A model generated the notes under the pieces. The model was given only the letters and a program-made list of their open reading frames with translations. It did no database searches and was not told the origin of the DNA. The position numbers were made by a program, and so were the translations under genes. A stretch of DNA of 52,859 nt, taken from positions 1-52,859 of IMG/VR virus record IMGVR_UViG_3300011114_000478; one strand, given 5' to 3'. Every line of letters starts with the position of its first letter. The first letter of the stretch is position 1. The stretch comes from a virus. Positions 1 to 52,859 of the stretch are shown here, piece by piece.

Positions 1-1
1 T

Positions 2-91
2 TTACCTGAGCGAGTTTTTATTTTTCACAACGAAGGTAAACAAACTGAAATTATAGATAGCAAAGGATTGTTAAGTGGAATTATTGAATAG
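2..91 (+). CDS. 3-prime end of an unidentified upstream gene (partial)
   Basis: An open frame enters from the left edge and runs 29 codons to a TAG at 89-91. It ends with residues GLLSGIIE. It overlaps the helicase start by 17 bases, which fits the tight packing of this gene block. Too little is present to name a function. A replication role is only a guess from the neighbouring helicase. Confidence 0.55.
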   Translation, partial: LPERVFIFHNEGKQTEIIDSKGLLSGIIE

Positions 92-1022
92 CGAGCAAAT
101 AGATTTCGAGCAGTATTTGAAACTCACTGAAGCTCACATGAAGGTAAAAGATGCGAGTGTGTTTATCGATGAGCTTAAAGAAGATTTAGCTAACCCTGTT
201 GTTGTAAAGAAGATTGGCATGCCGTGGTCAAAAACCATCAATGAGTTTGACTTTAGAAGCGGTGAGGTTACTTTGTATGCAGGAACTAACGGAAGTGGTA
301 AAAGTTTAATTACAGGTCAAATTGCATTAGGTTTAATTAAGCAGGATCAAAAGGTTTGTATTATGTCTTTTGAGATGAAACCAAAAAGAACTATCTTGCG
401 CATGACTAGACAGTTTAGTGGCACTGACTTAGATAATCCTTTTTTAAAAAATAAGTTAGAAGTAAATAACCAATATCTTGAAAGATTAAAAAAGTTTTCT
501 ACAGGAAAGCTATGGTTATACGATCAACAAGGAACAACAAACTCAAGTCAAGTCATATCTGTTGCAAGATATTGTGCGGTTGAATTAGGCATCACACATA
601 TTTTTGTTGATTCGCTTATGAAATGCGTTGCAGGGGAAGATGATTACAATTCACAAAAAGCTTTTGTGGATGAGCTGACAGCTTTGGCTCGCGATCACAA
701 TGTACACATACATTTAATTCATCATATTAGAAAATTAGTAAGCGAAGAGGTTAAGCCGAACAAAAATGACATCAAGGGCACGGGTGCAATTGCAGATCAA
801 GTAGACAATGTTTTGCTTATGTTTAGAAACAAAGCTAAAGAGCGTAAGATTCGAAATAATGAAACAGTTGAGAATACACCTGATGCAATGTTGATGTGTG
901 AGAAGCAACGTAACGGTGAAGTAGAAGATTGGTATAACTTGTATTATCACAAAGACAGCCAACAATTTATTGAAGATGAAAATGGCGTGCCCATGGCATT
1001 TGATACAGCAGGTGCGTTTTGA
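75..1022 (+). CDS. DnaB/T7 gp4-type replicative helicase, RecA-like ATPase domain
   Basis: This is probably the phage replicative helicase, which unwinds DNA at the fork using ATP. The 315-residue protein shows a Walker A motif GTNGSGKS near residues 70-77, a Walker B-like strand HIFVDS near 175-180, an HLIHH segment and the KGTGAIADQVDNVLLM motif. These match the C-terminal RecA fold of DnaB and T7 gp4. No primase or zinc-binding domain is fused, so the protein is shorter than full DnaB. A GTG start at 75 is chosen because AAGGA lies 7 bases upstream (63-67) and an in-frame TAA sits directly before it. A KaiC or RadA-like ATPase is a less likely alternative. Confidence 0.85.
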   Translation: MELLNSEQIDFEQYLKLTEAHMKVKDASVFIDELKEDLANPVVVKKIGMPWSKTINEFDFRSGEVTLYAGTNGSGKSLITGQIALGLIKQDQKVCIMSFEMKPKRTILRMTRQFSGTDLDNPFLKNKLEVNNQYLERLKKFSTGKLWLYDQQGTTNSSQVISVARYCAVELGITHIFVDSLMKCVAGEDDYNSQKAFVDELTALARDHNVHIHLIHHIRKLVSEEVKPNKNDIKGTGAIADQVDNVLLMFRNKAKERKIRNNETVENTPDAMLMCEKQRNGEVEDWYNLYYHKDSQQFIEDENGVPMAFDTAGAF

Positions 1023-1279
1023 AAGAATATAACTTTGTAGTTGTGGAAGGCGTAAACAGAGGCAACGAAAGTAAAGAATTTCTTTATCAGTGTTTGGTTC
1101 GAGATGTGATTAAAAAAAGAATCGCTGATAGAGACAAAGCTTTTGAGTTCTTAGCTCGATGGGAAATACATCATAAGGATTCAAAATTAAGGGAAGATGT
1201 ACTTTATCAATGGCAAAGAGGTAACCGAGGGAAGGAGGATGAATGGTATGACCGAGATGATAAACAAACAATTGCTTGA
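1019..1279 (+). CDS. Hypothetical small early protein (TTG start)
   Basis: An 86-residue charged protein that I do not recognise. Its TTG start overlaps the helicase stop by four bases (TTGA), a coupling like the ATGA overlaps elsewhere here. An AGGTG stretch upstream could serve as a weak ribosome site. The C-terminus is rich in Trp, Asp and Arg and overlaps the next gene by 32 bases. The uncommon start lowers confidence in the exact 5-prime end. Confidence 0.6.
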   Translation: MKEYNFVVVEGVNRGNESKEFLYQCLVRDVIKKRIADRDKAFEFLARWEIHHKDSKLREDVLYQWQRGNRGKEDEWYDRDDKQTIA

Positions 1280-1529
1280 TGCACTAGAGGCAATGTGTGA
1301 GTTATACGTTCCTGAAGACGAAAGTCTTGAGAACGACGCAGTAGCAGGATACGCGATGAATATTTTAGAAACAGCTAAAAAGATTGAAGCTGAGTATAAA
1401 AACAAACCGCTACCTGAAGACGATGTATGGATGTTGGCACAGGATATTAATCCTCATGACCCAATGTATCCAATACATTTTGCAAGAGCAGTTGAACGTA
1501 AACACGGCATAGGAGCTGATAATGGCTGA
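1248..1529 (+). CDS. Hypothetical acidic protein
   Basis: A 93-residue protein of unknown function. The start at 1248 is preferred because a strong GGAGG at 1234-1238 sits 9 bases upstream. The ATG at 1239 touches that site and is too close. The sequence is helical and acidic, with an early stretch MINKQLLDALEAM and a C-terminal DPMYPIHFARAVERKHG. It sits in the rightward early block between the helicase and RusA. Confidence 0.7.
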   Translation: MTEMINKQLLDALEAMCELYVPEDESLENDAVAGYAMNILETAKKIEAEYKNKPLPEDDVWMLAQDINPHDPMYPIHFARAVERKHGIGADNG

Positions 1530-1782
1530 AGAAGAAAAGAAAGAACCCAAGCTTGTCTTTGATGAGAACACTAAAACATTTTCGTTTGAAAAAGATACGA
1601 TCACTGTTGAAGAACACAATCAAGAGATGCTTAAAACAATGGAAGAGTTTGCTGAGGTGCTAGAGCTTTCTATTTTAAGAGAGCGTGATGCATGCGCTAA
1701 GGTTGCACTCGAACTTAAAAGCGAAGAGATTGCTAAAGCGATTCGTGAGCGCGTACCTGCACAAAGTACGGCGGTGCATTGA
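1522..1782 (+). CDS. Hypothetical charged helical protein
   Basis: An 86-residue protein, not recognised. It opens with a lysine/glutamate-rich run (AEEEKKEPKL) and continues as a probable helix with EEFAEVLELSILRERDACAKVALELKSE positions regularly spaced for a coiled coil. It overlaps the preceding gene by 8 bases, and its stop overlaps the rusA start (TGATG), so translation is probably coupled to the resolvase. Confidence 0.7.
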   Translation: MAEEEKKEPKLVFDENTKTFSFEKDTITVEEHNQEMLKTMEEFAEVLELSILRERDACAKVALELKSEEIAKAIRERVPAQSTAVH

Positions 1783-2126
1783 TGGAATTAATTCTGCCAT
1801 TCCCGCCGTCAGTTAATACTTATTGGAGAAATTTTCAAGGGCGCATGCTCATATCTAAAAAAGGAAGGGAGTATAGAAAAGCCGTGGCAGACGAAATTAT
1901 TTTACAAAAAGGCAATAAGCATTTAAAAGGCAAAATCAAAATGACCATAGAAGCGTGGAGACCTGACAATCGAAAGCGTGACTTGGATAATTTATTAAAA
2001 GCTCCACTCGATGCATTAACGCATGCGGGTGTGTATGAAGACGACCAATTGATTGTCGATTTAAGAATTTTTTGGGCAGAGGATCAAGCGGGTAAATTAA
2101 AAGTGAAAATTGAGGAGATAGAGTAA
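1782..2126 (+). CDS. rusA: RusA-type Holliday junction resolvase
   Basis: RusA proteins are dimeric endonucleases that cut four-way DNA junctions made by recombination and replication, and phages use them to debranch DNA before packaging. This 114-residue protein has the family layout: an N-terminal LPFPPSVNTYWR block and the catalytic KRDLDNLLKAPLDAL region with clustered aspartates, followed by GVYEDDQLIVDL. The length is normal for the family. ATG 1782 is chosen over an in-frame TTG three bases earlier because it forms a TGATG overlap with the upstream stop. Confidence 0.92.
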   Translation: MELILPFPPSVNTYWRNFQGRMLISKKGREYRKAVADEIILQKGNKHLKGKIKMTIEAWRPDNRKRDLDNLLKAPLDALTHAGVYEDDQLIVDLRIFWAEDQAGKLKVKIEEIE

Positions 2127-2455
2127 TGGAAATTAGAGATCCACACAAAGCGGTTGATTACATTTTAAAGAACGCTAAAGCACACGCTAAAGCAAAAGCT
2201 GAAAGAAATTATTTGGAAGAGTATCGCAAATCTTTAAAAGCAATGTTAATGAAACAATGTTTAGAAACAGCTATTGGCGCACAAGAAAGAGAGGCTTATG
2301 CGCATCCTGAATACAGAGCACTACTTGACGGTATTAAAGTTGCAATGGAAGAGGAAGAGAAGCTTCGATGGGATTTAATTGCCGCGCAAGCAGCGATTGA
2401 TATTTGGAGAACCGAACAATCTAATTTAAGAGCTGAAGGAAAGATAACCATATAA
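2126..2455 (+). CDS. Conserved phage protein of unknown function, helical
   Basis: A 109-residue, almost entirely helical protein with an early DPHKAVDYILKNA motif, a KAERNYLEEYRKS segment and a central AQEREAYAHPEY block. This pattern is familiar from uncharacterised proteins beside rusA in other phages, which is recalled and not checked. It starts in a TAATG overlap with rusA, so it may be co-translated with the resolvase and work in the same recombination step. No catalytic motif is visible. Confidence 0.75.
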   Translation: MEIRDPHKAVDYILKNAKAHAKAKAERNYLEEYRKSLKAMLMKQCLETAIGAQEREAYAHPEYRALLDGIKVAMEEEEKLRWDLIAAQAAIDIWRTEQSNLRAEGKITI

Positions 2456-2667
2456 TGAATACACAAAAATTTTTAGACTTTTCTGAAAAGATTTTCTTTT
2501 TTATTTTAGTCATTCCAATTTATGTTGGATTGCTCGATGCGTTCTTTTTTGCAATCACAGGATATACCTACACAGGCGTTGATTGGACATGGCAACGCAT
2601 ACTTGCTGTGTTGATATTTTATTGCATTCGTTTAGCTCACATATCTTCTAAAAAGGAAAAAAAATGA
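2455..2667 (+). CDS. Small two-helix membrane protein
   Basis: A 70-residue protein with two hydrophobic segments, roughly residues 12-37 and 47-64, and a positively charged tail SSKKEKK. It should sit in the host inner membrane with the tail in the cytoplasm. It starts in a TAATG overlap with the upstream gene. Its role is unknown; its place among replication genes argues against a holin. Confidence 0.7.
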   Translation: MNTQKFLDFSEKIFFFILVIPIYVGLLDAFFFAITGYTYTGVDWTWQRILAVLIFYCIRLAHISSKKEKK

Positions 2668-2885
2668 TTCAAGAACCAATGAATGAAGTGTCGTTAAGAG
2701 AGTACTACACATCATACACACTCAAAAATAATGTAAACGTAGACTTTGAAAAATTTAAAAACCTTGTAAGACTTATTGAAAGTCATCACGGCATCGATGA
2801 TGACAACGAAGCGCAAGACGCGCTAGAGAATATAGAACATGAAATCATTGCGCGTGCTTGTCGCAATGGCGTCTGTGAAGATTAA
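2664..2885 (+). CDS. Hypothetical acidic protein
   Basis: A 73-residue protein starting in an ATGA overlap with the membrane-protein gene. It is acidic, with a GIDDDNEAQDALENIEHE stretch and two cysteines near the C-terminus (CRNGVCED). I recognise no family. Two nearby cysteines alone are not enough to infer metal binding. Confidence 0.65.
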   Translation: MIQEPMNEVSLREYYTSYTLKNNVNVDFEKFKNLVRLIESHHGIDDDNEAQDALENIEHEIIARACRNGVCED

Positions 2886-2899
2886 TTAAGGAGAAAATT

Positions 2900-3082
2900 A
2901 TGAGCGGTGCAAAACTAACATTAAAAGCAAATTTTGAAACAGGCGAAGGTGATATTGGAAATATTGATAAGTGGTCAGAGAATGAACCACTTTTAAAGGT
3001 TGACATACTTGGAGATTGGATTGCTTTACTTCAAATAGAATATGATATAGCTCACCAAGAAGCTTTTAGAAAAGAAAATTAA
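2900..3082 (+). CDS. Hypothetical small protein
   Basis: A 60-residue protein with a good ribosome site (AAGGAG about 8 bases before ATG 2900). The N-terminal half reads as beta strands (AKLTLKANFETGEGDIG), followed by a WSENEPLLKVDILGDWIALLQ helix. No family is recognised. Confidence 0.65.
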   Translation: MSGAKLTLKANFETGEGDIGNIDKWSENEPLLKVDILGDWIALLQIEYDIAHQEAFRKEN

Positions 3083-3084
3083 TC

Positions 3085-3243
3085 ATGGCAGAATTCGTAG
3101 CAGTATTTTTACTTTATACATTCAAAGCTGATTGGTATTGGTGGCTTGCATTCATTCTATTAATTGGTTTTGAAATTTGGGCTGAGTATCGAAAGATCAT
3201 GAGAACTTGGAAGCTTCACAAAACCGCAAAGCAACCTGAATGA
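3085..3243 (+). CDS. Small single-pass membrane protein
   Basis: A 52-codon gene starts at ATG 3085, two bases after the preceding stop. Residues 4-33 are strongly hydrophobic and aromatic (FVAVFLLYTF and WYWWLAFILLIGFEIW), followed by a basic tail (RKIMRTWKLHKTAK), so an N-out or hairpin membrane insertion with a cytoplasmic tail is likely. Its TGA overlaps the next ATG (ATGA), which supports it as a real gene despite its length. Function is unknown. Confidence 0.65.
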   Translation: MAEFVAVFLLYTFKADWYWWLAFILLIGFEIWAEYRKIMRTWKLHKTAKQPE

Positions 3244-3548
3244 CAAGTGATGAAAAGAAACACTTGGATCTTCTTAGTCAGCTTGGTTGCATTGTATGTG
3301 CAAGGCTTGGCTACGGAGCAACTCCTGCGGAAATACACCATCCAAGAATCAAAGCGCGTGGCATCGGGCTCAAGGCATCCCACTACGATGCAATTCCTCT
3401 TTGTGTCGAACACCACAGAGGACAAACAGGAGTGCACGGATTGGGAACCAAAGGGTTTGCTAAGCGCTACGGGTTTGACGAATCCGATTTACTCGAAACC
3501 ACTAAAATCCTTTTGGATCAACTAAAAAAAAATATAATAGGGGGTTGA
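3240..3548 (+). CDS. Ref-like HNH nuclease (phage P1 recombination enhancement family)
   Basis: The 102-residue protein has CIVC at residues 17-20, AEIHHPRI at about 30-37, an IPLCVEHHRG block and GVHGLGTKGFAKRYG. This Cys/His arrangement matches the RecA-dependent nuclease Ref of phage P1 and related HNH proteins that cut ssDNA or D-loops with RecA. Zinc-binding cysteines and the HNH histidines look intact. It is the last gene of this block, and its final codons overlap the -35 element of the next promoter. A generic HNH nuclease is the fallback call. Confidence 0.75.
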   Translation: MTSDEKKHLDLLSQLGCIVCARLGYGATPAEIHHPRIKARGIGLKASHYDAIPLCVEHHRGQTGVHGLGTKGFAKRYGFDESDLLETTKILLDQLKKNIIGG

Positions 3549-3573
3549 CAAGGGTTTAACTTTGTGTTATACT
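3545..3573 (+). promoter_or_regulatory. Sigma-70 promoter TTGACA-N17-TATACT
   Basis: TTGACA at 3545-3550 and TATACT at 3568-3573 are separated by 17 bases, near the sigma-70 consensus. It should start transcription near 3580 and drive the genes from 3621 onward, including the DNA methyltransferase. Because it is a host-type promoter it is probably active early in infection. Confidence 0.8.
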
Positions 3574-3579
3574 TGTATT

Positions 3580-3597
3580 TAGATCAATGTCGATCTA
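3580..3597 (+). promoter_or_regulatory. Inverted repeat at the predicted transcript start
   Basis: TAGATC (3580-3585), six-base spacer, GATCTA (3592-3597). The palindrome starts at the predicted +1, so it is either an operator or a hairpin at the 5-prime end of the mRNA. Comparable palindromes occur at the same place after the promoters at 6551 and 7811. Confidence 0.6.
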
Positions 3598-3620
3598 TAA
3601 AAGCGAAAGGAAAGCGAATC

Positions 3621-3875
3621 ATGGCAAGAGTATTAGTGAATCACCATCGCAATGTTGCGATTGAAGTAAGCCGTAAAGATAAATGGACAACTCTCATAAT
3701 GGGTTGGCTTCCACACAAACGTGTCAAGATGCTTAACAGTGAAGTCGATAAAGAATGGGAAGAGTTCCTTGGTTACGACGTTAAGAAAGTTGCAAAGCGT
3801 TTCATGAAACCCGTCAATGGTTGGGTTGAAGACTCAGCTATGGAGGATCTTAAATCAATTGTGAAGGGAGCGTAG
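3621..3875 (+). CDS. Hypothetical early protein
   Basis: An 84-residue basic protein of unknown function, the first gene after the promoter at 3545. The start at 3621 is chosen because the frame further upstream runs through the palindrome and promoter, and because a purine-rich AAAGGAAAG lies in front. It has a beta-like start (RVLVNHHRNVAIEVSR) and two tryptophan-containing segments. The leader contains AAAAGCGAAAGGA, repeated exactly before the gene at 7890. Confidence 0.65.
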   Translation: MARVLVNHHRNVAIEVSRKDKWTTLIMGWLPHKRVKMLNSEVDKEWEEFLGYDVKKVAKRFMKPVNGWVEDSAMEDLKSIVKGA

Positions 3876-3876
3876 C

Positions 3877-4011
3877 ATGACTCGATTAGAACTGATTGCA
3901 GAAATTTGCAAACGCATGGCGGACGATTTAAAAGAAGACAATGACCGCGCTGAAGAAAAAGAACAACAAAGAGAAGCGCAAAAGAAAATGGATGACGATG
4001 AGATTTATTGA
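3877..4011 (+). CDS. Small charged protein before the methyltransferase
   Basis: A 44-codon gene with GGGAG just upstream, lying between the 3875 stop and the methyltransferase start. The product is a short helix-forming protein rich in Glu, Asp, Lys and Arg. It overlaps the methyltransferase start by 14 bases. Translation coupling is plausible; function is unknown. Confidence 0.5.
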   Translation: MTRLELIAEICKRMADDLKEDNDRAEEKEQQREAQKKMDDDEIY

Positions 4012-5077
4012 ACTGTTCGCAGGTATTGGTGGCTTTCGCTTAGGGTTGGAACGCGCAGGTCACCAATGCGTTTGGTCTAACGAGATCGAAGATAAAGCGC
4101 GTCGCATATACAAACACAATTTTAAGGACACACCCGATGGAAGAGACGTTAGAGATATTGAACCCGAAGAGATCCCCGATGCAGACCTCCTTGTTGGAGG
4201 ATTCCCATGTGCAACTTTCTCCGTTGCAGGTCGCCGTACAGGTTTCTCTACAGACGATACAAGAGGAACTCTCTTCTTTGAAATCTGCCGAATTGCTAAA
4301 GCAAAACGAATACCATATCTTTTCCTTGAGAACGTCAAAGGATTGCTTAATCACGACCATGGAAGAACTTTTGGAGTCATCCTCGCTACGTTGGATGAAC
4401 TTGGGTATGACGTACAATGGGAATGTGTTAACAGCAAGAATTTCGGAGTCCCGCAGAATCGGGAACGAGTATTTATTGTCGCAAATCTTAGAGACAGAAC
4501 CCGACCAAAAGTATTTCCTATCGGAGAGTGCTATGCAACGGATGGTGGATCGTGCGCAGAAACACAAGGAGAAGGGGAACGGGTTTCAACAAACTATTTA
4601 CCAACGCTCGACGCACACTACTATAAAGGCGGTGGAACTCGGGCAGTCATCGACGAATCAGCAGGACATGTTCGAACAACTCAATGGAGACGAACACACT
4701 TCCGAGACATAAAAGGGAACTACACACCAACGTTGACAGCTAACATGGGTACGGGTGGTAACAATGTACCTTACGTTGAAGTGAAAGCTGTACTTACTCC
4801 ACAGCGCGAAGAGAAAAGACAAAATGGTCGACGCATCAAAGAACACAATGAGCCGTCATTTACAATCACAGCACAAGACAGGCACGGAGTCATCGTAGGA
4901 CAGAAGTTAAGAAAGCTTACACCACTCGAATGCGAACGCTTGCAGTCATTGCCTGATAATTGGACGAAGTGGTATGACGATGGATCGCTCGTATCTGATA
5001 ATCAGCGCTATGAGCGTTGCGGTAGAGCTGTGACGATTAATGTTATTCACGAAATAGGAAAGAGGTTACCACTATGA
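3998..5077 (+). CDS. DNA cytosine-C5 methyltransferase
   Basis: It transfers a methyl group from SAM to C5 of cytosine in a specific DNA site. The 359-residue protein shows the family motifs in order: FAGIGGFRLGLE (motif I, residues 7-18), GGFPCATFS with catalytic Cys71 (motif IV), ENV at 111-113 (motif VI), QNRERVF (motif VIII), a target-recognition region about 180-310, then LTPLECERLQSLPDNW and a C-terminal AVTINVI (motifs IX-X). All catalytic motifs look intact. Start 3998 is chosen because the family begins at this point; ATG 3992 is possible. No restriction enzyme is adjacent, so it is probably a solitary protective methylase working with ArdC. Confidence 0.93.
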   Translation: MRFIELFAGIGGFRLGLERAGHQCVWSNEIEDKARRIYKHNFKDTPDGRDVRDIEPEEIPDADLLVGGFPCATFSVAGRRTGFSTDDTRGTLFFEICRIAKAKRIPYLFLENVKGLLNHDHGRTFGVILATLDELGYDVQWECVNSKNFGVPQNRERVFIVANLRDRTRPKVFPIGECYATDGGSCAETQGEGERVSTNYLPTLDAHYYKGGGTRAVIDESAGHVRTTQWRRTHFRDIKGNYTPTLTANMGTGGNNVPYVEVKAVLTPQREEKRQNGRRIKEHNEPSFTITAQDRHGVIVGQKLRKLTPLECERLQSLPDNWTKWYDDGSLVSDNQRYERCGRAVTINVIHEIGKRLPL

Positions 5078-5715
5078 AGTCATGGAGTTTTGAATCAAGA
5101 GAAGTTGCAGACAAGTTTGATAAGCATGTAAGGGAACAGCTCCCATGGTATGACATGATTACAGACGCGGTTGTTTATATCGCGCGAAACTATTTGACTG
5201 AAGGTAATCGTATTGTTGACATCGGCGCATCGACAGGAAACCTATCACGCAAACTTTTACCACTTGCGAATGAGCGCAAAGGTAAAGTGTTAGCAATAGA
5301 AAAAAGTATGCCTATGATTTGCAAGATGGATGGCATGGAAGACGTAGGCGTGATCCATGGTGACGTGACTGAGATCGATATACCTGAAGCGCAAGTCTAC
5401 ATTTTATTTTTGACGATGATGTTTATACCCGTCGACAAAAGACAAAAGTTACTCGACACACTTCAAGACAAAGTGAAGGTGGGTGGATGTGTGATCATTG
5501 TTGATAAGATATGTGATCACAGTGGATACTTCTCAACGGTCATGAAGCGATTGACATGGCATTGGAAGATACAGCAAGGCGCGGAAGCTGAAGACATTAT
5601 CAATAAAGAGATGTCCCTTGCAGGCGTACAGATCCCGCTCGATAATTATTTTGTTGAGGATGCAAAACAATTTTTTAGGATGGGTGAGTTTGCAGGTTGG
5701 GTGATTGAATATTAA
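5074..5715 (+). CDS. SAM-dependent methyltransferase, CmoA-like
   Basis: A 213-residue class I methyltransferase with the SAM-binding motif IVDIGASTGNLSRKL near residues 46-60, an acidic loop KVLAIEKSMPM, and a later GGCVIIVDK strand. The overall look resembles CmoA, which modifies U34 of tRNA, starting with a PWYDMITDAV helix like that of CmoA. The substrate cannot be read from sequence. It starts in an ATGA overlap with the DNA methyltransferase, so the two are co-expressed. A small-molecule or protein methylase is an alternative. Confidence 0.75.
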   Translation: MKSWSFESREVADKFDKHVREQLPWYDMITDAVVYIARNYLTEGNRIVDIGASTGNLSRKLLPLANERKGKVLAIEKSMPMICKMDGMEDVGVIHGDVTEIDIPEAQVYILFLTMMFIPVDKRQKLLDTLQDKVKVGGCVIIVDKICDHSGYFSTVMKRLTWHWKIQQGAEAEDIINKEMSLAGVQIPLDNYFVEDAKQFFRMGEFAGWVIEY

Positions 5716-5727
5716 CTTGGAGGATTT

Positions 5728-5955
5728 ATGATTTTACTTACAGAAAAAGAAAGGCAACTTTTAAAAGAGTCAGCGAGCAACATAAGCATGCATGCATTTC
5801 AAAGGTTAGAACCTCATCAAAGGCGTGCGTATTGGGAAACGCTTGATCGAGCTATTCATTCGATTATGATGACGCATCCTGAAGCATTCAACTCAAAAGC
5901 TGTAGCTGACATGCATGAAAAAATGAAAAACAAACAAGCATACGCGAGGTATTAA
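5728..5955 (+). CDS. Hypothetical protein
   Basis: A 75-residue, mostly helical protein with a strong ribosome site (TTGGAGG at 5716-5722). It contains LEPHQRRAYWETLDRAIHSIMMTHPEAFNSKAV. No family is recognised. It lies one base before the following basic protein gene and probably shares its transcript. Confidence 0.65.
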   Translation: MILLTEKERQLLKESASNISMHAFQRLEPHQRRAYWETLDRAIHSIMMTHPEAFNSKAVADMHEKMKNKQAYARY

Positions 5956-6138
5956 ATGGCAACACCAACGGTACACAAAAGCAAACGACACGCTAACCCT
6001 ATGCAAACAAGGAACGGTAAGCCTAAGCTCAAAGCATTCGATTTAAAGAAGCTTTATGAGCTGTTAGAAAAGACTGAGAAAGGTAAGAAGCGCCACAAGA
6101 TAGCAAAAGAGATAGCAAGAAAAACTAGTACAGCTTAA
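5956..6138 (+). CDS. Small basic protein
   Basis: A 60-residue protein rich in Lys and Arg (HKSKRHANPMQTRNG, KKLYELLEKTEKGKKRHK). The charge suggests nucleic-acid binding, but no domain is recognised. It is the last gene before the pqqA control region, and no T-rich terminator follows it directly. Confidence 0.6.
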   Translation: MATPTVHKSKRHANPMQTRNGKPKLKAFDLKKLYELLEKTEKGKKRHKIAKEIARKTSTA

Positions 6139-6157
6139 TGGTTTTCTTGATGTTAAC

Positions 6158-6205
6158 GTGTACACAAAAGAGCAAAATGTAGACATATACACAATGACGT
6201 GTATA
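6158..6205 (+). promoter_or_regulatory. Palindrome pair (GTGTA/TACAC half-sites) upstream of pqqA
   Basis: A perfect 8-bp palindrome GTGTACAC lies at 6158-6165. A second inverted repeat, TATACAC (6186-6192), six-base spacer, GTGTATA (6199-6205), overlaps the pqqA -10 element. The shared TACAC/GTGTA half-site and the position over the promoter suggest an operator bound by a dimeric regulator. Confidence 0.55.
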
Positions 6206-6207
6206 CT
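6180..6207 (+). promoter_or_regulatory. Predicted pqqA promoter TAGACA-N16-TATACT
   Basis: TAGACA at 6180-6185 (one mismatch to the -35 consensus) and TATACT at 6202-6207 are separated by 16 bases. Transcription would start near 6214, giving a very short leader that still includes GGAG before ATG 6226. The -10 lies inside the TATACAC/GTGTATA palindrome. Confidence 0.65.
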
Positions 6208-6225
6208 TTTTAGGAGAATTTAAAC

Positions 6226-6297
6226 ATGTGGACAAAACCAACAGCAACAGAGATGCGCTTCGGCTTCGAGGTGACTATGTACGTTATGAACAAGTAA
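6226..6297 (+). CDS. pqqA: PqqA, pyrroloquinoline quinone precursor peptide
   Basis: PqqA is a ribosomally made peptide that host PqqD binds and PqqE crosslinks between a Glu and a Tyr; those two residues become PQQ, the cofactor of periplasmic methanol and glucose dehydrogenases. This 23-codon gene starts MWTKP and carries MRFGFEVTMY at residues 10-19, with Glu15 and Tyr19 at the canonical E-x3-Y spacing. Length, start and core match bacterial PqqA. It has AGGAG at 6212-6216, its own promoter and a terminator at 6344-6366. No pqqB, C, D or E is in the window, so host enzymes would be needed. Phage genes lie on both sides, so this is a phage-borne metabolic gene. Confidence 0.93.
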   Translation: MWTKPTATEMRFGFEVTMYVMNK

Positions 6298-6308
6298 GTT
6301 ACATTCGC

Positions 6309-6325
6309 AGGCTTATTTTTAGCCT
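6309..6325 (+). other. Small stem-loop in the pqqA 3-prime untranslated region
   Basis: AGGCT (6309-6313), seven-base loop, AGCCT (6321-6325), lying between the pqqA stop and its terminator. The stem is short and no T-run follows, so it could stabilise the mRNA 3-prime end or be incidental. Confidence 0.4.
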
Positions 6326-6343
6326 ATGTGATTGTGTTTAAAG

Positions 6344-6366
6344 GGGAGCTTCGGCTCCCTTTTTTT
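6344..6366 (+). terminator. Rho-independent terminator after pqqA
   Basis: GGGAGC (6344-6349), TTCG tetraloop, GCTCCC (6354-6359), then seven Ts. The 6-bp GC-rich stem with a stable UUCG loop and a T-run is a textbook intrinsic terminator. It ends the short pqqA transcript. Confidence 0.92.
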
Positions 6367-6382
6367 GTGTAATATACTACAC
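6367..6382 (+). promoter_or_regulatory. Third GTGTA/TACAC palindrome, directly after the terminator
   Basis: GTGTA (6367-6371), six-base spacer, TACAC (6378-6382). It uses the same half-site as the two palindromes before pqqA, in the opposite arrangement to the one at 6186-6205, so similar sites flank the pqqA unit on both sides. A TATACT string (6373 onward is ATATACT) inside it could be a -10, but no good -35 is seen. Confidence 0.45.
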
Positions 6383-6636
6383 AAAAAGTTGCACTACATG
6401 AAACCTTCCGAGCTGTCAATATATTACTTTTTTTGAATTAATTCCAAAAATAAAAGACTAATTTGTAAGATTAAGTGCTTGATTTACATACAAAAACAAG
6501 CTTTTTTGCCTGTCAGTAGCTGTAAAGTATAATTTACATGCAAAAAGGCCTTGACAAGCCTATATTGTTTAATCTAAAATTACATCACTATCAATTGATA
6601 GATAACTTAAACAACTAAAAACGAAAGCGAATTTAT
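6383..6636 (+). promoter_or_regulatory. Non-coding control region before the ArdC operon, with promoter at 6551 and palindrome at 6588
   Basis: No gene is visible here. TTGACA (6551-6556) and TAAAAT (6575-6580) form a promoter with an 18-base spacer. A perfect 14-bp palindrome CTATCAATTGATAG (6588-6601) starts at about +1. GTAAA-N6-TTTAC at 6522-6537 surrounds a TATAAT (6528-6533). TTTACATACAAAAA (6483-6496) is nearly repeated as TTTACATGCAAAAA at 6533-6546. The stretch from TATTGTTTAAT through ATTACA is shared with the promoter at 7811. Confidence 0.65.
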
Positions 6637-6924
6637 ATGAAAACATTAGAAAAACAAGTAGTAACAACACAAGTAGACACACTAGGTTTACTCTTAGCTC
6701 AAATTGCAGAGCTCGAATCAAAAGCTTCAGCAATCAAACAAGCCCTCAAAGAAGACGGTGCAGGCGTATACGAAGGTTCAATGTTCAAAGCCAACGTCAT
6801 TGTTTCTAACCGTTCAACTGTCGATTTCAAACAAGTATTTGCAGAATGCTCAGTACCTGCTGAAGTTATTGCCCGCAATACTAAAGCACAAGAAATCGTA
6901 ACCGTTAAATTAACTTCAAGATAA
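6637..6924 (+). CDS. Hypothetical early protein upstream of ArdC
   Basis: A 95-residue protein with an N-terminal helical half (LGLLLAQIAELESKASAIKQALKEDG) and a beta-rich second half (SMFKANVIVSNRSTVDFKQVF). I recall similar small proteins in other phages but not a function. It is the first gene after the promoter at 6551, ten bases before ardC, so it probably works in the same early step. The coiled-coil start suggests an oligomer. Confidence 0.65.
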   Translation: MKTLEKQVVTTQVDTLGLLLAQIAELESKASAIKQALKEDGAGVYEGSMFKANVIVSNRSTVDFKQVFAECSVPAEVIARNTKAQEIVTVKLTSR

Positions 6925-6934
6925 GGGGATCAAC

Positions 6935-7702
6935 ATGAAAACAGTACCATTCGCAGATTTACTTAAAGAAGCTGTAAACAAAGAAGGCGTGTTATCAACA
7001 TGCTACAGCCGATTCCACCAATACAGCATCGGCAATCAATTGTGGTTATGGGGACAAGCTGACGCACGCGGTGAGTGCCTAGGTCCCGTACAAACACTCA
7101 AACAATGGAATACGCTTGGTCGTGCAGTCAAGGCAGGTTCTAAAGCTTACTCCATGCTTATGCCTGTAACAGTTCCAAAGAAGGATGCCAACGGTAAGAA
7201 GATCGAAGGCAAGTTCTCTAAGTTCTTTATGCTCAAGAACTATTGGTTCACAGTGCATCAAACAGAAGGTGACGACTTCAAGGAAGAGACTATCATCCCT
7301 GAGTGGAACAAACAAAAAGCCCTCGAAAAGCTACTCATCAAAGAAAATACTTTTGAGCATGCTGACGGTAATTGCCAAGGTTACGCAAGCTTCCACAGCT
7401 TTGCTGTTAATCCCTTAGCTGTATTGCCACACAAGACAACCTTCCATGAGCTTGCTCACATTGTGTTAGGTCATACCACTGAGCACACCATGGCTGACTC
7501 TGAGATTACGCCAAAGGATATTCGTGAGGTAGAAGCTGAGTCAGTGGCTTACATCCTATGCTCAATCCTTGGCTTAGATGGTTTAGTCGAGTCACGCGGT
7601 TACATTCAACATTGGTTGAAGGATAATCAGATCGACGATAAGTCAGCACAAAAGATATTCACTTGTGCTAATACGATCCTTAACGCAGGAAAGGTAGCAT
7701 AA
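6935..7702 (+). CDS. ArdC-like antirestriction protein
   Basis: ArdC proteins bind single-stranded DNA and shield incoming DNA from host restriction. This 255-residue protein has the ArdC layout: an N-terminal domain (YSIGNQLWLWGQ, WNTLGRAVKAGSKAY) and a C-terminal zincin-like domain with HELAH at about 171-175 and a downstream EVEAESVAYIL helix that supplies the third metal ligand. AAGGGG lies just before the start. Expressed from the early promoter at 6551, it would act as DNA enters the cell, alongside the C5 methyltransferase. A true protease function is possible. Confidence 0.88.
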   Translation: MKTVPFADLLKEAVNKEGVLSTCYSRFHQYSIGNQLWLWGQADARGECLGPVQTLKQWNTLGRAVKAGSKAYSMLMPVTVPKKDANGKKIEGKFSKFFMLKNYWFTVHQTEGDDFKEETIIPEWNKQKALEKLLIKENTFEHADGNCQGYASFHSFAVNPLAVLPHKTTFHELAHIVLGHTTEHTMADSEITPKDIREVEAESVAYILCSILGLDGLVESRGYIQHWLKDNQIDDKSAQKIFTCANTILNAGKVA

Positions 7703-7733
7703 AGGGTCTTTTTAAGCGTTTTGGGACACTTTT

Positions 7734-7762
7734 GAGGGTTGGGTATAAGGTTACCCGCCCTC
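7734..7762 (+). other. Stem-loop in the gap after ArdC
   Basis: GAGGG (7734-7738) pairs with CCCTC (7758-7762), and an inner GGTA with TACC. The stem is interrupted and is followed by GAAGGTAAAA, not a T-run, so it is not a clear terminator. The rest of 7703-7810 shows only a short ATGGCT repeat. Confidence 0.4.
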
Positions 7763-7810
7763 GAAGGTAAAAATGGCTCAAAATGGCTTATTTTTAATGT
7801 AAAAAAGTTG

Positions 7811-7838
7811 TTGACAGCACTATTGTTTAATATATAAT
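7811..7838 (+). promoter_or_regulatory. Sigma-70 promoter TTGACA-N16-TATAAT
   Basis: TTGACA at 7811-7816 and TATAAT at 7833-7838, both perfect consensus, with a 16-base spacer. It drives the small-gene block 7890-9281. The spacer and the bases after the -10 share TATTGTTTAAT and AATTACA with the promoter at 6551, so the two look like copies of one module. Confidence 0.85.
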
Positions 7839-7846
7839 TACACCTA

Positions 7847-7862
7847 CGAACACATTGGTTCG
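7847..7862 (+). promoter_or_regulatory. Hairpin at the predicted transcript start
   Basis: CGAAC (7847-7851), six-base loop, GTTCG (7858-7862), starting two or three bases after the predicted +1. It occupies the same place as the palindromes at 3580 and 6588 but has a different sequence, which points to RNA structure. An exact AAAAGCGAAAGGA leader (7871-7883) follows, shared with 3599-3611. Confidence 0.55.
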
Positions 7863-7889
7863 GTTTATTTAAAAGCGAAAGGATTCAAA

Positions 7890-8081
7890 ATGCTATACTA
7901 CGCACTTACTCACAATGAAATATTTGATCTAGGCAATCAACTTTCACCTGCTAATGCAGATCACTTTGCTGTTGACCAATTCAATATTCATCAATCTCCA
8001 AGTGGTTACATAATTGTCAATCACAGAGAACTCGAAGCTATCAAAAACATACTTGACCGACGCGGTGTCGGCGTTTACTAA
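7890..8081 (+). CDS. Hypothetical early protein
   Basis: A 63-residue protein, first in the block after the promoter at 7811, with AAAGGA 7 bases upstream of the ATG. It contains a hydrophobic start (MLYYALTHNEIFDLG) and ends IKNILDRRGVGVY. No family is recognised. Confidence 0.6.
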   Translation: MLYYALTHNEIFDLGNQLSPANADHFAVDQFNIHQSPSGYIIVNHRELEAIKNILDRRGVGVY

Positions 8082-8091
8082 GGAAAAAACC

Positions 8092-8256
8092 ATGGAAGAC
8101 AAAGACTTATCAGTGTTAAAGCGTTATATCGAAAACCGTCAAAAATACGGTTACTCAGACGAAGAGTTGTTTGAGATGCGCGCCTCATTCGGTGAAGACG
8201 AAGAGGTGGTTGACATCTTTACAGGTCAGACGATTGACCTAGGCAGACGATCATGA
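8092..8256 (+). CDS. Hypothetical acidic protein
   Basis: A 54-residue protein. The start at 8092 is chosen because AAGGAAAA lies directly upstream and the longer frame runs back through the previous gene. It has SDEELFEMRASFGEDEEVVDIFTG. Unknown function; the acidity and size resemble phage host-takeover peptides, but that is only an analogy. Confidence 0.6.
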   Translation: MEDKDLSVLKRYIENRQKYGYSDEELFEMRASFGEDEEVVDIFTGQTIDLGRRS

Positions 8257-8390
8257 GCTTCATGGTCGTTGATGCTGTGACCGACGAAATCGTCGAGAGT
8301 AACTTCGAGTATAGGCATCACGCGGAGTTATTTATCGAGGTGCATGGCAAGGATTATCCTAACGCCGAACTTATCGTGGAGTCAGCATGA
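8253..8390 (+). CDS. Hypothetical 45-residue protein
   Basis: An ATG at 8253 overlaps the preceding stop (ATGA), and the frame ends in another ATGA overlap with the next gene at 8387. The product is 45 residues (SFMVVDAVTDEIVESNFEY near the start) and looks like a small beta-strand protein. Double coupling is the main evidence. Confidence 0.55.
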   Translation: MSFMVVDAVTDEIVESNFEYRHHAELFIEVHGKDYPNAELIVESA

Positions 8391-8833
8391 AGCGACCAAT
8401 CTATGAGTCACAGGTTGACTTAACACACGAAAACAAAATGAAAACTTTGTTAGAAGCCAAATGGAATTGCACACTTAATAAATTACCACTCAAGTATCAA
8501 CTTGATTGGTTAGCAATGCGTGGCAAAGATCCTATGGCGTTTGTAGAGTTTAAACACCGCGAGAAGCTATCAATTGACGCGTATCCACGCTACATGATTT
8601 CACTTGACAAGTGGATGAAAGCAAAACAGCTATGCAAAGAAGTAGAGATCCCATTCATTATGGTGATCACATTTACTGAGGGTACATACTACGGCGTGTT
8701 TGCACACAATGGCTTGCATGAGGTTACTTATGGTATTGGCGGTCGTTATGATCGAGGTGACGCGCAAGACGTAGAACCTATGATTTATTTACCATTAAAA
8801 AAATTTCATAAAATTGAGGGAGCGACATTATGA
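8387..8833 (+). CDS. Possible PD-(D/E)XK-fold nuclease-like protein
   Basis: A 148-residue protein. The segment YQLDWLAMRG followed by PMAFVEFKHR gives an Asp and then an E-x-K pair on a hydrophobic strand, the pattern of PD-(D/E)XK nucleases. A helix (LDKWMKAKQLCKE) and a strand (PFIMVITFTEGTYYGVF) follow as in that fold. It may be a nuclease or a degraded relative. The call rests on pattern only. It sits in the early block, consistent with host DNA degradation or a DNA-processing role. Confidence 0.5.
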   Translation: MKRPIYESQVDLTHENKMKTLLEAKWNCTLNKLPLKYQLDWLAMRGKDPMAFVEFKHREKLSIDAYPRYMISLDKWMKAKQLCKEVEIPFIMVITFTEGTYYGVFAHNGLHEVTYGIGGRYDRGDAQDVEPMIYLPLKKFHKIEGATL

Positions 8834-9102
8834 TTGGTACAAAAGAAAATATGGTGATTGGTGACATCGTGCGTGCTTATGACTTTGCACCACGCGAAGG
8901 ATGCCCTGATTGTTTTATCATTGGCAAGGTGACCGCAATTGAAGGATCGTTTTTTGTTGCTGACACTTTGATGCGTGTTTGGAACGGCAAAGTCGAACAT
9001 CAAAACAAGCTTGAGAACCACATCAAGCATAGCTTCCGTGCGTTATGCCAAGGCGAAATGGGCTTTGACAAAGAGTATGAGCGTGTTACAATACTAGCAT
9101 GA
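8830..9102 (+). CDS. Hypothetical protein
   Basis: A 90-residue protein in an ATGA overlap with the preceding gene. It looks beta-rich at the start (MVIGDIVRAYDF, IIGKVTAIEGSFFVADTL), possibly a small barrel, with cysteines at CPDC. This resembles uncharacterised phage proteins but no function is known to me. Confidence 0.6.
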   Translation: MIGTKENMVIGDIVRAYDFAPREGCPDCFIIGKVTAIEGSFFVADTLMRVWNGKVEHQNKLENHIKHSFRALCQGEMGFDKEYERVTILA

Positions 9103-9281
9103 GTCACCATCATAGATATGTTGGTTTGATTGACGGGGAGAAGATGAGAAGTTTTCACCGCCGTGACGAACTCATGCATTGGTTAAAAGATAAACCCGAA
9201 GCAACTTACATCAAGTATTCAGTAAAGCGTGAGAAAAAAGAAAAGATTGATTTTAACGAATACGAACTAGCGCCTTTCTAA
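9099..9281 (+). CDS. Hypothetical small basic protein
   Basis: A 60-residue protein, ATGA-coupled to the previous gene and last in the early block. It begins with a His-rich MSHHHRY and has a Lys-rich middle (YSVKREKKEKIDF). Function unknown. The non-coding control region follows. Confidence 0.55.
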   Translation: MSHHHRYVGLIDGEKMRSFHRRDELMHWLKDKPEATYIKYSVKREKKEKIDFNEYELAPF

Positions 9282-9300
9282 TATTGTTATTGTTTCATGG

Positions 9301-9328
9301 TTTATTGTTTATTGTTTATGGTTTATGG
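9301..9328 (+). repeat. Four tandem AT-rich 7-mers
   Basis: TTTATTG, TTTATTG, TTTATGG and TTTATGG follow one another without gaps at 9301-9328. Partial units lie just upstream from 9283. Such AT-rich repeats resemble unwinding elements at replication origins and lie immediately before the 22-bp-spaced palindromes. Confidence 0.75.
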
Positions 9329-9335
9329 TTGGTAT

Positions 9336-9391
9336 TACGTCCGTATAAATCTCGTAATACGTCCGTATAGTTTTCGTAATACGTCCGTATA
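9336..9391 (+). promoter_or_regulatory. Three 22-bp-spaced palindromic sites (iteron or operator array)
   Basis: TACGTCCGTATA occurs at 9336-9347, 9358-9369 and 9380-9391, exactly 22 bp apart, about two helical turns. Each core is the near-palindrome ATACG-TC-CGTAT (the first copy has TTACG). This is what a dimeric DNA-binding protein would recognise on one face of the helix. It may be an origin or a late-gene switch. The remaining stretch 9392-9444 is purine- and A-rich without other structure. Confidence 0.75.
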
Positions 9392-9444
9392 AATTCCCCC
9401 GAAAAGAAAATAAAAACTAAAAACAATTTGTACCTACTTATTGT

Positions 9445-9473
9445 TTGACTTCTCACTATTGTCCGTTTACATT
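9445..9473 (+). promoter_or_regulatory. Predicted promoter before the terminase genes
   Basis: TTGACT (9445-9450) and TACATT (9468-9473) with a 17-base spacer are a fair sigma-70 match. Transcription would start near 9480, only a few bases before ATG 9484, so the terminase mRNA may be almost leaderless; indeed no ribosome site is visible. The three palindromes upstream could control it. Confidence 0.5.
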
Positions 9474-9483
9474 CTGTTTCATT

Positions 9484-10062
9484 ATGTCAGAGACAGCTAT
9501 CACAAAGAAGAGAGTCGTATCATCTTACGAAAGTAAAGAAGATGATGTAGAGACTCGTGCGTCAGGTAAACAATCTAACAAGGACTCATCAAGCGTTAAC
9601 AAAGGTGGAAGACCTACGCTTTATAGTCTTGAGATTGCTTTGGAGATATGCGATAGGATTGCTGACGGTGAGAGTTTAGTAAAGATTTGCAGTGATCCGA
9701 AGATGCCGAAGAAGACAGCGGTGTACGAGTGGTTGCTACGCCACAAAGAATTTGCGGAGATATATGCGCGCGCGAGGGAAGACCAAGCTGACACATTGGC
9801 CGACGAGATCCACGCAATCAGTGACGAACTCCCTCAACAGATTGTAGACGACAAAGGTAAGACGCGTTATGACAGCGCTTACGTTCAATGGCAAAAGAAT
9901 CGTGTTGACGCTCGTAAGTGGGTGGCCGCGAAGCTTAAACCTAAAAAGTATTCAGACAGGATCGCACACGTTGGTGACAATGAAGCCGACAGCATAAACG
10001 TCAACGTCAACATCTTTGACGAGATGATTAAAAACCTCGAACTAAAAAGGCAAACTAAATGA
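9484..10062 (+). CDS. terS: Terminase small subunit
   Basis: The small terminase recognises phage DNA and presents it to the large subunit at the portal. This 192-residue protein has a low-complexity charged start, then GRPTLYSLEIALEICDRIADGESLVKICSDPKMPKKTAVYEWLLRH, a helix-turn-helix typical of phage TerS, followed by a long helix (EIYARAREDQADTLADEI) for oligomerisation. It lies two small genes before terL. The start at 9484 is chosen as the first ATG after the predicted promoter; no Shine-Dalgarno is present. Confidence 0.85.
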   Translation: MSETAITKKRVVSSYESKEDDVETRASGKQSNKDSSSVNKGGRPTLYSLEIALEICDRIADGESLVKICSDPKMPKKTAVYEWLLRHKEFAEIYARAREDQADTLADEIHAISDELPQQIVDDKGKTRYDSAYVQWQKNRVDARKWVAAKLKPKKYSDRIAHVGDNEADSINVNVNIFDEMIKNLELKRQTK

Positions 10063-10157
10063 GTGATCTTATAAACGGATTATGGATTCTGTTCGGCATG
10101 GTTGTCGGTGGATTCTTATACTTCATCATCGCTGACTACTTCGATGACAGAAAATAA
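10059..10157 (+). CDS. Tiny membrane peptide between terminase genes
   Basis: A 32-codon frame in an ATGA overlap with terS. The product is one hydrophobic helix (LWILFGMVVGGFLYFIIADYF) with a charged C-terminus. It overlaps the next gene by 14 bases. The coupling supports it, but such a short gene is uncertain. Confidence 0.45.
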   Translation: MSDLINGLWILFGMVVGGFLYFIIADYFDDRK

Positions 10158-10293
10158 ACAAAAGCCACAAAAGCCATTGACGCATGAAGAGCTTGTGGAT
10201 CTTATGCTAGAGAACGAAGAAGTTTATAAAGCACTTGCTGAATACGAGCTGAACAAGTCTACAGGCGAAGTTCAAGTGGTAAGTCATGACTGA
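10144..10293 (+). CDS. Hypothetical small protein before terL
   Basis: A 49-residue protein with a basic start (TENKQKPQKP) and an acidic helix (HEELVDLMLENEEVYKALAEYELNK). The 10144 ATG is chosen because the frame further upstream is the membrane peptide region. It overlaps terL by 8 bases. It may assist the terminase; function unknown. Confidence 0.55.
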   Translation: MTENKQKPQKPLTHEELVDLMLENEEVYKALAEYELNKSTGEVQVVSHD

Positions 10294-11734
10294 CGTTGTT
10301 GAGCTTCTTAAAGACAAAGAAGTCGAAGCGCAGTTTAAATCGCTTCCTATTGCTAAACAGATAGCGATAGCGTGGCGCATGAAGTGGTTAACGCAAGCGC
10401 ATGATCACCAAATATTGCCACACGGTGATTGGGCGATATGGTTGCTATTAGGTGGTCGAGGTGCGGGGAAGACTAGAACGTCTGCTGAGCAGATAGGATG
10501 GTGGGCTTGGGAACAGCCTAACACACGATGGCTAGTAGCCGCGCCGACAGCCATGGATGTACGCGGTACATGTATTGAAGGTGAATCAGGATTGCTTAAC
10601 GTGATACCTGAGATCCTTATTGCAGACTATAACAAGTCATTGCTCGAGATCAAGCTGACGAACGGATCACTGATCAAAGGCATATCAGCGTCAGAACCTG
10701 ATCGCTTCCGCGGTGGACAATACCACGGCGCATGGCTAGACGAGTTAGCGGCTTGGGATTACTTACAAGAAGCATGGGACATGATTATGTTCTCAGTGCG
10801 TTTAGGTAAAGAGACAAGGATCATCGCATCAACGACACCACGTCCTAAAGACTTGATCGTTGAGTTAGTAGGTCGAGCAGATGATGGATCAGGTGAGGTC
10901 GTCATGTCAACCGCGTCAACGTACGCGAACATAGACAACTTAGCGCCAAGCTTTCAACAGCAGATCTTGCAGTACGAAGGAACGAAGCTCGGACGCCAAG
11001 AGATCTATGCCGAACTGATTGACCCTGAAGAGGGTGGCATTGTTAAAAGAGATATGTTTAAGTTATGGGATGCGCGTAAGCCGTTCCCTAAGTTTGAATA
11101 CATCATACAGAGTTACGATTGCGCATACACAGAGAAGACGATCAATGACCCGACAGCGTGCTTAGTCTTCGGATTGTTTAAGCCAACAGACGGGCCCATG
11201 TCAGTGATGCTGATAGACGCATGGCAAGAACGCATGCAGTATCCTGATCTAAGACGAAAGGTTAGAGACGAATATGAAGTTAGTTATGGTGCGGATAGCG
11301 AGTCCGACACAGGAGAGTTTGTCAAAGGTAAGCGAGTTGATCTCATACTTGTCGAAGATAAGGCGAGTGGAATCAGTCTCATACAAGATATGCAACGGGC
11401 ACATTTACCTGTGCGAGCTTACAATCCTGGTCGAGCCGACAAAGTGCAACGACTTTCCATTGTCGCAAACATTATCGCTCATGGAAGAGTGTGGATTCCC
11501 GAATCGTCAGTACGTCGAGGATATGTGCGTGATTGGGCTGAGGGCTTCGTATCACAGATTTGCTCATTTCCTGAAGCTACGCATGACGACTATGTGGACG
11601 CATGTACGCAAGCGCTTCGGTATCTAAGAGACGCAGGCATGTTAGAGATTGATCCGAGACCTTATGACCCGTCAGAGGATTATGCAGACGCACACGGTGG
11701 ATACACACAACGTGTTAACCCGTACGCAGTATGA
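10286..11734 (+). CDS. terL: Terminase large subunit
   Basis: TerL is the ATP-driven motor and nuclease that packages DNA through the portal. The 482-residue protein has Walker A GGRGAGKT at 56-63, a Walker B-like GAWLDE near 148-153, ATPase coupling segment STTPRPK, and a C-terminal nuclease domain with YDCAYT near 276 and LVEDKASG near 354, each supplying metal-binding acids. This matches the Terminase_6 family. Length is normal. It follows terS and precedes the portal region as expected. Confidence 0.95.
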   Translation: MTDVVELLKDKEVEAQFKSLPIAKQIAIAWRMKWLTQAHDHQILPHGDWAIWLLLGGRGAGKTRTSAEQIGWWAWEQPNTRWLVAAPTAMDVRGTCIEGESGLLNVIPEILIADYNKSLLEIKLTNGSLIKGISASEPDRFRGGQYHGAWLDELAAWDYLQEAWDMIMFSVRLGKETRIIASTTPRPKDLIVELVGRADDGSGEVVMSTASTYANIDNLAPSFQQQILQYEGTKLGRQEIYAELIDPEEGGIVKRDMFKLWDARKPFPKFEYIIQSYDCAYTEKTINDPTACLVFGLFKPTDGPMSVMLIDAWQERMQYPDLRRKVRDEYEVSYGADSESDTGEFVKGKRVDLILVEDKASGISLIQDMQRAHLPVRAYNPGRADKVQRLSIVANIIAHGRVWIPESSVRRGYVRDWAEGFVSQICSFPEATHDDYVDACTQALRYLRDAGMLEIDPRPYDPSEDYADAHGGYTQRVNPYAV

Positions 11735-11931
11735 CAACATTTTATATTGCCAAGAGAAGTCCCGTTGGTCATCAGCTTTTATTAAGGCGATGGATGCAAA
11801 TAAGAAAGTCTTATAAGCATGTAAGACGAGATATAGAAACAAAAAGGTATAGACGCCAATGGTTTTGGAACGCAGACAGATGGGATCAAAGACATGGCGA
11901 AAATAGCAACACCGTGCAAACAGATATGTGA
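11731..11931 (+). CDS. Hypothetical Arg/Trp-rich protein
   Basis: A 66-residue frame in an ATGA overlap with terL. It is rich in Arg, Lys, Trp and Tyr (RRWMQIRKSYKHVRRDIETKRYRRQWFW). It fills the 160-base gap before the DUF1289 gene and overlaps that gene by 38 bases. Nothing identifies it; the long overlap makes it somewhat doubtful. Confidence 0.45.
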   Translation: MTTFYIAKRSPVGHQLLLRRWMQIRKSYKHVRRDIETKRYRRQWFWNADRWDQRHGENSNTVQTDM

Positions 11932-12076
11932 ACTAGACGAAAAGTTATACATATGTAAAACATGTAAGCGCACTGAAGACGAGATAGCAAGTTGGTTAGA
12001 TTACACACCAAGCGAACGCAAAGCTGTAATGAAACGCATCAAGGAACGAGATGGGCGTAGCAAAAAAAATAATTGA
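11894..12076 (+). CDS. DUF1289-family Cys-rich small protein
   Basis: A 60-residue protein with TPCKQICELDEKLYICKTCKRTEDEIASW followed by PSERKAVMKRI, the signature of DUF1289. Four cysteines in a CxxxC and CxxC arrangement could bind iron or zinc. The family is common in proteobacteria and its function is unknown. AGACATGG context lacks a strong ribosome site. A phage copy between terL and the 1220-residue gene is unusual. Confidence 0.75.
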   Translation: MAKIATPCKQICELDEKLYICKTCKRTEDEIASWLDYTPSERKAVMKRIKERDGRSKKNN

Positions 12077-15000
12077 GGGTGGATTAAAGGCGGTCGCTAA
12101 GAAAGCGCCACGCATGTCTGAAGCACTCGAACCTCACATTGGTAAACGCTTATATATTACGCAAGCGGATCGTACAGCACTTGACTATCCACAAGGTTTA
12201 CTCGGAGGACCAGGCTATACGGAACTAGCAAGCATTGATCCTAAATACAAAGACATCGCATGGGCTGTGCAAGGACCAGGCGTTGCAAAGACTCTTGTAG
12301 GTTCAATGGCGCGCAATCCTGAAGAAGCTGTATTCGCAAACCTTATTGGATCACCCGAACAACACAGATCAAACAAAGTCGTCTTCGATAAGATTATGGA
12401 TCGCTTTCAGAAAGCGATAGAAGAAGACAAGCTCACACCCGAACTACATAAGACGATTAACAAACGCTTAGCTAACATCAAAGATCCAAAGACAGGTAAG
12501 TCATTCTTTCCTGAAGACGTAGACATTCTATCCCCTGAGTTCGAGCAACACGCAAACACCTTCCATCAACGCGCATTCATTGCTGACGTGTTAGCAGGTA
12601 AAGGTGTCGGTGGTCGCAAAGGTACGATCATTGATTACCCACAAGTTATAAAAGAAACCACTGACCCGTTATTGCTAGAAGCAAAGACAGGCGACATCGG
12701 TGACAGACTATTCTCGTTATCAGGCAACATTGAATACAGACCTGAATTACATCCTGCATTCCATACATCGTTAGGTGGTCGCAAAGAATCCGAAGCTTTC
12801 GCACCTGCTCCACAAGGTATTGTGATGAAAAACTTTATCAAAGACTTTACAGAGCGAACAGGTCGCATGCCAACCTATTACGACTTAACACGCGGATATG
12901 CACCAAGCGAAAAGATTACACAGGAAATGGTTGAGCGCATGTACAAAGAAGGTTACGGCGCAGGTGGTAAGGTTCTCAAAAAAGGATTGAAACTTATAGA
13001 AGACGTTGCAGAGAAAGTTAAGTTGCCTCCCGCAGAGAACTCAGCACGCACACAAATTGTAGGTACGATGCCGACATACGAAAAGGCACGCGACATACTA
13101 AGCAAAGAAGGTATTGAAGGTAAAGACGTTATAGACTTCGGCGCAGGTAAAGGTTTAGGTTCAACCATGATGAAGGCGCATTCATTCGAGCCATATCCAC
13201 AGGGTTGGTATCCAACGTACACCAAGTCAGAAGACATTCCTTCCAATGCATACAAAGGCTTGCTCAATCTTAATGTATTGAACGTCCTTGATCCTGAAAT
13301 GCGTGCACACACAGTTAAAGAGATTGGTCGTGTTATGCAACCCGAAGGTGGCACAGGATTAATCACAACACGCGGTCGTGACGTTATGAATACAATCGGT
13401 GGCGTAAAAGGTCCTGAACCAATGTCAGTGATTACTTCACGCGACACATATCAAAAAGGATTCGAACCTAACGAACTCCGTGAATACATCAAATACATAC
13501 TAGGTACTGACTTTGAATACGAACCACTAAACCTAGGTCCCGCAGGTGTCAAGATCAAGAAGAAAGCTGAAGGCGGAACTATATCTGACGACGCTGAAGA
13601 GTACGGCGAACAACTCAAAGAAAGACGCAAGACACTTGGTAGCGACATCCTCAAGTCAGGCGCAAAAGGAATTAAAGAAGGATTAGGTAACATCTATCAA
13701 AGCGCTAAAGAAACATTGTCACGCGCAGGTACTATCGGTGACATCGTAGAAGGTTATGGTAAGTACGGCGCACCAATGGAAAGAGCAAGATACGAAGGCA
13801 TTACAGGTACAAAGCTTCCTGAAATAAAACCTGTACCTTACTTGCGCGAACAAACAATTACAGAATCACCTGTAGGTGCAAAGATAATGCCACTTACCAC
13901 AGGCGAACAACAATTTGCAGGTGAGATTATTGGTGACCCACTTTCTTATTCAGTGTCAGGCGCAGGTCGTGGACTTGAAAAGTTTGGTAAGTTTGTTGGT
14001 AAAGGCTTAGCTGAACAAGTGCAAACAGGTAAAGGTCTCATTGGTCGCAACGTCATCAACCCACGCATGAATGTCATCAAAGACCAAGGTGGTATGTTAG
14101 TCGGTGGTGAGAAAGCTTTAGATGATGAGCTAATAGCAATGAAGAAAAATGAAGCCGCATATCCTCACGCACAAGCAAACTTTACTACAGACCAAAAAGA
14201 TCCTAATGCTGTAGCTCTTAACAATTGGATTGATACCAAGGTAAAAAAATACTTACGCAATCAAGCAGGATCAGAAGCCGACCCAATACTTAAAACAATT
14301 GAGTCAGGCGTAGAACATAATTTCCAACCAACTATGGGTGACACTAAATACAGCGTAAGAAATAAACGACTTAAAGTTGGTAAACCTGAAACAGGTATTG
14401 CTAAAACAGATTTGGGCAAAGAGTTTGAGTACAAAATTGATTCAATGTTTGATCCTCATAGCTCCGAAGAAGTTAAAGCAATTTTAAATGACCCGCTTCC
14501 TTTTGCTGATCCAAACACAGCAGAAAGATTTAGAGCTTCAAAACTTAGAACTGAGCATGATCTTCCTATTGAAAACGAAAAAGATGTTAAGGCACTTAGG
14601 TTGCTTAATGAAATTCCCGACAAGAATATATATACATTAAGTGGTACAAACATTACAGAACGTCTAGGTCTCAATCATGTATCCGATGTTTTATATGAAG
14701 ACTTAATGTCAGGCAAGTTAAAACCTGAACAACTAAATCAAATGTCTATTGAGAAAGCTATCCGTCGCACCGCAGAGTATGACGCACAAAAAGCTCGCGA
14801 AATGCAAAAAGCTCATGCAACTTCAATTGAAGGATTCCCTGTTCCTAAAGCATATGAAGACAAATACAAATGGGTAGAACTTAAACACGAAACAGATCCA
14901 AAGAAAACAGCGGCAGCGCTCAAATCAGAAGGTGAGATGATGGGTCACTGCGTTGGTGGCGGTGATTATTGTTATGATGTTGAACATGGAACAGCTAAGA

Positions 15001-15713
15001 TATTTTCACTAAGAGGTCCTGATGGTAAATCACATGTCACTATTGAAGCAAGACCACACTATAGTGCACAACGATGGTACGAAGCAAACGCCGATCTTAT
15101 AAATAGCGATCCATATTTAAAAGAGATTGAGTCAAATGTAGCGATTGGTGACATTGACGCTAAGTATGGAAACAATCCAAGCACTGATGCAGATTATGTT
15201 CGCATCATGTCAAAAGAAATGAAAAGAAAAGGTATTAACCCTGTTGAACCCGCAGGTTACATGAATATTCATCAGATTAAGGGAGGAAAAAACCACCGCC
15301 CTGAGGAAAGATACCAAAAATATATTTCAGACTTTATTCAAAATAATCCTACTAAACATGAAATTGTTGATATACATGAATTAGACAACACAAATCTTAT
15401 GAGCGTGCAAAATATAGCTGACACAGGATTGGTGCCAAAAGACATTCATTTTCATCCTGATGTATTAAAAGCTACAAAAGCAAGAAATCCTAAATACCAT
15501 TATGGCATGTCAGAAGATCAGGAAGAAATGAGATATGACTTATTTAAAGAAGTCGCAAGAGATTTAGCAAGACAAGGTAAGAACTATCTTGACAAAGACG
15601 ACATTCTTAATCACCTAAGAGAAAAATATTTACTACCGAAAAAGAAAAGCGGTGGTTCTATCAACCTAAACCAAGAATATAAACTAGAAAACATGAGGAG
15701 ACGTTATGGCTGA
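12051..15713 (+). CDS. Giant composite protein with methyltransferase-like and PcfJ-like domains
   Basis: A 1220-residue protein between terL and the portal. Residues about 340-490 look like a Rossmann methyltransferase (GKDVIDFGAGKGLGS, LLNLNVLNVLDP, GTGLITTRGRD). Around 958-985, GHCVGGGDYCYDV and AKIFSLRGPDGKSHVTIE match the PcfJ-type domain known from conjugative plasmids and phages. Lys/Gly-Gly motifs occur at about 507 (KKAEGGTI) and near the C-terminus (KKSGGSI). The start has AAGGA 5-6 bases upstream and overlaps the previous gene. It could be a virion or injected effector protein; function is unknown. Confidence 0.8.
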   Translation: MGVAKKIIEGGLKAVAKKAPRMSEALEPHIGKRLYITQADRTALDYPQGLLGGPGYTELASIDPKYKDIAWAVQGPGVAKTLVGSMARNPEEAVFANLIGSPEQHRSNKVVFDKIMDRFQKAIEEDKLTPELHKTINKRLANIKDPKTGKSFFPEDVDILSPEFEQHANTFHQRAFIADVLAGKGVGGRKGTIIDYPQVIKETTDPLLLEAKTGDIGDRLFSLSGNIEYRPELHPAFHTSLGGRKESEAFAPAPQGIVMKNFIKDFTERTGRMPTYYDLTRGYAPSEKITQEMVERMYKEGYGAGGKVLKKGLKLIEDVAEKVKLPPAENSARTQIVGTMPTYEKARDILSKEGIEGKDVIDFGAGKGLGSTMMKAHSFEPYPQGWYPTYTKSEDIPSNAYKGLLNLNVLNVLDPEMRAHTVKEIGRVMQPEGGTGLITTRGRDVMNTIGGVKGPEPMSVITSRDTYQKGFEPNELREYIKYILGTDFEYEPLNLGPAGVKIKKKAEGGTISDDAEEYGEQLKERRKTLGSDILKSGAKGIKEGLGNIYQSAKETLSRAGTIGDIVEGYGKYGAPMERARYEGITGTKLPEIKPVPYLREQTITESPVGAKIMPLTTGEQQFAGEIIGDPLSYSVSGAGRGLEKFGKFVGKGLAEQVQTGKGLIGRNVINPRMNVIKDQGGMLVGGEKALDDELIAMKKNEAAYPHAQANFTTDQKDPNAVALNNWIDTKVKKYLRNQAGSEADPILKTIESGVEHNFQPTMGDTKYSVRNKRLKVGKPETGIAKTDLGKEFEYKIDSMFDPHSSEEVKAILNDPLPFADPNTAERFRASKLRTEHDLPIENEKDVKALRLLNEIPDKNIYTLSGTNITERLGLNHVSDVLYEDLMSGKLKPEQLNQMSIEKAIRRTAEYDAQKAREMQKAHATSIEGFPVPKAYEDKYKWVELKHETDPKKTAAALKSEGEMMGHCVGGGDYCYDVEHGTAKIFSLRGPDGKSHVTIEARPHYSAQRWYEANADLINSDPYLKEIESNVAIGDIDAKYGNNPSTDADYVRIMSKEMKRKGINPVEPAGYMNIHQIKGGKNHRPEERYQKYISDFIQNNPTKHEIVDIHELDNTNLMSVQNIADTGLVPKDIHFHPDVLKATKARNPKYHYGMSEDQEEMRYDLFKEVARDLARQGKNYLDKDDILNHLREKYLLPKKKSGGSINLNQEYKLENMRRRYG

Positions 15714-18237
15714 GATGCCCATTGACCCTGAATTTGGTCGCAACATAGCAGGGATACCTGATCCCGCAAGTCAGCAAGCTCAAATTACAGAAACACCTGA
15801 CGGTGGTGCTGAAGTTGATTTATTGCAATTTGATAACGACGTAGAAGAGCTTGACGATGGTTCAGCAATCGTTCATCTCGATGAGTATAAAGGTCCAACT
15901 GAAGACGAAGACTTTTACTCTAATCTAGCCGAGACAGTTAATCTTTATGACCTTGAAAAGATTGGTATGCGTTACCTTGATCTTATTAAGAAAGACAAAG
16001 AAGCTCGCGAAAAAAGAGATAAGCAATATGAAGAAGGTATCCGTCGTACAGGTTTAGGTGATGACGCACCAGGCGGTGCGATGTTCTTTGGTGCTTCCAA
16101 AGTCGTTCACCCTGTTATGGCTGAAGCATGCGTAGACTTTGCGGCTTCTGCTATCAAAGAGTTATTTCCGCCTGATGGTCCAACAAGAACAAAAATCTTA
16201 GGTGAATCTACACCTGAGAAAGTAGACGTAGCAGAACGCAAACGTGACTACATGAATTGGCAATTGACAGAGCAAATTGAAGAGTTCAAAGACGAAACAG
16301 AACAGTTGCTCACACAGTTACCGTTAGGTGGTTCACAGTTTATGAAGATGTGGTACGACGAAAAGAAAAAACGTCCGTGCGCAGAGTTTGTTCCTATTGA
16401 CAACATCCTATTGCCATTTGCGTCAGTTAACTTCTATACCGCTCAACGCGTGACAGAAGCACAAGACATTACAGAGTGGGAATTTAAACAACGTATAGAT
16501 CGTGGCTTATATCGTGACATATCATTTATTCGCGCCACAATGGAACCTACAGAAACACATTCTGAAAAAGCATCTAACAAAGTTGAAGGTCGTAAGTACC
16601 AAGACAATGAAGATGGTTTACGCCGTGTCTATCATATCTATACATACCTAGACTTAGAAGAAGATAAAAGAACTAAAGGCGAAACAGCACCATACGTTCT
16701 TATGATTGACGAATTAGATAACGAAGTATTAGGTCTATATAGAAATTGGGAGGAAGGTGATGAAACATTCACGAAATTGGATTGGCTTATTGAATTCAAG
16801 TTTATACCTTGGAGAGGTGCTTATGCAATCGGTCTGCCTCATCTTATTGGTGGGCTTAGTGCTGCTCTCACAGGTGCTCTCCGTGCTCTATTGGACACTG
16901 CTCATATTAATAACTCCGCTACCATGCTTAAACTCAAGGGTGCGAAAATTAGCGGGCAGTCTCAACAAATCGAAGTTACTCAAGTCACTGAAATAGAAGG
17001 TGCACCTGGCGTTGACGACGTTCGTAAGATTGCAATGCCTATGCCATTCAATCAACCATCACCTGTATTGTTCCAATTACTAGGATGGTTAGACAACGCG
17101 GCTAAAGGAGTTGTCTCTACATCCGAAGAGAAAATCAAAGATGTGAATGCCAACGCTCCTGTAGGTACAACACAAGCTTTAATTGAACAAGGTGCAAAAG
17201 TATTCTCATCTATTCATGCAAGACTTCATGATTCACAAAGACGCGTATTGCAAGTACTAGGTCGTATCAATCGTTGGTATCTTGATGAACAGAAGAAAGG
17301 TGACGTAGTTGCAGAGCTTCCTATTGAACGCGAAGACTTTAAACGCAACTCAGACATCGTTCCTGTATCTGATCCGCATATTTTCTCTGAAACACAACGC
17401 ATGGCACAAAACCAAGCAATACTTCAGTTGATGCAAACATACCCACAAGCGTTTGATGTCAACGCTGTATTACAACGCGTACTCAAACAAATGAAAGTAC
17501 CTGGTGTGAACGAGTTAATGCCTAACGCACCGAAACCTGTAGAACAAGATTCTGCAAATGAAAACGCGGCTATGGCTCTTGGTAAACCTGCATTCGCATA
17601 CCCAAGACAAGATCATCTTGCACATATTCAAGCACACTTGAACTTTGCACTTGATCCTAACTTAGGTTCTAACAACTTGATTGCTCCTAAATTTATTCCA
17701 CAAGTATTAGAGCATATCAAGCAACACATGATGCTTTGGTACACAAGTCAAATGCAAGGTTATGTCACAGCTAACCCAAATCTTGAGTTTGAGAAATACG
17801 AAGATAGTAAGTTTGCTAAAGAAATTGACAAGATCATGGCGGTGGCTTCTGATCACGTCAAGCTTGATACACAACAAGTGTTTGCAAAAGTCACACCTTC
17901 ACTACAACAACTTGGTCAAGTGATGGCACAGTTTGCTCCACAACCACAAGTTGATCCTGCTGATCAAGCGTTGTTACAAGCTTCCTTAGCTGAAACACAA
18001 CGTCGCACAGCTCGTGATCAAGGTGATTTAGCGATTGCACAACAAAAACTACAAAACGACATGACGCAAGAAGACAAAGATAGAGAAGTCAAGATTGCAA
18101 TGAATGCCGAAAACAATTTAACAGCCGAAAGATTGAAGACAGCAGAACTTACTGTTGACGAACTTAGGTTGCGTAAAGAGCAGGAGCAGACTGCTATAAA
18201 ACTGCAAGAAGTAACTCAACGTAACTTAGGGAGGTAA
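15706..18237 (+). CDS. Portal protein
   Basis: The portal is the dodecameric ring at one capsid vertex through which DNA enters and leaves. This 843-residue protein has a typical podoviral-type portal body (DAPGGAMFFGASKVVHPVMAEAC, ALTGALRALLDTAHINN, APVGTTQALIEQGAKVFSSIH) and a long C-terminal helical part rich in Gln and charged residues from about 760, similar to the barrel of P22-like portals. It follows terL and precedes scaffold and capsid. It overlaps the previous gene by 8 bases with GAGGAG upstream. Confidence 0.9.
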   Translation: MAEMPIDPEFGRNIAGIPDPASQQAQITETPDGGAEVDLLQFDNDVEELDDGSAIVHLDEYKGPTEDEDFYSNLAETVNLYDLEKIGMRYLDLIKKDKEAREKRDKQYEEGIRRTGLGDDAPGGAMFFGASKVVHPVMAEACVDFAASAIKELFPPDGPTRTKILGESTPEKVDVAERKRDYMNWQLTEQIEEFKDETEQLLTQLPLGGSQFMKMWYDEKKKRPCAEFVPIDNILLPFASVNFYTAQRVTEAQDITEWEFKQRIDRGLYRDISFIRATMEPTETHSEKASNKVEGRKYQDNEDGLRRVYHIYTYLDLEEDKRTKGETAPYVLMIDELDNEVLGLYRNWEEGDETFTKLDWLIEFKFIPWRGAYAIGLPHLIGGLSAALTGALRALLDTAHINNSATMLKLKGAKISGQSQQIEVTQVTEIEGAPGVDDVRKIAMPMPFNQPSPVLFQLLGWLDNAAKGVVSTSEEKIKDVNANAPVGTTQALIEQGAKVFSSIHARLHDSQRRVLQVLGRINRWYLDEQKKGDVVAELPIEREDFKRNSDIVPVSDPHIFSETQRMAQNQAILQLMQTYPQAFDVNAVLQRVLKQMKVPGVNELMPNAPKPVEQDSANENAAMALGKPAFAYPRQDHLAHIQAHLNFALDPNLGSNNLIAPKFIPQVLEHIKQHMMLWYTSQMQGYVTANPNLEFEKYEDSKFAKEIDKIMAVASDHVKLDTQQVFAKVTPSLQQLGQVMAQFAPQPQVDPADQALLQASLAETQRRTARDQGDLAIAQQKLQNDMTQEDKDREVKIAMNAENNLTAERLKTAELTVDELRLRKEQEQTAIKLQEVTQRNLGR

Positions 18238-18239
18238 TT

Positions 18240-18416
18240 ATGGCAACAACAGATAAAGATCAAGCAGGTGACTTAGTTAATATGCGTAAGCGTATTAATC
18301 ATGGCGCATGGCTTGATGGTGAGTCTTTAGATGAAAAAGGAAGTGCAACAATGCCGAAAGCTAATAGCGATCACGGCAACTTTGAATCAAGTGCTATCAA
18401 AAAAGATAACGCATGA
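18240..18416 (+). CDS. Hypothetical small protein
   Basis: A 58-residue gene with a strong GGGAGG site 6 bases before ATG 18240. The product is hydrophilic (KDQAGDLVNMRKRINHGAW) and unrecognised. It ends in an ATGA overlap with the next gene. Confidence 0.65.
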   Translation: MATTDKDQAGDLVNMRKRINHGAWLDGESLDEKGSATMPKANSDHGNFESSAIKKDNA

Positions 18417-18601
18417 GGTACGTTTCCGACATTATCGATGCTGTAAAAGCGCGTCAGGTGGAGATAGAAAAGTCATTAGCACAAGGTTATGCGTCTAATT
18501 ACGATTCTTATCAACGCCTTGTCGGAGAGTATGCAGGCTTATCGACTGCGATAGATATTATTAACAATCTTTTAAAAGAAGAGGAAGAAAAAGAACTATG
18601 A
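18413..18601 (+). CDS. Hypothetical helical protein
   Basis: A 62-residue helical protein (DIIDAVKARQVEIEKSLAQGY, AGLSTAIDIINNLLKEEEEKE) between portal and GroES-like genes, ATGA-coupled to both. I recall similar small proteins at this position in other phages, without a function. A coiled-coil accessory protein in head assembly is possible. Confidence 0.65.
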   Translation: MRYVSDIIDAVKARQVEIEKSLAQGYASNYDSYQRLVGEYAGLSTAIDIINNLLKEEEEKEL

Positions 18602-19020
18602 GTGACACACAGGTAGTTGGTAATTCAACTGATGTACAGGAAGCTTTTCCTGTTGTAGACCCTGGTGCTGTACCGTTAGGCGCAAGAATTTTAGTACAAA
18701 TGCGTTTACCAAAGCGAAAAATGACTTCATCAGGAATCATTTTAGCCGCAGAAACAGTGGATACCGAAAAAGCACAGAACCCAATAGGCAAAGTAGTATC
18801 AATAGGTCCATTAGCGTTTAAAAAACGCGACACAATGGAGCCATGGCCTGAAGGTTCGTGGGTGGAAGTGGGCGATTACGTCCGCGTACCACGTTGGACG
18901 GGTGACCGATGGGAAGTTCAAATCAATCAAGATGACGTAGTTCAGTTCATGTTGATGAATGACCATGAGGTTATAGCTAAATTAACATCTAATCCATTAG
19001 AAATGAGGGCATTTGTATGA
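18598..19020 (+). CDS. GroES-like co-chaperonin
   Basis: It resembles the 10-kDa GroES subunit that caps GroEL. In this 140-residue protein, PLGARILVQM starts the barrel, a TSSGIILAAE stretch at about 43-52 corresponds to the mobile loop with a hydrophobic tripeptide, and EVGDYVRVPRWTG continues the barrel, ending with MNDHEVIAKL. An extra N-terminal tail of about 25 residues precedes it. It lies between portal and scaffold, so it probably helps host GroEL fold the capsid, like T4 gp31. Confidence 0.82.
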   Translation: MSDTQVVGNSTDVQEAFPVVDPGAVPLGARILVQMRLPKRKMTSSGIILAAETVDTEKAQNPIGKVVSIGPLAFKKRDTMEPWPEGSWVEVGDYVRVPRWTGDRWEVQINQDDVVQFMLMNDHEVIAKLTSNPLEMRAFV

Positions 19021-19997
19021 TTGAAGATAAAGATAAGGAAGAAATTATTGACATTAAGGAAGAAATGGATGGTTCAGCAGTCATTGAACTACCTGAAAGC
19101 ATCCCATCCCCTGATGTTCAAGAAGCAAAAGTAGATGAAGACAGTGATGAAGCAGATGAAAGAGCTCGCGCAAAGGAAATGGCAGAAGGTGGAGAGGTTG
19201 ATCCTGACGCTGAAGCTGTTCGCGAAGCAAAACGTGCTAAACGTCGTGCTCGTAAAGAGTATCACAAGCAAGTTTCTGCTGAAAAAGACACAAAACTTCA
19301 TATGCTCGAGAGACAAAACCAAGAATTATTAGAAAGATTGGCTGTTGTCGAGAAAAAAACACAAGGATCTGAGATTGCACGCATAAATAAAGCGATAGAA
19401 GACCAAGAAGGTCGTATTTTGTATGCAAAACAGAAAATTAAAGAAGCCACAGAGACGGGCAACGGTGATTTACTCACTCAAGCTCAAGAAATGTGGTACG
19501 AAGCTAAGAAAAACTTTGAAGCTTTAGAGGGTTTAAAGAAACAATCCGTTTCTCAACCTCAACATCAGACAATTCAAGCACCTGATCCTATGGTTCAGCG
19601 TTATGCAACAGATTGGATGTCTGAAAATCCTTGGTACGACCCTAATGGTCGCGATCCTGACTCAAAAATAGCGTTAACTATTGACAATGCTATGGCTGAA
19701 GAGGGTTGGAACCCAAAAACACAAGAATATTGGGAAGAACTCGATAATAGACTTGCAAAATATTTACCGCACCGTTATAGTGGTGCAGTAGAAAGTAGCG
19801 TTAATCCATCTACAAAAAGACCTAGAAACATCGTTACAAGTTCAGGTCGGGAAAGCGCGTCGAGTAGTGGTGGTAAAAACACATTTACCTTAACCCCTGA
19901 CCAAGTCAGAGCCATGAAAGATGCAGGTATGTGGGATGATCCCGATAAGAGGGCGAAGATGATTCGTCGTTATGCTAATGAAGCTCGTAACAGATAA
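19017..19997 (+). CDS. Scaffold-like protein
   Basis: A 326-residue protein whose first 70 residues are very acidic, followed by a Lys/Arg-rich stretch and a coiled coil (KLHMLERQNQELLERLAVVEKK). A conserved-looking C-terminal part holds WMSENPWYDPNGRDPDSK and a basic tail. Charge, coiled coil and its place just before the capsid gene fit an internal scaffold that shapes the procapsid. It carries AEGGEV at about 56-61, part of the Gly-Gly motif set. It overlaps the GroES-like gene by four bases. Confidence 0.75.
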   Translation: MIEDKDKEEIIDIKEEMDGSAVIELPESIPSPDVQEAKVDEDSDEADERARAKEMAEGGEVDPDAEAVREAKRAKRRARKEYHKQVSAEKDTKLHMLERQNQELLERLAVVEKKTQGSEIARINKAIEDQEGRILYAKQKIKEATETGNGDLLTQAQEMWYEAKKNFEALEGLKKQSVSQPQHQTIQAPDPMVQRYATDWMSENPWYDPNGRDPDSKIALTIDNAMAEEGWNPKTQEYWEELDNRLAKYLPHRYSGAVESSVNPSTKRPRNIVTSSGRESASSSGGKNTFTLTPDQVRAMKDAGMWDDPDKRAKMIRRYANEARNR

Positions 19998-20015
19998 CTA
20001 TAGGAGAAAAATAAA

Positions 20016-20552
20016 ATGGATTCACGTTTAAAAAAATCATTATCAGCAGGTGGACGCGAAAATCGCGCGAGTCATGATTCAGTTCGTGAGGCACCCGAGG
20101 ATACGTTCGTATCGTCCGAAGAACGTCGTAAGATGTGGAAAGATGAATGGACACAAAGCGCACTACCTAACGTCCCTAGTTTGAAGGGGTGGCACTTGTG
20201 TTGGTTGTCAACTACTAATAGTTACGACAGCATCGATAAAAGAATTAGACTAGGTTATCAACCCGTAAAATCGGAAGAGATACCAGGCTTTGAAAATTAT
20301 CGTGTTAAAGCAGGTGACCACGAAGGTTATATCGCGTGTAATGAGATGTTATTGTTCAAGATACCCGAAGATGTGTATCAAGACATTATGACTCATTTCC
20401 ACCACGATGCTCCTCAGGATGAAGTGAACAAAGTTCGCGTTCAATCTGAGCAACAACTTGGCGGTCGCGACAGTAACGGAAAACCCCTAGGTCAAATCGA
20501 AGGTGACGGTATGGATAGTTTAGACAAACCGAAACCTGCGCCTATTTTTTAA
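20016..20552 (+). CDS. Conserved head-region protein of unknown function
   Basis: A 178-residue protein between scaffold and capsid-associated genes. It has SSEERRKMWKDEWTQSALPNVPSLKGWHLCWLSTTNSYDSIDKRIRLGY, then a YRVKAGDHEGYIACNEMLLFKIP block. Such proteins are found beside scaffolds in podoviruses I recall, but no role is assigned. AGGAG lies upstream of ATG 20016. Confidence 0.65.
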   Translation: MDSRLKKSLSAGGRENRASHDSVREAPEDTFVSSEERRKMWKDEWTQSALPNVPSLKGWHLCWLSTTNSYDSIDKRIRLGYQPVKSEEIPGFENYRVKAGDHEGYIACNEMLLFKIPEDVYQDIMTHFHHDAPQDEVNKVRVQSEQQLGGRDSNGKPLGQIEGDGMDSLDKPKPAPIF

Positions 20553-20586
20553 TAGCGTAGATTTATAATTAACTTAGGAGTAATTT

Positions 20587-21165
20587 ATGTCAGCAACATC
20601 AGCTCCGTTTGGTTTACGTCCTGCGTTCCATCCTTCAGGTTTGGATCGTGCTCAAGCACTCGCAGGCGGTATTGCAAGCGGTTACTCATCTGACATTCTT
20701 AAAGGACAACCCGTAAGATACATAGCTGCTTCAGGCAATATTGAGCCTGTTACAGCTACAAGCCAAGCATTTTCAGGTGCTTTTGCGGGTGTAGAATGGA
20801 CAGATACAACAGGTAGACGTCGCGTATCAAACTATTGGCCTGCTAACACAGCATACCAAACAGGTTCATGCGTAGCGTATTTTTATAACGATCCTAACAT
20901 TGTCTATGAGATTCAAGCGGCAGGTTCAATCGCTCAAACAGCTATTGGCACAGACGCAAATCTTTCAAACTTTGCTGCAGGTTCTAACGTAACAGGCTTG
21001 TCACAAGCTACACTTAATGCAACAGTATTAGCAACAGGTGTACAAGGTCAAGTTCAAATTTTAGACATTGCACCATACCCTGACAATGATTGGGGTGACA
21101 ACTTCACAATCGTACGAGTACAAGTAGCACGACGTCAAATCGCTGCTGTTGTACCAGGCATTTAA
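20587..21165 (+). CDS. Probable capsid decoration or minor head protein
   Basis: A 192-residue beta-rich protein (PFGLRPAFHPSG, YSSDILKGQPVRYIAASGNIEPVTA, NYWPANTAYQTGSCVAYFYNDPN) with a strong ribosome site (TTAGGAG). It sits directly before the major capsid gene. The order and the beta composition suggest a capsid-decorating or stabilising protein. It has the look of an abundant virion protein, but this is inference. Confidence 0.65.
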   Translation: MSATSAPFGLRPAFHPSGLDRAQALAGGIASGYSSDILKGQPVRYIAASGNIEPVTATSQAFSGAFAGVEWTDTTGRRRVSNYWPANTAYQTGSCVAYFYNDPNIVYEIQAAGSIAQTAIGTDANLSNFAAGSNVTGLSQATLNATVLATGVQGQVQILDIAPYPDNDWGDNFTIVRVQVARRQIAAVVPGI

Positions 21166-21181
21166 TTAAGGGGAACAAAAC

Positions 21182-22096
21182 ATGGCAGCTCCAATGCGTA
21201 GTACGGACTTCCGCAGTATCGTTGAACCAATCCTTAACGAATGCTTCGATGGAGTCTATGATCAACGTACCGATGAATGGTCACGAGTTTTCCGTGAACA
21301 AGAAGGTATACCAAGAAACTATCATGAAGAACCTGTTCTTTATGGTTTCGGTGCGGCACCACAACTACCTGACGGTACACCTGTAACGTACCAACAAGGT
21401 GGCGTGCTCTTCTTAAAACGCTATGTATACAAAGTATACGGTTTAGCGTTTGCTTTAACGAAAGTTTTAGTTGAAGACGGTGACCATATCCGTATCGGTC
21501 AAGTTTATGCTAGACATTTAGCACAATCATTGATTGAAACAAAAGAAACATTATCAGCTAACGTGCTTAACGTAGCATTTAATGCTTCATACCCTGGTGG
21601 TGACGGCGTTCAATTGAACTCTGCTTCACACCCAATCGTTAACGGTACAGCTTCTAATTTATTAGCAACTGCCGCTAACCTTTCACAAACATCACTTGAA
21701 CAAATGTTAATTCAAATCAGACAAGCTGTTGACAACAACGGCAAGAAGATTCGTTTAGTTCCAAGACAACTCGTAGTTGCTCCTGGTAACATTTTCCAAG
21801 CTGAAGTATTGCTTAAATCTGTTTTAAGATCAGGCACTGCTGACAACGATGTCAACCCAATTAAATCAATTGGCTTGCTCGATGAAGGTGCTGCTGTTCT
21901 TTCACGTTTAACATCTGCTACAGCATGGTGGGTTCAAACTGATGCTCCTGAAGGCATGAAGCTTCTCATGAGACGTAAGTTAGAAAAAACTATGGAAGGC
22001 GACTTCGAAACAGACTCAATGCGTTACAAAGCAACAGAGCGTTACGATGTGGGCTTCACCGATTGGCGTGCTATGTACGGCACACCAGGCGTGTAA
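21182..22096 (+). CDS. Major capsid protein
   Basis: The 304-residue protein resembles the Mu gpT-like/HK97-fold capsid group: a start rich in helix (DFRSIVEPILNECFDGVYDQ), a long central region with SASHPIVNGTASNLLATAANLSQTSLEQ and LVPRQLVVAPGNIF, and a C-terminal GFTDWRAMYG. It is preceded by AAGGGG and lies after the scaffold. This is the expected position and size for the shell-forming protein. The exact family is recalled, not searched. Confidence 0.88.
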   Translation: MAAPMRSTDFRSIVEPILNECFDGVYDQRTDEWSRVFREQEGIPRNYHEEPVLYGFGAAPQLPDGTPVTYQQGGVLFLKRYVYKVYGLAFALTKVLVEDGDHIRIGQVYARHLAQSLIETKETLSANVLNVAFNASYPGGDGVQLNSASHPIVNGTASNLLATAANLSQTSLEQMLIQIRQAVDNNGKKIRLVPRQLVVAPGNIFQAEVLLKSVLRSGTADNDVNPIKSIGLLDEGAAVLSRLTSATAWWVQTDAPEGMKLLMRRKLEKTMEGDFETDSMRYKATERYDVGFTDWRAMYGTPGV

Positions 22097-22120
22097 TAGT
22101 TAGTAGTTAGTAGTAAATAT

Positions 22121-22175
22121 CTAGGGTTTCGACTCGTTAGACTGACCTAGCAGACGCATACACGACTAACGAGTC
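22121..22175 (+). other. Predicted structured RNA (two crossing stems) after the capsid gene
   Basis: In the 106-base gap after the capsid gene, GACTCGTTAG (22131-22140) pairs perfectly with CTAACGAGTC (22166-22175), ten base pairs with a 25-base loop. CTAGG (22121-22125) also pairs with CCTAG (22146-22150). The arms interleave, as in an H-type pseudoknot or two alternative hairpins. No T-run follows, so it is not an obvious terminator. It may tune the ratio of capsid to downstream genes. Confidence 0.55.
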
Positions 22176-22202
22176 ATTTACTTTGTATGAAGGAAAATTA
22201 AC

Positions 22203-22622
22203 ATGGCAAGAACAACATTCAATGGTCCTGTTACCTCGCAGAATGCTTTTATTGAAGGACATCAAGTCACTTCAGCAAATGCTATTAATGCAACAGCGAC
22301 CGCAACAGCAGCACAAGTAGCAACAGGTTATTTAACATCAACATCAGCATCAGCTACTACAATTACATTACCAACAGGCACAGCTTTAGGCAACGCTCTC
22401 GGCGCTGTTAAAGGCACTTGTTTAGATTTATATGTTGATAATACAGGTGGTGCAAGCACTGTAACCATAGCAGTAAATACTAATGCTGTTTTATCATCAG
22501 CGGCTGTTGACACAGCGGCTTCTTTTGGTGATTTAACGATAGCCGCAGGTGCAACAGGTTTAGCAAGATTTACTCTTATGTTTTCTTCTCCAACCGCTTA
22601 TGTGTTTACACGCACAGCTTAA
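22203..22622 (+). CDS. Probable structural (head surface) protein
   Basis: A 139-residue protein rich in Ala, Thr, Ser and Gly with a beta-sandwich look (CLDLYVDNTGGASTVTIAVNTN, IAAGATGLARFTLMFSSPTAYVFTRTA). It begins MARTTFNGPV, a start I recall from small phage structural proteins. It follows the capsid gene and the structured RNA, with GAAGGA upstream. A head-surface role is plausible. Confidence 0.65.
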   Translation: MARTTFNGPVTSQNAFIEGHQVTSANAINATATATAAQVATGYLTSTSASATTITLPTGTALGNALGAVKGTCLDLYVDNTGGASTVTIAVNTNAVLSSAAVDTAASFGDLTIAAGATGLARFTLMFSSPTAYVFTRTA

Positions 22623-22641
22623 TTAATCAAGGGAGAATATA

Positions 22642-23829
22642 ATGGGTCAATTTAAACCGATGGTAAAGATGATGACCACAGAACCAACCGTTGAGCTCAA
22701 ACTCAAAAAAGGTGGTAGTGCTCATAAAAAAATGAAACATGGTGGTGAATCAGGTCACAAACCAATGCAAAAAATGATGGATGGCGGTATTATGGGTGCA
22801 CTTTCAGGTGCTACTCCTGTAATCCGTGGTACAACAGCAGCTCCTGTTGCTCGCGTACCTGCACGTCCTTCAATGGCTTCACGCCGTAGAGCAATGATGG
22901 CTCCAAGACGAGTTATGAAAGAAGGTGGCGAGTCTAAAGCTGTACACGCTTCAGAGATGAAAAAACTTTCTAAAGTTGAAAGTGAATTAAAATCTCACGA
23001 AGGCAAGAAAGCTTCTGAAGCTCACAAAGGTCTCAAAAAAGGCGGTAAATGCTACGCAGAAGGTGGCGTCATCAAGTCAACAAAAGGCGAAACCATGATG
23101 CACACAGCAGAAAAAACTGACAAGTCTCCTGCAAAAACAGGTGATGTAAAGTTAGGTAATGCAGGTGGTTATAAAACAGGTGGCGTAATCAAAGGTAATG
23201 CAGGTGGTTACAAAACAGGTGGTGTAGCTCTTGGTAACGCAGGTGGCTTTAAAAAGGGTGGCGCATCAAAAAAAGCGTATGCTAACGGTGGTAGTGTAAA
23301 TGACGAAGGCAAAGCCGTTAGTATGCCTCAAGGTAACAAAAAGCCTTCAACACCTGTAAGCATTAATAAGCTTTCAGGTACTTTCAAAAAAGGTGGCGAT
23401 GTATCTTCAAAAAAGTTACAAGGCTTCTTTAAGAAAGAAAATGCAACCGCAATGAAAGAAGCCAAAGCTAAGCTATTAGATAAGTATTCTCCTTATCAAA
23501 AAGCAGGCGGTGGACAAGTGAGTGATACAGAGTATGAAGCAGTCATGAAAGCTGAAAAAGCAGGCAAGAAAACTATGATTGATAGCATGAAAAAAATGGG
23601 TAATGTAAGTGATAGCGAAAGAGAAATCGTTCGCAGATCTGTGAGACCTTTAGATGGTCAAGGAGTTGTTACGGAACAAGAAAGAAAAATTATTCGTGAC
23701 GCATCTCCAAAACGCTATCCATCAGGTTTATCTGACACTGACATTGACAAAATCATTAACTCTAAAGAAGTTCAAGAGGGAATGTCTCATTTTGTTGATA
23801 AAAAACGCGGTGGTAAAGTAGGTAAGTAA
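22642..23829 (+). CDS. Lys/Gly-rich repetitive virion-region protein
   Basis: A 395-residue, very basic, low-complexity protein with at least ten Lys-x-Gly-Gly motifs, for example KLKKGGSAHKK, GLKKGGKCYAEGGVI and DKKRGGKVGK. Its middle has a tandem 13-residue repeat (GNAGGYKTGGVIK type) encoded by three 39-base repeats. The basic charge would suit DNA binding inside the head. Neighbouring small proteins share the motif. No enzymatic domain is seen. Confidence 0.7.
   Translation: MGQFKPMVKMMTTEPTVELKLKKGGSAHKKMKHGGESGHKPMQKMMDGGIMGALSGATPVIRGTTAAPVARVPARPSMASRRRAMMAPRRVMKEGGESKAVHASEMKKLSKVESELKSHEGKKASEAHKGLKKGGKCYAEGGVIKSTKGETMMHTAEKTDKSPAKTGDVKLGNAGGYKTGGVIKGNAGGYKTGGVALGNAGGFKKGGASKKAYANGGSVNDEGKAVSMPQGNKKPSTPVSINKLSGTFKKGGDVSSKKLQGFFKKENATAMKEAKAKLLDKYSPYQKAGGGQVSDTEYEAVMKAEKAGKKTMIDSMKKMGNVSDSEREIVRRSVRPLDGQGVVTEQERKIIRDASPKRYPSGLSDTDIDKIINSKEVQEGMSHFVDKKRGGKVGK
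23155..23271 (+). repeat. Three 39-bp tandem repeats inside the Lys/Gly-rich gene
   Basis: Units start at 23155, 23194 and 23233 and each encodes 13 residues beginning GNAGG(Y/F)K. Units one and two differ by a few bases, the third more. In-frame repeats of this kind expand and contract by recombination. Confidence 0.85.
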
Positions 23830-23836
23830 CTAGGAT

Positions 23837-23852
23837 GGGGAGGAAACTCCCC
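23837..23852 (+). other. Stable GAAA-tetraloop hairpin
   Basis: GGGGAG (23837-23842), GAAA loop, CTCCCC (23847-23852). The six-pair GC-rich stem capped by a GNRA loop is stable. Only a mixed TTCCACTAATTTT follows, so it may be a weak terminator or an mRNA processing or stability element between two virion genes. Confidence 0.6.
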
Positions 23853-23877
23853 TTCCACTAATTTTAAAGGATTAAAT

Positions 23878-24159
23878 ATGTCAACATTAACCAATGTGTT
23901 TGCAAAACACGCAGATGCTACAGGAACTATTTACAGTGGCGCAACAAATCTTGGTGGTTATCAAATAAAACCTGGTGGCACCGCAGGAGAAATTGTGCTT
24001 CGTGATGGCGGATCAGGTGGTACTGTATTGCTTACGTTAAACATTACAACTAATACAGCCGTAATTGCAACATTATTACCAGGTAACGGTATTCGTTTCA
24101 ATACAGATATTCATGTAACACTGCCTACAAGTGCGGCTATTACTATTTTCTGTGGATAA
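23878..24159 (+). CDS. Small beta-rich structural protein
   Basis: A 93-residue Gly/Thr-rich protein (GGYQIKPGGTAGEIVLRDGGSGGTVLLTLNITTNTAVI) that looks like a small beta-sandwich. It is in the head/tail gene block with AAAGGA upstream. A minor decoration role is likely; no family name is recalled. Confidence 0.6.
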   Translation: MSTLTNVFAKHADATGTIYSGATNLGGYQIKPGGTAGEIVLRDGGSGGTVLLTLNITTNTAVIATLLPGNGIRFNTDIHVTLPTSAAITIFCG

Positions 24160-24165
24160 TTAATT

Positions 24166-24420
24166 ATGCCACTCATTAAATCAAAATCAGAAAAAGCTTT
24201 TAAAAAAAATATTTCTACAGAAGTCAAATCAGGCAAACCTGTTAAACAAAGTGTTGCAATTGCATACGCTATAAAACGTGGTGCAAAAAAAGCCGAAGGC
24301 GGATCTCTTAAAGCTGTAGACAAGAATGAAAACCCTGGCCTTGCAAAACTTCCAACTGAAGTCAGAAACAAGATGGGTTACATGAAAAAAGGCGGTATGT
24401 CCAAAAAAGGATGTTGGTAA
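24166..24420 (+). CDS. Small basic protein with KKAEGG motif
   Basis: An 84-residue basic protein starting PLIKSKSEKAFKKNISTEVKSGKPVKQSVAIAYAIKRGAKK, a pattern I recall in other phage small proteins (sGK-x2-KQ-x-VAIA). It ends with KKAEGGSLKAVD and KKGGMSKKGCW, so it shares the Lys/Gly-Gly motif. It may bind DNA in the virion. Confidence 0.65.
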   Translation: MPLIKSKSEKAFKKNISTEVKSGKPVKQSVAIAYAIKRGAKKAEGGSLKAVDKNENPGLAKLPTEVRNKMGYMKKGGMSKKGCW

Positions 24421-24421
24421 C

Positions 24422-24613
24422 ATGGCAGTCAACGCCGCAGGTAATTACACCAAACCTTCTTTAAGAAAGCGTATTGTATCGCAAGTTAAAGCTTCTGCTA
24501 CGCACGGAACTAAAGCAGGTCAATGGTCAGCTCGTAAAGCACAGCTTGTAGCTAAGAAATACAAAGAAGCAGGCGGTGGTTACAAAAAAGACGGTGGCAA
24601 GGTGTCATGGTAG
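24422..24613 (+). CDS. Small conserved basic protein (WSARKAQ motif)
   Basis: A 63-residue protein with NYTKPSLRKRIVSQVKAS, then GQWSARKAQLVAKKYKEAGGGYKKDGGK. The GQWSARKAQ...YK..GGGYK pattern is known to me from small phage and bacterial domains of unknown function. One base separates it from the previous stop, and it overlaps the next gene by 7 bases. Confidence 0.65.
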   Translation: MAVNAAGNYTKPSLRKRIVSQVKASATHGTKAGQWSARKAQLVAKKYKEAGGGYKKDGGKVSW

Positions 24614-24855
24614 GTTTAGCTAAACCACAACAATCACTCAAAGCATGGGGTGAACAAAAGTGGAGAACTAAATCAGGTAAAAAGTCTAGCGAAACAGGCG
24701 AAAGATATTTGCCTGAAAAAGCAATTAAAGCTCTAAGCCCGCAAGAATATGCATCAACTACAAAGGCTAAAAGAGAAGGTAGGGCAAAAGGTAAGCAATT
24801 TGTTGCTCAACCTAAAAGTATAAAACAAAAAGTAAAATCTTATAGGATGTTTTAA
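24607..24855 (+). CDS. Small conserved basic protein (TGERYLP motif)
   Basis: An 82-residue basic protein with SLKAWGEQKWRTKSGKKSSETGERYLPEKAIKALSPQEYASTTKAKREG and KGKQFVAQPKSIKQK. I recall this combination in small phage proteins without assigned function. Together with its neighbours it forms a cluster of four short basic proteins, probably virion components. Confidence 0.65.
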   Translation: MVGLAKPQQSLKAWGEQKWRTKSGKKSSETGERYLPEKAIKALSPQEYASTTKAKREGRAKGKQFVAQPKSIKQKVKSYRMF

Positions 24856-24856
24856 T

Positions 24857-25102
24857 ATGGGCGTTAGTTTATCAATAGGTCGCGGTGAAAAATTACCTAC
24901 AAAACAAGGTGCAGGTCTTACCGCTAAAGGTCGCGCTAAACTAAACAGAGAAACAGGATCTAATTTAAAAGCACCACAACCCGAAGGTGGTCCTCGCAAG
25001 AAAAGCTTCTGCGCGCGTATGGCAGGAGTAGTAAGAAACGCAAAAGGTGATGCACCAAGAGCAAAAGCATCTCTAAGACGTTGGAATTGCTCAGGTTGGT
25101 AA
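24857..25102 (+). CDS. Small conserved basic protein (RKKSFCARM motif)
   Basis: An 81-residue protein with GLTAKGRAKLNRETGSNLKAPQPEGG, then RKKSFCARMAGV and PRAKASLRRWNC. This pattern is conserved in phage proteins of unknown function that I recall. It has two conserved cysteines and is strongly basic. It closes the basic cluster before the adaptor gene. Confidence 0.65.
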   Translation: MGVSLSIGRGEKLPTKQGAGLTAKGRAKLNRETGSNLKAPQPEGGPRKKSFCARMAGVVRNAKGDAPRAKASLRRWNCSGW

Positions 25103-25111
25103 AGGAAAAAA

Positions 25112-26194
25112 ATGGCTTACTCAGGTACAGTAGGAACCACAGTTGTAAACGTTCAAGAGATTATTGATCACGCGGCTCGCCGTTGCGGTAAATTAGCCGA
25201 AGAACTTACTTCAGAACAGCAAGTAACTGCTAGACAATCTCTTTTTTATTTTCTATCAAGCCTTATCAATATTGGTATTCAATATTGGGCTATTAATAAA
25301 GAAGTGATTGGTCTTACCCCAAACAAATATATTTATACACTTCCATTAGGTGCTAATGACGCTTTAAACGTGCTTTATCGCACAATGAATCGTCCTAGCG
25401 GAACTTATTCAACATCCGTAGGCTTATCTTCAGGTGTTTTAGCTAACATCTATGACGGTAATATTAGTACATATGCAACACAATCGTCAGCAAACGGTAA
25501 CTTCTCTATTAATTACGGTACAGACAACACTATTTATGCAGGCTCTATAGGTATTATGCCGTATGTAGCAGGTGGTGGTAGCGCTACTTGGTCATTGATC
25601 TATGAATATTCTACAGATGGAACAACTTGGAATACATTAGAAGATTTAGGTTCTGTGGTAGTTACAGATCAACAATGGATTTGGACGGACGTCGACCCAG
25701 GGCAAAATGTGCAATATTACAGAGTGCGTGGTTATAACGGTACAACATTATCTGTTCGTGAATGGTATGTTGGCAATAACAGCACAGAAGTGATGATGTC
25801 TCGTTTAAATCGTGATGATTATACAAATTTACCTAATAAAAACTTTACAGCTAATCAACCATATCAATTTTGGTTTGATAGAACTATTCCTCAACCATCT
25901 ATTTATTTATGGCCAACACCATCAAATCCGTTTGTACAAATGACCGTATGGTACTCAAGACAAATTATGGATGTAGGTGCGCTTACTGACGAACTAGAAA
26001 TTCCACAAAGATGGTACGAAGCGATTGTGATGAATTTAGCTCATAGATTGAGCTTAGAGTTACCACAAGTTCCAATGGATAGGGTAGCATATCTTGAAAG
26101 AATGGCGGCTCAGTATTTAAGTGAAGCGGAAATGGAAGAGCGCGATAAATCCCCTATATACTTTGCGCCCAATATCAGCGTATATACGCGTTAA
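25112..26194 (+). CDS. Head-tail adaptor protein with an inserted carbohydrate-binding-like domain
   Basis: A 360-residue protein. Its ends are helical (VQEIIDHAARRCGKLAEELTSEQQVTARQSLFYFLSSL; LEIPQRWYEAIVMNLAHRLSLEL), like podoviral tail adaptors that join the portal. Residues about 105-220 look like an inserted beta-sandwich (ATWSLIYEYSTDGTTWNTL, VQYYRVRGYNGTTLSVREWYVGN) resembling discoidin/F5-8 carbohydrate-binding domains. AAAGGAAA precedes the start. The insertion suggests a binding role at the tail surface. Confidence 0.72.
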   Translation: MAYSGTVGTTVVNVQEIIDHAARRCGKLAEELTSEQQVTARQSLFYFLSSLINIGIQYWAINKEVIGLTPNKYIYTLPLGANDALNVLYRTMNRPSGTYSTSVGLSSGVLANIYDGNISTYATQSSANGNFSINYGTDNTIYAGSIGIMPYVAGGGSATWSLIYEYSTDGTTWNTLEDLGSVVVTDQQWIWTDVDPGQNVQYYRVRGYNGTTLSVREWYVGNNSTEVMMSRLNRDDYTNLPNKNFTANQPYQFWFDRTIPQPSIYLWPTPSNPFVQMTVWYSRQIMDVGALTDELEIPQRWYEAIVMNLAHRLSLELPQVPMDRVAYLERMAAQYLSEAEMEERDKSPIYFAPNISVYTR

Positions 26195-26214
26195 TAATCA
26201 ATGACTTATATAAA

Positions 26215-26787
26215 ATGATATTTATTTCAAGAAAAGAAGCTAAAGAAAAAAAACTTGCAAGATATTTTACAGGAAATGCTTGTAAGCACGGCCATATAAC
26301 TGAAAGAGCAACTAGAAATGGCGAGTGCCTAGGTTGCGCACACATTAGACTAATTGATTGGAAAAAAAACAATAAAGAATATGTATCTTTATATCAAAAA
26401 AAATATAAAGAAAATAATAAAATAAATGAATATGAAACAAGAAAAAAATGGTTTGAATTAAATCCTGAAAAAAAAGAAAAACATAGGCTGTTAAAAAATA
26501 AATGTACATCTATATGGAATAAAAAACATAGAGATAAAAGAAATGCAAATTTAGCAAATTATAGATTTACAAAAATTAAAGGAACGCCTAATTGGCTAGA
26601 TGTAACACAAAAAGTTGAAATAGATGCTATTTATTTATTTTGTGATGCATTAAAAAAATGTGGATTAAACTATCATGTTGATCATATTATTCCTTTGAGG
26701 GGTAAAAATGTTAACGGTTTGCACGCTCCTTGGAATTTACAAGTGATCCATGCGACTGAAAACATAAAAAAAGGTAATAGAATATAA
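26215..26787 (+). CDS. Freestanding HNH homing-type endonuclease
   Basis: A 190-residue protein with an N-terminal zinc-finger-like CKHGH plus ECLGC (residues 23-41), a Lys-rich middle and a C-terminal HNH site (YHVDHIIPLRGKNVNGLHAPWNLQVIHATENIKKGNR). Such genes are mobile and spread by cutting DNA of related phages. It is visibly more AT-rich than neighbours and lacks a clear ribosome site. It sits between the adaptor and a zinc-ribbon protein and overlaps the latter by one base. Confidence 0.85.
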   Translation: MIFISRKEAKEKKLARYFTGNACKHGHITERATRNGECLGCAHIRLIDWKKNNKEYVSLYQKKYKENNKINEYETRKKWFELNPEKKEKHRLLKNKCTSIWNKKHRDKRNANLANYRFTKIKGTPNWLDVTQKVEIDAIYLFCDALKKCGLNYHVDHIIPLRGKNVNGLHAPWNLQVIHATENIKKGNRI

Positions 26788-27128
26788 TGCCTATATTTTT
26801 AGATACTGAAGGATTAGCTAGTCTTGCAATAGGTGTGTGTGATCGATGCAAGATGAAAAGGGCTTTTGTACGACTAGGTCCTGATCCAAACTTTCCTGGC
26901 CTTCGCGTGTGTGATGAAGGATGCAGAGATAACTTTGACCCTTACAGATTAGCCGCAAGAAAGACAGAAAGAATTAATTTAAGATTTGCTCGTCCTGATG
27001 TAAGTGTGGCAGTGACAGATAATAGCTTAATTACAAATGATCCAAATAATTATGTTGTTTCACCTGAGCAAAACACACAAACACCTGAGAATAATGGCAA
27101 CCTCGATAACTTAACTGTGAGTCCTTAA
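26787..27128 (+). CDS. Zinc-ribbon-like tail-region protein
   Basis: A 113-residue protein with CDRCKMKR (CxxC, residues 18-21) and RVCDEGCRDNFDPYRL (CxxxC), which together could bind one zinc. The C-terminal half is polar and probably disordered. I recall similar proteins before tail fibre genes. Its start lies in a TAATG overlap with the HNH gene, which may have moved in upstream of it. Confidence 0.65.
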   Translation: MPIFLDTEGLASLAIGVCDRCKMKRAFVRLGPDPNFPGLRVCDEGCRDNFDPYRLAARKTERINLRFARPDVSVAVTDNSLITNDPNNYVVSPEQNTQTPENNGNLDNLTVSP

Positions 27129-27131
27129 AAC

Positions 27132-30100
27132 ATGGCAAATGTACAGATAACCCAATTACCTTCAGCGGGAACCCTTACAGGTACCGAATTAGTTCCTATA
27201 GTCCAAAACGGTGTAACCGTTAAAACGACTACAGGTTCAATTACCTCAGGTCCTTCTTTAACACAAACATTTATCACAATTAACAATGAACCTTCGCTTG
27301 CAAACAGCAGATATTTAACAGCATCTTCAGGTATATCGCTTACAGACGGAGGCGCTCAATCAACCTACACTATTGGATTAACAGGTGCAATATCTACATT
27401 TAACGCTTTAGGTGCAGGGCTTGTAGCAAAAACGAGTACAAGTGTTCTCGCAAGTAGAACAATTAATGCAGGCACAGTAGGTATATCAGTCGCCGATGGT
27501 AACGCTATTGGAGGAAATCCAACTATAAGTCTTACAGGATTACCTTTAAGTTTAGCTCAATTAACAGGATCAGGCATTCTTACATACAGTGGCTCTACAT
27601 TAAATCCTCGCACAATTACAGGTACAGCTAATCAAATTACAGTAACAGATGGAACGGGTGTTAGTGGTGATCCAACAATTGCAATTGCAACTAATCCTGT
27701 GTTACCTGGTACGGGAGCAGTAACACTTCCAAGTGGTACTATTCCTGAAAGACCTGTAGGTACTGATGGACAAATTCGATTTAACACACAAACTTCTGTA
27801 TATGAAGGATATGCATCAGGAAGTTGGAATACCTTTACTTATGCAGGTGTTGGAGTTGATTCGTTCAGCACGGGCGCTACAGGGTTAACACCTGCTTCAC
27901 CAATAACAGGAGCTGTGGTTCTTGGTGGCATTTTAAATGTTTCAAGTGGTGGTACAGGTGTAGCTACTTTAACGGGTTACGTTAAAGGTAATGGCACATC
28001 AGTTATGACTGCTTCTGCAACTATTCCTAACTCTGATATTACAGGTTTAGGAACCATGTCAACACAAAATGCAAGCTCTGTAAACATTACAGGCGGTTCA
28101 ATTAACGCTGTAACTATAGATGGTGGAGCAACTATTGATAACGCAGTTATTGGTGGAACAACACCTGCAACAGGATACTTTACTAATTTATATACTAACG
28201 GTGCATTAGCAATCAGCGCATCAAGCACAAACACATTAACAAACAAATCCATTAGCGGATCAACCAATACACTTACAAATATCGGTAATTCATCGCTTGT
28301 AAATAGCTCAGTTACTATCAACGGCACAACTATTGCCCTTGGTTCATCAGGTACAGTTACTGCTGTTTTAGGTAATGCTTTAACGATTGGTACAGGTTTG
28401 TCAGGTACATCTTATAATGGATCAGCGCCTGTTACGATTGCAATCGATAGTACTGTAGCAACACTTACAGGAACTCAAACATTATCAAACAAAACACTTA
28501 CCTCACCTGTAATATCAACAATTTCTAATACAGGAACAATTACATTACCTACAGCCACAACAACATTAGTAGGCAGAGATACTACAGATACGCTTACAAA
28601 CAAGTCAATTAGTGGCTCTACAAATACATTATCTAATATTGGTAACGCATCTCTTACTAACAGCTCTGTCACCATTAACGGATCTGCAATTAGCTTAGGT
28701 GGCACAGCAACAATTACTGCGGTTAACCCAAGTGCTTTAACTATTGGAACAGGACTTACAGGAACTTCTTACAATGGTTCTTCTGCGGTTACTGTAGCAA
28801 TTGATTCAACAGTAACTACAAATTCAGGCACACAAACACTTACTAATAAAACAATTGATGCAGGATTAAATACATTAAGTAATATTGCAAATTCAGCTTT
28901 ACAAAATAGCTCAATTACTATTGGTACAACCTCTGTATCGCTTGGTAGTTCTACACTAACACCCGCAGGTTTAACATCAGTTACTGTAACGCAAGATCCA
29001 ACACAAGCTTTACAACTCGCTACAAAACAATATGTAGACGCCGCTGTTTCAAATGTAAACTATCATGAATCTGTAAGTTATGCATCTACAGTAGATTTAG
29101 GATCTGTTACTTATAACAATGGTTCATCAGGCGTAGGCGCTACACTTACAAATGCAGGCACACAAGCTGCTCTTGTAATTGATGGCGTTACAATGACAGC
29201 TACGGATGTAACAAATGCTGTTCGTATTTTAATTAAAAACCAAACAAGTGGCGCACAAAACGGTGTTTATGTATTAACCAATCAAGGATCGGGATCAACT
29301 AATTGGTCAATGATTCGATCTACTGACATGAATACCGCAGGATCAGGCGCTAATCAAGTAGGACCAGGCGATACATTCTATGTTGCTTCAGGCTCTTCAC
29401 AAGCTACGACATCTTGGGTGCAAACTACTCTTTTACCAATTACAATTGGAACTACAGCACTTAATTTTGCTCAAGTAGGTGGTCCCGCAGGTGGTTATAC
29501 TTTTGGAACAGGTTTACAACTTGCAGGTTCTACTGTAAGCATTTCAAATACAGGTGTGTCAGCGAATAGTTACACTTTGGGTAACTTTACGGTGAATGCT
29601 CAAGGTCAATTAACAGCGGCTTCTTCTACAGCTACTACAGGAACAGGAAATGTTGTTCTTGACACATCACCAACGCTTGTAACACCTAATCTTGGAACTC
29701 CAACATCAGCAACATTAACTAATGCTACAGGATTACCAATCTCAACAGGTGTGAGTGGTTTAGGTACAGGTGTCGCAACATTCTTAGCAACACCATCATC
29801 ACTAAACTTACTTAATGCAATGACAGATGAAACAGGCACAGGATCTCTTGTATTTGCCACATCACCTACTTTAGTGACTCCTGTTTTAGGAACACCAACT
29901 TCTGTTACATTGACCAACGCAACAGGATTGCCTTTGTCTACAGGTGTTACAGGAACACTTTCAATTGCAAATGGTGGTACAGGACAAACAACTGCATCAG
30001 CCGCCTTTAATGCATTATCACCAATTACAACTACAGGTGATTTAATTCTTGGTAATGGTACAAATAGCGCTACAAGACTTGCAATAGGTGCAAATGGGTA

Positions 30101-30623
30101 TGTATTGACATCTAACGGTACAACTGCATCATGGCAAGCTACAACAGGCGGAGTAACCTCATTTAGTGCAGGAAGCACAGGATTTACACCATCAACGGCT
30201 ACAAGTGGTGCTGTTACTTTAGCGGGTACATTAGCTACATCTAATGGTGGTACAGGTTTAACATCATTTACTACTAATGGCGCTGTTTATGCTACATCAA
30301 CCTCCGCTTTAACAACAGGAACCCTACCTGTAGCATCAGGCGGTACGGGAGCGACAACCCTTACAGGCGTTCTTTATGGTAACGGTTCTTCTGCATTCAC
30401 AGCGGCAACAGGATCAGAAATAGCTACTGCAATTGGTTCAACAGCTGTTACAAACGCAACAAACGCATCAAACACTGCAATTACAACAGGTTCAGCAACC
30501 ACAAATTACTTGACTTTTGTAACTGCAACAACAGGCAACTTACCACAATTAACTAATTCAGGTTTAACCTATAATGGCACTACAAACGCAATTACAGGTG
30601 GTATTAGTGGTGGAACTTTTTAA
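27132..30623 (+). CDS. Long repetitive tail fibre protein
   Basis: An 1163-residue beta-rich, Thr/Gly/Ser-rich protein. Repeats of TLTNKSISGSTNTL-NIGNSSL type occur about residues 365-600, and [20 protein letters not shown]-type repeats about 850-1010, plus several IANGGTG-type motifs. These are typical fibre-shaft repeats. It ends ITGGISGGTF. It probably adsorbs to the host surface or forms the fibre shaft. A very similar shaft module recurs in the next gene. Confidence 0.82.
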   Translation: MANVQITQLPSAGTLTGTELVPIVQNGVTVKTTTGSITSGPSLTQTFITINNEPSLANSRYLTASSGISLTDGGAQSTYTIGLTGAISTFNALGAGLVAKTSTSVLASRTINAGTVGISVADGNAIGGNPTISLTGLPLSLAQLTGSGILTYSGSTLNPRTITGTANQITVTDGTGVSGDPTIAIATNPVLPGTGAVTLPSGTIPERPVGTDGQIRFNTQTSVYEGYASGSWNTFTYAGVGVDSFSTGATGLTPASPITGAVVLGGILNVSSGGTGVATLTGYVKGNGTSVMTASATIPNSDITGLGTMSTQNASSVNITGGSINAVTIDGGATIDNAVIGGTTPATGYFTNLYTNGALAISASSTNTLTNKSISGSTNTLTNIGNSSLVNSSVTINGTTIALGSSGTVTAVLGNALTIGTGLSGTSYNGSAPVTIAIDSTVATLTGTQTLSNKTLTSPVISTISNTGTITLPTATTTLVGRDTTDTLTNKSISGSTNTLSNIGNASLTNSSVTINGSAISLGGTATITAVNPSALTIGTGLTGTSYNGSSAVTVAIDSTVTTNSGTQTLTNKTIDAGLNTLSNIANSALQNSSITIGTTSVSLGSSTLTPAGLTSVTVTQDPTQALQLATKQYVDAAVSNVNYHESVSYASTVDLGSVTYNNGSSGVGATLTNAGTQAALVIDGVTMTATDVTNAVRILIKNQTSGAQNGVYVLTNQGSGSTNWSMIRSTDMNTAGSGANQVGPGDTFYVASGSSQATTSWVQTTLLPITIGTTALNFAQVGGPAGGYTFGTGLQLAGSTVSISNTGVSANSYTLGNFTVNAQGQLTAASSTATTGTGNVVLDTSPTLVTPNLGTPTSATLTNATGLPISTGVSGLGTGVATFLATPSSLNLLNAMTDETGTGSLVFATSPTLVTPVLGTPTSVTLTNATGLPLSTGVTGTLSIANGGTGQTTASAAFNALSPITTTGDLILGNGTNSATRLAIGANGYVLTSNGTTASWQATTGGVTSFSAGSTGFTPSTATSGAVTLAGTLATSNGGTGLTSFTTNGAVYATSTSALTTGTLPVASGGTGATTLTGVLYGNGSSAFTAATGSEIATAIGSTAVTNATNASNTAITTGSATTNYLTFVTATTGNLPQLTNSGLTYNGTTNAITGGISGGTF

Positions 30624-30660
30624 TTAATATGGTAAAATTCACGCATAAAAGGACTTAATT

Positions 30661-32073
30661 ATGGCACAAGCAGGTTATACCCCAATACAACTTTACTACA
30701 GCACAACCGCGTCAGCAACGCCGTCAGCAGGCAATCTTGTCGCGGGTGAGTTAGCGCTCAATACGCTTGACGAAAAGCTATACTTTAAAAATAGCTCAGG
30801 CACTGTAAAGCTATTAGCTTCTGTTGCTTCTACGACTAACGTAGCTTCTATTTCTTTTGGCTCAACAGGATTAACACCATCAACTGCAACAACAGGTGCT
30901 GTAACAGTCGCAGGTACTTTAGCTGTTGCTAACGGTGGTACGGGCATTACAGCTTTTGGTACGGGTGTTGCAACCGCTTTAGGTCAAAACGTATCAGGTT
31001 CAGGAGGTATTGCTTTAACAACATCCCCTGTATTTACAACACCTAACTTAGGTACACCAAGTGCTGTGACTTTAACAAACGCAACAGGCTTGCCATTAAG
31101 CACAGGTGTCACAGGTACATTAGGTATTAGTAGCGGTGGTACAAACATCACAACTTACACAACAGGTGATATTCTTTACGCATCCGCATCTAACACACTA
31201 GCTAAGTTACCTATCGGTTCATCAGGACAACTTTTATCTGTATCAGGTGGTGTTCCTGCTTGGTCAGCGGCTCCTTCTACAGGTTTAACCGTAGGTACAA
31301 CATCGATTACAAGCGGTACAAGCGGATACATTCTTTATAACAATGCAGGTGTTCTAGGTAATTTAGCAACGACAGGTTCAGGCTCTGTAGTGCAAGCTAC
31401 TTCACCAACACTTGTAACTCCCGCATTAGGAACTCCAACATCAGGTACATTAACAAGCTGTACAGGTCTTCCATTATCAACAGGTGTGACAGGAACTCTT
31501 CCTGTAGCAAACGGCGGTTCAGGTAGAACAACCAATACAGCATATGCTGTTATTTGTGGTGGTACAACCGCAGGTGGAGCAGAGCAATCTATTGCTTCCG
31601 TAGGAACCGCAGGTCAAGTATTAACATCGAACGGCGCAGGTGCATTACCAACATTCCAAACCGCGGGCGGATCAAGTTTCCCCGCAGGAACTCGTATGTC
31701 ATTCCAACAAACATCAGCACCAACAGGTTGGACTAAAGACACAACAGCGGCAATTAACGATTCTATTTTAAGATTGGTAACAGGATCTGTAACTACAGGC
31801 GGTACAACAGCATTCTCAACATGGAATGCTCAAACAGCATCAGGTGCTACAACGCTTTCAATATCACAGATGCCAAGCCATGATCACCCAGGAAATCAAT
31901 ATAACAATGGTGACGCTGCTGGTCCTGAAACAGGAAATTATAGCGTAAACAACACGAATAATATTTTTTCAGGTTCTGCACGCGTTTTTGCTCAAGGCGG
32001 TGGTGGCTCCCATACCCATTCGCTAACACAGTCTCTTAAATACTATGACTTTATTATTGCAAGTAAAGACTAA
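30661..32073 (+). CDS. Second tail fibre protein with collar-like C-terminal domain
   Basis: A 470-residue protein. Its start ([45 protein letters not shown]) is like phage fibre N-termini, the middle has [25 protein letters not shown]-type repeats shared with the upstream fibre, and from about residue 340 it has a collar-type domain ([18 protein letters not shown]..., [19 protein letters not shown]). The His-rich end is typical of receptor-binding or collar proteins. AAAGGA lies upstream. Confidence 0.85.
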
Positions 32074-32288
32074 TGGATGAACCAAAAGTTATTTGTCCAT
32101 TAACACAAAAAACATTAGAACAATCATGCCCAACATGTAATTTTGTAGTTATTGAAGATAATCAAATTACAGGATGTGCAATTAGAAAAAATATTAGAAG
32201 AATGATAGAAAATACAAATTTAGCAAAAGAAACATTTGATTCATTTATAAACTTTAAAAAAAATATGCAGTCTTATGGCAAAAATTAA
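32073..32288 (+). CDS. Small Cys-rich protein, paralogue of the next gene
   Basis: A 71-residue protein with VICPLTQ and CPTC plus a further Cys, possibly metal-binding. Its C-terminus (NLAKETFDSFINFKKNM) aligns with that of the next protein (KVNRETGSAIESFRNEM), so the two may be tandem paralogues. TAATG-coupled to the fibre gene. Role unknown, perhaps fibre assembly. Confidence 0.6.
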   Translation: MDEPKVICPLTQKTLEQSCPTCNFVVIEDNQITGCAIRKNIRRMIENTNLAKETFDSFINFKKNMQSYGKN

Positions 32289-32619
32289 TAAAGTCATTTG
32301 CCCTATTATAAATGACGAATGTATTGAAGATGGATCAATACGAAATGGTGAGTTAGTAGCTTGTAAATTTTGGGTTAAGTTAGCGGGAAAAAACCCACAA
32401 ACAGGAGAAGACATCAATACAGGCAATTGCTGTTTAAATTGGATGCCTATGTTACTAATTGAAAATAGTAAAGTCAATAGAGAAACAGGATCGGCTATTG
32501 AATCATTTAGAAATGAAATGGTTAAATCCAATGAAGTTACACAACAAATTCTTTTAACAACCGCAGGATTACCTGCTAATAATTTAATAGAGGTAAAAGA
32601 TGAAATTAACAATAATTAA
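32275..32619 (+). CDS. Small Cys-rich protein, second paralogue
   Basis: A 114-residue protein starting KINKVICPIINDEC, with ELVACKFW and GNCCLNWMP, giving five cysteines. The pattern KVICP at the start and the helix at the end match the previous protein, with an extra middle part. It overlaps the previous gene by 14 bases and the next by 20. Function unknown. Confidence 0.6.
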   Translation: MAKINKVICPIINDECIEDGSIRNGELVACKFWVKLAGKNPQTGEDINTGNCCLNWMPMLLIENSKVNRETGSAIESFRNEMVKSNEVTQQILLTTAGLPANNLIEVKDEINNN

Positions 32620-32902
32620 AGACGATGGCGCCGTCTATAAAGATGGAAAATCTTATGCAGGTCTTGATTTAAATCAAATACCTTCAGATGTTCATGCATT
32701 GCAATGGAATAATGGAAGCGGACATATTGAATTTGTCAACAATATAAAAGTTAATGAAAACATTAATGAGATTCCATCATGGGCTAATGATGCTTTATCC
32801 GCATGGCAAATTGCTTACGATGTAGAGCAGGCGGAAATTGCTAGATTGCAAGCTGAAGCAGAGGCAAAAAAATTAGCTAAGCAACAAGCGCAAGTAGTTT
32901 AA
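32600..32902 (+). CDS. Fibre-associated protein of unknown function
   Basis: A 100-residue protein. The first part (MKLTIIKDDGAVYKDGKSYAGLDLNQIPSDVHALQWNNGSGHIEF) resembles small phage proteins found after tail fibres that I recall. The C-terminus is an Ala/Glu/Lys-rich helix (EQAEIARLQAEAEAKKLAKQQ). AGAGG precedes the ATG. It may be a fibre-assembly chaperone or a minor fibre part. Confidence 0.65.
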   Translation: MKLTIIKDDGAVYKDGKSYAGLDLNQIPSDVHALQWNNGSGHIEFVNNIKVNENINEIPSWANDALSAWQIAYDVEQAEIARLQAEAEAKKLAKQQAQVV

Positions 32903-32912
32903 TAATCTGTAA

Positions 32913-33491
32913 ATGAAAATTAAAACAACGTACAAAAATTTTATAGGTATTTACGAAAACATATTTCCCAAAGAAGAATGCGATTTAATAATTCAAAAGT
33001 TTGAAGACGAATTAAAAAATGGCTGTGATGAAGATGGGCTAAATACAGATCCCAAGCAAGAGCTAGGAAGGCACACTTCTTCTATTTTTGCTATGGAAGA
33101 TAGGCTTCCTGAAATTCGCCACAAAATAAATGAAATTTTAAATGTGTGTGCAGAACAATATGCAAAAGAGTACTTTACTATAAAACAGCTTAAATTGTCA
33201 TCTGAACATATAAAATTACAAAAAGTTCCACCAAAAGGCGGTTTCCATGTTTGGCACTGTGAACAAGCAAATGTTAAATACGCAACTAGAGTATTAGTTT
33301 GGATGATTTACCTTAATGATGTTCATGACAACGAAGGTGAGACAGAGTTTTTATTTCAGGGATTGAGAGTTAAGCCAACCGTAGGAACTGTTGTATTTTT
33401 CCCTGCATCATTTACCCACACGCACAGAGGAAACCCTGTTTACTCCTGCAATAAATATATTGTAACGGGTTGGTATACTTTAACTGAATAA
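32913..33491 (+). CDS. 2-oxoglutarate/Fe(II)-dependent oxygenase
   Basis: Such enzymes hydroxylate a substrate using 2-oxoglutarate and iron. This 192-residue protein has H115-x-E117 in WHCEQ, a strand pattern RVLVWMIYLNDV, a GTVVFFPASFTHTHRGNP block with the second His (169 or 171), and a nearby Lys near 181 for 2-oxoglutarate. The H-x-E pair replaces the usual H-x-D; I recall this WH-x-E pattern in marine phage oxygenases. It starts the modification cassette. The substrate is unknown. Confidence 0.8.
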   Translation: MKIKTTYKNFIGIYENIFPKEECDLIIQKFEDELKNGCDEDGLNTDPKQELGRHTSSIFAMEDRLPEIRHKINEILNVCAEQYAKEYFTIKQLKLSSEHIKLQKVPPKGGFHVWHCEQANVKYATRVLVWMIYLNDVHDNEGETEFLFQGLRVKPTVGTVVFFPASFTHTHRGNPVYSCNKYIVTGWYTLTE

Positions 33492-33976
33492 TGAAATACT
33501 CTATATTTCATACCTCAAGATGTGGCTCTACATTACTATCTTGCTTATTAAGTAAATCAATTCCAACTTTAGCTGAACCATCTTGGGCTTGCCAACCAAT
33601 AGATCAAATTAATTTTGATAGCAATCATTTAGATGAGCATTTAGTTAAATATCCAAGTAAAGCTTTTCAAATAATTCCATACATAAATAGTAAAATAGTT
33701 TTTTTATATAGAAATTTTGACGACCATTTAAAAAAATTAGAATCTGTTAGAGAGATAAATAGACAAGAAGAAGCGCTTTTATGGTCATCTAGGTTTTTTT
33801 ACGCAACTCAAGCAGAAGATATAATATTCATTGAAAGTAACTACTTTTTAAATAATCAAAAAGAAACTTGCCAATTAATATGTAATTATTTTGGAATTGA
33901 ATACAAACCCGTTGAAATAAATTTTCATGTAAAAGATGCAGGTTTTAATTGTAAAGATAACATAATAAAAATATGA
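33491..33976 (+). CDS. Sulfotransferase-like protein
   Basis: A 161-residue protein starting KYSIFHTSRCGSTLLSCLL, which matches the PAPS-binding 5-prime-phosphosulfate loop (SRxGSTLL), then KIVFLYRNFDDHLKKLES, which matches the 3-prime-phosphate-binding RN-x-D motif, and DIIFIESNYFL with an NYFGIE end. Cytosolic sulfotransferases are usually 250 or more residues, so this is a compact form. It lies between two oxygenases and one gene before an APS kinase that could supply its PAPS. TAATG-coupled to the oxygenase; visibly AT-rich. Confidence 0.7.
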   Translation: MKYSIFHTSRCGSTLLSCLLSKSIPTLAEPSWACQPIDQINFDSNHLDEHLVKYPSKAFQIIPYINSKIVFLYRNFDDHLKKLESVREINRQEEALLWSSRFFYATQAEDIIFIESNYFLNNQKETCQLICNYFGIEYKPVEINFHVKDAGFNCKDNIIKI

Positions 33977-34539
33977 AAAATACAAAATTAGAAGATTATA
34001 TTTATATAGTAAAAAATGCACTTAGCAATGACCTGTGCGATGAAACATTAAAAGAATATAAAAATACTTATGAATGGAAAGCGACAGCTGTTGGAATGGG
34101 GAATATAAAAACAGACACAAGAAATTGCCAAAAAATATACATTTCTGATCAAGTTACAATTCAAAAAAATAAAGAAGTTAGAAGTAATTTGGATAAATAT
34201 ATATTTGATGGAGCATCAAAATGTATAAACGAATATAATGAAAAATTTATTCACTGTAGGGTTCAACAAGATAGTGGATACGAACTATTAAGATATTCAG
34301 AAAATTGTTTTTACAAACAACATGTTGATTCTTTTAAAGAACATCCTAGATCTGTATCATGCTCATTTATTCTAAATGATGATTTTGAGGGTGGTGAATT
34401 TGCATTTTTTGATAGAGAATTAAAGTACAAATTAAAAAAAGGCGATGCTCTTATGTTTCCTTCTAACTTTATGTATCCTCATGAAGTAATGCCTGTGACA
34501 AAAGGAACTCGATACTCAATTGTCACTTGGTTTATATGA
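33973..34539 (+). CDS. 2-oxoglutarate/Fe(II)-dependent oxygenase, prolyl 4-hydroxylase-like
   Basis: A 188-residue oxygenase with H117-x-D119 in HVDSF, a second His near 170 (YPHEVMP) and an Arg near 180 (GTRYSIVTW) for 2-oxoglutarate, in the order of prolyl 4-hydroxylases. SVSCSFILNDDFEGGEF is typical of the fold. It is a second, divergent oxygenase next to the first. It overlaps the sulfotransferase gene by four bases and the APS kinase start. Confidence 0.85.
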   Translation: MKNTKLEDYIYIVKNALSNDLCDETLKEYKNTYEWKATAVGMGNIKTDTRNCQKIYISDQVTIQKNKEVRSNLDKYIFDGASKCINEYNEKFIHCRVQQDSGYELLRYSENCFYKQHVDSFKEHPRSVSCSFILNDDFEGGEFAFFDRELKYKLKKGDALMFPSNFMYPHEVMPVTKGTRYSIVTWFI

Positions 34540-34961
34540 AAATACTTATCATGGGTTTGTCAGGAAGTGGCAAATCCGAGTTAGCTAAAGAACTACACAG
34601 TTTGTTTCAAAATGACGAAAGGTCATCGATTCGCATTAATGGCGATGAGGTAAGAGAAGCCAACAACGATTGGGACTTTAGCCCTGAAGGTCGTATAAGA
34701 CAAGCCGAAAGAATGGCAAAGTTAGCCAAAAAAAGCGAAGCTGATTACGTCATAGCTGATTTTATAGCTCCTACCAAACAAATTAGAGACATTTTTAGTC
34801 CTGATATGTTAATATGGCTCGACACAGTAAGGTCAAGTAAATACACCAATACTGATGTTGTTTTTCAAAACCCAACAAATTATGCGTTTAAAGTAAAGAA
34901 AAAAGACGCTAAAAAGTGGGCATTGACTATTTATAATTTTATAAACAAAAAGGAGAGATAA
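34536..34961 (+). CDS. cysC: Adenylylsulfate (APS) kinase
   Basis: APS kinase converts APS plus ATP to PAPS, the donor used by sulfotransferases. The 141-residue protein starts MKILIMGLSGSGKS, with the P-loop at about residues 7-14, followed by RINGDEVREANNDWDFSPEGRIRQAERMAKLAKK, which matches the CysC signature (DGD-x-VR, F-S-x-R). IADFIAP is the strand and lid region. It is shorter than full CysC by tens of residues. Start 34536 is chosen because it forms an ATGA overlap. It needs APS from the host or elsewhere, as no ATP sulfurylase is in the window. Confidence 0.85.
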   Translation: MKILIMGLSGSGKSELAKELHSLFQNDERSSIRINGDEVREANNDWDFSPEGRIRQAERMAKLAKKSEADYVIADFIAPTKQIRDIFSPDMLIWLDTVRSSKYTNTDVVFQNPTNYAFKVKKKDAKKWALTIYNFINKKER

Positions 34962-35132
34962 GTGATTAAATTAGAATTGTCTTTAGAGGATACAAACGCT
35001 TTACTTGCAAATTTAGGTACATTGCCCTATCAAAATGTATTTTCTTTGATTAAACAAATACAAGAGCAAGGTATTTCGCAAGCAGAAGCTATTATTAAAG
35101 CTCGTGAAGATGAGCAAACAAAAGCAGAATAA
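34962..35132 (+). CDS. Small protein at the start of the lysis block (GTG start)
   Basis: A 56-residue protein with GTG 34962 preceded by AAAGGAGAG. It reads IKLELSLEDTNALLANLGTLPYQNVFSLIKQIQEQG, mostly helical, and acidic at the end. It is not membrane-like. It may be an assembly or accessory protein; I recall similar short proteins near phage tail/lysis genes. Confidence 0.6.
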   Translation: MIKLELSLEDTNALLANLGTLPYQNVFSLIKQIQEQGISQAEAIIKAREDEQTKAE

Positions 35133-35144
35133 AGGAATAGTTTT

Positions 35145-35312
35145 ATGTCTCAGCAACAAATTAACGAGGTTGATCATCGTCTAACTACTCACGAAGAAGT
35201 TTGTGCGCTGAGATATGAAGCTATTAACGCAAGACTGAAAAGATTAGAAGGAATCCTAATGGCATCAGCAGGCGCCATTATTCTTTTGCTACTTAGTATT
35301 GTTTTAAAATGA
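35145..35312 (+). CDS. XhlA-like single-pass membrane protein
   Basis: A 55-residue protein with a charged N-terminal coiled-coil part (NEVDHRLTTHEEVCALRYEAINARLKRLEG) and one C-terminal hydrophobic helix (MASAGAIILLLLSIVL). This resembles haemolysin XhlA-type phage lysis accessory proteins. It is ATGA-coupled to the next gene, another membrane protein. It probably assists the holins. Confidence 0.6.
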   Translation: MSQQQINEVDHRLTTHEEVCALRYEAINARLKRLEGILMASAGAIILLLLSIVLK

Positions 35313-35581
35313 ACATGGAAAAAATAACATCTTTGTTATTTCCTGTAATCGTATCAGCGATTGCATGGTTACTTACATCCATGTCTTCGATGCAAGCAGA
35401 TCTTATTGACATCAAGTCAAAGATGCCTGCTTTAATTACATCTCAAGGCGTGCCTACAGATAGTCCTGTGTCAGCAGAAGCAAGAGCTAAACTTAAAGAA
35501 GAATTAAGGTCACAAATGGCTGAGCTTAATGTCCGTATTAGAATTCTTGAAGAGCATGACGCTCAAAGAAAAGGTAAATAA
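35309..35581 (+). CDS. Holin-like or lysis accessory membrane protein
   Basis: A 90-residue protein with one N-terminal hydrophobic helix (LLFPVIVSAIAWLLTSM), then a charged helical part (SAEARAKLKEELRSQMAELNVRIRILEEHD). Position between two membrane proteins and a lysozyme suggests a holin, antiholin or spanin-type partner. No lipobox is visible. Confidence 0.55.
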   Translation: MNMEKITSLLFPVIVSAIAWLLTSMSSMQADLIDIKSKMPALITSQGVPTDSPVSAEARAKLKEELRSQMAELNVRIRILEEHDAQRKGK

Positions 35582-36048
35582 TGTTTAGTGCTCTATTCTC
35601 ATTTTTAGGTGGATCTGTCTTCCGCATGATATGGGGAGAAGTTTCAGCCGCTTGGACAAAACACCAAGATCATAAACATGAATTAGAGTCCATGAAGCTT
35701 CAAGCTGATTTAGAAAAGGTAAAACATGATCAAGAAATGGAAAGACTTAAAGTCTCTGCTGAATTGCAAATTAAACAAGTTGAAGTTATGGCTGATGCAG
35801 AAGTGGAAAAACTTGATGCAGAAGCTTTTATAGCCGCGCAAAAGACAGTCAATCAATCAACAGGTAATAAATACATTGATGCATGGAACGGCGCTATCAG
35901 ACCTGCTTGTGCTACTACAGCATTACTTGTATGGTGGTTTTGCTTATATACGCAAGGATTTGTATTAACAGAGTGGGATAAAGAGCTTGTAGGTGTCATC
36001 CTAGGCTTTTATTTTGCTCATAGAGTATTTAGCTCAAGAGGTAAATAA
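35581..36048 (+). CDS. Holin, GTA 3TM-type
   Basis: A 155-residue protein with an amphipathic coiled coil (MKLQADLEKVKHDQEMERLKVSAELQIKQ), then WNGAIRPACATTALLVWWFCLYTQGFVL and a second hydrophobic segment (LVGVILGFYFAHRVF). The N-AIRP start and the layout match the 3TM holin family I know from gene-transfer agents and phages. It should make the membrane lesions that let the lysozyme out. TAATG-coupled to both neighbours. Confidence 0.78.
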   Translation: MFSALFSFLGGSVFRMIWGEVSAAWTKHQDHKHELESMKLQADLEKVKHDQEMERLKVSAELQIKQVEVMADAEVEKLDAEAFIAAQKTVNQSTGNKYIDAWNGAIRPACATTALLVWWFCLYTQGFVLTEWDKELVGVILGFYFAHRVFSSRGK

Positions 36049-36467
36049 TGACCGCTTTAGAGCTTCTTATCAAGCTTATAAAGCGTTTTGAGGGATGTAA
36101 GTTAAAGGCTTATTATTGCCCTGCAGGTGTACTTACTTGCGGTTGGGGATCAACAGGAAAGGACATATTACCGAATACTGTATGGAGCCAAGAGTATGCC
36201 GATAAAAGACTTATGCATGATGCTGTGCATTTTTTAAAGGCAACACAAAAATTATGTCCTGATTTAGAGGGTGAACAGTTAGGTGCTATAGCAGATTTTG
36301 CTTACAATTTAGGCATAGGTCGGTTAAAATCAAGCACATTAAGAAAGAAACTTAACGAGGGTGATTTTCAATCTGCCTCAAGAGAATTAAAAAAATGGGT
36401 TAATGGTGGCGGTAAAAAGCTAAATGGTCTTGTAGTGAGACGGGACGCTGAAGCCGAATATTTATAG
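36048..36467 (+). CDS. Endolysin, GH24 lysozyme
   Basis: A 139-residue muramidase that cuts peptidoglycan at host lysis. The catalytic pattern is visible: Glu15, then Cys24 after eight residues, then Thr30 after five more, the E-8-C/D-5-T spacing of phage 21/T4-like lysozymes. FAYNLGIGRLKSSTLRKKLN and a C-terminal VVRRDAEAEYL are the usual helical body. No signal-anchor helix is present, so it needs the holin. TAATG-coupled to it. Confidence 0.92.
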   Translation: MTALELLIKLIKRFEGCKLKAYYCPAGVLTCGWGSTGKDILPNTVWSQEYADKRLMHDAVHFLKATQKLCPDLEGEQLGAIADFAYNLGIGRLKSSTLRKKLNEGDFQSASRELKKWVNGGGKKLNGLVVRRDAEAEYL

Positions 36468-36475
36468 GGGTAGTT

Positions 36476-37111
36476 ATGACGACAGCAGTCGCGATGACCT
36501 ACGATAGTTTGGTCGAAAATATTCAGTCTTATTTAGAGCGTACGGATCAAGCAACTATTGACAAGATCCCGCTTTTTATTATGCTTGCAGAGCAAGTTAT
36601 TGCGTCTGAAATTAAGTTTCTAGGCAACCTTAATGTTGCTAATTCTACCTTTGTAGCGGGTGCAAACACCATACAAAAGCCTGCGCGTTGGCACAAAACT
36701 GTATCAATGAACATTACTGTAGCAGGTGAACGTCAACCTGTTCTATTACGCAAATACGAATACCTAAGAGAATATTGGCCTGATGACACACAAACAGATG
36801 TGCCTAAATTCTATTGCGATTACAACTATGATAATTGGTTAGTCGCACCAACACCTGATAGTAACTATAGCTTTGAAGTCTTGTACTACGAACGCGTACA
36901 GCCATTAGATTCTACAAACCAAACTAATTGGTTTACTATCTATGCACCACAAGCATTGCTTTATGGTTCGCTCCTACAAGCTATGCCTTTCCTAAAAAAT
37001 GACGAGCGTCTTCCTATGTGGCAATCACAATACACAGCCATTATGAATACACTTAAAACTGAAAACACACAACGAATTGGAGACAGACAGGCAACTGTTC
37101 TTGATACTTAA
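36476..37111 (+). CDS. Tail adaptor protein
   Basis: A 211-residue protein with MTYDSLVENIQSYLERTDQATIDKIPLFIMLAEQVIASEIKFLG and a later FEVLYYERVQPLDSTNQTNWF plus YAPQALLYGSLLQAMPFL. These strands and helices are typical of podoviral adaptors that link portal and tail hub. It is distinct from the adaptor-like protein at 25112, which has an inserted beta domain. The start follows the lysozyme stop by 8 bases. Confidence 0.72.
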   Translation: MTTAVAMTYDSLVENIQSYLERTDQATIDKIPLFIMLAEQVIASEIKFLGNLNVANSTFVAGANTIQKPARWHKTVSMNITVAGERQPVLLRKYEYLREYWPDDTQTDVPKFYCDYNYDNWLVAPTPDSNYSFEVLYYERVQPLDSTNQTNWFTIYAPQALLYGSLLQAMPFLKNDERLPMWQSQYTAIMNTLKTENTQRIGDRQATVLDT

Positions 37112-37113
37112 AC

Positions 37114-38352
37114 ATGACTACATACACCTCTCCCTTTGCAGGCGACGTTGTTTTACCTACCGATGTAAGTTACGCGTCGTATTCAATATCATCTGACTTA
37201 ACGCTTGTATGGCCTGTTAACGGCAACGTGTCAACAAGTGTTGCCGCTCGTATTATGGATATTACACCATTGACAAGTGGCTTATCTGTTTACATGCCTC
37301 CTGCAAATCAAGTGTCTGTGGGTCAAGATGCATTTATTAAGAACCCAAGCGCTTATACTTTAACTATTAAAAGTTCAACGGGAACTACGTTAGGCACACT
37401 TACCGCAGGTGCTACAAGATACTTTTACCTAACTAATAACTCTACTGCTTCAGGTACTTGGTCAAACATAGCTTTAGGTATTGGTACATCAGATCCTGAC
37501 GCTACAACATTAGCAGGTCGTGGATTAAAAGCTATTGGTGCAACTCTTAATCAATCTTCTCCAATTTCAAGCATTTCAGCAGGATACACATTCTTAGCAA
37601 GCGATAGAGCGCAAACTAAAGTTTGGGGTGGTGGTTCAGGTTCTGCAACATTACCGTTAGCGTCGGTGCTTGGTGATGATTGGTTCTGTATGATTAAAAA
37701 CAACGGAACAGGCACACTTACTATATCTACATCAGGTTCTGACACAATTGATCTTGCATCATCTAAAGTATTTCAGCCAAATGAGTCATGTATTATCGTG
37801 TGTGATGGTACAAGTTTTGTTACTGTTGGATACGGAGTAAGCAATCAATTTGTATTTACCTCAATTACTAAAGAAGTCACAACAGGAAGTTATTCATTAT
37901 CTGCGACAGAATCGCAATCGCTTATACAAGAGTATGTAGGTACTTTATCAGGCAATGTAACAATAACTTATCCTCCTGTAGTAGCATTTTATGTTGTAAG
38001 CAATCAAACTACAGCAGGTGGTAATACACTTACTATTACAACAGGGGTTGCAGGCGGTGCTGACGCAACCGTATCATCAGGTAATCAATCTACATTAATT
38101 TGTGACGGTGTTAATTTTTACAATGCTAACACTGTTCAAGCAGGTGCTTCTGTTAATGCTTTAGCAAATGGTAGCGCGGCTAACCCATCTCTTTATTTTG
38201 CATCAGAACCTTCTACAGGTGTTTATAGATCAGGTGCAGGTGCTTTTAATATATCAATACTTGGTACAAACAGATTTCAAACAAATGCATCAGGCATACA
38301 AGTAACAGGCACAGGCACTTTTAGCGGAGGAGTTCTTGGGGGAACCTTCTAA
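37114..38352 (+). CDS. Tail fibre or baseplate-like structural protein
   Basis: A 412-residue beta-rich, Thr/Ser/Gly-rich protein with no catalytic motif. It has repeated beta-prism-like segments ([45 protein letters not shown]) and ends [14 protein letters not shown], a short C-terminal signature also present (GGISGGTF) at the end of the 1163-residue fibre. The tail ends may dock to the same partner. It lies between the adaptor and the hub protein. Confidence 0.65.
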
Positions 38353-40583
38353 TGACAAAGAAGGTATTTGCACTTGATACCCAACCTGGCATTCAACGTG
38401 ACGGTACAGTATTTGATCGGGCTGTTTACACAGATGGTCAATGGGTAAGGTTTCAACGTGGTCGTCCTAGAAAGATATTAGGCTATCGTGAAATTACAGG
38501 CGGTATGGCAGGTCCTTCACGCGGATTATACTTAGATCCACAAGGTTTATTTAACAGAGTTTTTAATGGATACAACAACGGTATTCAAGCGTTACCAATT
38601 AATAACATTGGCATTGGTACAGGTATCACTGATTTTACTCTTTCAGACTTCACCCCAAATGATGCTAACCTTTGGCAATTTGATTCAGAATATGATTCTC
38701 AGGGTAGCGGTTATCAAACACTACTTGCGCACCCTGGTTTAAACCTAAACGATATTGCAAGCGAAAATAACACGCCTGTTTTAGGTGGTGACATTACAGG
38801 GTCAACTATGTCTGCTATCGGCGTATTTACAGCCGTAGGTGCAACGACAAACGGATTACCCACAGTTACATTAACAGCATCGAATACACTTATAGGCGCA
38901 GGTCAAGTTGTAACAGGAACAGGCATTCCTGCCAATACAACAGTCGTGTCTATTGTAGATACAACACTTACCTTATCTAACAACGCTACTGCAACTAATG
39001 CAAGTGTAACACTGACTTTTGACAATCAGATCGATGTATCAGGCGGCGTTGTTGTTCTACACCCATATGTATTTGTGTATGGCAATAACGGTCTTATTAA
39101 GAATTGTTCAGCAGGAAATATCAATGATTGGGTATCCGCCGACGCTAACGAAACAAACGCTGCTTCTACAAAAGTTGTAAAAGGTCTTCCCTTACGAGGT
39201 GGTTCTAACGCACCATCAGGATTGTTTTGGTCACTTGACTCTTTAATCAGAGTAAGCTACGCGCCTACAAACATAGGCATTCCAAACAGTGGTGACTACG
39301 GTGCAACGCTTTATTGGCGTTACGATATTATCTCATCACAAACTTCTATTATGTCTTCTCAGTCTGTCATCGAGTATGACGGTATTTATTATTGGTGTGG
39401 TGTTGACCGTTTCCTACTATACAACGGTGTGGTTAAAGAAATTCCAAACTCGATGAATCAAAACTATTTCTTTGATAATTTAAATTACGCACAAAGACAA
39501 AAAATCTATGCTACAAAAGTTCCTCGTTTTGGTGAGGTATGGTGGTTCTATCCAAGAGGTGACTCAGAGGAATGTAACGACGCAATTATTTATAACATTC
39601 GTGAAAACTGTTGGTATGACGCAGGCTTATCAGTAGGATCAAGAAGATCAGCAGGATACTTCTCACAGGTATTTCACTATCCAATTAATATGGATTGGAA
39701 TGTAAATACAGAAGGTGCTATTACATCTTATCCCACAATTAGCAATGCAGGATCGGGATATACAAATGGCACTTACTACAGCGTCGCTTTAACGGGAAGC
39801 GTTACAGGTACAGGTGCTACCGCAAACATTACCGTAGCAGGTAACGTAGTGACTAATGTTACTATGGTTAACAAGGGTTCAGGTTACGCTGTAAACGATG
39901 TATTAACACAAGAGATAGCTACAGTTACAGGAAGTGTAAGTGGAACTGTGATGACAGTGACTGCCGTGACGTCAGGAACTTTATATGTAGGTCAATATGT
40001 TTCAGGTACAGGCATTACAGCAGGTACACGCATATCTGCATTTAGCTCAGGTAGCGGTGGTATTGGCACATACATCTTAGACACATCATCCGCGTCAACA
40101 GGAAGCATTACAATTACGAGTCAATTTATTCCTGCGGGATCAAACTTTGCAATTACCTTATCATCCACTGACCTTCAAAGTTTAGTAAGTTTATATCAAC
40201 ATGAGGTTGGTACTGACGCAATTATCTCTAATGAGCCACTAGCCATTCAAAGTTATTTTGAGACAAATAATTTAGGTTGGGTGTCAGGTGGTCCTGCACA
40301 ACAATCAGCCGAAGGTGCTAATTATTGGTTAAGACTAGAGCGTGTAGAACCTGACTTTATACAAAACGGTGACATGAATTTATATGTAACAGGTCGTCCA
40401 TATGCACAAGCTGAAGACTATACATCACCTGCTTATACATTTTCGCCTAATACAAACAAGATTGATATGAAAGAACAACGTAGAGAGTTAAGATTAAAAT
40501 TTGAAAGTAACGTCGTAGGCGGTAACTATCAATTAGGTTACCTATTACTAAGTGCCGATATTGGCGACGTGAGAGGTTACTAA
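38352..40583 (+). CDS. Tail hub/DNA stabilisation protein, P22 gp10-like
   Basis: A 743-residue protein. It starts [43 protein letters not shown], then has a propeller-like body with [45 protein letters not shown] and [29 protein letters not shown], which resemble P22-like packaged-DNA stabilisation proteins that close the tail. Inserted Thr/Gly-rich segments at about 145-225 and 455-580 may be extra surface domains. TAATG-coupled to the previous gene. Confidence 0.72.
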
Positions 40584-40837
40584 TGACTATATCATTGGTT
40601 TACGATCCGAGGTATCATACATTTCAATCATGGGCAAGTCTCATGTGCGAAGCTTACTCAGGTCAACAATTACAAATACCATCTGACAACGAAGACGAAT
40701 GGAAGTCATGGGCGGTAGGATTAAATGCAATTGATATATTTACAAACAATGCTATTCCTGATCCTTATCAATTTGAAAATTGGCAAGATTGGGCATCAGC
40801 AGTTGTCAACACAGTAAATCAAAGGACAGAACAATAA
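40583..40837 (+). CDS. Small tail-region protein
   Basis: An 84-residue acidic, Trp-rich protein (YHTFQSWASLMCEAYSGQQL, NEDEWKSWAVGLNAIDIFTN, WQDWASAVVNTVN). TAATG couplings to both neighbours place it in the tail operon. Function unknown. Confidence 0.6.
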   Translation: MTISLVYDPRYHTFQSWASLMCEAYSGQQLQIPSDNEDEWKSWAVGLNAIDIFTNNAIPDPYQFENWQDWASAVVNTVNQRTEQ

Positions 40838-41319
40838 TGCCAAAAAGCGCAAAACCAAGAAAAGAATATAATCCAAATTCTAAAATGCCACCTCCAAAGA
40901 TTGAGGAAAAGCTAACTCCACAAGAGATTGTGAAGCGTAGTCTTGAGCGCATGAATCCAAGTGCTGATTGGGAAAATGTATATTCACATGTATACGCGGC
41001 TATTAAATCTAATAAATTTAGAGCGCTTCGACATGGGGAAACTATTTTATTTTTTCAAGTACAAAGTCCTGTAGCGTCTCAAGCTCATTTGTTTTCAGCC
41101 GACCCACAAGATAAATTTTTAGAAGCATTGCGAGAGTTTGGTAAAGCATTAAAAATAAGCGGATATAAAAAACTTACAGGCATTGTAAGAAATGCGTCTT
41201 TATTGCGATTAATTAGAAAAGCAAATTCTATTAAGTTTGAAGTAAACGATTCTCCTATTAGGGCTTATGGTGATTCAGGAGAAATTCTTGGATATAAATT
41301 AGAGATTGGAATTAAATAA
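40837..41319 (+). CDS. Unknown tail-region protein, possibly GNAT-like
   Basis: A 160-residue protein. The start 40837 is in a TAATG overlap, which rules out a longer frame. The part FLEALREFGKALKISGYKKLTGIVRNASLLRLIRKANSIKFEV looks like the helix-strand pattern of small acetyltransferases found in podoviral tail regions, but no clear acetyl-CoA loop is seen. It could be a degraded GNAT fold or a virion assembly protein. Confidence 0.5.
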   Translation: MPKSAKPRKEYNPNSKMPPPKIEEKLTPQEIVKRSLERMNPSADWENVYSHVYAAIKSNKFRALRHGETILFFQVQSPVASQAHLFSADPQDKFLEALREFGKALKISGYKKLTGIVRNASLLRLIRKANSIKFEVNDSPIRAYGDSGEILGYKLEIGIK

Positions 41320-43172
41320 TGTGTGGATTTGTAGAAGACATAGTTGGTGGTGTAATTGATGTTATAGGCTCAGTCGCAGAGTTTGTGGTTGACAATGCAT
41401 TTCCTATTATTTCAACTGTAGCATTAAACTATTTTGCACCTGGTCTTGGAGATTTTTTTTCAATTAGTCAGACGGCGGTAAAAGCCATTGGGGGAGCGGC
41501 TATTTCTGCTATGAACGGTGGAAGTATAGCTGACATAGCAACCGCAGGGTTAACTCCATTCTTGCCATCCATCGGAAAATCATTAGGTATTAATCTTGAT
41601 CCAACAGGATTTATTAGCTCTTCAATTGCTGACGTTTTAGGTGACAACGTCGTTTCTAATGTTATATCTAACGCAGTTGGTTCTGCCACAATGGCGGGTT
41701 TAACGGCGGCTGTAACAGGCGGGGATATTTTAAAAGCAGCAGGTATGGCAGGTTTTAGTAGCGCTGTAGGTACTACCTTATCAAAAACATGGGACTCTCT
41801 TAAAGAGTATGCTCCTAAACTAGCACAAACAGAAACTGAAATACAAACAAAATATAACAGAGTACAAGACTCTCAAAGCTTTATAGATCAAGTAAGAAAA
41901 CAACAAGGTATTGTTAATGATCTAGCAGAAGAAATAAACGCTCCTAGCACAAAATACCAACAACTAAAATCAGATTATGATACAAAGTTAGCTCAATATA
42001 ACTCTGCAAAAGACGCTCGAGATGTCACTACAGCAAACAGTATAGCAAAAGAACTTAACGAAAATGTAATACCTACAATTAATGAATTTGTAAACAACTA
42101 TGGGGATTTTTCAGATACATATGTTGATTCAACTTTAATGCCACAATATGAACAAGCTAAATCATATTTGGATAGTTTGATTAATAATAATCAGGGATTG
42201 ATTGATAATTATATCAGCGATATAACAAGCTTAGATACGCTTACAAAGCAATACGATACATTCACAAATAAAATTCAAGCTGATTACTCTAATTTCCAAA
42301 TGGCTGATGCATTATCAAAAGGTGATTACACAAATGCATCTAAATACTACACAGATCTAAATAATTATAATCAAGCTATATTAAAAGTAGAGCCAAATAC
42401 AACAGTTGCTACACCTAATTTAACAGCACAACAAAATACATTCTTGCAAGATTTTTCAAAGGCTACAGATCAGGCGGTTAAAGATCAATTAACTTCGCAA
42501 GCTTCACAACTTTTTGCTGACTATAAAGCTCCTATTACAACAGACACAACGGTTCCTACTACACCTACAACACCTACAACACCAACAACAGGTACGGGAA
42601 CAGGAACATCAACCAATCCATACGAAAATTTACCAAAATTACCTGAAGATGGCATAGGTCAACCTACACCACCTTCCCCCACTACAGGCACAGGAACCAC
42701 GGGAGCAACTACACCTAACATAGGATCAAATTTAACTAACTACCTTACAAATGTTGGAAGCAATCTATTGGGTAATATTACAAAAGGTGTAGTGACCAAT
42801 CAAGTTGTAAACGCAATTTTAGGCAACGATCCTCAAAGACCTTCTTTACCTACTAAACCAAGACCACCATCAAAAGTAGACGTCAGCACATTAAAGCCGT
42901 TTACAGGTGGCTTGCCAAGTAATGTAACATCTAGTGTCACTCCTATTAAAAAAGACCCAAGTACCTTAACACCTTTTACAGGCGCTTTACCTACTACAGG
43001 CGGAACAACAACTACAACACCAACAACACCAACAACACCAAATACTACTACACAAACCCCTACAGGTGGTTTACAATCAAATCAAACTCAAACCCCTCCA
43101 ACTAAAGTGGATGTCAGCAAATTAACGCCCGTTACTGATATGAATTGGCTTAAAAGCTTGGGTATAGCATAA
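41319..43172 (+). CDS. Internal virion or ejection protein with hydrophobic N-terminus
   Basis: A 617-residue protein. The first 160 residues are hydrophobic and Gly/Ala-rich (DIVGGVIDVIGSVAEFVVDNAFPIISTVALNYF...), then a coiled-coil region up to about 390, then Thr/Pro-rich linkers (TTPTTPTTPTTGTGTG) and a C-terminal KVDVSKLTPVTDM repeat of KVDVSTLKPFTGG. The hydrophobic start fits a protein that crosses the cell envelope during DNA injection. It opens a run of four large virion proteins. Confidence 0.65.
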   Translation: MCGFVEDIVGGVIDVIGSVAEFVVDNAFPIISTVALNYFAPGLGDFFSISQTAVKAIGGAAISAMNGGSIADIATAGLTPFLPSIGKSLGINLDPTGFISSSIADVLGDNVVSNVISNAVGSATMAGLTAAVTGGDILKAAGMAGFSSAVGTTLSKTWDSLKEYAPKLAQTETEIQTKYNRVQDSQSFIDQVRKQQGIVNDLAEEINAPSTKYQQLKSDYDTKLAQYNSAKDARDVTTANSIAKELNENVIPTINEFVNNYGDFSDTYVDSTLMPQYEQAKSYLDSLINNNQGLIDNYISDITSLDTLTKQYDTFTNKIQADYSNFQMADALSKGDYTNASKYYTDLNNYNQAILKVEPNTTVATPNLTAQQNTFLQDFSKATDQAVKDQLTSQASQLFADYKAPITTDTTVPTTPTTPTTPTTGTGTGTSTNPYENLPKLPEDGIGQPTPPSPTTGTGTTGATTPNIGSNLTNYLTNVGSNLLGNITKGVVTNQVVNAILGNDPQRPSLPTKPRPPSKVDVSTLKPFTGGLPSNVTSSVTPIKKDPSTLTPFTGALPTTGGTTTTTPTTPTTPNTTTQTPTGGLQSNQTQTPPTKVDVSKLTPVTDMNWLKSLGIA

Positions 43173-43181
43173 GGATAAATT

Positions 43182-45932
43182 ATGGCACTTCCACAATCAG
43201 TCGACCCAACAAGCCTTAACATTAGCGGAAAGCCTGCAATAGCTACAGCGCCAACAACCACAACATCTGTGGGTGCTACAGGCATGCCAATGCCTACTAT
43301 AGCTATGGAAAAGAACGAGGTTCCATTAGGTGCAGGAGCTCTTTTAGGTTATGCGCTAGGTAACTTAATGGGTAATCGAGGTACTGCTTTAACAGGTACG
43401 CCTACGGGACAGACTCCATCAGGACAAACACCTTCAGGTCAAACTCCTTCAGGATCAAAGCCAACAGGATCAACACCAACAGGAAACATAGGAAGTGTAA
43501 ATAGTATAAAATTTCCCGCAGGTACTACACAAGATCAAATTGACGCAATGATTAATCCTTTGACAGGATTGCCATACGGAAAAACAAATGGTCAGTCTAA
43601 CTATGTAATATCAGGCGTCAACATGCAAAACGGTGAGGTTGTTGCATTACCAAACGATAAAATTGGCGGAACAAATCTAGGAACAAATACAGGTAATTTT
43701 GGTTTTGAGGCAGGCACAGGTACAGGCGGTACAACAGGCGGTACTACACAAACAGGTAATCAATACTTTCAAGATTCAAGCGGTAATGTTTATGATGCGG
43801 ATGGCACATTAATCTATTACAATCCAAGTAGTGTTATCTCAGGTGGCACTATGGATGGCGGTGGTTATGATCCAAACGCAGACACAGGATCTGACGCAGG
43901 TCAATTCTTTCAAAGTGATGCAGGTGACATTTACGATTACGCAGGTAATCTTGTTTTAGAGTACGGCAATGGATATTACTACGAACCTGACACAGGAAAT
44001 TATTACGATTCAAACTTTGATGTCGTAGGTGACGACTTTAGCTTCTTCGAAGACTTTATGGGTTTACCTGCTTTTGACTCAAGTATGTATGGTGATCTAG
44101 GTGATTATTTTGATTACGGCAACTACACATCAGGTAGCACAACATATATAAAAGACGGAGGTTCTGTGAAGGGCGGATTAGCAACACCATTATTTAAAAA
44201 AGGCGGATCAGTGCCTAGATTTGCAGAGGGATCTACAGGTGGTATTGATCTTTCTACATACACTAACACAGGTGATCCTCTTGCAAACACAAGCAATCTT
44301 TTAGGTGTAGATAACACAGTAAATTCTAGCAATCTTCTTGGTGTTAATACGCCTGTGGCTACAGCAACAAATTTAACTAACCCTGTAACACAAGACACAT
44401 CACAATCAGGCATAGTAAATACAATTAGTAATTTACTAGGTAATAAAGGCGTATCAGGTGCTTTACTTGGAACACTTATTGCACAATTACTTAACTCTAC
44501 AGAACAACCTGTAAACAAAGGTGTCGACATGACAGCGTTAGGTACATTAAAACCACGCACAACACCAACAGGTCCTGCTCGATTTGTTCCTTACTCAGAA
44601 TACGGTACACCAACTACACCATATGATTACTCACAATTGTATGCAAACTTAGGTGTATCACCTTTTGGCGCAGGTGCGGGAGCGCTCTCTCCAAGTGCAA
44701 CTCCAACCACTCCTACATCTGCCCAACCTGTAACAACACCAACAACACCTACAGGTGGATTGCCTGCTATTACAGCACCAACAACACCGACAACACCTAC
44801 GCAAACAACGCAACAATATTTCCAAGATGCTGACGGCAATATTTATAATGCAAACGGTGATTTAGTTTACGACACAACCACAGGTACAACAACAGCAGTA
44901 GCACAACAAACTGTAGCACCTAGTGGTACAACACAAGCTAGTGTAGCGCCTATGAGCGGTTTAGCTGTGACTACACCTGAAGCTTCATCATCTTATTATT
45001 CTTACGGTTCTGATGTAAATCCCGCGCAAGTATTAAGCTCTAAAAAAGGTGGAGCAATTAAAAAATTTGCTGACGGTGGATTATCAGATTTAGCAGTGAC
45101 ATCTTTATATGACGCAACTAATCCTGATTATGTAAGCGCTCATGAAGCTTTAATAGCGCAACCAAGCATGGCAACAATGAATAATCAATTTGGTACTGTA
45201 GGTTATAACATGGCTTACAACAGTCCTGAAGCTAATGCGTTCTATGATAAATATGCTGTAAGGAATGATGACGGTTCTACATACATAAGCCCTGAAGGTT
45301 TTGAATACTTATATTCAATAGATCCAAGAGCGTATGCAACTGATTCTATCGTACAAGATATGCCTGTAGACGTACCACTAGCTATGGGAAATGCATATGA
45401 TGACTCATCAGACTTTCCAATTAGAACAATGGCAGGTGAAACACCTTTACCTTATGAAAGAGTAACAACTTCAGCACCAACTGATTTTGCTCCTCCTTCA
45501 TTCTCTGATTCACCAACATTTAGATATAGTGGCGCACGCAATCCGTTACTATCAGGTTTAAGCATGACACCAACGCAACCATACAGACTTGCTCAAGGTG
45601 GTTCGCCACATGGAAACGCAAATATACCTGTAACAGAAGGTAATAATCCTAATGTGCCTATAGTACAAGGTAGACAAGATTACAGAAAAGGCGCTTATGT
45701 ACAAGGTGCGGGTGATGGTCAATCTGACGACATTCCTGCAATGCTTGCTGACGGTGAATACGTCATCGATGCAGAAACAGTAGCACAATTAGGCAACGGC
45801 TCAAACAAAGCAGGTGCTAAAATGTTAGACGAATTTAGAGAAAATATTCGCGCACATAAACGTAGCGCACCCACACATAAAATACCGCCAAAAAGCAAAT
45901 CTGCATTGGCATATCTTAAAGGAGCAAAATAA
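43182..45932 (+). CDS. Large virion protein with conserved C-terminal domain and Gly-Gly motifs
   Basis: A 916-residue low-complexity protein. It contains GQTPSGQTPSGQTPSG repeats, acidic Asp/Tyr/Gly-rich stretches, and Lys/Gly-Gly motifs (KDGGSVKGG, KKGGSVPRFAEG, KKGGAIKKFADGG). The last 100 residues (GAGDGQSDDIPAMLADGEYVIDAETVAQLGNGSNKAGAKML) match a C-terminal domain I recall in podoviral internal proteins. It probably rides inside the capsid and is ejected with DNA. Confidence 0.65.
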   Translation: MALPQSVDPTSLNISGKPAIATAPTTTTSVGATGMPMPTIAMEKNEVPLGAGALLGYALGNLMGNRGTALTGTPTGQTPSGQTPSGQTPSGSKPTGSTPTGNIGSVNSIKFPAGTTQDQIDAMINPLTGLPYGKTNGQSNYVISGVNMQNGEVVALPNDKIGGTNLGTNTGNFGFEAGTGTGGTTGGTTQTGNQYFQDSSGNVYDADGTLIYYNPSSVISGGTMDGGGYDPNADTGSDAGQFFQSDAGDIYDYAGNLVLEYGNGYYYEPDTGNYYDSNFDVVGDDFSFFEDFMGLPAFDSSMYGDLGDYFDYGNYTSGSTTYIKDGGSVKGGLATPLFKKGGSVPRFAEGSTGGIDLSTYTNTGDPLANTSNLLGVDNTVNSSNLLGVNTPVATATNLTNPVTQDTSQSGIVNTISNLLGNKGVSGALLGTLIAQLLNSTEQPVNKGVDMTALGTLKPRTTPTGPARFVPYSEYGTPTTPYDYSQLYANLGVSPFGAGAGALSPSATPTTPTSAQPVTTPTTPTGGLPAITAPTTPTTPTQTTQQYFQDADGNIYNANGDLVYDTTTGTTTAVAQQTVAPSGTTQASVAPMSGLAVTTPEASSSYYSYGSDVNPAQVLSSKKGGAIKKFADGGLSDLAVTSLYDATNPDYVSAHEALIAQPSMATMNNQFGTVGYNMAYNSPEANAFYDKYAVRNDDGSTYISPEGFEYLYSIDPRAYATDSIVQDMPVDVPLAMGNAYDDSSDFPIRTMAGETPLPYERVTTSAPTDFAPPSFSDSPTFRYSGARNPLLSGLSMTPTQPYRLAQGGSPHGNANIPVTEGNNPNVPIVQGRQDYRKGAYVQGAGDGQSDDIPAMLADGEYVIDAETVAQLGNGSNKAGAKMLDEFRENIRAHKRSAPTHKIPPKSKSALAYLKGAK

Positions 45933-46984
45933 TGGCTGATATATTTCAAGGCGCGCCGTTACCCGCAGTAACCACTACTAAACAAGATCAGACGGTCTTA
46001 CCTGAGTTTTATACTAACTATTTACAAGACATTGCAAATATTGGTACAGGCGCTGTTCAGCAAGGTGGTGTAGCAGGATTCTCTCCTTTACAACAACAAG
46101 CATTTCAAATGGCACCTAATGTTGCATTTAGTGGCGCACAAACAGCAGGTGACGCGGCTTCTCTATTAGGCGCGGCGGGTACAACAGCAGCTCCGACTAT
46201 GGTTGGTGCATATATGAATCCATACACTCGCAATGTTGTGGATGAAATGTCACGCTTACAACAACAAAATATTCAACGTAGTGTTTTACCTGCGTTAAGA
46301 GGTGCAGGCGTAGGTTCAGGCAGTTTTGGATCAACTCGACAAGCTAACGTAACAGGTCAAGCACTAGCTGATATGCAACGTAATCTATTAGGCAAACAAT
46401 ACGAAGCATTATATTCAGGTTATGGTGACGCGATGAAAGCCGCGCAAACCGACTTAAACCGTCAAATGCAAGCAGGTCAAGGCTTAGGTAATGTAGCTCA
46501 ACAACAATACAGCATTGGTACAGGCGGTCTTAAAACACTTGAAGAGTTAGGCGGTCAACAACAAGCGCTAGGTCAAAAACAACTAGACTATCCAATGATT
46601 CAAGCACAAAACCTTGCTAAACTATTTACAGGGTTAAGTCTTCCTACAGGTACAACAACACAAACAACAGGACCAGGGCAAGCAGGTCAGTATTCATTAA
46701 GCCCGTTATCACAAATTAGTGGCTTACTCACGGGTCTTGGTGCATTTATGGGTACACCTTCAGGTACAACAGGAACTACAGGAACAACACAACAACAATC
46801 AGGTTTAGCTAGTATTTTAGGCTTACCGCAAGCGGCTTTTGATCAACTTATGAGTCTTGGTAGAAGTATTGGTTTACCTCTTGCTGAAGGTGGTACTGTA
46901 GGTTACGCAAAAGGTGGCAAAGTAAAACCTGTACCTGTGAACTTTCAAAACTATTTAAAACATAAAGCAAAAAGGAATTCATAA
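45932..46984 (+). CDS. Internal virion protein
   Basis: A 350-residue Gln/Ala/Gly-rich protein with YMNPYTRNVVDEMSRLQQQNIQRSVLPALRGAGVGSGSFGS, a block I recall from podoviral internal virion proteins, and a helical Gln-rich middle. The C-terminal AEGGTVGYAKGGKVKPV carries the shared Gly-Gly motif. TAATG coupling at both ends. Confidence 0.65.
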   Translation: MADIFQGAPLPAVTTTKQDQTVLPEFYTNYLQDIANIGTGAVQQGGVAGFSPLQQQAFQMAPNVAFSGAQTAGDAASLLGAAGTTAAPTMVGAYMNPYTRNVVDEMSRLQQQNIQRSVLPALRGAGVGSGSFGSTRQANVTGQALADMQRNLLGKQYEALYSGYGDAMKAAQTDLNRQMQAGQGLGNVAQQQYSIGTGGLKTLEELGGQQQALGQKQLDYPMIQAQNLAKLFTGLSLPTGTTTQTTGPGQAGQYSLSPLSQISGLLTGLGAFMGTPSGTTGTTGTTQQQSGLASILGLPQAAFDQLMSLGRSIGLPLAEGGTVGYAKGGKVKPVPVNFQNYLKHKAKRNS

Positions 46985-48609
46985 TGGCTGACGATATTCA
47001 AGGCGGGTTAAACGCAGTCACTCAACCTGAAGAACCTATTACACCTGCTGTACAAGAAACTTCAGAAGAAGCTCTTTACAAAGGTGACGCTACTGAGCGA
47101 TTAAGAAAGCAAAGACTTGCTTATGATCAGCATCTTCAAAAGATGATTGAAAGCTTCAAAGGTAGAACAGCTAATCTAGGATATGATCCTAAAATGTTAG
47201 CGCTATCTAAAGGTTTCCTAACGCCTGGTAAGACAGGTAACTTCTTTGAGAGCTTAGGTAGTGCTTTTGAAGGTTACGGTCAAGCCGCGCAAGAAGAACA
47301 AAAATTAAAACTAGAAGATGAATTGACTAGAGAAAAGCTTTTAGGTTTGCAACTCGGTCAAACAGAAAAAGACTATGCGCTTGAAAAAGAATTAAAAGGC
47401 AAACAGTATTTACAAGATATAGTATCAGGCAAAATTGGCAGAACAGGCGCTCCAACAACTGTAGCTCGTACAGAAAAGTTATCTGTACCTGACGCATATA
47501 GCCTCATTGAAGGAGCACAAGACCCAAGAAGTGGCGTAAGAATTACTAAAGAAATGATTGTAGCCGCTCCGACAAAAGAGACACAAGCTATTTTAGAAAA
47601 GCTTTATGACAATCAACAAAAAGAACTTGAGCTTGAACAAAAAGAATTTGGCTCAACAAAAATAACTTTACCTGTCATTGGTGAACCAACAGAAAACATT
47701 ACCATCAAACAAGCTAAAGAAATTGAAAAGTTAGATAGAGCAACAAGAGATATGCCTATTGAAGAGCGTACAGCTATATTTAATCAGTATTACCAAGACA
47801 AAGGTATTTTAGGTAGAAGACCTGTCGTATCCCCAACAGGAAAAACAACTGAGCAATTTGAAACTCCACAACAAAGAGCAACAAGAGTTGAAGGCGAAAA
47901 AGAAACAGTCAAAGAAACTGCAAAAGCAAACGTAAAAGATATTGAGTTTCTTGAAACAAGGCGTGATAGCGCTGTCGATCAAATTAATGATGCTAAAGCT
48001 GTTTACACGATTGCAACTAACCCACAAACTAAAAATGCGTTTGGTATCTTAGCCAAGCCAGGCGTTGCAACAGCATTCGGCGAATTAATTCGTGAACCAC
48101 TTAAATTTGGTGACATCAGCGTAGGTGTTTCTAATATTGAAAACATTATTCGTAAGGCAGGTGGTACGCAAGAAGAGATTAACGCTGCGGCTATTGTTGC
48201 TAGAAACATAGCTAAACTTGAATTAGGTTTCAGTCAAGCGTTTAAAGGTCAAGGTCAAGTATCTGATAACGAACGACTCATTGTGCGTAACGTAGGTCCA
48301 CAAATTTCAGACAATCCAAAAGTAGCCGCGCTCAAAGCAGAAAGTATTATTGCACGCGCTGAGTTCGATAATGCTATGGCAACCAAATTTGCACAGTGGC
48401 AAGAGTCTCATCCAAATGGTACTGTAAGACAATTCAAGGGATCGCCTGAATATAATACAATTAAGGTAGGTTACGATAATAAGCTTGGTAATCTATTATC
48501 TAAATACGGTATGACGCCTGCACGAGTAGGAACTGAAAAGTCAACATCAGAACCTAAAAAAGGCGGAAGTCTTTGGGAAGCTATACAAAGAGCTAAGGAA
48601 AGTGAATAA
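46984..48609 (+). CDS. Internal virion protein, helical
   Basis: A 541-residue, mostly helical charged protein with several coiled-coil stretches (EEQKLKLEDELTREKLLGLQLGQTEKDYALEKELKGKQ). A C-terminal EPKKGGSLWEAIQRAKESE carries the Gly-Gly motif. Its size and position between the other virion proteins and the transglycosylase suit an ejected internal core protein. Confidence 0.65.
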   Translation: MADDIQGGLNAVTQPEEPITPAVQETSEEALYKGDATERLRKQRLAYDQHLQKMIESFKGRTANLGYDPKMLALSKGFLTPGKTGNFFESLGSAFEGYGQAAQEEQKLKLEDELTREKLLGLQLGQTEKDYALEKELKGKQYLQDIVSGKIGRTGAPTTVARTEKLSVPDAYSLIEGAQDPRSGVRITKEMIVAAPTKETQAILEKLYDNQQKELELEQKEFGSTKITLPVIGEPTENITIKQAKEIEKLDRATRDMPIEERTAIFNQYYQDKGILGRRPVVSPTGKTTEQFETPQQRATRVEGEKETVKETAKANVKDIEFLETRRDSAVDQINDAKAVYTIATNPQTKNAFGILAKPGVATAFGELIREPLKFGDISVGVSNIENIIRKAGGTQEEINAAAIVARNIAKLELGFSQAFKGQGQVSDNERLIVRNVGPQISDNPKVAALKAESIIARAEFDNAMATKFAQWQESHPNGTVRQFKGSPEYNTIKVGYDNKLGNLLSKYGMTPARVGTEKSTSEPKKGGSLWEAIQRAKESE

Positions 48610-48611
48610 CT

Positions 48612-49853
48612 ATGGAAATGGATTTCACAAAAGTTAAGCTTAATAAAGAACAACAAAATAACGCGTTCTTAATTGGCTCTAAAGCGCAAGAGGTAGGCAT
48701 CGATCCTGATCTTGCATTGGCTTTTGCTTGGCGTGAAAATAAATTTCAAACTAAAGGTAAATCTCCTAAAGGTGCTACAGGTGTTATGCAAGTCATGCCT
48801 GCTAACGCCAAAGCGTATGGTTACGCCGTAGAAGATTTACAAGATCCTAATCACAACATAGATATTGGATTAAAACTATTTAAAGAAAATTTAGATATGT
48901 TTGATGGCAATGAAAGAGCTGCGCTTGTTGCTTATAACGCCAATCCTAACGTAGCTAAACGCTATTTAAAAAATGGTGAAGATCCTAATGTTATTCCTGA
49001 AGAGACTAGAACATATTTAGAAGACATTCATAGCGTGCGTCCATTAGTAGCTACAGGTGAAGTAGCGCAAGTTGAAGATGAAAATTTTACACCTGTAGAA
49101 CCTCTGCCTGAGCATTTAGATGCAGAACCAAAAACTCTTGAAGAAAGAAGTCCTATTGACAAAGCAATACTTCCTGCGACAGGAGCAGGCTTAGGTACAG
49201 CAATAGGCTTTGGTGAATACATGGGTAATAAGCCTAAAGCATCTGCTACAGGCGTACCTCCAACCGATCCTAGATTTGGCACACAACCTGAGTTTGGCAC
49301 ATCAGGTCGCGCAAGAGAAGCGGGATTTAATTTAGAGACTCAACGTCGAGCAGAACAAGCCGCGAAAAATAAAGAAATTATTGAGCGTATGAGAAGGTCA
49401 GGCATTATCCTTCAAGATAGCCCTGTATTAAAGATGGGTCCTTTAACGTCTACAGATACAGGTTTATTAGTACCTCCACAAGCTTTAGCTGAAAAAGAAG
49501 TCAAGCCACTTACAAGAGGTCAAAGATTTAAAGAAGGACTGAAAGCACTTCCAAGAGGTATTGGTGAATTTATTGGAAAGCATTCACGCGTTACAGGTCC
49601 ATTAGCAGGCTTAGGCGCAGGATACTCGGCTGAACAAGCTAGAGAAAGATTTGAAAAAGGTCAGATTGGTGGTGGATTATTATCTGCCGCTGAAGCACTT
49701 ACAGCAGGTACGGCACTTACACCCGCAGTTCCCGCTCCCGTAAGAGGTGTTGCAGGCGCGTTAAGCATTCCGTTAGCAGGCGCTGAATACTTGTATAGTA
49801 AGTATGGTCCTCAATACGAAAGTGTCACTAAACGCTTCCCGTCTAAAGACTAA
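48612..49853 (+). CDS. Virion lytic transglycosylase (SLT-type)
   Basis: A 413-residue protein whose first 110 residues are an SLT domain: AFAWREN with catalytic Glu42, GATGVMQVMPANAKAYG near 55-70, and AALVAYNANPNVAKRYL near 96-112. It cuts peptidoglycan so DNA can pass the cell wall. The rest is low-complexity with Ala/Gly-rich hydrophobic stretches that may enter the membrane. It is the last rightward gene and ends in a four-base overlap with the leftward SprT-like gene. Confidence 0.85.
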   Translation: MEMDFTKVKLNKEQQNNAFLIGSKAQEVGIDPDLALAFAWRENKFQTKGKSPKGATGVMQVMPANAKAYGYAVEDLQDPNHNIDIGLKLFKENLDMFDGNERAALVAYNANPNVAKRYLKNGEDPNVIPEETRTYLEDIHSVRPLVATGEVAQVEDENFTPVEPLPEHLDAEPKTLEERSPIDKAILPATGAGLGTAIGFGEYMGNKPKASATGVPPTDPRFGTQPEFGTSGRAREAGFNLETQRRAEQAAKNKEIIERMRRSGIILQDSPVLKMGPLTSTDTGLLVPPQALAEKEVKPLTRGQRFKEGLKALPRGIGEFIGKHSRVTGPLAGLGAGYSAEQARERFEKGQIGGGLLSAAEALTAGTALTPAVPAPVRGVAGALSIPLAGAEYLYSKYGPQYESVTKRFPSKD

Positions 49854-50194
49854 AGTTCTTTTGGGTCAAACCCATAAATAGCAGCTATCTTAGCTGTCCA
49901 AGCTTTAAACGTCTTATCATGTTTGTCATAGTGTGACTTACCTTCTAGGTAAAGTAACATATGCACCATTTCATGAATGATGGTCTTACATATATTTTCG
50001 AAGTGATCTTGTCTTGCTAGTGACACGGTGATGCGATGTGGCTCAGGTTCATACTCTCCAAGCACATCCTCTCGGTCTGATATGATCCATTTAATCTGTG
50101 AAGGTCTAGGCATTTCAATCTTGTCGAACGGAGGTAGTTTACATAGCAATGTGTAAATTGCTTTGCAGTGCTCTTCTGTTCGTAAGACTGTCAT
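49850..50194 (-). CDS. SprT-like zinc metallopeptidase
   Basis: A 114-residue protein with HEMVH at residues 74-78 and further His residues (HYDKHDKTF, His92), the layout of SprT-like proteases. It ends the leftward block, overlapping the stop of the transglycosylase by four bases, so no intergenic terminator separates the converging units. Possible roles are DNA-protein crosslink repair or clearing a host protein. The call is by motif. Confidence 0.8.
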   Translation of the reverse strand: MTVLRTEEHCKAIYTLLCKLPPFDKIEMPRPSQIKWIISDREDVLGEYEPEPHRITVSLARQDHFENICKTIIHEMVHMLLYLEGKSHYDKHDKTFKAWTAKIAAIYGFDPKEL

Positions 50195-50397
50195 GTTTTA
50201 TACCATCTCCAAGTTTTGCTGTGCATACCTGCTTTGACCTTTGGCGGTAGTTTAATTAACCCCAAAGCCTCTAATTCATCAAGCTTATGATTGTTGATAC
50301 CTGTTGCTATTTTAATGCCATTGCGAGTTGTATTTTCGTACTTTTGCATATGCGCATTAACTATTTGCGCTAATTCTTCTACTGTTCTTTTCTTCAT
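50191..50397 (-). CDS. Hypothetical small protein, possibly winged-helix
   Basis: A 68-residue basic protein (TVEELAQIVNAHMQKYENTTRNGIKIATGINNHKLDELEALGLIKLPPK). The helix-helix-helix pattern with a C-terminal Trp/Lys/Tyr end resembles a small winged helix, weakly. It overlaps SprT-like by four bases. Confidence 0.55.
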   Translation of the reverse strand: MKKRTVEELAQIVNAHMQKYENTTRNGIKIATGINNHKLDELEALGLIKLPPKVKAGMHSKTWRWYKT

Positions 50398-50400
50398 TAT

Positions 50401-50616
50401 CTAGTGTATTTGTTTCGGTACTATGACAGTTTGACTATTTAAGTGATCTACAAGGGCATCAAAATCATCTTCGTAACCCTCGGAAGCGCTTAACATTCTC
50501 AATCTTGAATTGATGATCGCACTTAAATCAATCGGATTGATCTTAAAAGACTGCGTTTCCTTCATAAGGAATGCGTCTACATCGTTAGCGATTTGTACTA
50601 TTTGATCGTCGGTCAT
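50401..50616 (-). CDS. Hypothetical acidic protein
   Basis: A 71-residue acidic protein (TDDQIVQIANDVDAFLMKETQSFKINPIDLSAIINSRLRML) with no family I recognise. It is ATGA-coupled to the gene upstream of it on this strand. Confidence 0.55.
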   Translation of the reverse strand: MTDDQIVQIANDVDAFLMKETQSFKINPIDLSAIINSRLRMLSASEGYEDDFDALVDHLNSQTVIVPKQIH

Positions 50617-50861
50617 CTTGAGTTAAACTTCCCTTCTTCGAAGCATTGTAAATGGCTTTTGATAAAAAGGCGCGGACGCACCTCTTCCCATAATTCACCG
50701 TCAACGCACTTGATGCGTTTGTCTTTGAGTGGCTTCGGTTCAAATTTATTTATTGTGATGTCCACACTTACAAGCATCATAGTGGTAACGGCTACAGTTC
50801 CTATGATACCAAATATCCATTCCCTATTGGTCATATATTTATCCTCAAAATCTATAGACAT
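50613..50861 (-). CDS. Small single-pass membrane protein
   Basis: An 82-residue protein with a hydrophobic helix (WIFGIIGTVAVTTMMLVSVDITI) after a short charged start, and two cysteines in the C-terminal part (IKCVDGELWEE, LQCFEEG). Membrane-anchored, possibly related to lysis since it is next to the SleB-like gene. An in-frame ATG at residue 10 is an alternative start. Confidence 0.55.
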   Translation of the reverse strand: MSIDFEDKYMTNREWIFGIIGTVAVTTMMLVSVDITINKFEPKPLKDKRIKCVDGELWEEVRPRLFIKSHLQCFEEGKFNSR

Positions 50862-51226
50862 TAGTAAAAAATGTGATTATTGATGACTACTTTGATTGGT
50901 TTGCGATGTGCCCATACGGGCTTTGGAATTGATTTTTCATGAAAGTAATTGGCTCCTTTCGATGTGTCGTGCACTTTTAACGACAGTATTTTTTCTGCAA
51001 GTAATATAAAAGGTCTCAGTTCGTAAGAGCCACGCTCAGGTGGCTTTATCTTACCATACCAAGAAAACTGCATAGGTCTTGCCATCTCTGTACAAACTTT
51101 TTTTGGATTAAAGTCAGCGCGTCGATACAAAACCATTCCTACGGCGATTTGACCTGCCTGAGGCTCACCGCGTGCCTCCATGAACATTGTCTGCGCCAAG
51201 CATGTTAGCGCTAGAGTTTCTATCAT
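50861..51226 (-). CDS. SleB-like cell wall hydrolase
   Basis: A 121-residue protein with CLAQTMFMEARGEPQAGQIAVGMVLYRRA, where Glu17 and Glu21 match the catalytic EARGE motif of SleB-type peptidoglycan hydrolases, and GANYFHEKSIPKPVWAH plus NHIFY at the end, also typical. It is a second wall-degrading enzyme besides the GH24 lysozyme and the virion transglycosylase. An AAAAAGGAGG site lies just before the start. No classical signal peptide is seen, only a moderately hydrophobic start. Confidence 0.85.
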   Translation of the reverse strand: MIETLALTCLAQTMFMEARGEPQAGQIAVGMVLYRRADFNPKKVCTEMARPMQFSWYGKIKPPERGSYELRPFILLAEKILSLKVHDTSKGANYFHEKSIPKPVWAHRKPIKVVINNHIFY

Positions 51227-51262
51227 GATTACCTCCTTTTTAAAGGCTCTTTGCGAGAGAGC

Positions 51263-51490
51263 TTACTTACGATCCTCCAACACTCTTGCTACGTCTTTGT
51301 TGAGTGATCGTACAATCTCCACGCATCGGGCATGCTCCTTCAATCGAACGCTGTCAGAAATCACTTGTTCAATCTTGCGAGCATATTCAATGATGTCTAA
51401 TGGCTCACCTTGTGGATCGGTGTATAGCCCATTAGGATCATTGTTGTCACAGTAAAAAAATATTTGTTTAATTAAGTCTTCGCTAATCAT
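51263..51490 (-). CDS. Hypothetical protein
   Basis: A 75-residue helical acidic protein (EDLIKQIFFYCDNNDPNG, IIEYARKIEQVISDSVRLKEHARCVEIVRSLN) without a recognised family. It overlaps the alpha-CTD-like gene by four bases and is co-directional with it. Confidence 0.55.
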   Translation of the reverse strand: MISEDLIKQIFFYCDNNDPNGLYTDPQGEPLDIIEYARKIEQVISDSVRLKEHARCVEIVRSLNKDVARVLEDRK

Positions 51491-51783
51491 CTTAACTCCT
51501 GTAGATTTGTATCCTTTAAAAATCTTTTAAGGGATATTCTTATTTTTGCAACAGTAGTTGCTCCTATATTTGGAGTTTTTAATAATGTATTGTCTGTTGC
51601 ATTCATTAAGTCATAAATGGTATTAATTTCAGAAAAATTTTTTAATTCAAATTCAACCATTTTGCTTAAATTTAAAACGTCAATTGGAACTGATCCTAAA
51701 TATTTTTTTTGAGTATAATCTTTATACCACTTTTCAAAATCTAAAAACTCTTCTTTGTTTTTTAATTCTATAAGAATTTTCAT
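51487..51783 (-). CDS. RNA polymerase alpha-CTD-like small protein
   Basis: A 98-residue protein. Residues 34-90 read IDVLNLSKMVEFELK...INTIYDLMNATDNTLLKTPNIGATTVAKIRISLKRFL and align with the alpha-CTD of bacterial RNA polymerase, including the LLKTPN(I/L)G helix-hairpin-helix core. The positions of E. coli Arg265 and Asn268, which contact DNA, are Met42 and Phe45 here, so DNA binding is probably lost. The first 33 residues have no counterpart. It may act on host RNA polymerase as a decoy or adaptor. It has AAAGGA upstream of the start. Confidence 0.65.
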   Translation of the reverse strand: MKILIELKNKEEFLDFEKWYKDYTQKKYLGSVPIDVLNLSKMVEFELKNFSEINTIYDLMNATDNTLLKTPNIGATTVAKIRISLKRFLKDTNLQELR

Positions 51784-51799
51784 ACGTTCATCCTTTCGA

Positions 51800-52606
51800 T
51801 TATTTGTATTTATTTTTTAATTGCCAAAATTTTAATAACGAGCAAAACATCTCAAAGCCTCTTTGTAAATCTTCTTCCGACCATTCGATTATTTTGCACA
51901 AACCTGCTTCCGTGCGAGAGACAAAGATGTTGGCACAACGAGCTTTGGGTATACCTAGCCCTACTCGATATGCCGATAATTGCATTAAGTGATCATCATA
52001 GGCTAACACATCCTTAGGATCTGTAAAGTCTTTAGTCTTAATATCAACCACAATACCATTGCCTACAGGGTCATTTGTTGCGTGTAAGTCACATTTTCCT
52101 GCAAAACCAAGCTCATGACCAAAAGAACGCTCAGCAATCCATCCAATTCTTCCATATTGCTCTTCTAACGCACGAACGCATCCTTGGACATGATCTTGAT
52201 ACTTATCATGCGATCTGCCCTCATAGAACGATTCTATAGCTGTATGAATCTCTGTACCAAGATCAGCGGCGTCTCGTCCTTGTTGTTTGGAATCTTGAAT
52301 AATGCGGTCAATATAATCTTGCTCTGACTCACCTTCACGTTTTGTGGATGTAAGAGCCGCCATTAAAACTTGTGTTTGCATCCATGCAACCAATGCAGGT
52401 TTAGCTGACACACCTAAGATAGTAGTAACCGAAGGTATATAGTTATGTTCTCTTGCGTCTCTTAATGTAGTATTGCGCTCCTTACCATTCTTACCTACGA
52501 TTGTATACTGTGGTATACCGTCACGCGTGTACCAATGATTTGATTCAGACGCTCGAACCTTTGGTGGTTCTGACGCATAAAATAAACTTTTGCTCTGCTC
52601 GGTCAT
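51800..52606 (-). CDS. RecB/Cas4-type PD-(D/E)XK exonuclease
   Basis: A 268-residue nuclease of the PD-(D/E)XK group. The motifs appear in order: LGTEIHTAIESFYEG (His of the group), GFAGKCDLHA (catalytic Asp), GIVVDIKTKDF (D-x-K) and YDDHLMQLSAYR. No cysteine cluster is obvious, so it is more like RecB/lambda-exonuclease-type phage nucleases than Cas4. It probably works in recombination or genome maturation with RusA and Ref. It lies two bases downstream of the DUF3310 gene. Confidence 0.82.
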   Translation of the reverse strand: MTEQSKSLFYASEPPKVRASESNHWYTRDGIPQYTIVGKNGKERNTTLRDAREHNYIPSVTTILGVSAKPALVAWMQTQVLMAALTSTKREGESEQDYIDRIIQDSKQQGRDAADLGTEIHTAIESFYEGRSHDKYQDHVQGCVRALEEQYGRIGWIAERSFGHELGFAGKCDLHATNDPVGNGIVVDIKTKDFTDPKDVLAYDDHLMQLSAYRVGLGIPKARCANIFVSRTEAGLCKIIEWSEEDLQRGFEMFCSLLKFWQLKNKYK

Positions 52607-52608
52607 AA

Positions 52609-52859
52609 TTATCTTTCGGTTAAAAATCTGTTAAGTTCTTTTGAGTACCATTCTATCTTGCCTGAATCTTCGCTTGATTCACCTTTAAGACCTATGCGAC
52701 TTGTGTATTTAAAAATATTGCCACGCAAGTAACCAACATACTCCTCAGGCGACAGCTTGGCTCGAATATACTCAATCGTCTCTATACCTCCTTGGGTATA
52801 ATGAGGTGGGTGATTGATCATGTCAGGTTTTGGCTTGTCTTTATTTTCTTTATCTATTT
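52609..52859 (-). CDS. DUF3310-family protein (T7 gp1.7-type), possibly extending beyond the window
   Basis: The 70 residues from ATG 52821 are INHPPHYTQGGIETIEYIRAKLSPEEYVGYLRGNIFKYTSRIGLKG..., with the HPPHY and GN-x-FKY motifs of DUF3310, the group of T7 gp1.7 nucleotide kinase. The frame stays open to the window edge (no stop from 52821 to 52859), and the family usually has residues before HPxHY, so the true start may lie outside. If so the feature is partial. A nucleotide-kinase role is by family only. Confidence 0.75.
   Translation of the reverse strand, partial: IDKENKDKPKPDMINHPPHYTQGGIETIEYIRAKLSPEEYVGYLRGNIFKYTSRIGLKGESSEDSGKIEWYSKELNRFLTER

Follow-up and report, generated by a model that had tools for sequence, protein, structure and literature searches.

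The described systems closest to this locus are the PAPS-dependent sulfotransferases, the APS kinases and the auxiliary genes of phages. PAPS-dependent sulfotransferases (Sulfotransfer_1/3, tyrosylprotein and heparan 3-O-sulfotransferases) are proteins of 250-300 amino acids with a glycine-rich 5'-loop, an acidic residue after the loop and an arginine on the 3'-phosphate strand. Sulfotransferases and shikimate kinases are P-loop relatives. In the APS kinases (CysC, PF01583) we take the contacts to APS to be Arg66, Phe75 and Arg80 of the Penicillium enzyme. Genes of the same classes as those reported here (cysC, sulfotransferase and 2OG oxygenase) are known among the sulfur and 2OG auxiliary genes of phages (PMC10914622, PMC10580990, PMC11561400), where they are treated singly, as separate genes, and the function of the phage sulfotransferases is stated to be unclear (PMC10580990). 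Phage cysC-like genes are usually assigned to sulfur assimilation. The kinase described here instead tracks with sulfotransferases and almost never with PAPS reductase, and auxiliary genes that had lacked an explanation can thereby be arranged into a single pathway open to testing. Open-licence full texts yielded no description of the cassette as a whole, or of the bacterial gene trio that resembles it, although this does not prove that none exists.

The cassette lies in a 52,859-base IMG/VR virus record, IMGVR_UViG_3300011114_000478, from a virus of bacteria; the whole of this stretch is referred to as the window. Four overlapping genes on the plus strand make up the cassette (32913-34961), which sits between tail-fibre and lysis genes. 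They encode a 2OG-Fe(II) oxygenase (oxygenase 1, 32913-33491, 192 aa), a sulfotransferase-like protein that we refer to as CGST (33491-33976, 161 aa), a second, PKHD-like 2OG-Fe(II) oxygenase (oxygenase 2, 33973-34539, 188 aa) and an APS-kinase-like protein (34536-34961, 141 aa). The listed open reading frame of the kinase begins at a TTG at 34527, but the ATG at 34536 is preferred, giving 141 aa and a 4-base overlap; with this start the four genes are coupled by overlaps of 1, 4 and 4 bases, as the initial annotation had described. It had also called the cassette AT-rich, and the GC content is indeed 30.8% compared with 39.7% for the contig, with 1.4% of stretches of equal length being as low. 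The conserved small genes 5' of the cassette are similarly AT-rich (24-35% GC), so that AT-richness does not mark the edges of the cassette and composition alone is no proof of recent import. Consensus scans for promoters and terminators stayed at chance level. The gene order is repeated in independent contigs, and the arrangement of the cassette is therefore not due to chance.

Both oxygenases score above the 2OG-FeII_Oxy_3 (PF13640) cut-off of 27, oxygenase 1 with 45.5 bits and oxygenase 2 with 68.3 bits. The H-x-E motif proposed for oxygenase 1 (phrog_61) is present in the translation as H115-C-E117, with K181 at the usual 2OG-binding position, and the H-x-D motif proposed for oxygenase 2 as H117-V-D119, together with H170 and R180. 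Oxygenase 2 has weak similarity to PKHD-type hydroxylases. In L001 and L002, too, CGST is immediately preceded by the oxygenase 1 gene, and the gene between CGST and the kinase is a 2OG oxygenase in the window, L004, L005/L100 and L098.

By sequence the assignment of CGST as a sulfotransferase is weak. Alone, the 161-aa protein scores 12 bits to Sulfotransfer_3, below the Pfam cut-off, and a sequence search found no match among PDB sequences or annotated phage records. Profile searches of viral contigs gave a CGST family of 36 contigs, and Sulfotransfer_1 is matched by 8 of 29 CGST relatives (best 6e-7). The initial annotation had singled out 33491-33976 for structure prediction, and the AlphaFold2 model (pLDDT 96.1, pTM 0.91) has a sulfotransferase-type fold, with the bacterial sulfotransferase 3rnl ranked first by Foldseek (E 2.6e-5) and the human tyrosylprotein sulfotransferase TPST1 ranked first by VIA-align (Z 12.2, 3.1 Å over 150 residues). 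Fold and relatives thus back a call that the single sequence makes only faintly. Shikimate kinases come next in VIA-align with Z 11.8, less than 1 from the best sulfotransferase, and for this reason a tyrosine acceptor, as nearness to the tyrosylprotein sulfotransferases might imply, was not accepted.

Across 29 aligned CGST sequences the FHTSxCGST loop, E29, K53, S56, W98 and K148 are invariant, and the loop reads FHTSRCGST in the window. CGST resembles the PAPS-dependent sulfotransferases in its fold, its glycine-rich 5'-loop (CGST), the acidic residue after the loop (E29) and the arginine on the 3'-phosphate strand (R74, kept in 25 of the 29 sequences and lost in 4). It differs from them in having 161 aa rather than 250-300, with a very short acceptor region, and in two features of the PAPS site. 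The loop Lys/Arg is not conserved, position 10 of the 5'-loop being Arg in the window and mostly His, but also Gln, Phe or Leu, in the relatives, and the 3'-phosphate Ser is absent, 28/29 sequences having Lys at this position eight residues after R74. We therefore use only the label "sulfotransferase-like" and do not regard CGST as a proven sulfotransferase.

The kinase matches APS_kinase (PF01583) with 46.6 bits, covering only positions 5-90 of the 152 in the profile, and its score of 38.9 bits against the curated apsK model TIGR00455 is below the cut-off of 138.7. It has a Walker A motif (GLSGSGKS, residues 7-14), and its AlphaFold2 model (pLDDT 94.9) aligns with APS kinases in VIA at Z 18.9, with 1.8-2.0 Å over 140-141 residues; gluconate kinase is the next group at Z 14.9, and all of the best 50 Foldseek matches are APS kinases. 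R40, F48 and R53, equivalent to Penicillium R66, F75 and R80, are invariant in 34 relatives, and Y104 takes the place of F165, so that the stacking aromatic is kept. The 141-aa phage kinase differs from genuine bacterial APS kinases in the deletion of 19 residues from the lid, where the RDxKGLYxKAR segment is gone, and in two substitutions, N83 being replaced by Q and D61 by N. The lid deletion is found in every phage kinase aligned except L069, which has an unrelated insert. The initial call of an APS kinase is therefore borne out by fold, Walker A motif and APS-contact residues, but not by the lid segment or the curated apsK model: the phage kinase seems capable of acting as an APS kinase, but judged by its lid it does not qualify as a true one.

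Several phage kinases of this family are fused C-terminally to a small HIGH-motif nucleotidyltransferase (GRWQPWHxGH...ISATKIR) that is nearest to NMN adenylyltransferases in NCBIfam (L045:78-848, L059:5001-5786, L080:4998-5801, L082:5001-5804, L090:5001-5804, L091:3307-4167, L207:3992-4729 and L208:4001-4732). In L119-L121 and L034 the nucleotidyltransferase is a separate gene after the kinase, and L119-L121 have CGST, kinase and NMN-adenylyltransferase-like enzyme in a row. It was considered as a minimal ATP sulfurylase, an idea dropped for lack of support given the closer NCBIfam match to NMN adenylyltransferases; it could be a candidate for an activation pathway that has yet to be described.

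The association of the kinase with CGST was assessed in 26 CGST loci that had been dereplicated and were not cut by a contig end. The kinase lies no more than 590 bases downstream of the CGST gene in 20 of these, usually with a 4-base (ATGA) overlap. Near the other six, five of which belong to one clade, no member of this kinase family is present, and these loci could draw on host PAPS. Between the window and L015 the kinases are 95% identical and the CGST proteins 46%, while between L097 and L098 the kinases are 51% identical and the CGST proteins 91%. The two genes have thus been swapped independently, yet they stay together, and the retention of a partner while sequence is exchanged suggests that a diffusible metabolite links kinase and CGST.

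Ordinary sulfotransferases accompany members of the kinase family as well, including the fused forms. Among 41 dereplicated phage records with the kinase but without CGST, 18 contain a Sulfotransfer_3 protein, compared with none of 50 controls, which were related phages picked by an anchor gene and lacking the kinase in the same search; as the controls come from one broad phage group and many records are fragments, the Fisher value of 4e-8 is a guide. The Sulfotransfer_3 genes are mostly 2-4 kb from the kinase. The absence of ATP sulfurylase from the contig, pointed out at the start, was confirmed, and none scored above the cut-off in 41 records (the contig and 40 relatives). In the phage locus L041:550-5456, sulfotransferase, methyltransferase-like, glycosyltransferase-like and carbamoyltransferase genes lie 5' of the kinase, and about 10 of 39 kinases have a carbamoyltransferase-like protein in their neighbourhood.

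When bacterial genomes were scanned with the CGST alignment, four Prochlorococcus single-cell genomes proved to have homologues that stand alone, with no kinase of the phage family nearby. These homologues (L209-L212, about 5001-5760 in each) have 244-255 aa, and the one in L210 lies amid chromosomal genes. Longer relatives were found in the same scan in Bacteroidota and one alphaproteobacterium. A further search across the Bacteroidota gave five genomes with an APS kinase, an aspartyl/asparaginyl beta-hydroxylase (PF05118) and CGST in a row (L231:69-2376, L232:1105-3363, L233:1105-3296, L234:166-2358 and L237:2609-4918, L235 and L237 being one genome), and in two others (L214 and L236) the hydroxylase alone is adjacent to or near CGST. 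A search of Flavobacteriaceae for bacterial relatives over the whole length gave only one close homologue. The phage and bacterial CGST families align with 98.6% probability in hhalign (E 8e-16) and have the FHxSxCGST, E, K, R, K signature in common.

The Bacteroidota operon therefore resembles the phage cassette in having a homologous CGST with the same invariant residues and a 2OG oxygenase and APS kinase side by side. It differs in that its APS kinase is full-length (138 bits, with a full lid), its hydroxylase is of the Asp/Asn type (PF05118, AspBH) and its CGST protein is 320 aa long and carries an additional N-terminal section, unlike the 161 aa of the phage protein. That three matching predicted activities have been assembled from different family members is the best evidence for a combined role in hydroxylation and sulfation, and the bacterial trio offers a way of testing this in culturable hosts.

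The interpretation that we favour, and hold to be somewhat better than an even proposition, is that the four genes form a compact module for hydroxylation and sulfation that draws on host APS. The kinase would phosphorylate host-made APS to PAPS, the probable shared metabolite, and CGST would pass the sulfuryl group of PAPS on to an acceptor whose hydroxyl is put in place or prepared by either or both of the 2OG oxygenases, hydroxylation presumably preceding sulfation. The acceptor may be a protein or peptide side chain, a suggestion that comes only from the Asp/Asn-hydroxylase partner in bacteria; a tail fibre is one candidate, but the tail-fibre and host-sugar targets are both guesses. The part of the initial proposal that the genomic context strongly supports is that kinase, sulfotransferase and 2OG oxygenase act together. 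Sulfation near receptor-binding genes could bear on phage recognition or on the alteration of cell surfaces. Counting against the full module are the loss of the kinase lid, the changes at N83 and D61, the score below the apsK cut-off, the PAPS-site residues of CGST, the Z score of the shikimate kinases, the CGST loci and Prochlorococcus homologues without a kinase and the fusions to NMN-adenylyltransferase-like domains. A more specific and distinctly tentative version is that APS kinase, 2OG hydroxylase and CGST as a minimal sulfotransferase form an undescribed pathway, present in bacteria and streamlined in phages, that sulfates a hydroxylated protein side chain, such as one of a tail fibre. 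On this version the phage "cysC" genes of this kinase family would serve sulfation and not cysteine assimilation.

It might instead be that kinase and CGST make and use PAPS but that the 2OG oxygenases have nothing to do with them, being cargo at a variable site flanked by the fibre and the lysis genes. At least one 2OG oxygenase is present in 29 of 29 CGST records, compared with 16 of 50 control phages (Fisher 3e-10), and this argues against cargo, even if those 16 show that related phages without CGST also carry such genes. The slot is taken by different oxygenase families whose position relative to the kinase-CGST pair varies, and 2OG oxygenases are common among phage auxiliary genes (PMC11561400), both of which would be expected of cargo; in the separate bacterial operon, however, CGST again has a 2OG enzyme as its partner, there a hydroxylase from a different family. 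We consider this explanation unlikely.

Quite improbable too, in our estimation, is that the shortened-lid kinase phosphorylates another nucleotide or metabolite and that sulfate is not what CGST transfers or binds. The 19-residue lid deletion, the changes at N83 and D61, the score below the curated cut-off and the non-canonical PAPS-binding residues of CGST would all fit such a role, and this alternative is kept open mainly because of the fused or adjacent NMN-adenylyltransferase-like enzyme, the fusions raising the possibility of other roles in the kinase family at large. Against it stand the retained equivalents of R66, F75 and R80 with the stacking aromatic Y104, and the unrelated ordinary sulfotransferases that occur with members of this kinase family, among them the fused forms. 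A sulfur-assimilation set, in which the kinase feeds PAPS to a host PAPS reductase for cysteine, would follow the reading of phage cysC genes as assimilatory sulfate reduction (PMC10914622, whose genes possibly belong to another family), but was rejected for the present kinase family as very improbable since proteins of the PAPS reductase/CysD family are nearly absent (1 of 42 kinase records, and none in the contig), ATP sulfurylase exceeds the cut-off in 0/41 and sulfotransferases are enriched. A role in sulfation fits these counts.

Returning to the cassette in its genomic setting, its position beside the tail fibres was as first described: a fibre-like gene with low-complexity repeats (30661-32073, plus strand), which has homologues 5' of the cassette in relatives and lies outside it, is followed by three conserved small genes (32073-32902, plus strand; 71, 114 and 100 aa) and then by the cassette. 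The three small genes, which come after the last fibre gene and before the cassette, anchor the insertion site, and profile searches matched them to no family of known function. Their order is kept in L001, L002, L006-L009, L012, L054 and others, and the 114-aa gene is common to phages including cyanophages and a Roseobacter phage. The downstream flank (35309-36467, plus strand), also kept in relatives, encodes small proteins of 90 and 155 aa and a lysozyme-type endolysin; 35581-36048 matches phrog_6637, and the endolysin (36048-36467, Phage_lysozyme 121 bits) ends the lysis block. In relatives the same flanks hold varied contents, namely various 2OG oxygenases, CGST, the kinase, or none.

The window has the order of its packaging and head genes in common with a phage from Manatee Spring, the terminases being 64% identical. 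Elsewhere in the window there are a DNA (cytosine) methyltransferase-like gene (3941-5077), a protein with an N-terminal ArdC-type antirestriction domain and a zincin-like part (6935-7702), a 1220-aa protein (12051-15713), encoded between the terminase and portal genes, that has a PcfJ-like domain and, immediately 5' of the fibre genes, an HNH/endonuclease VII-like open reading frame (26215-26787).
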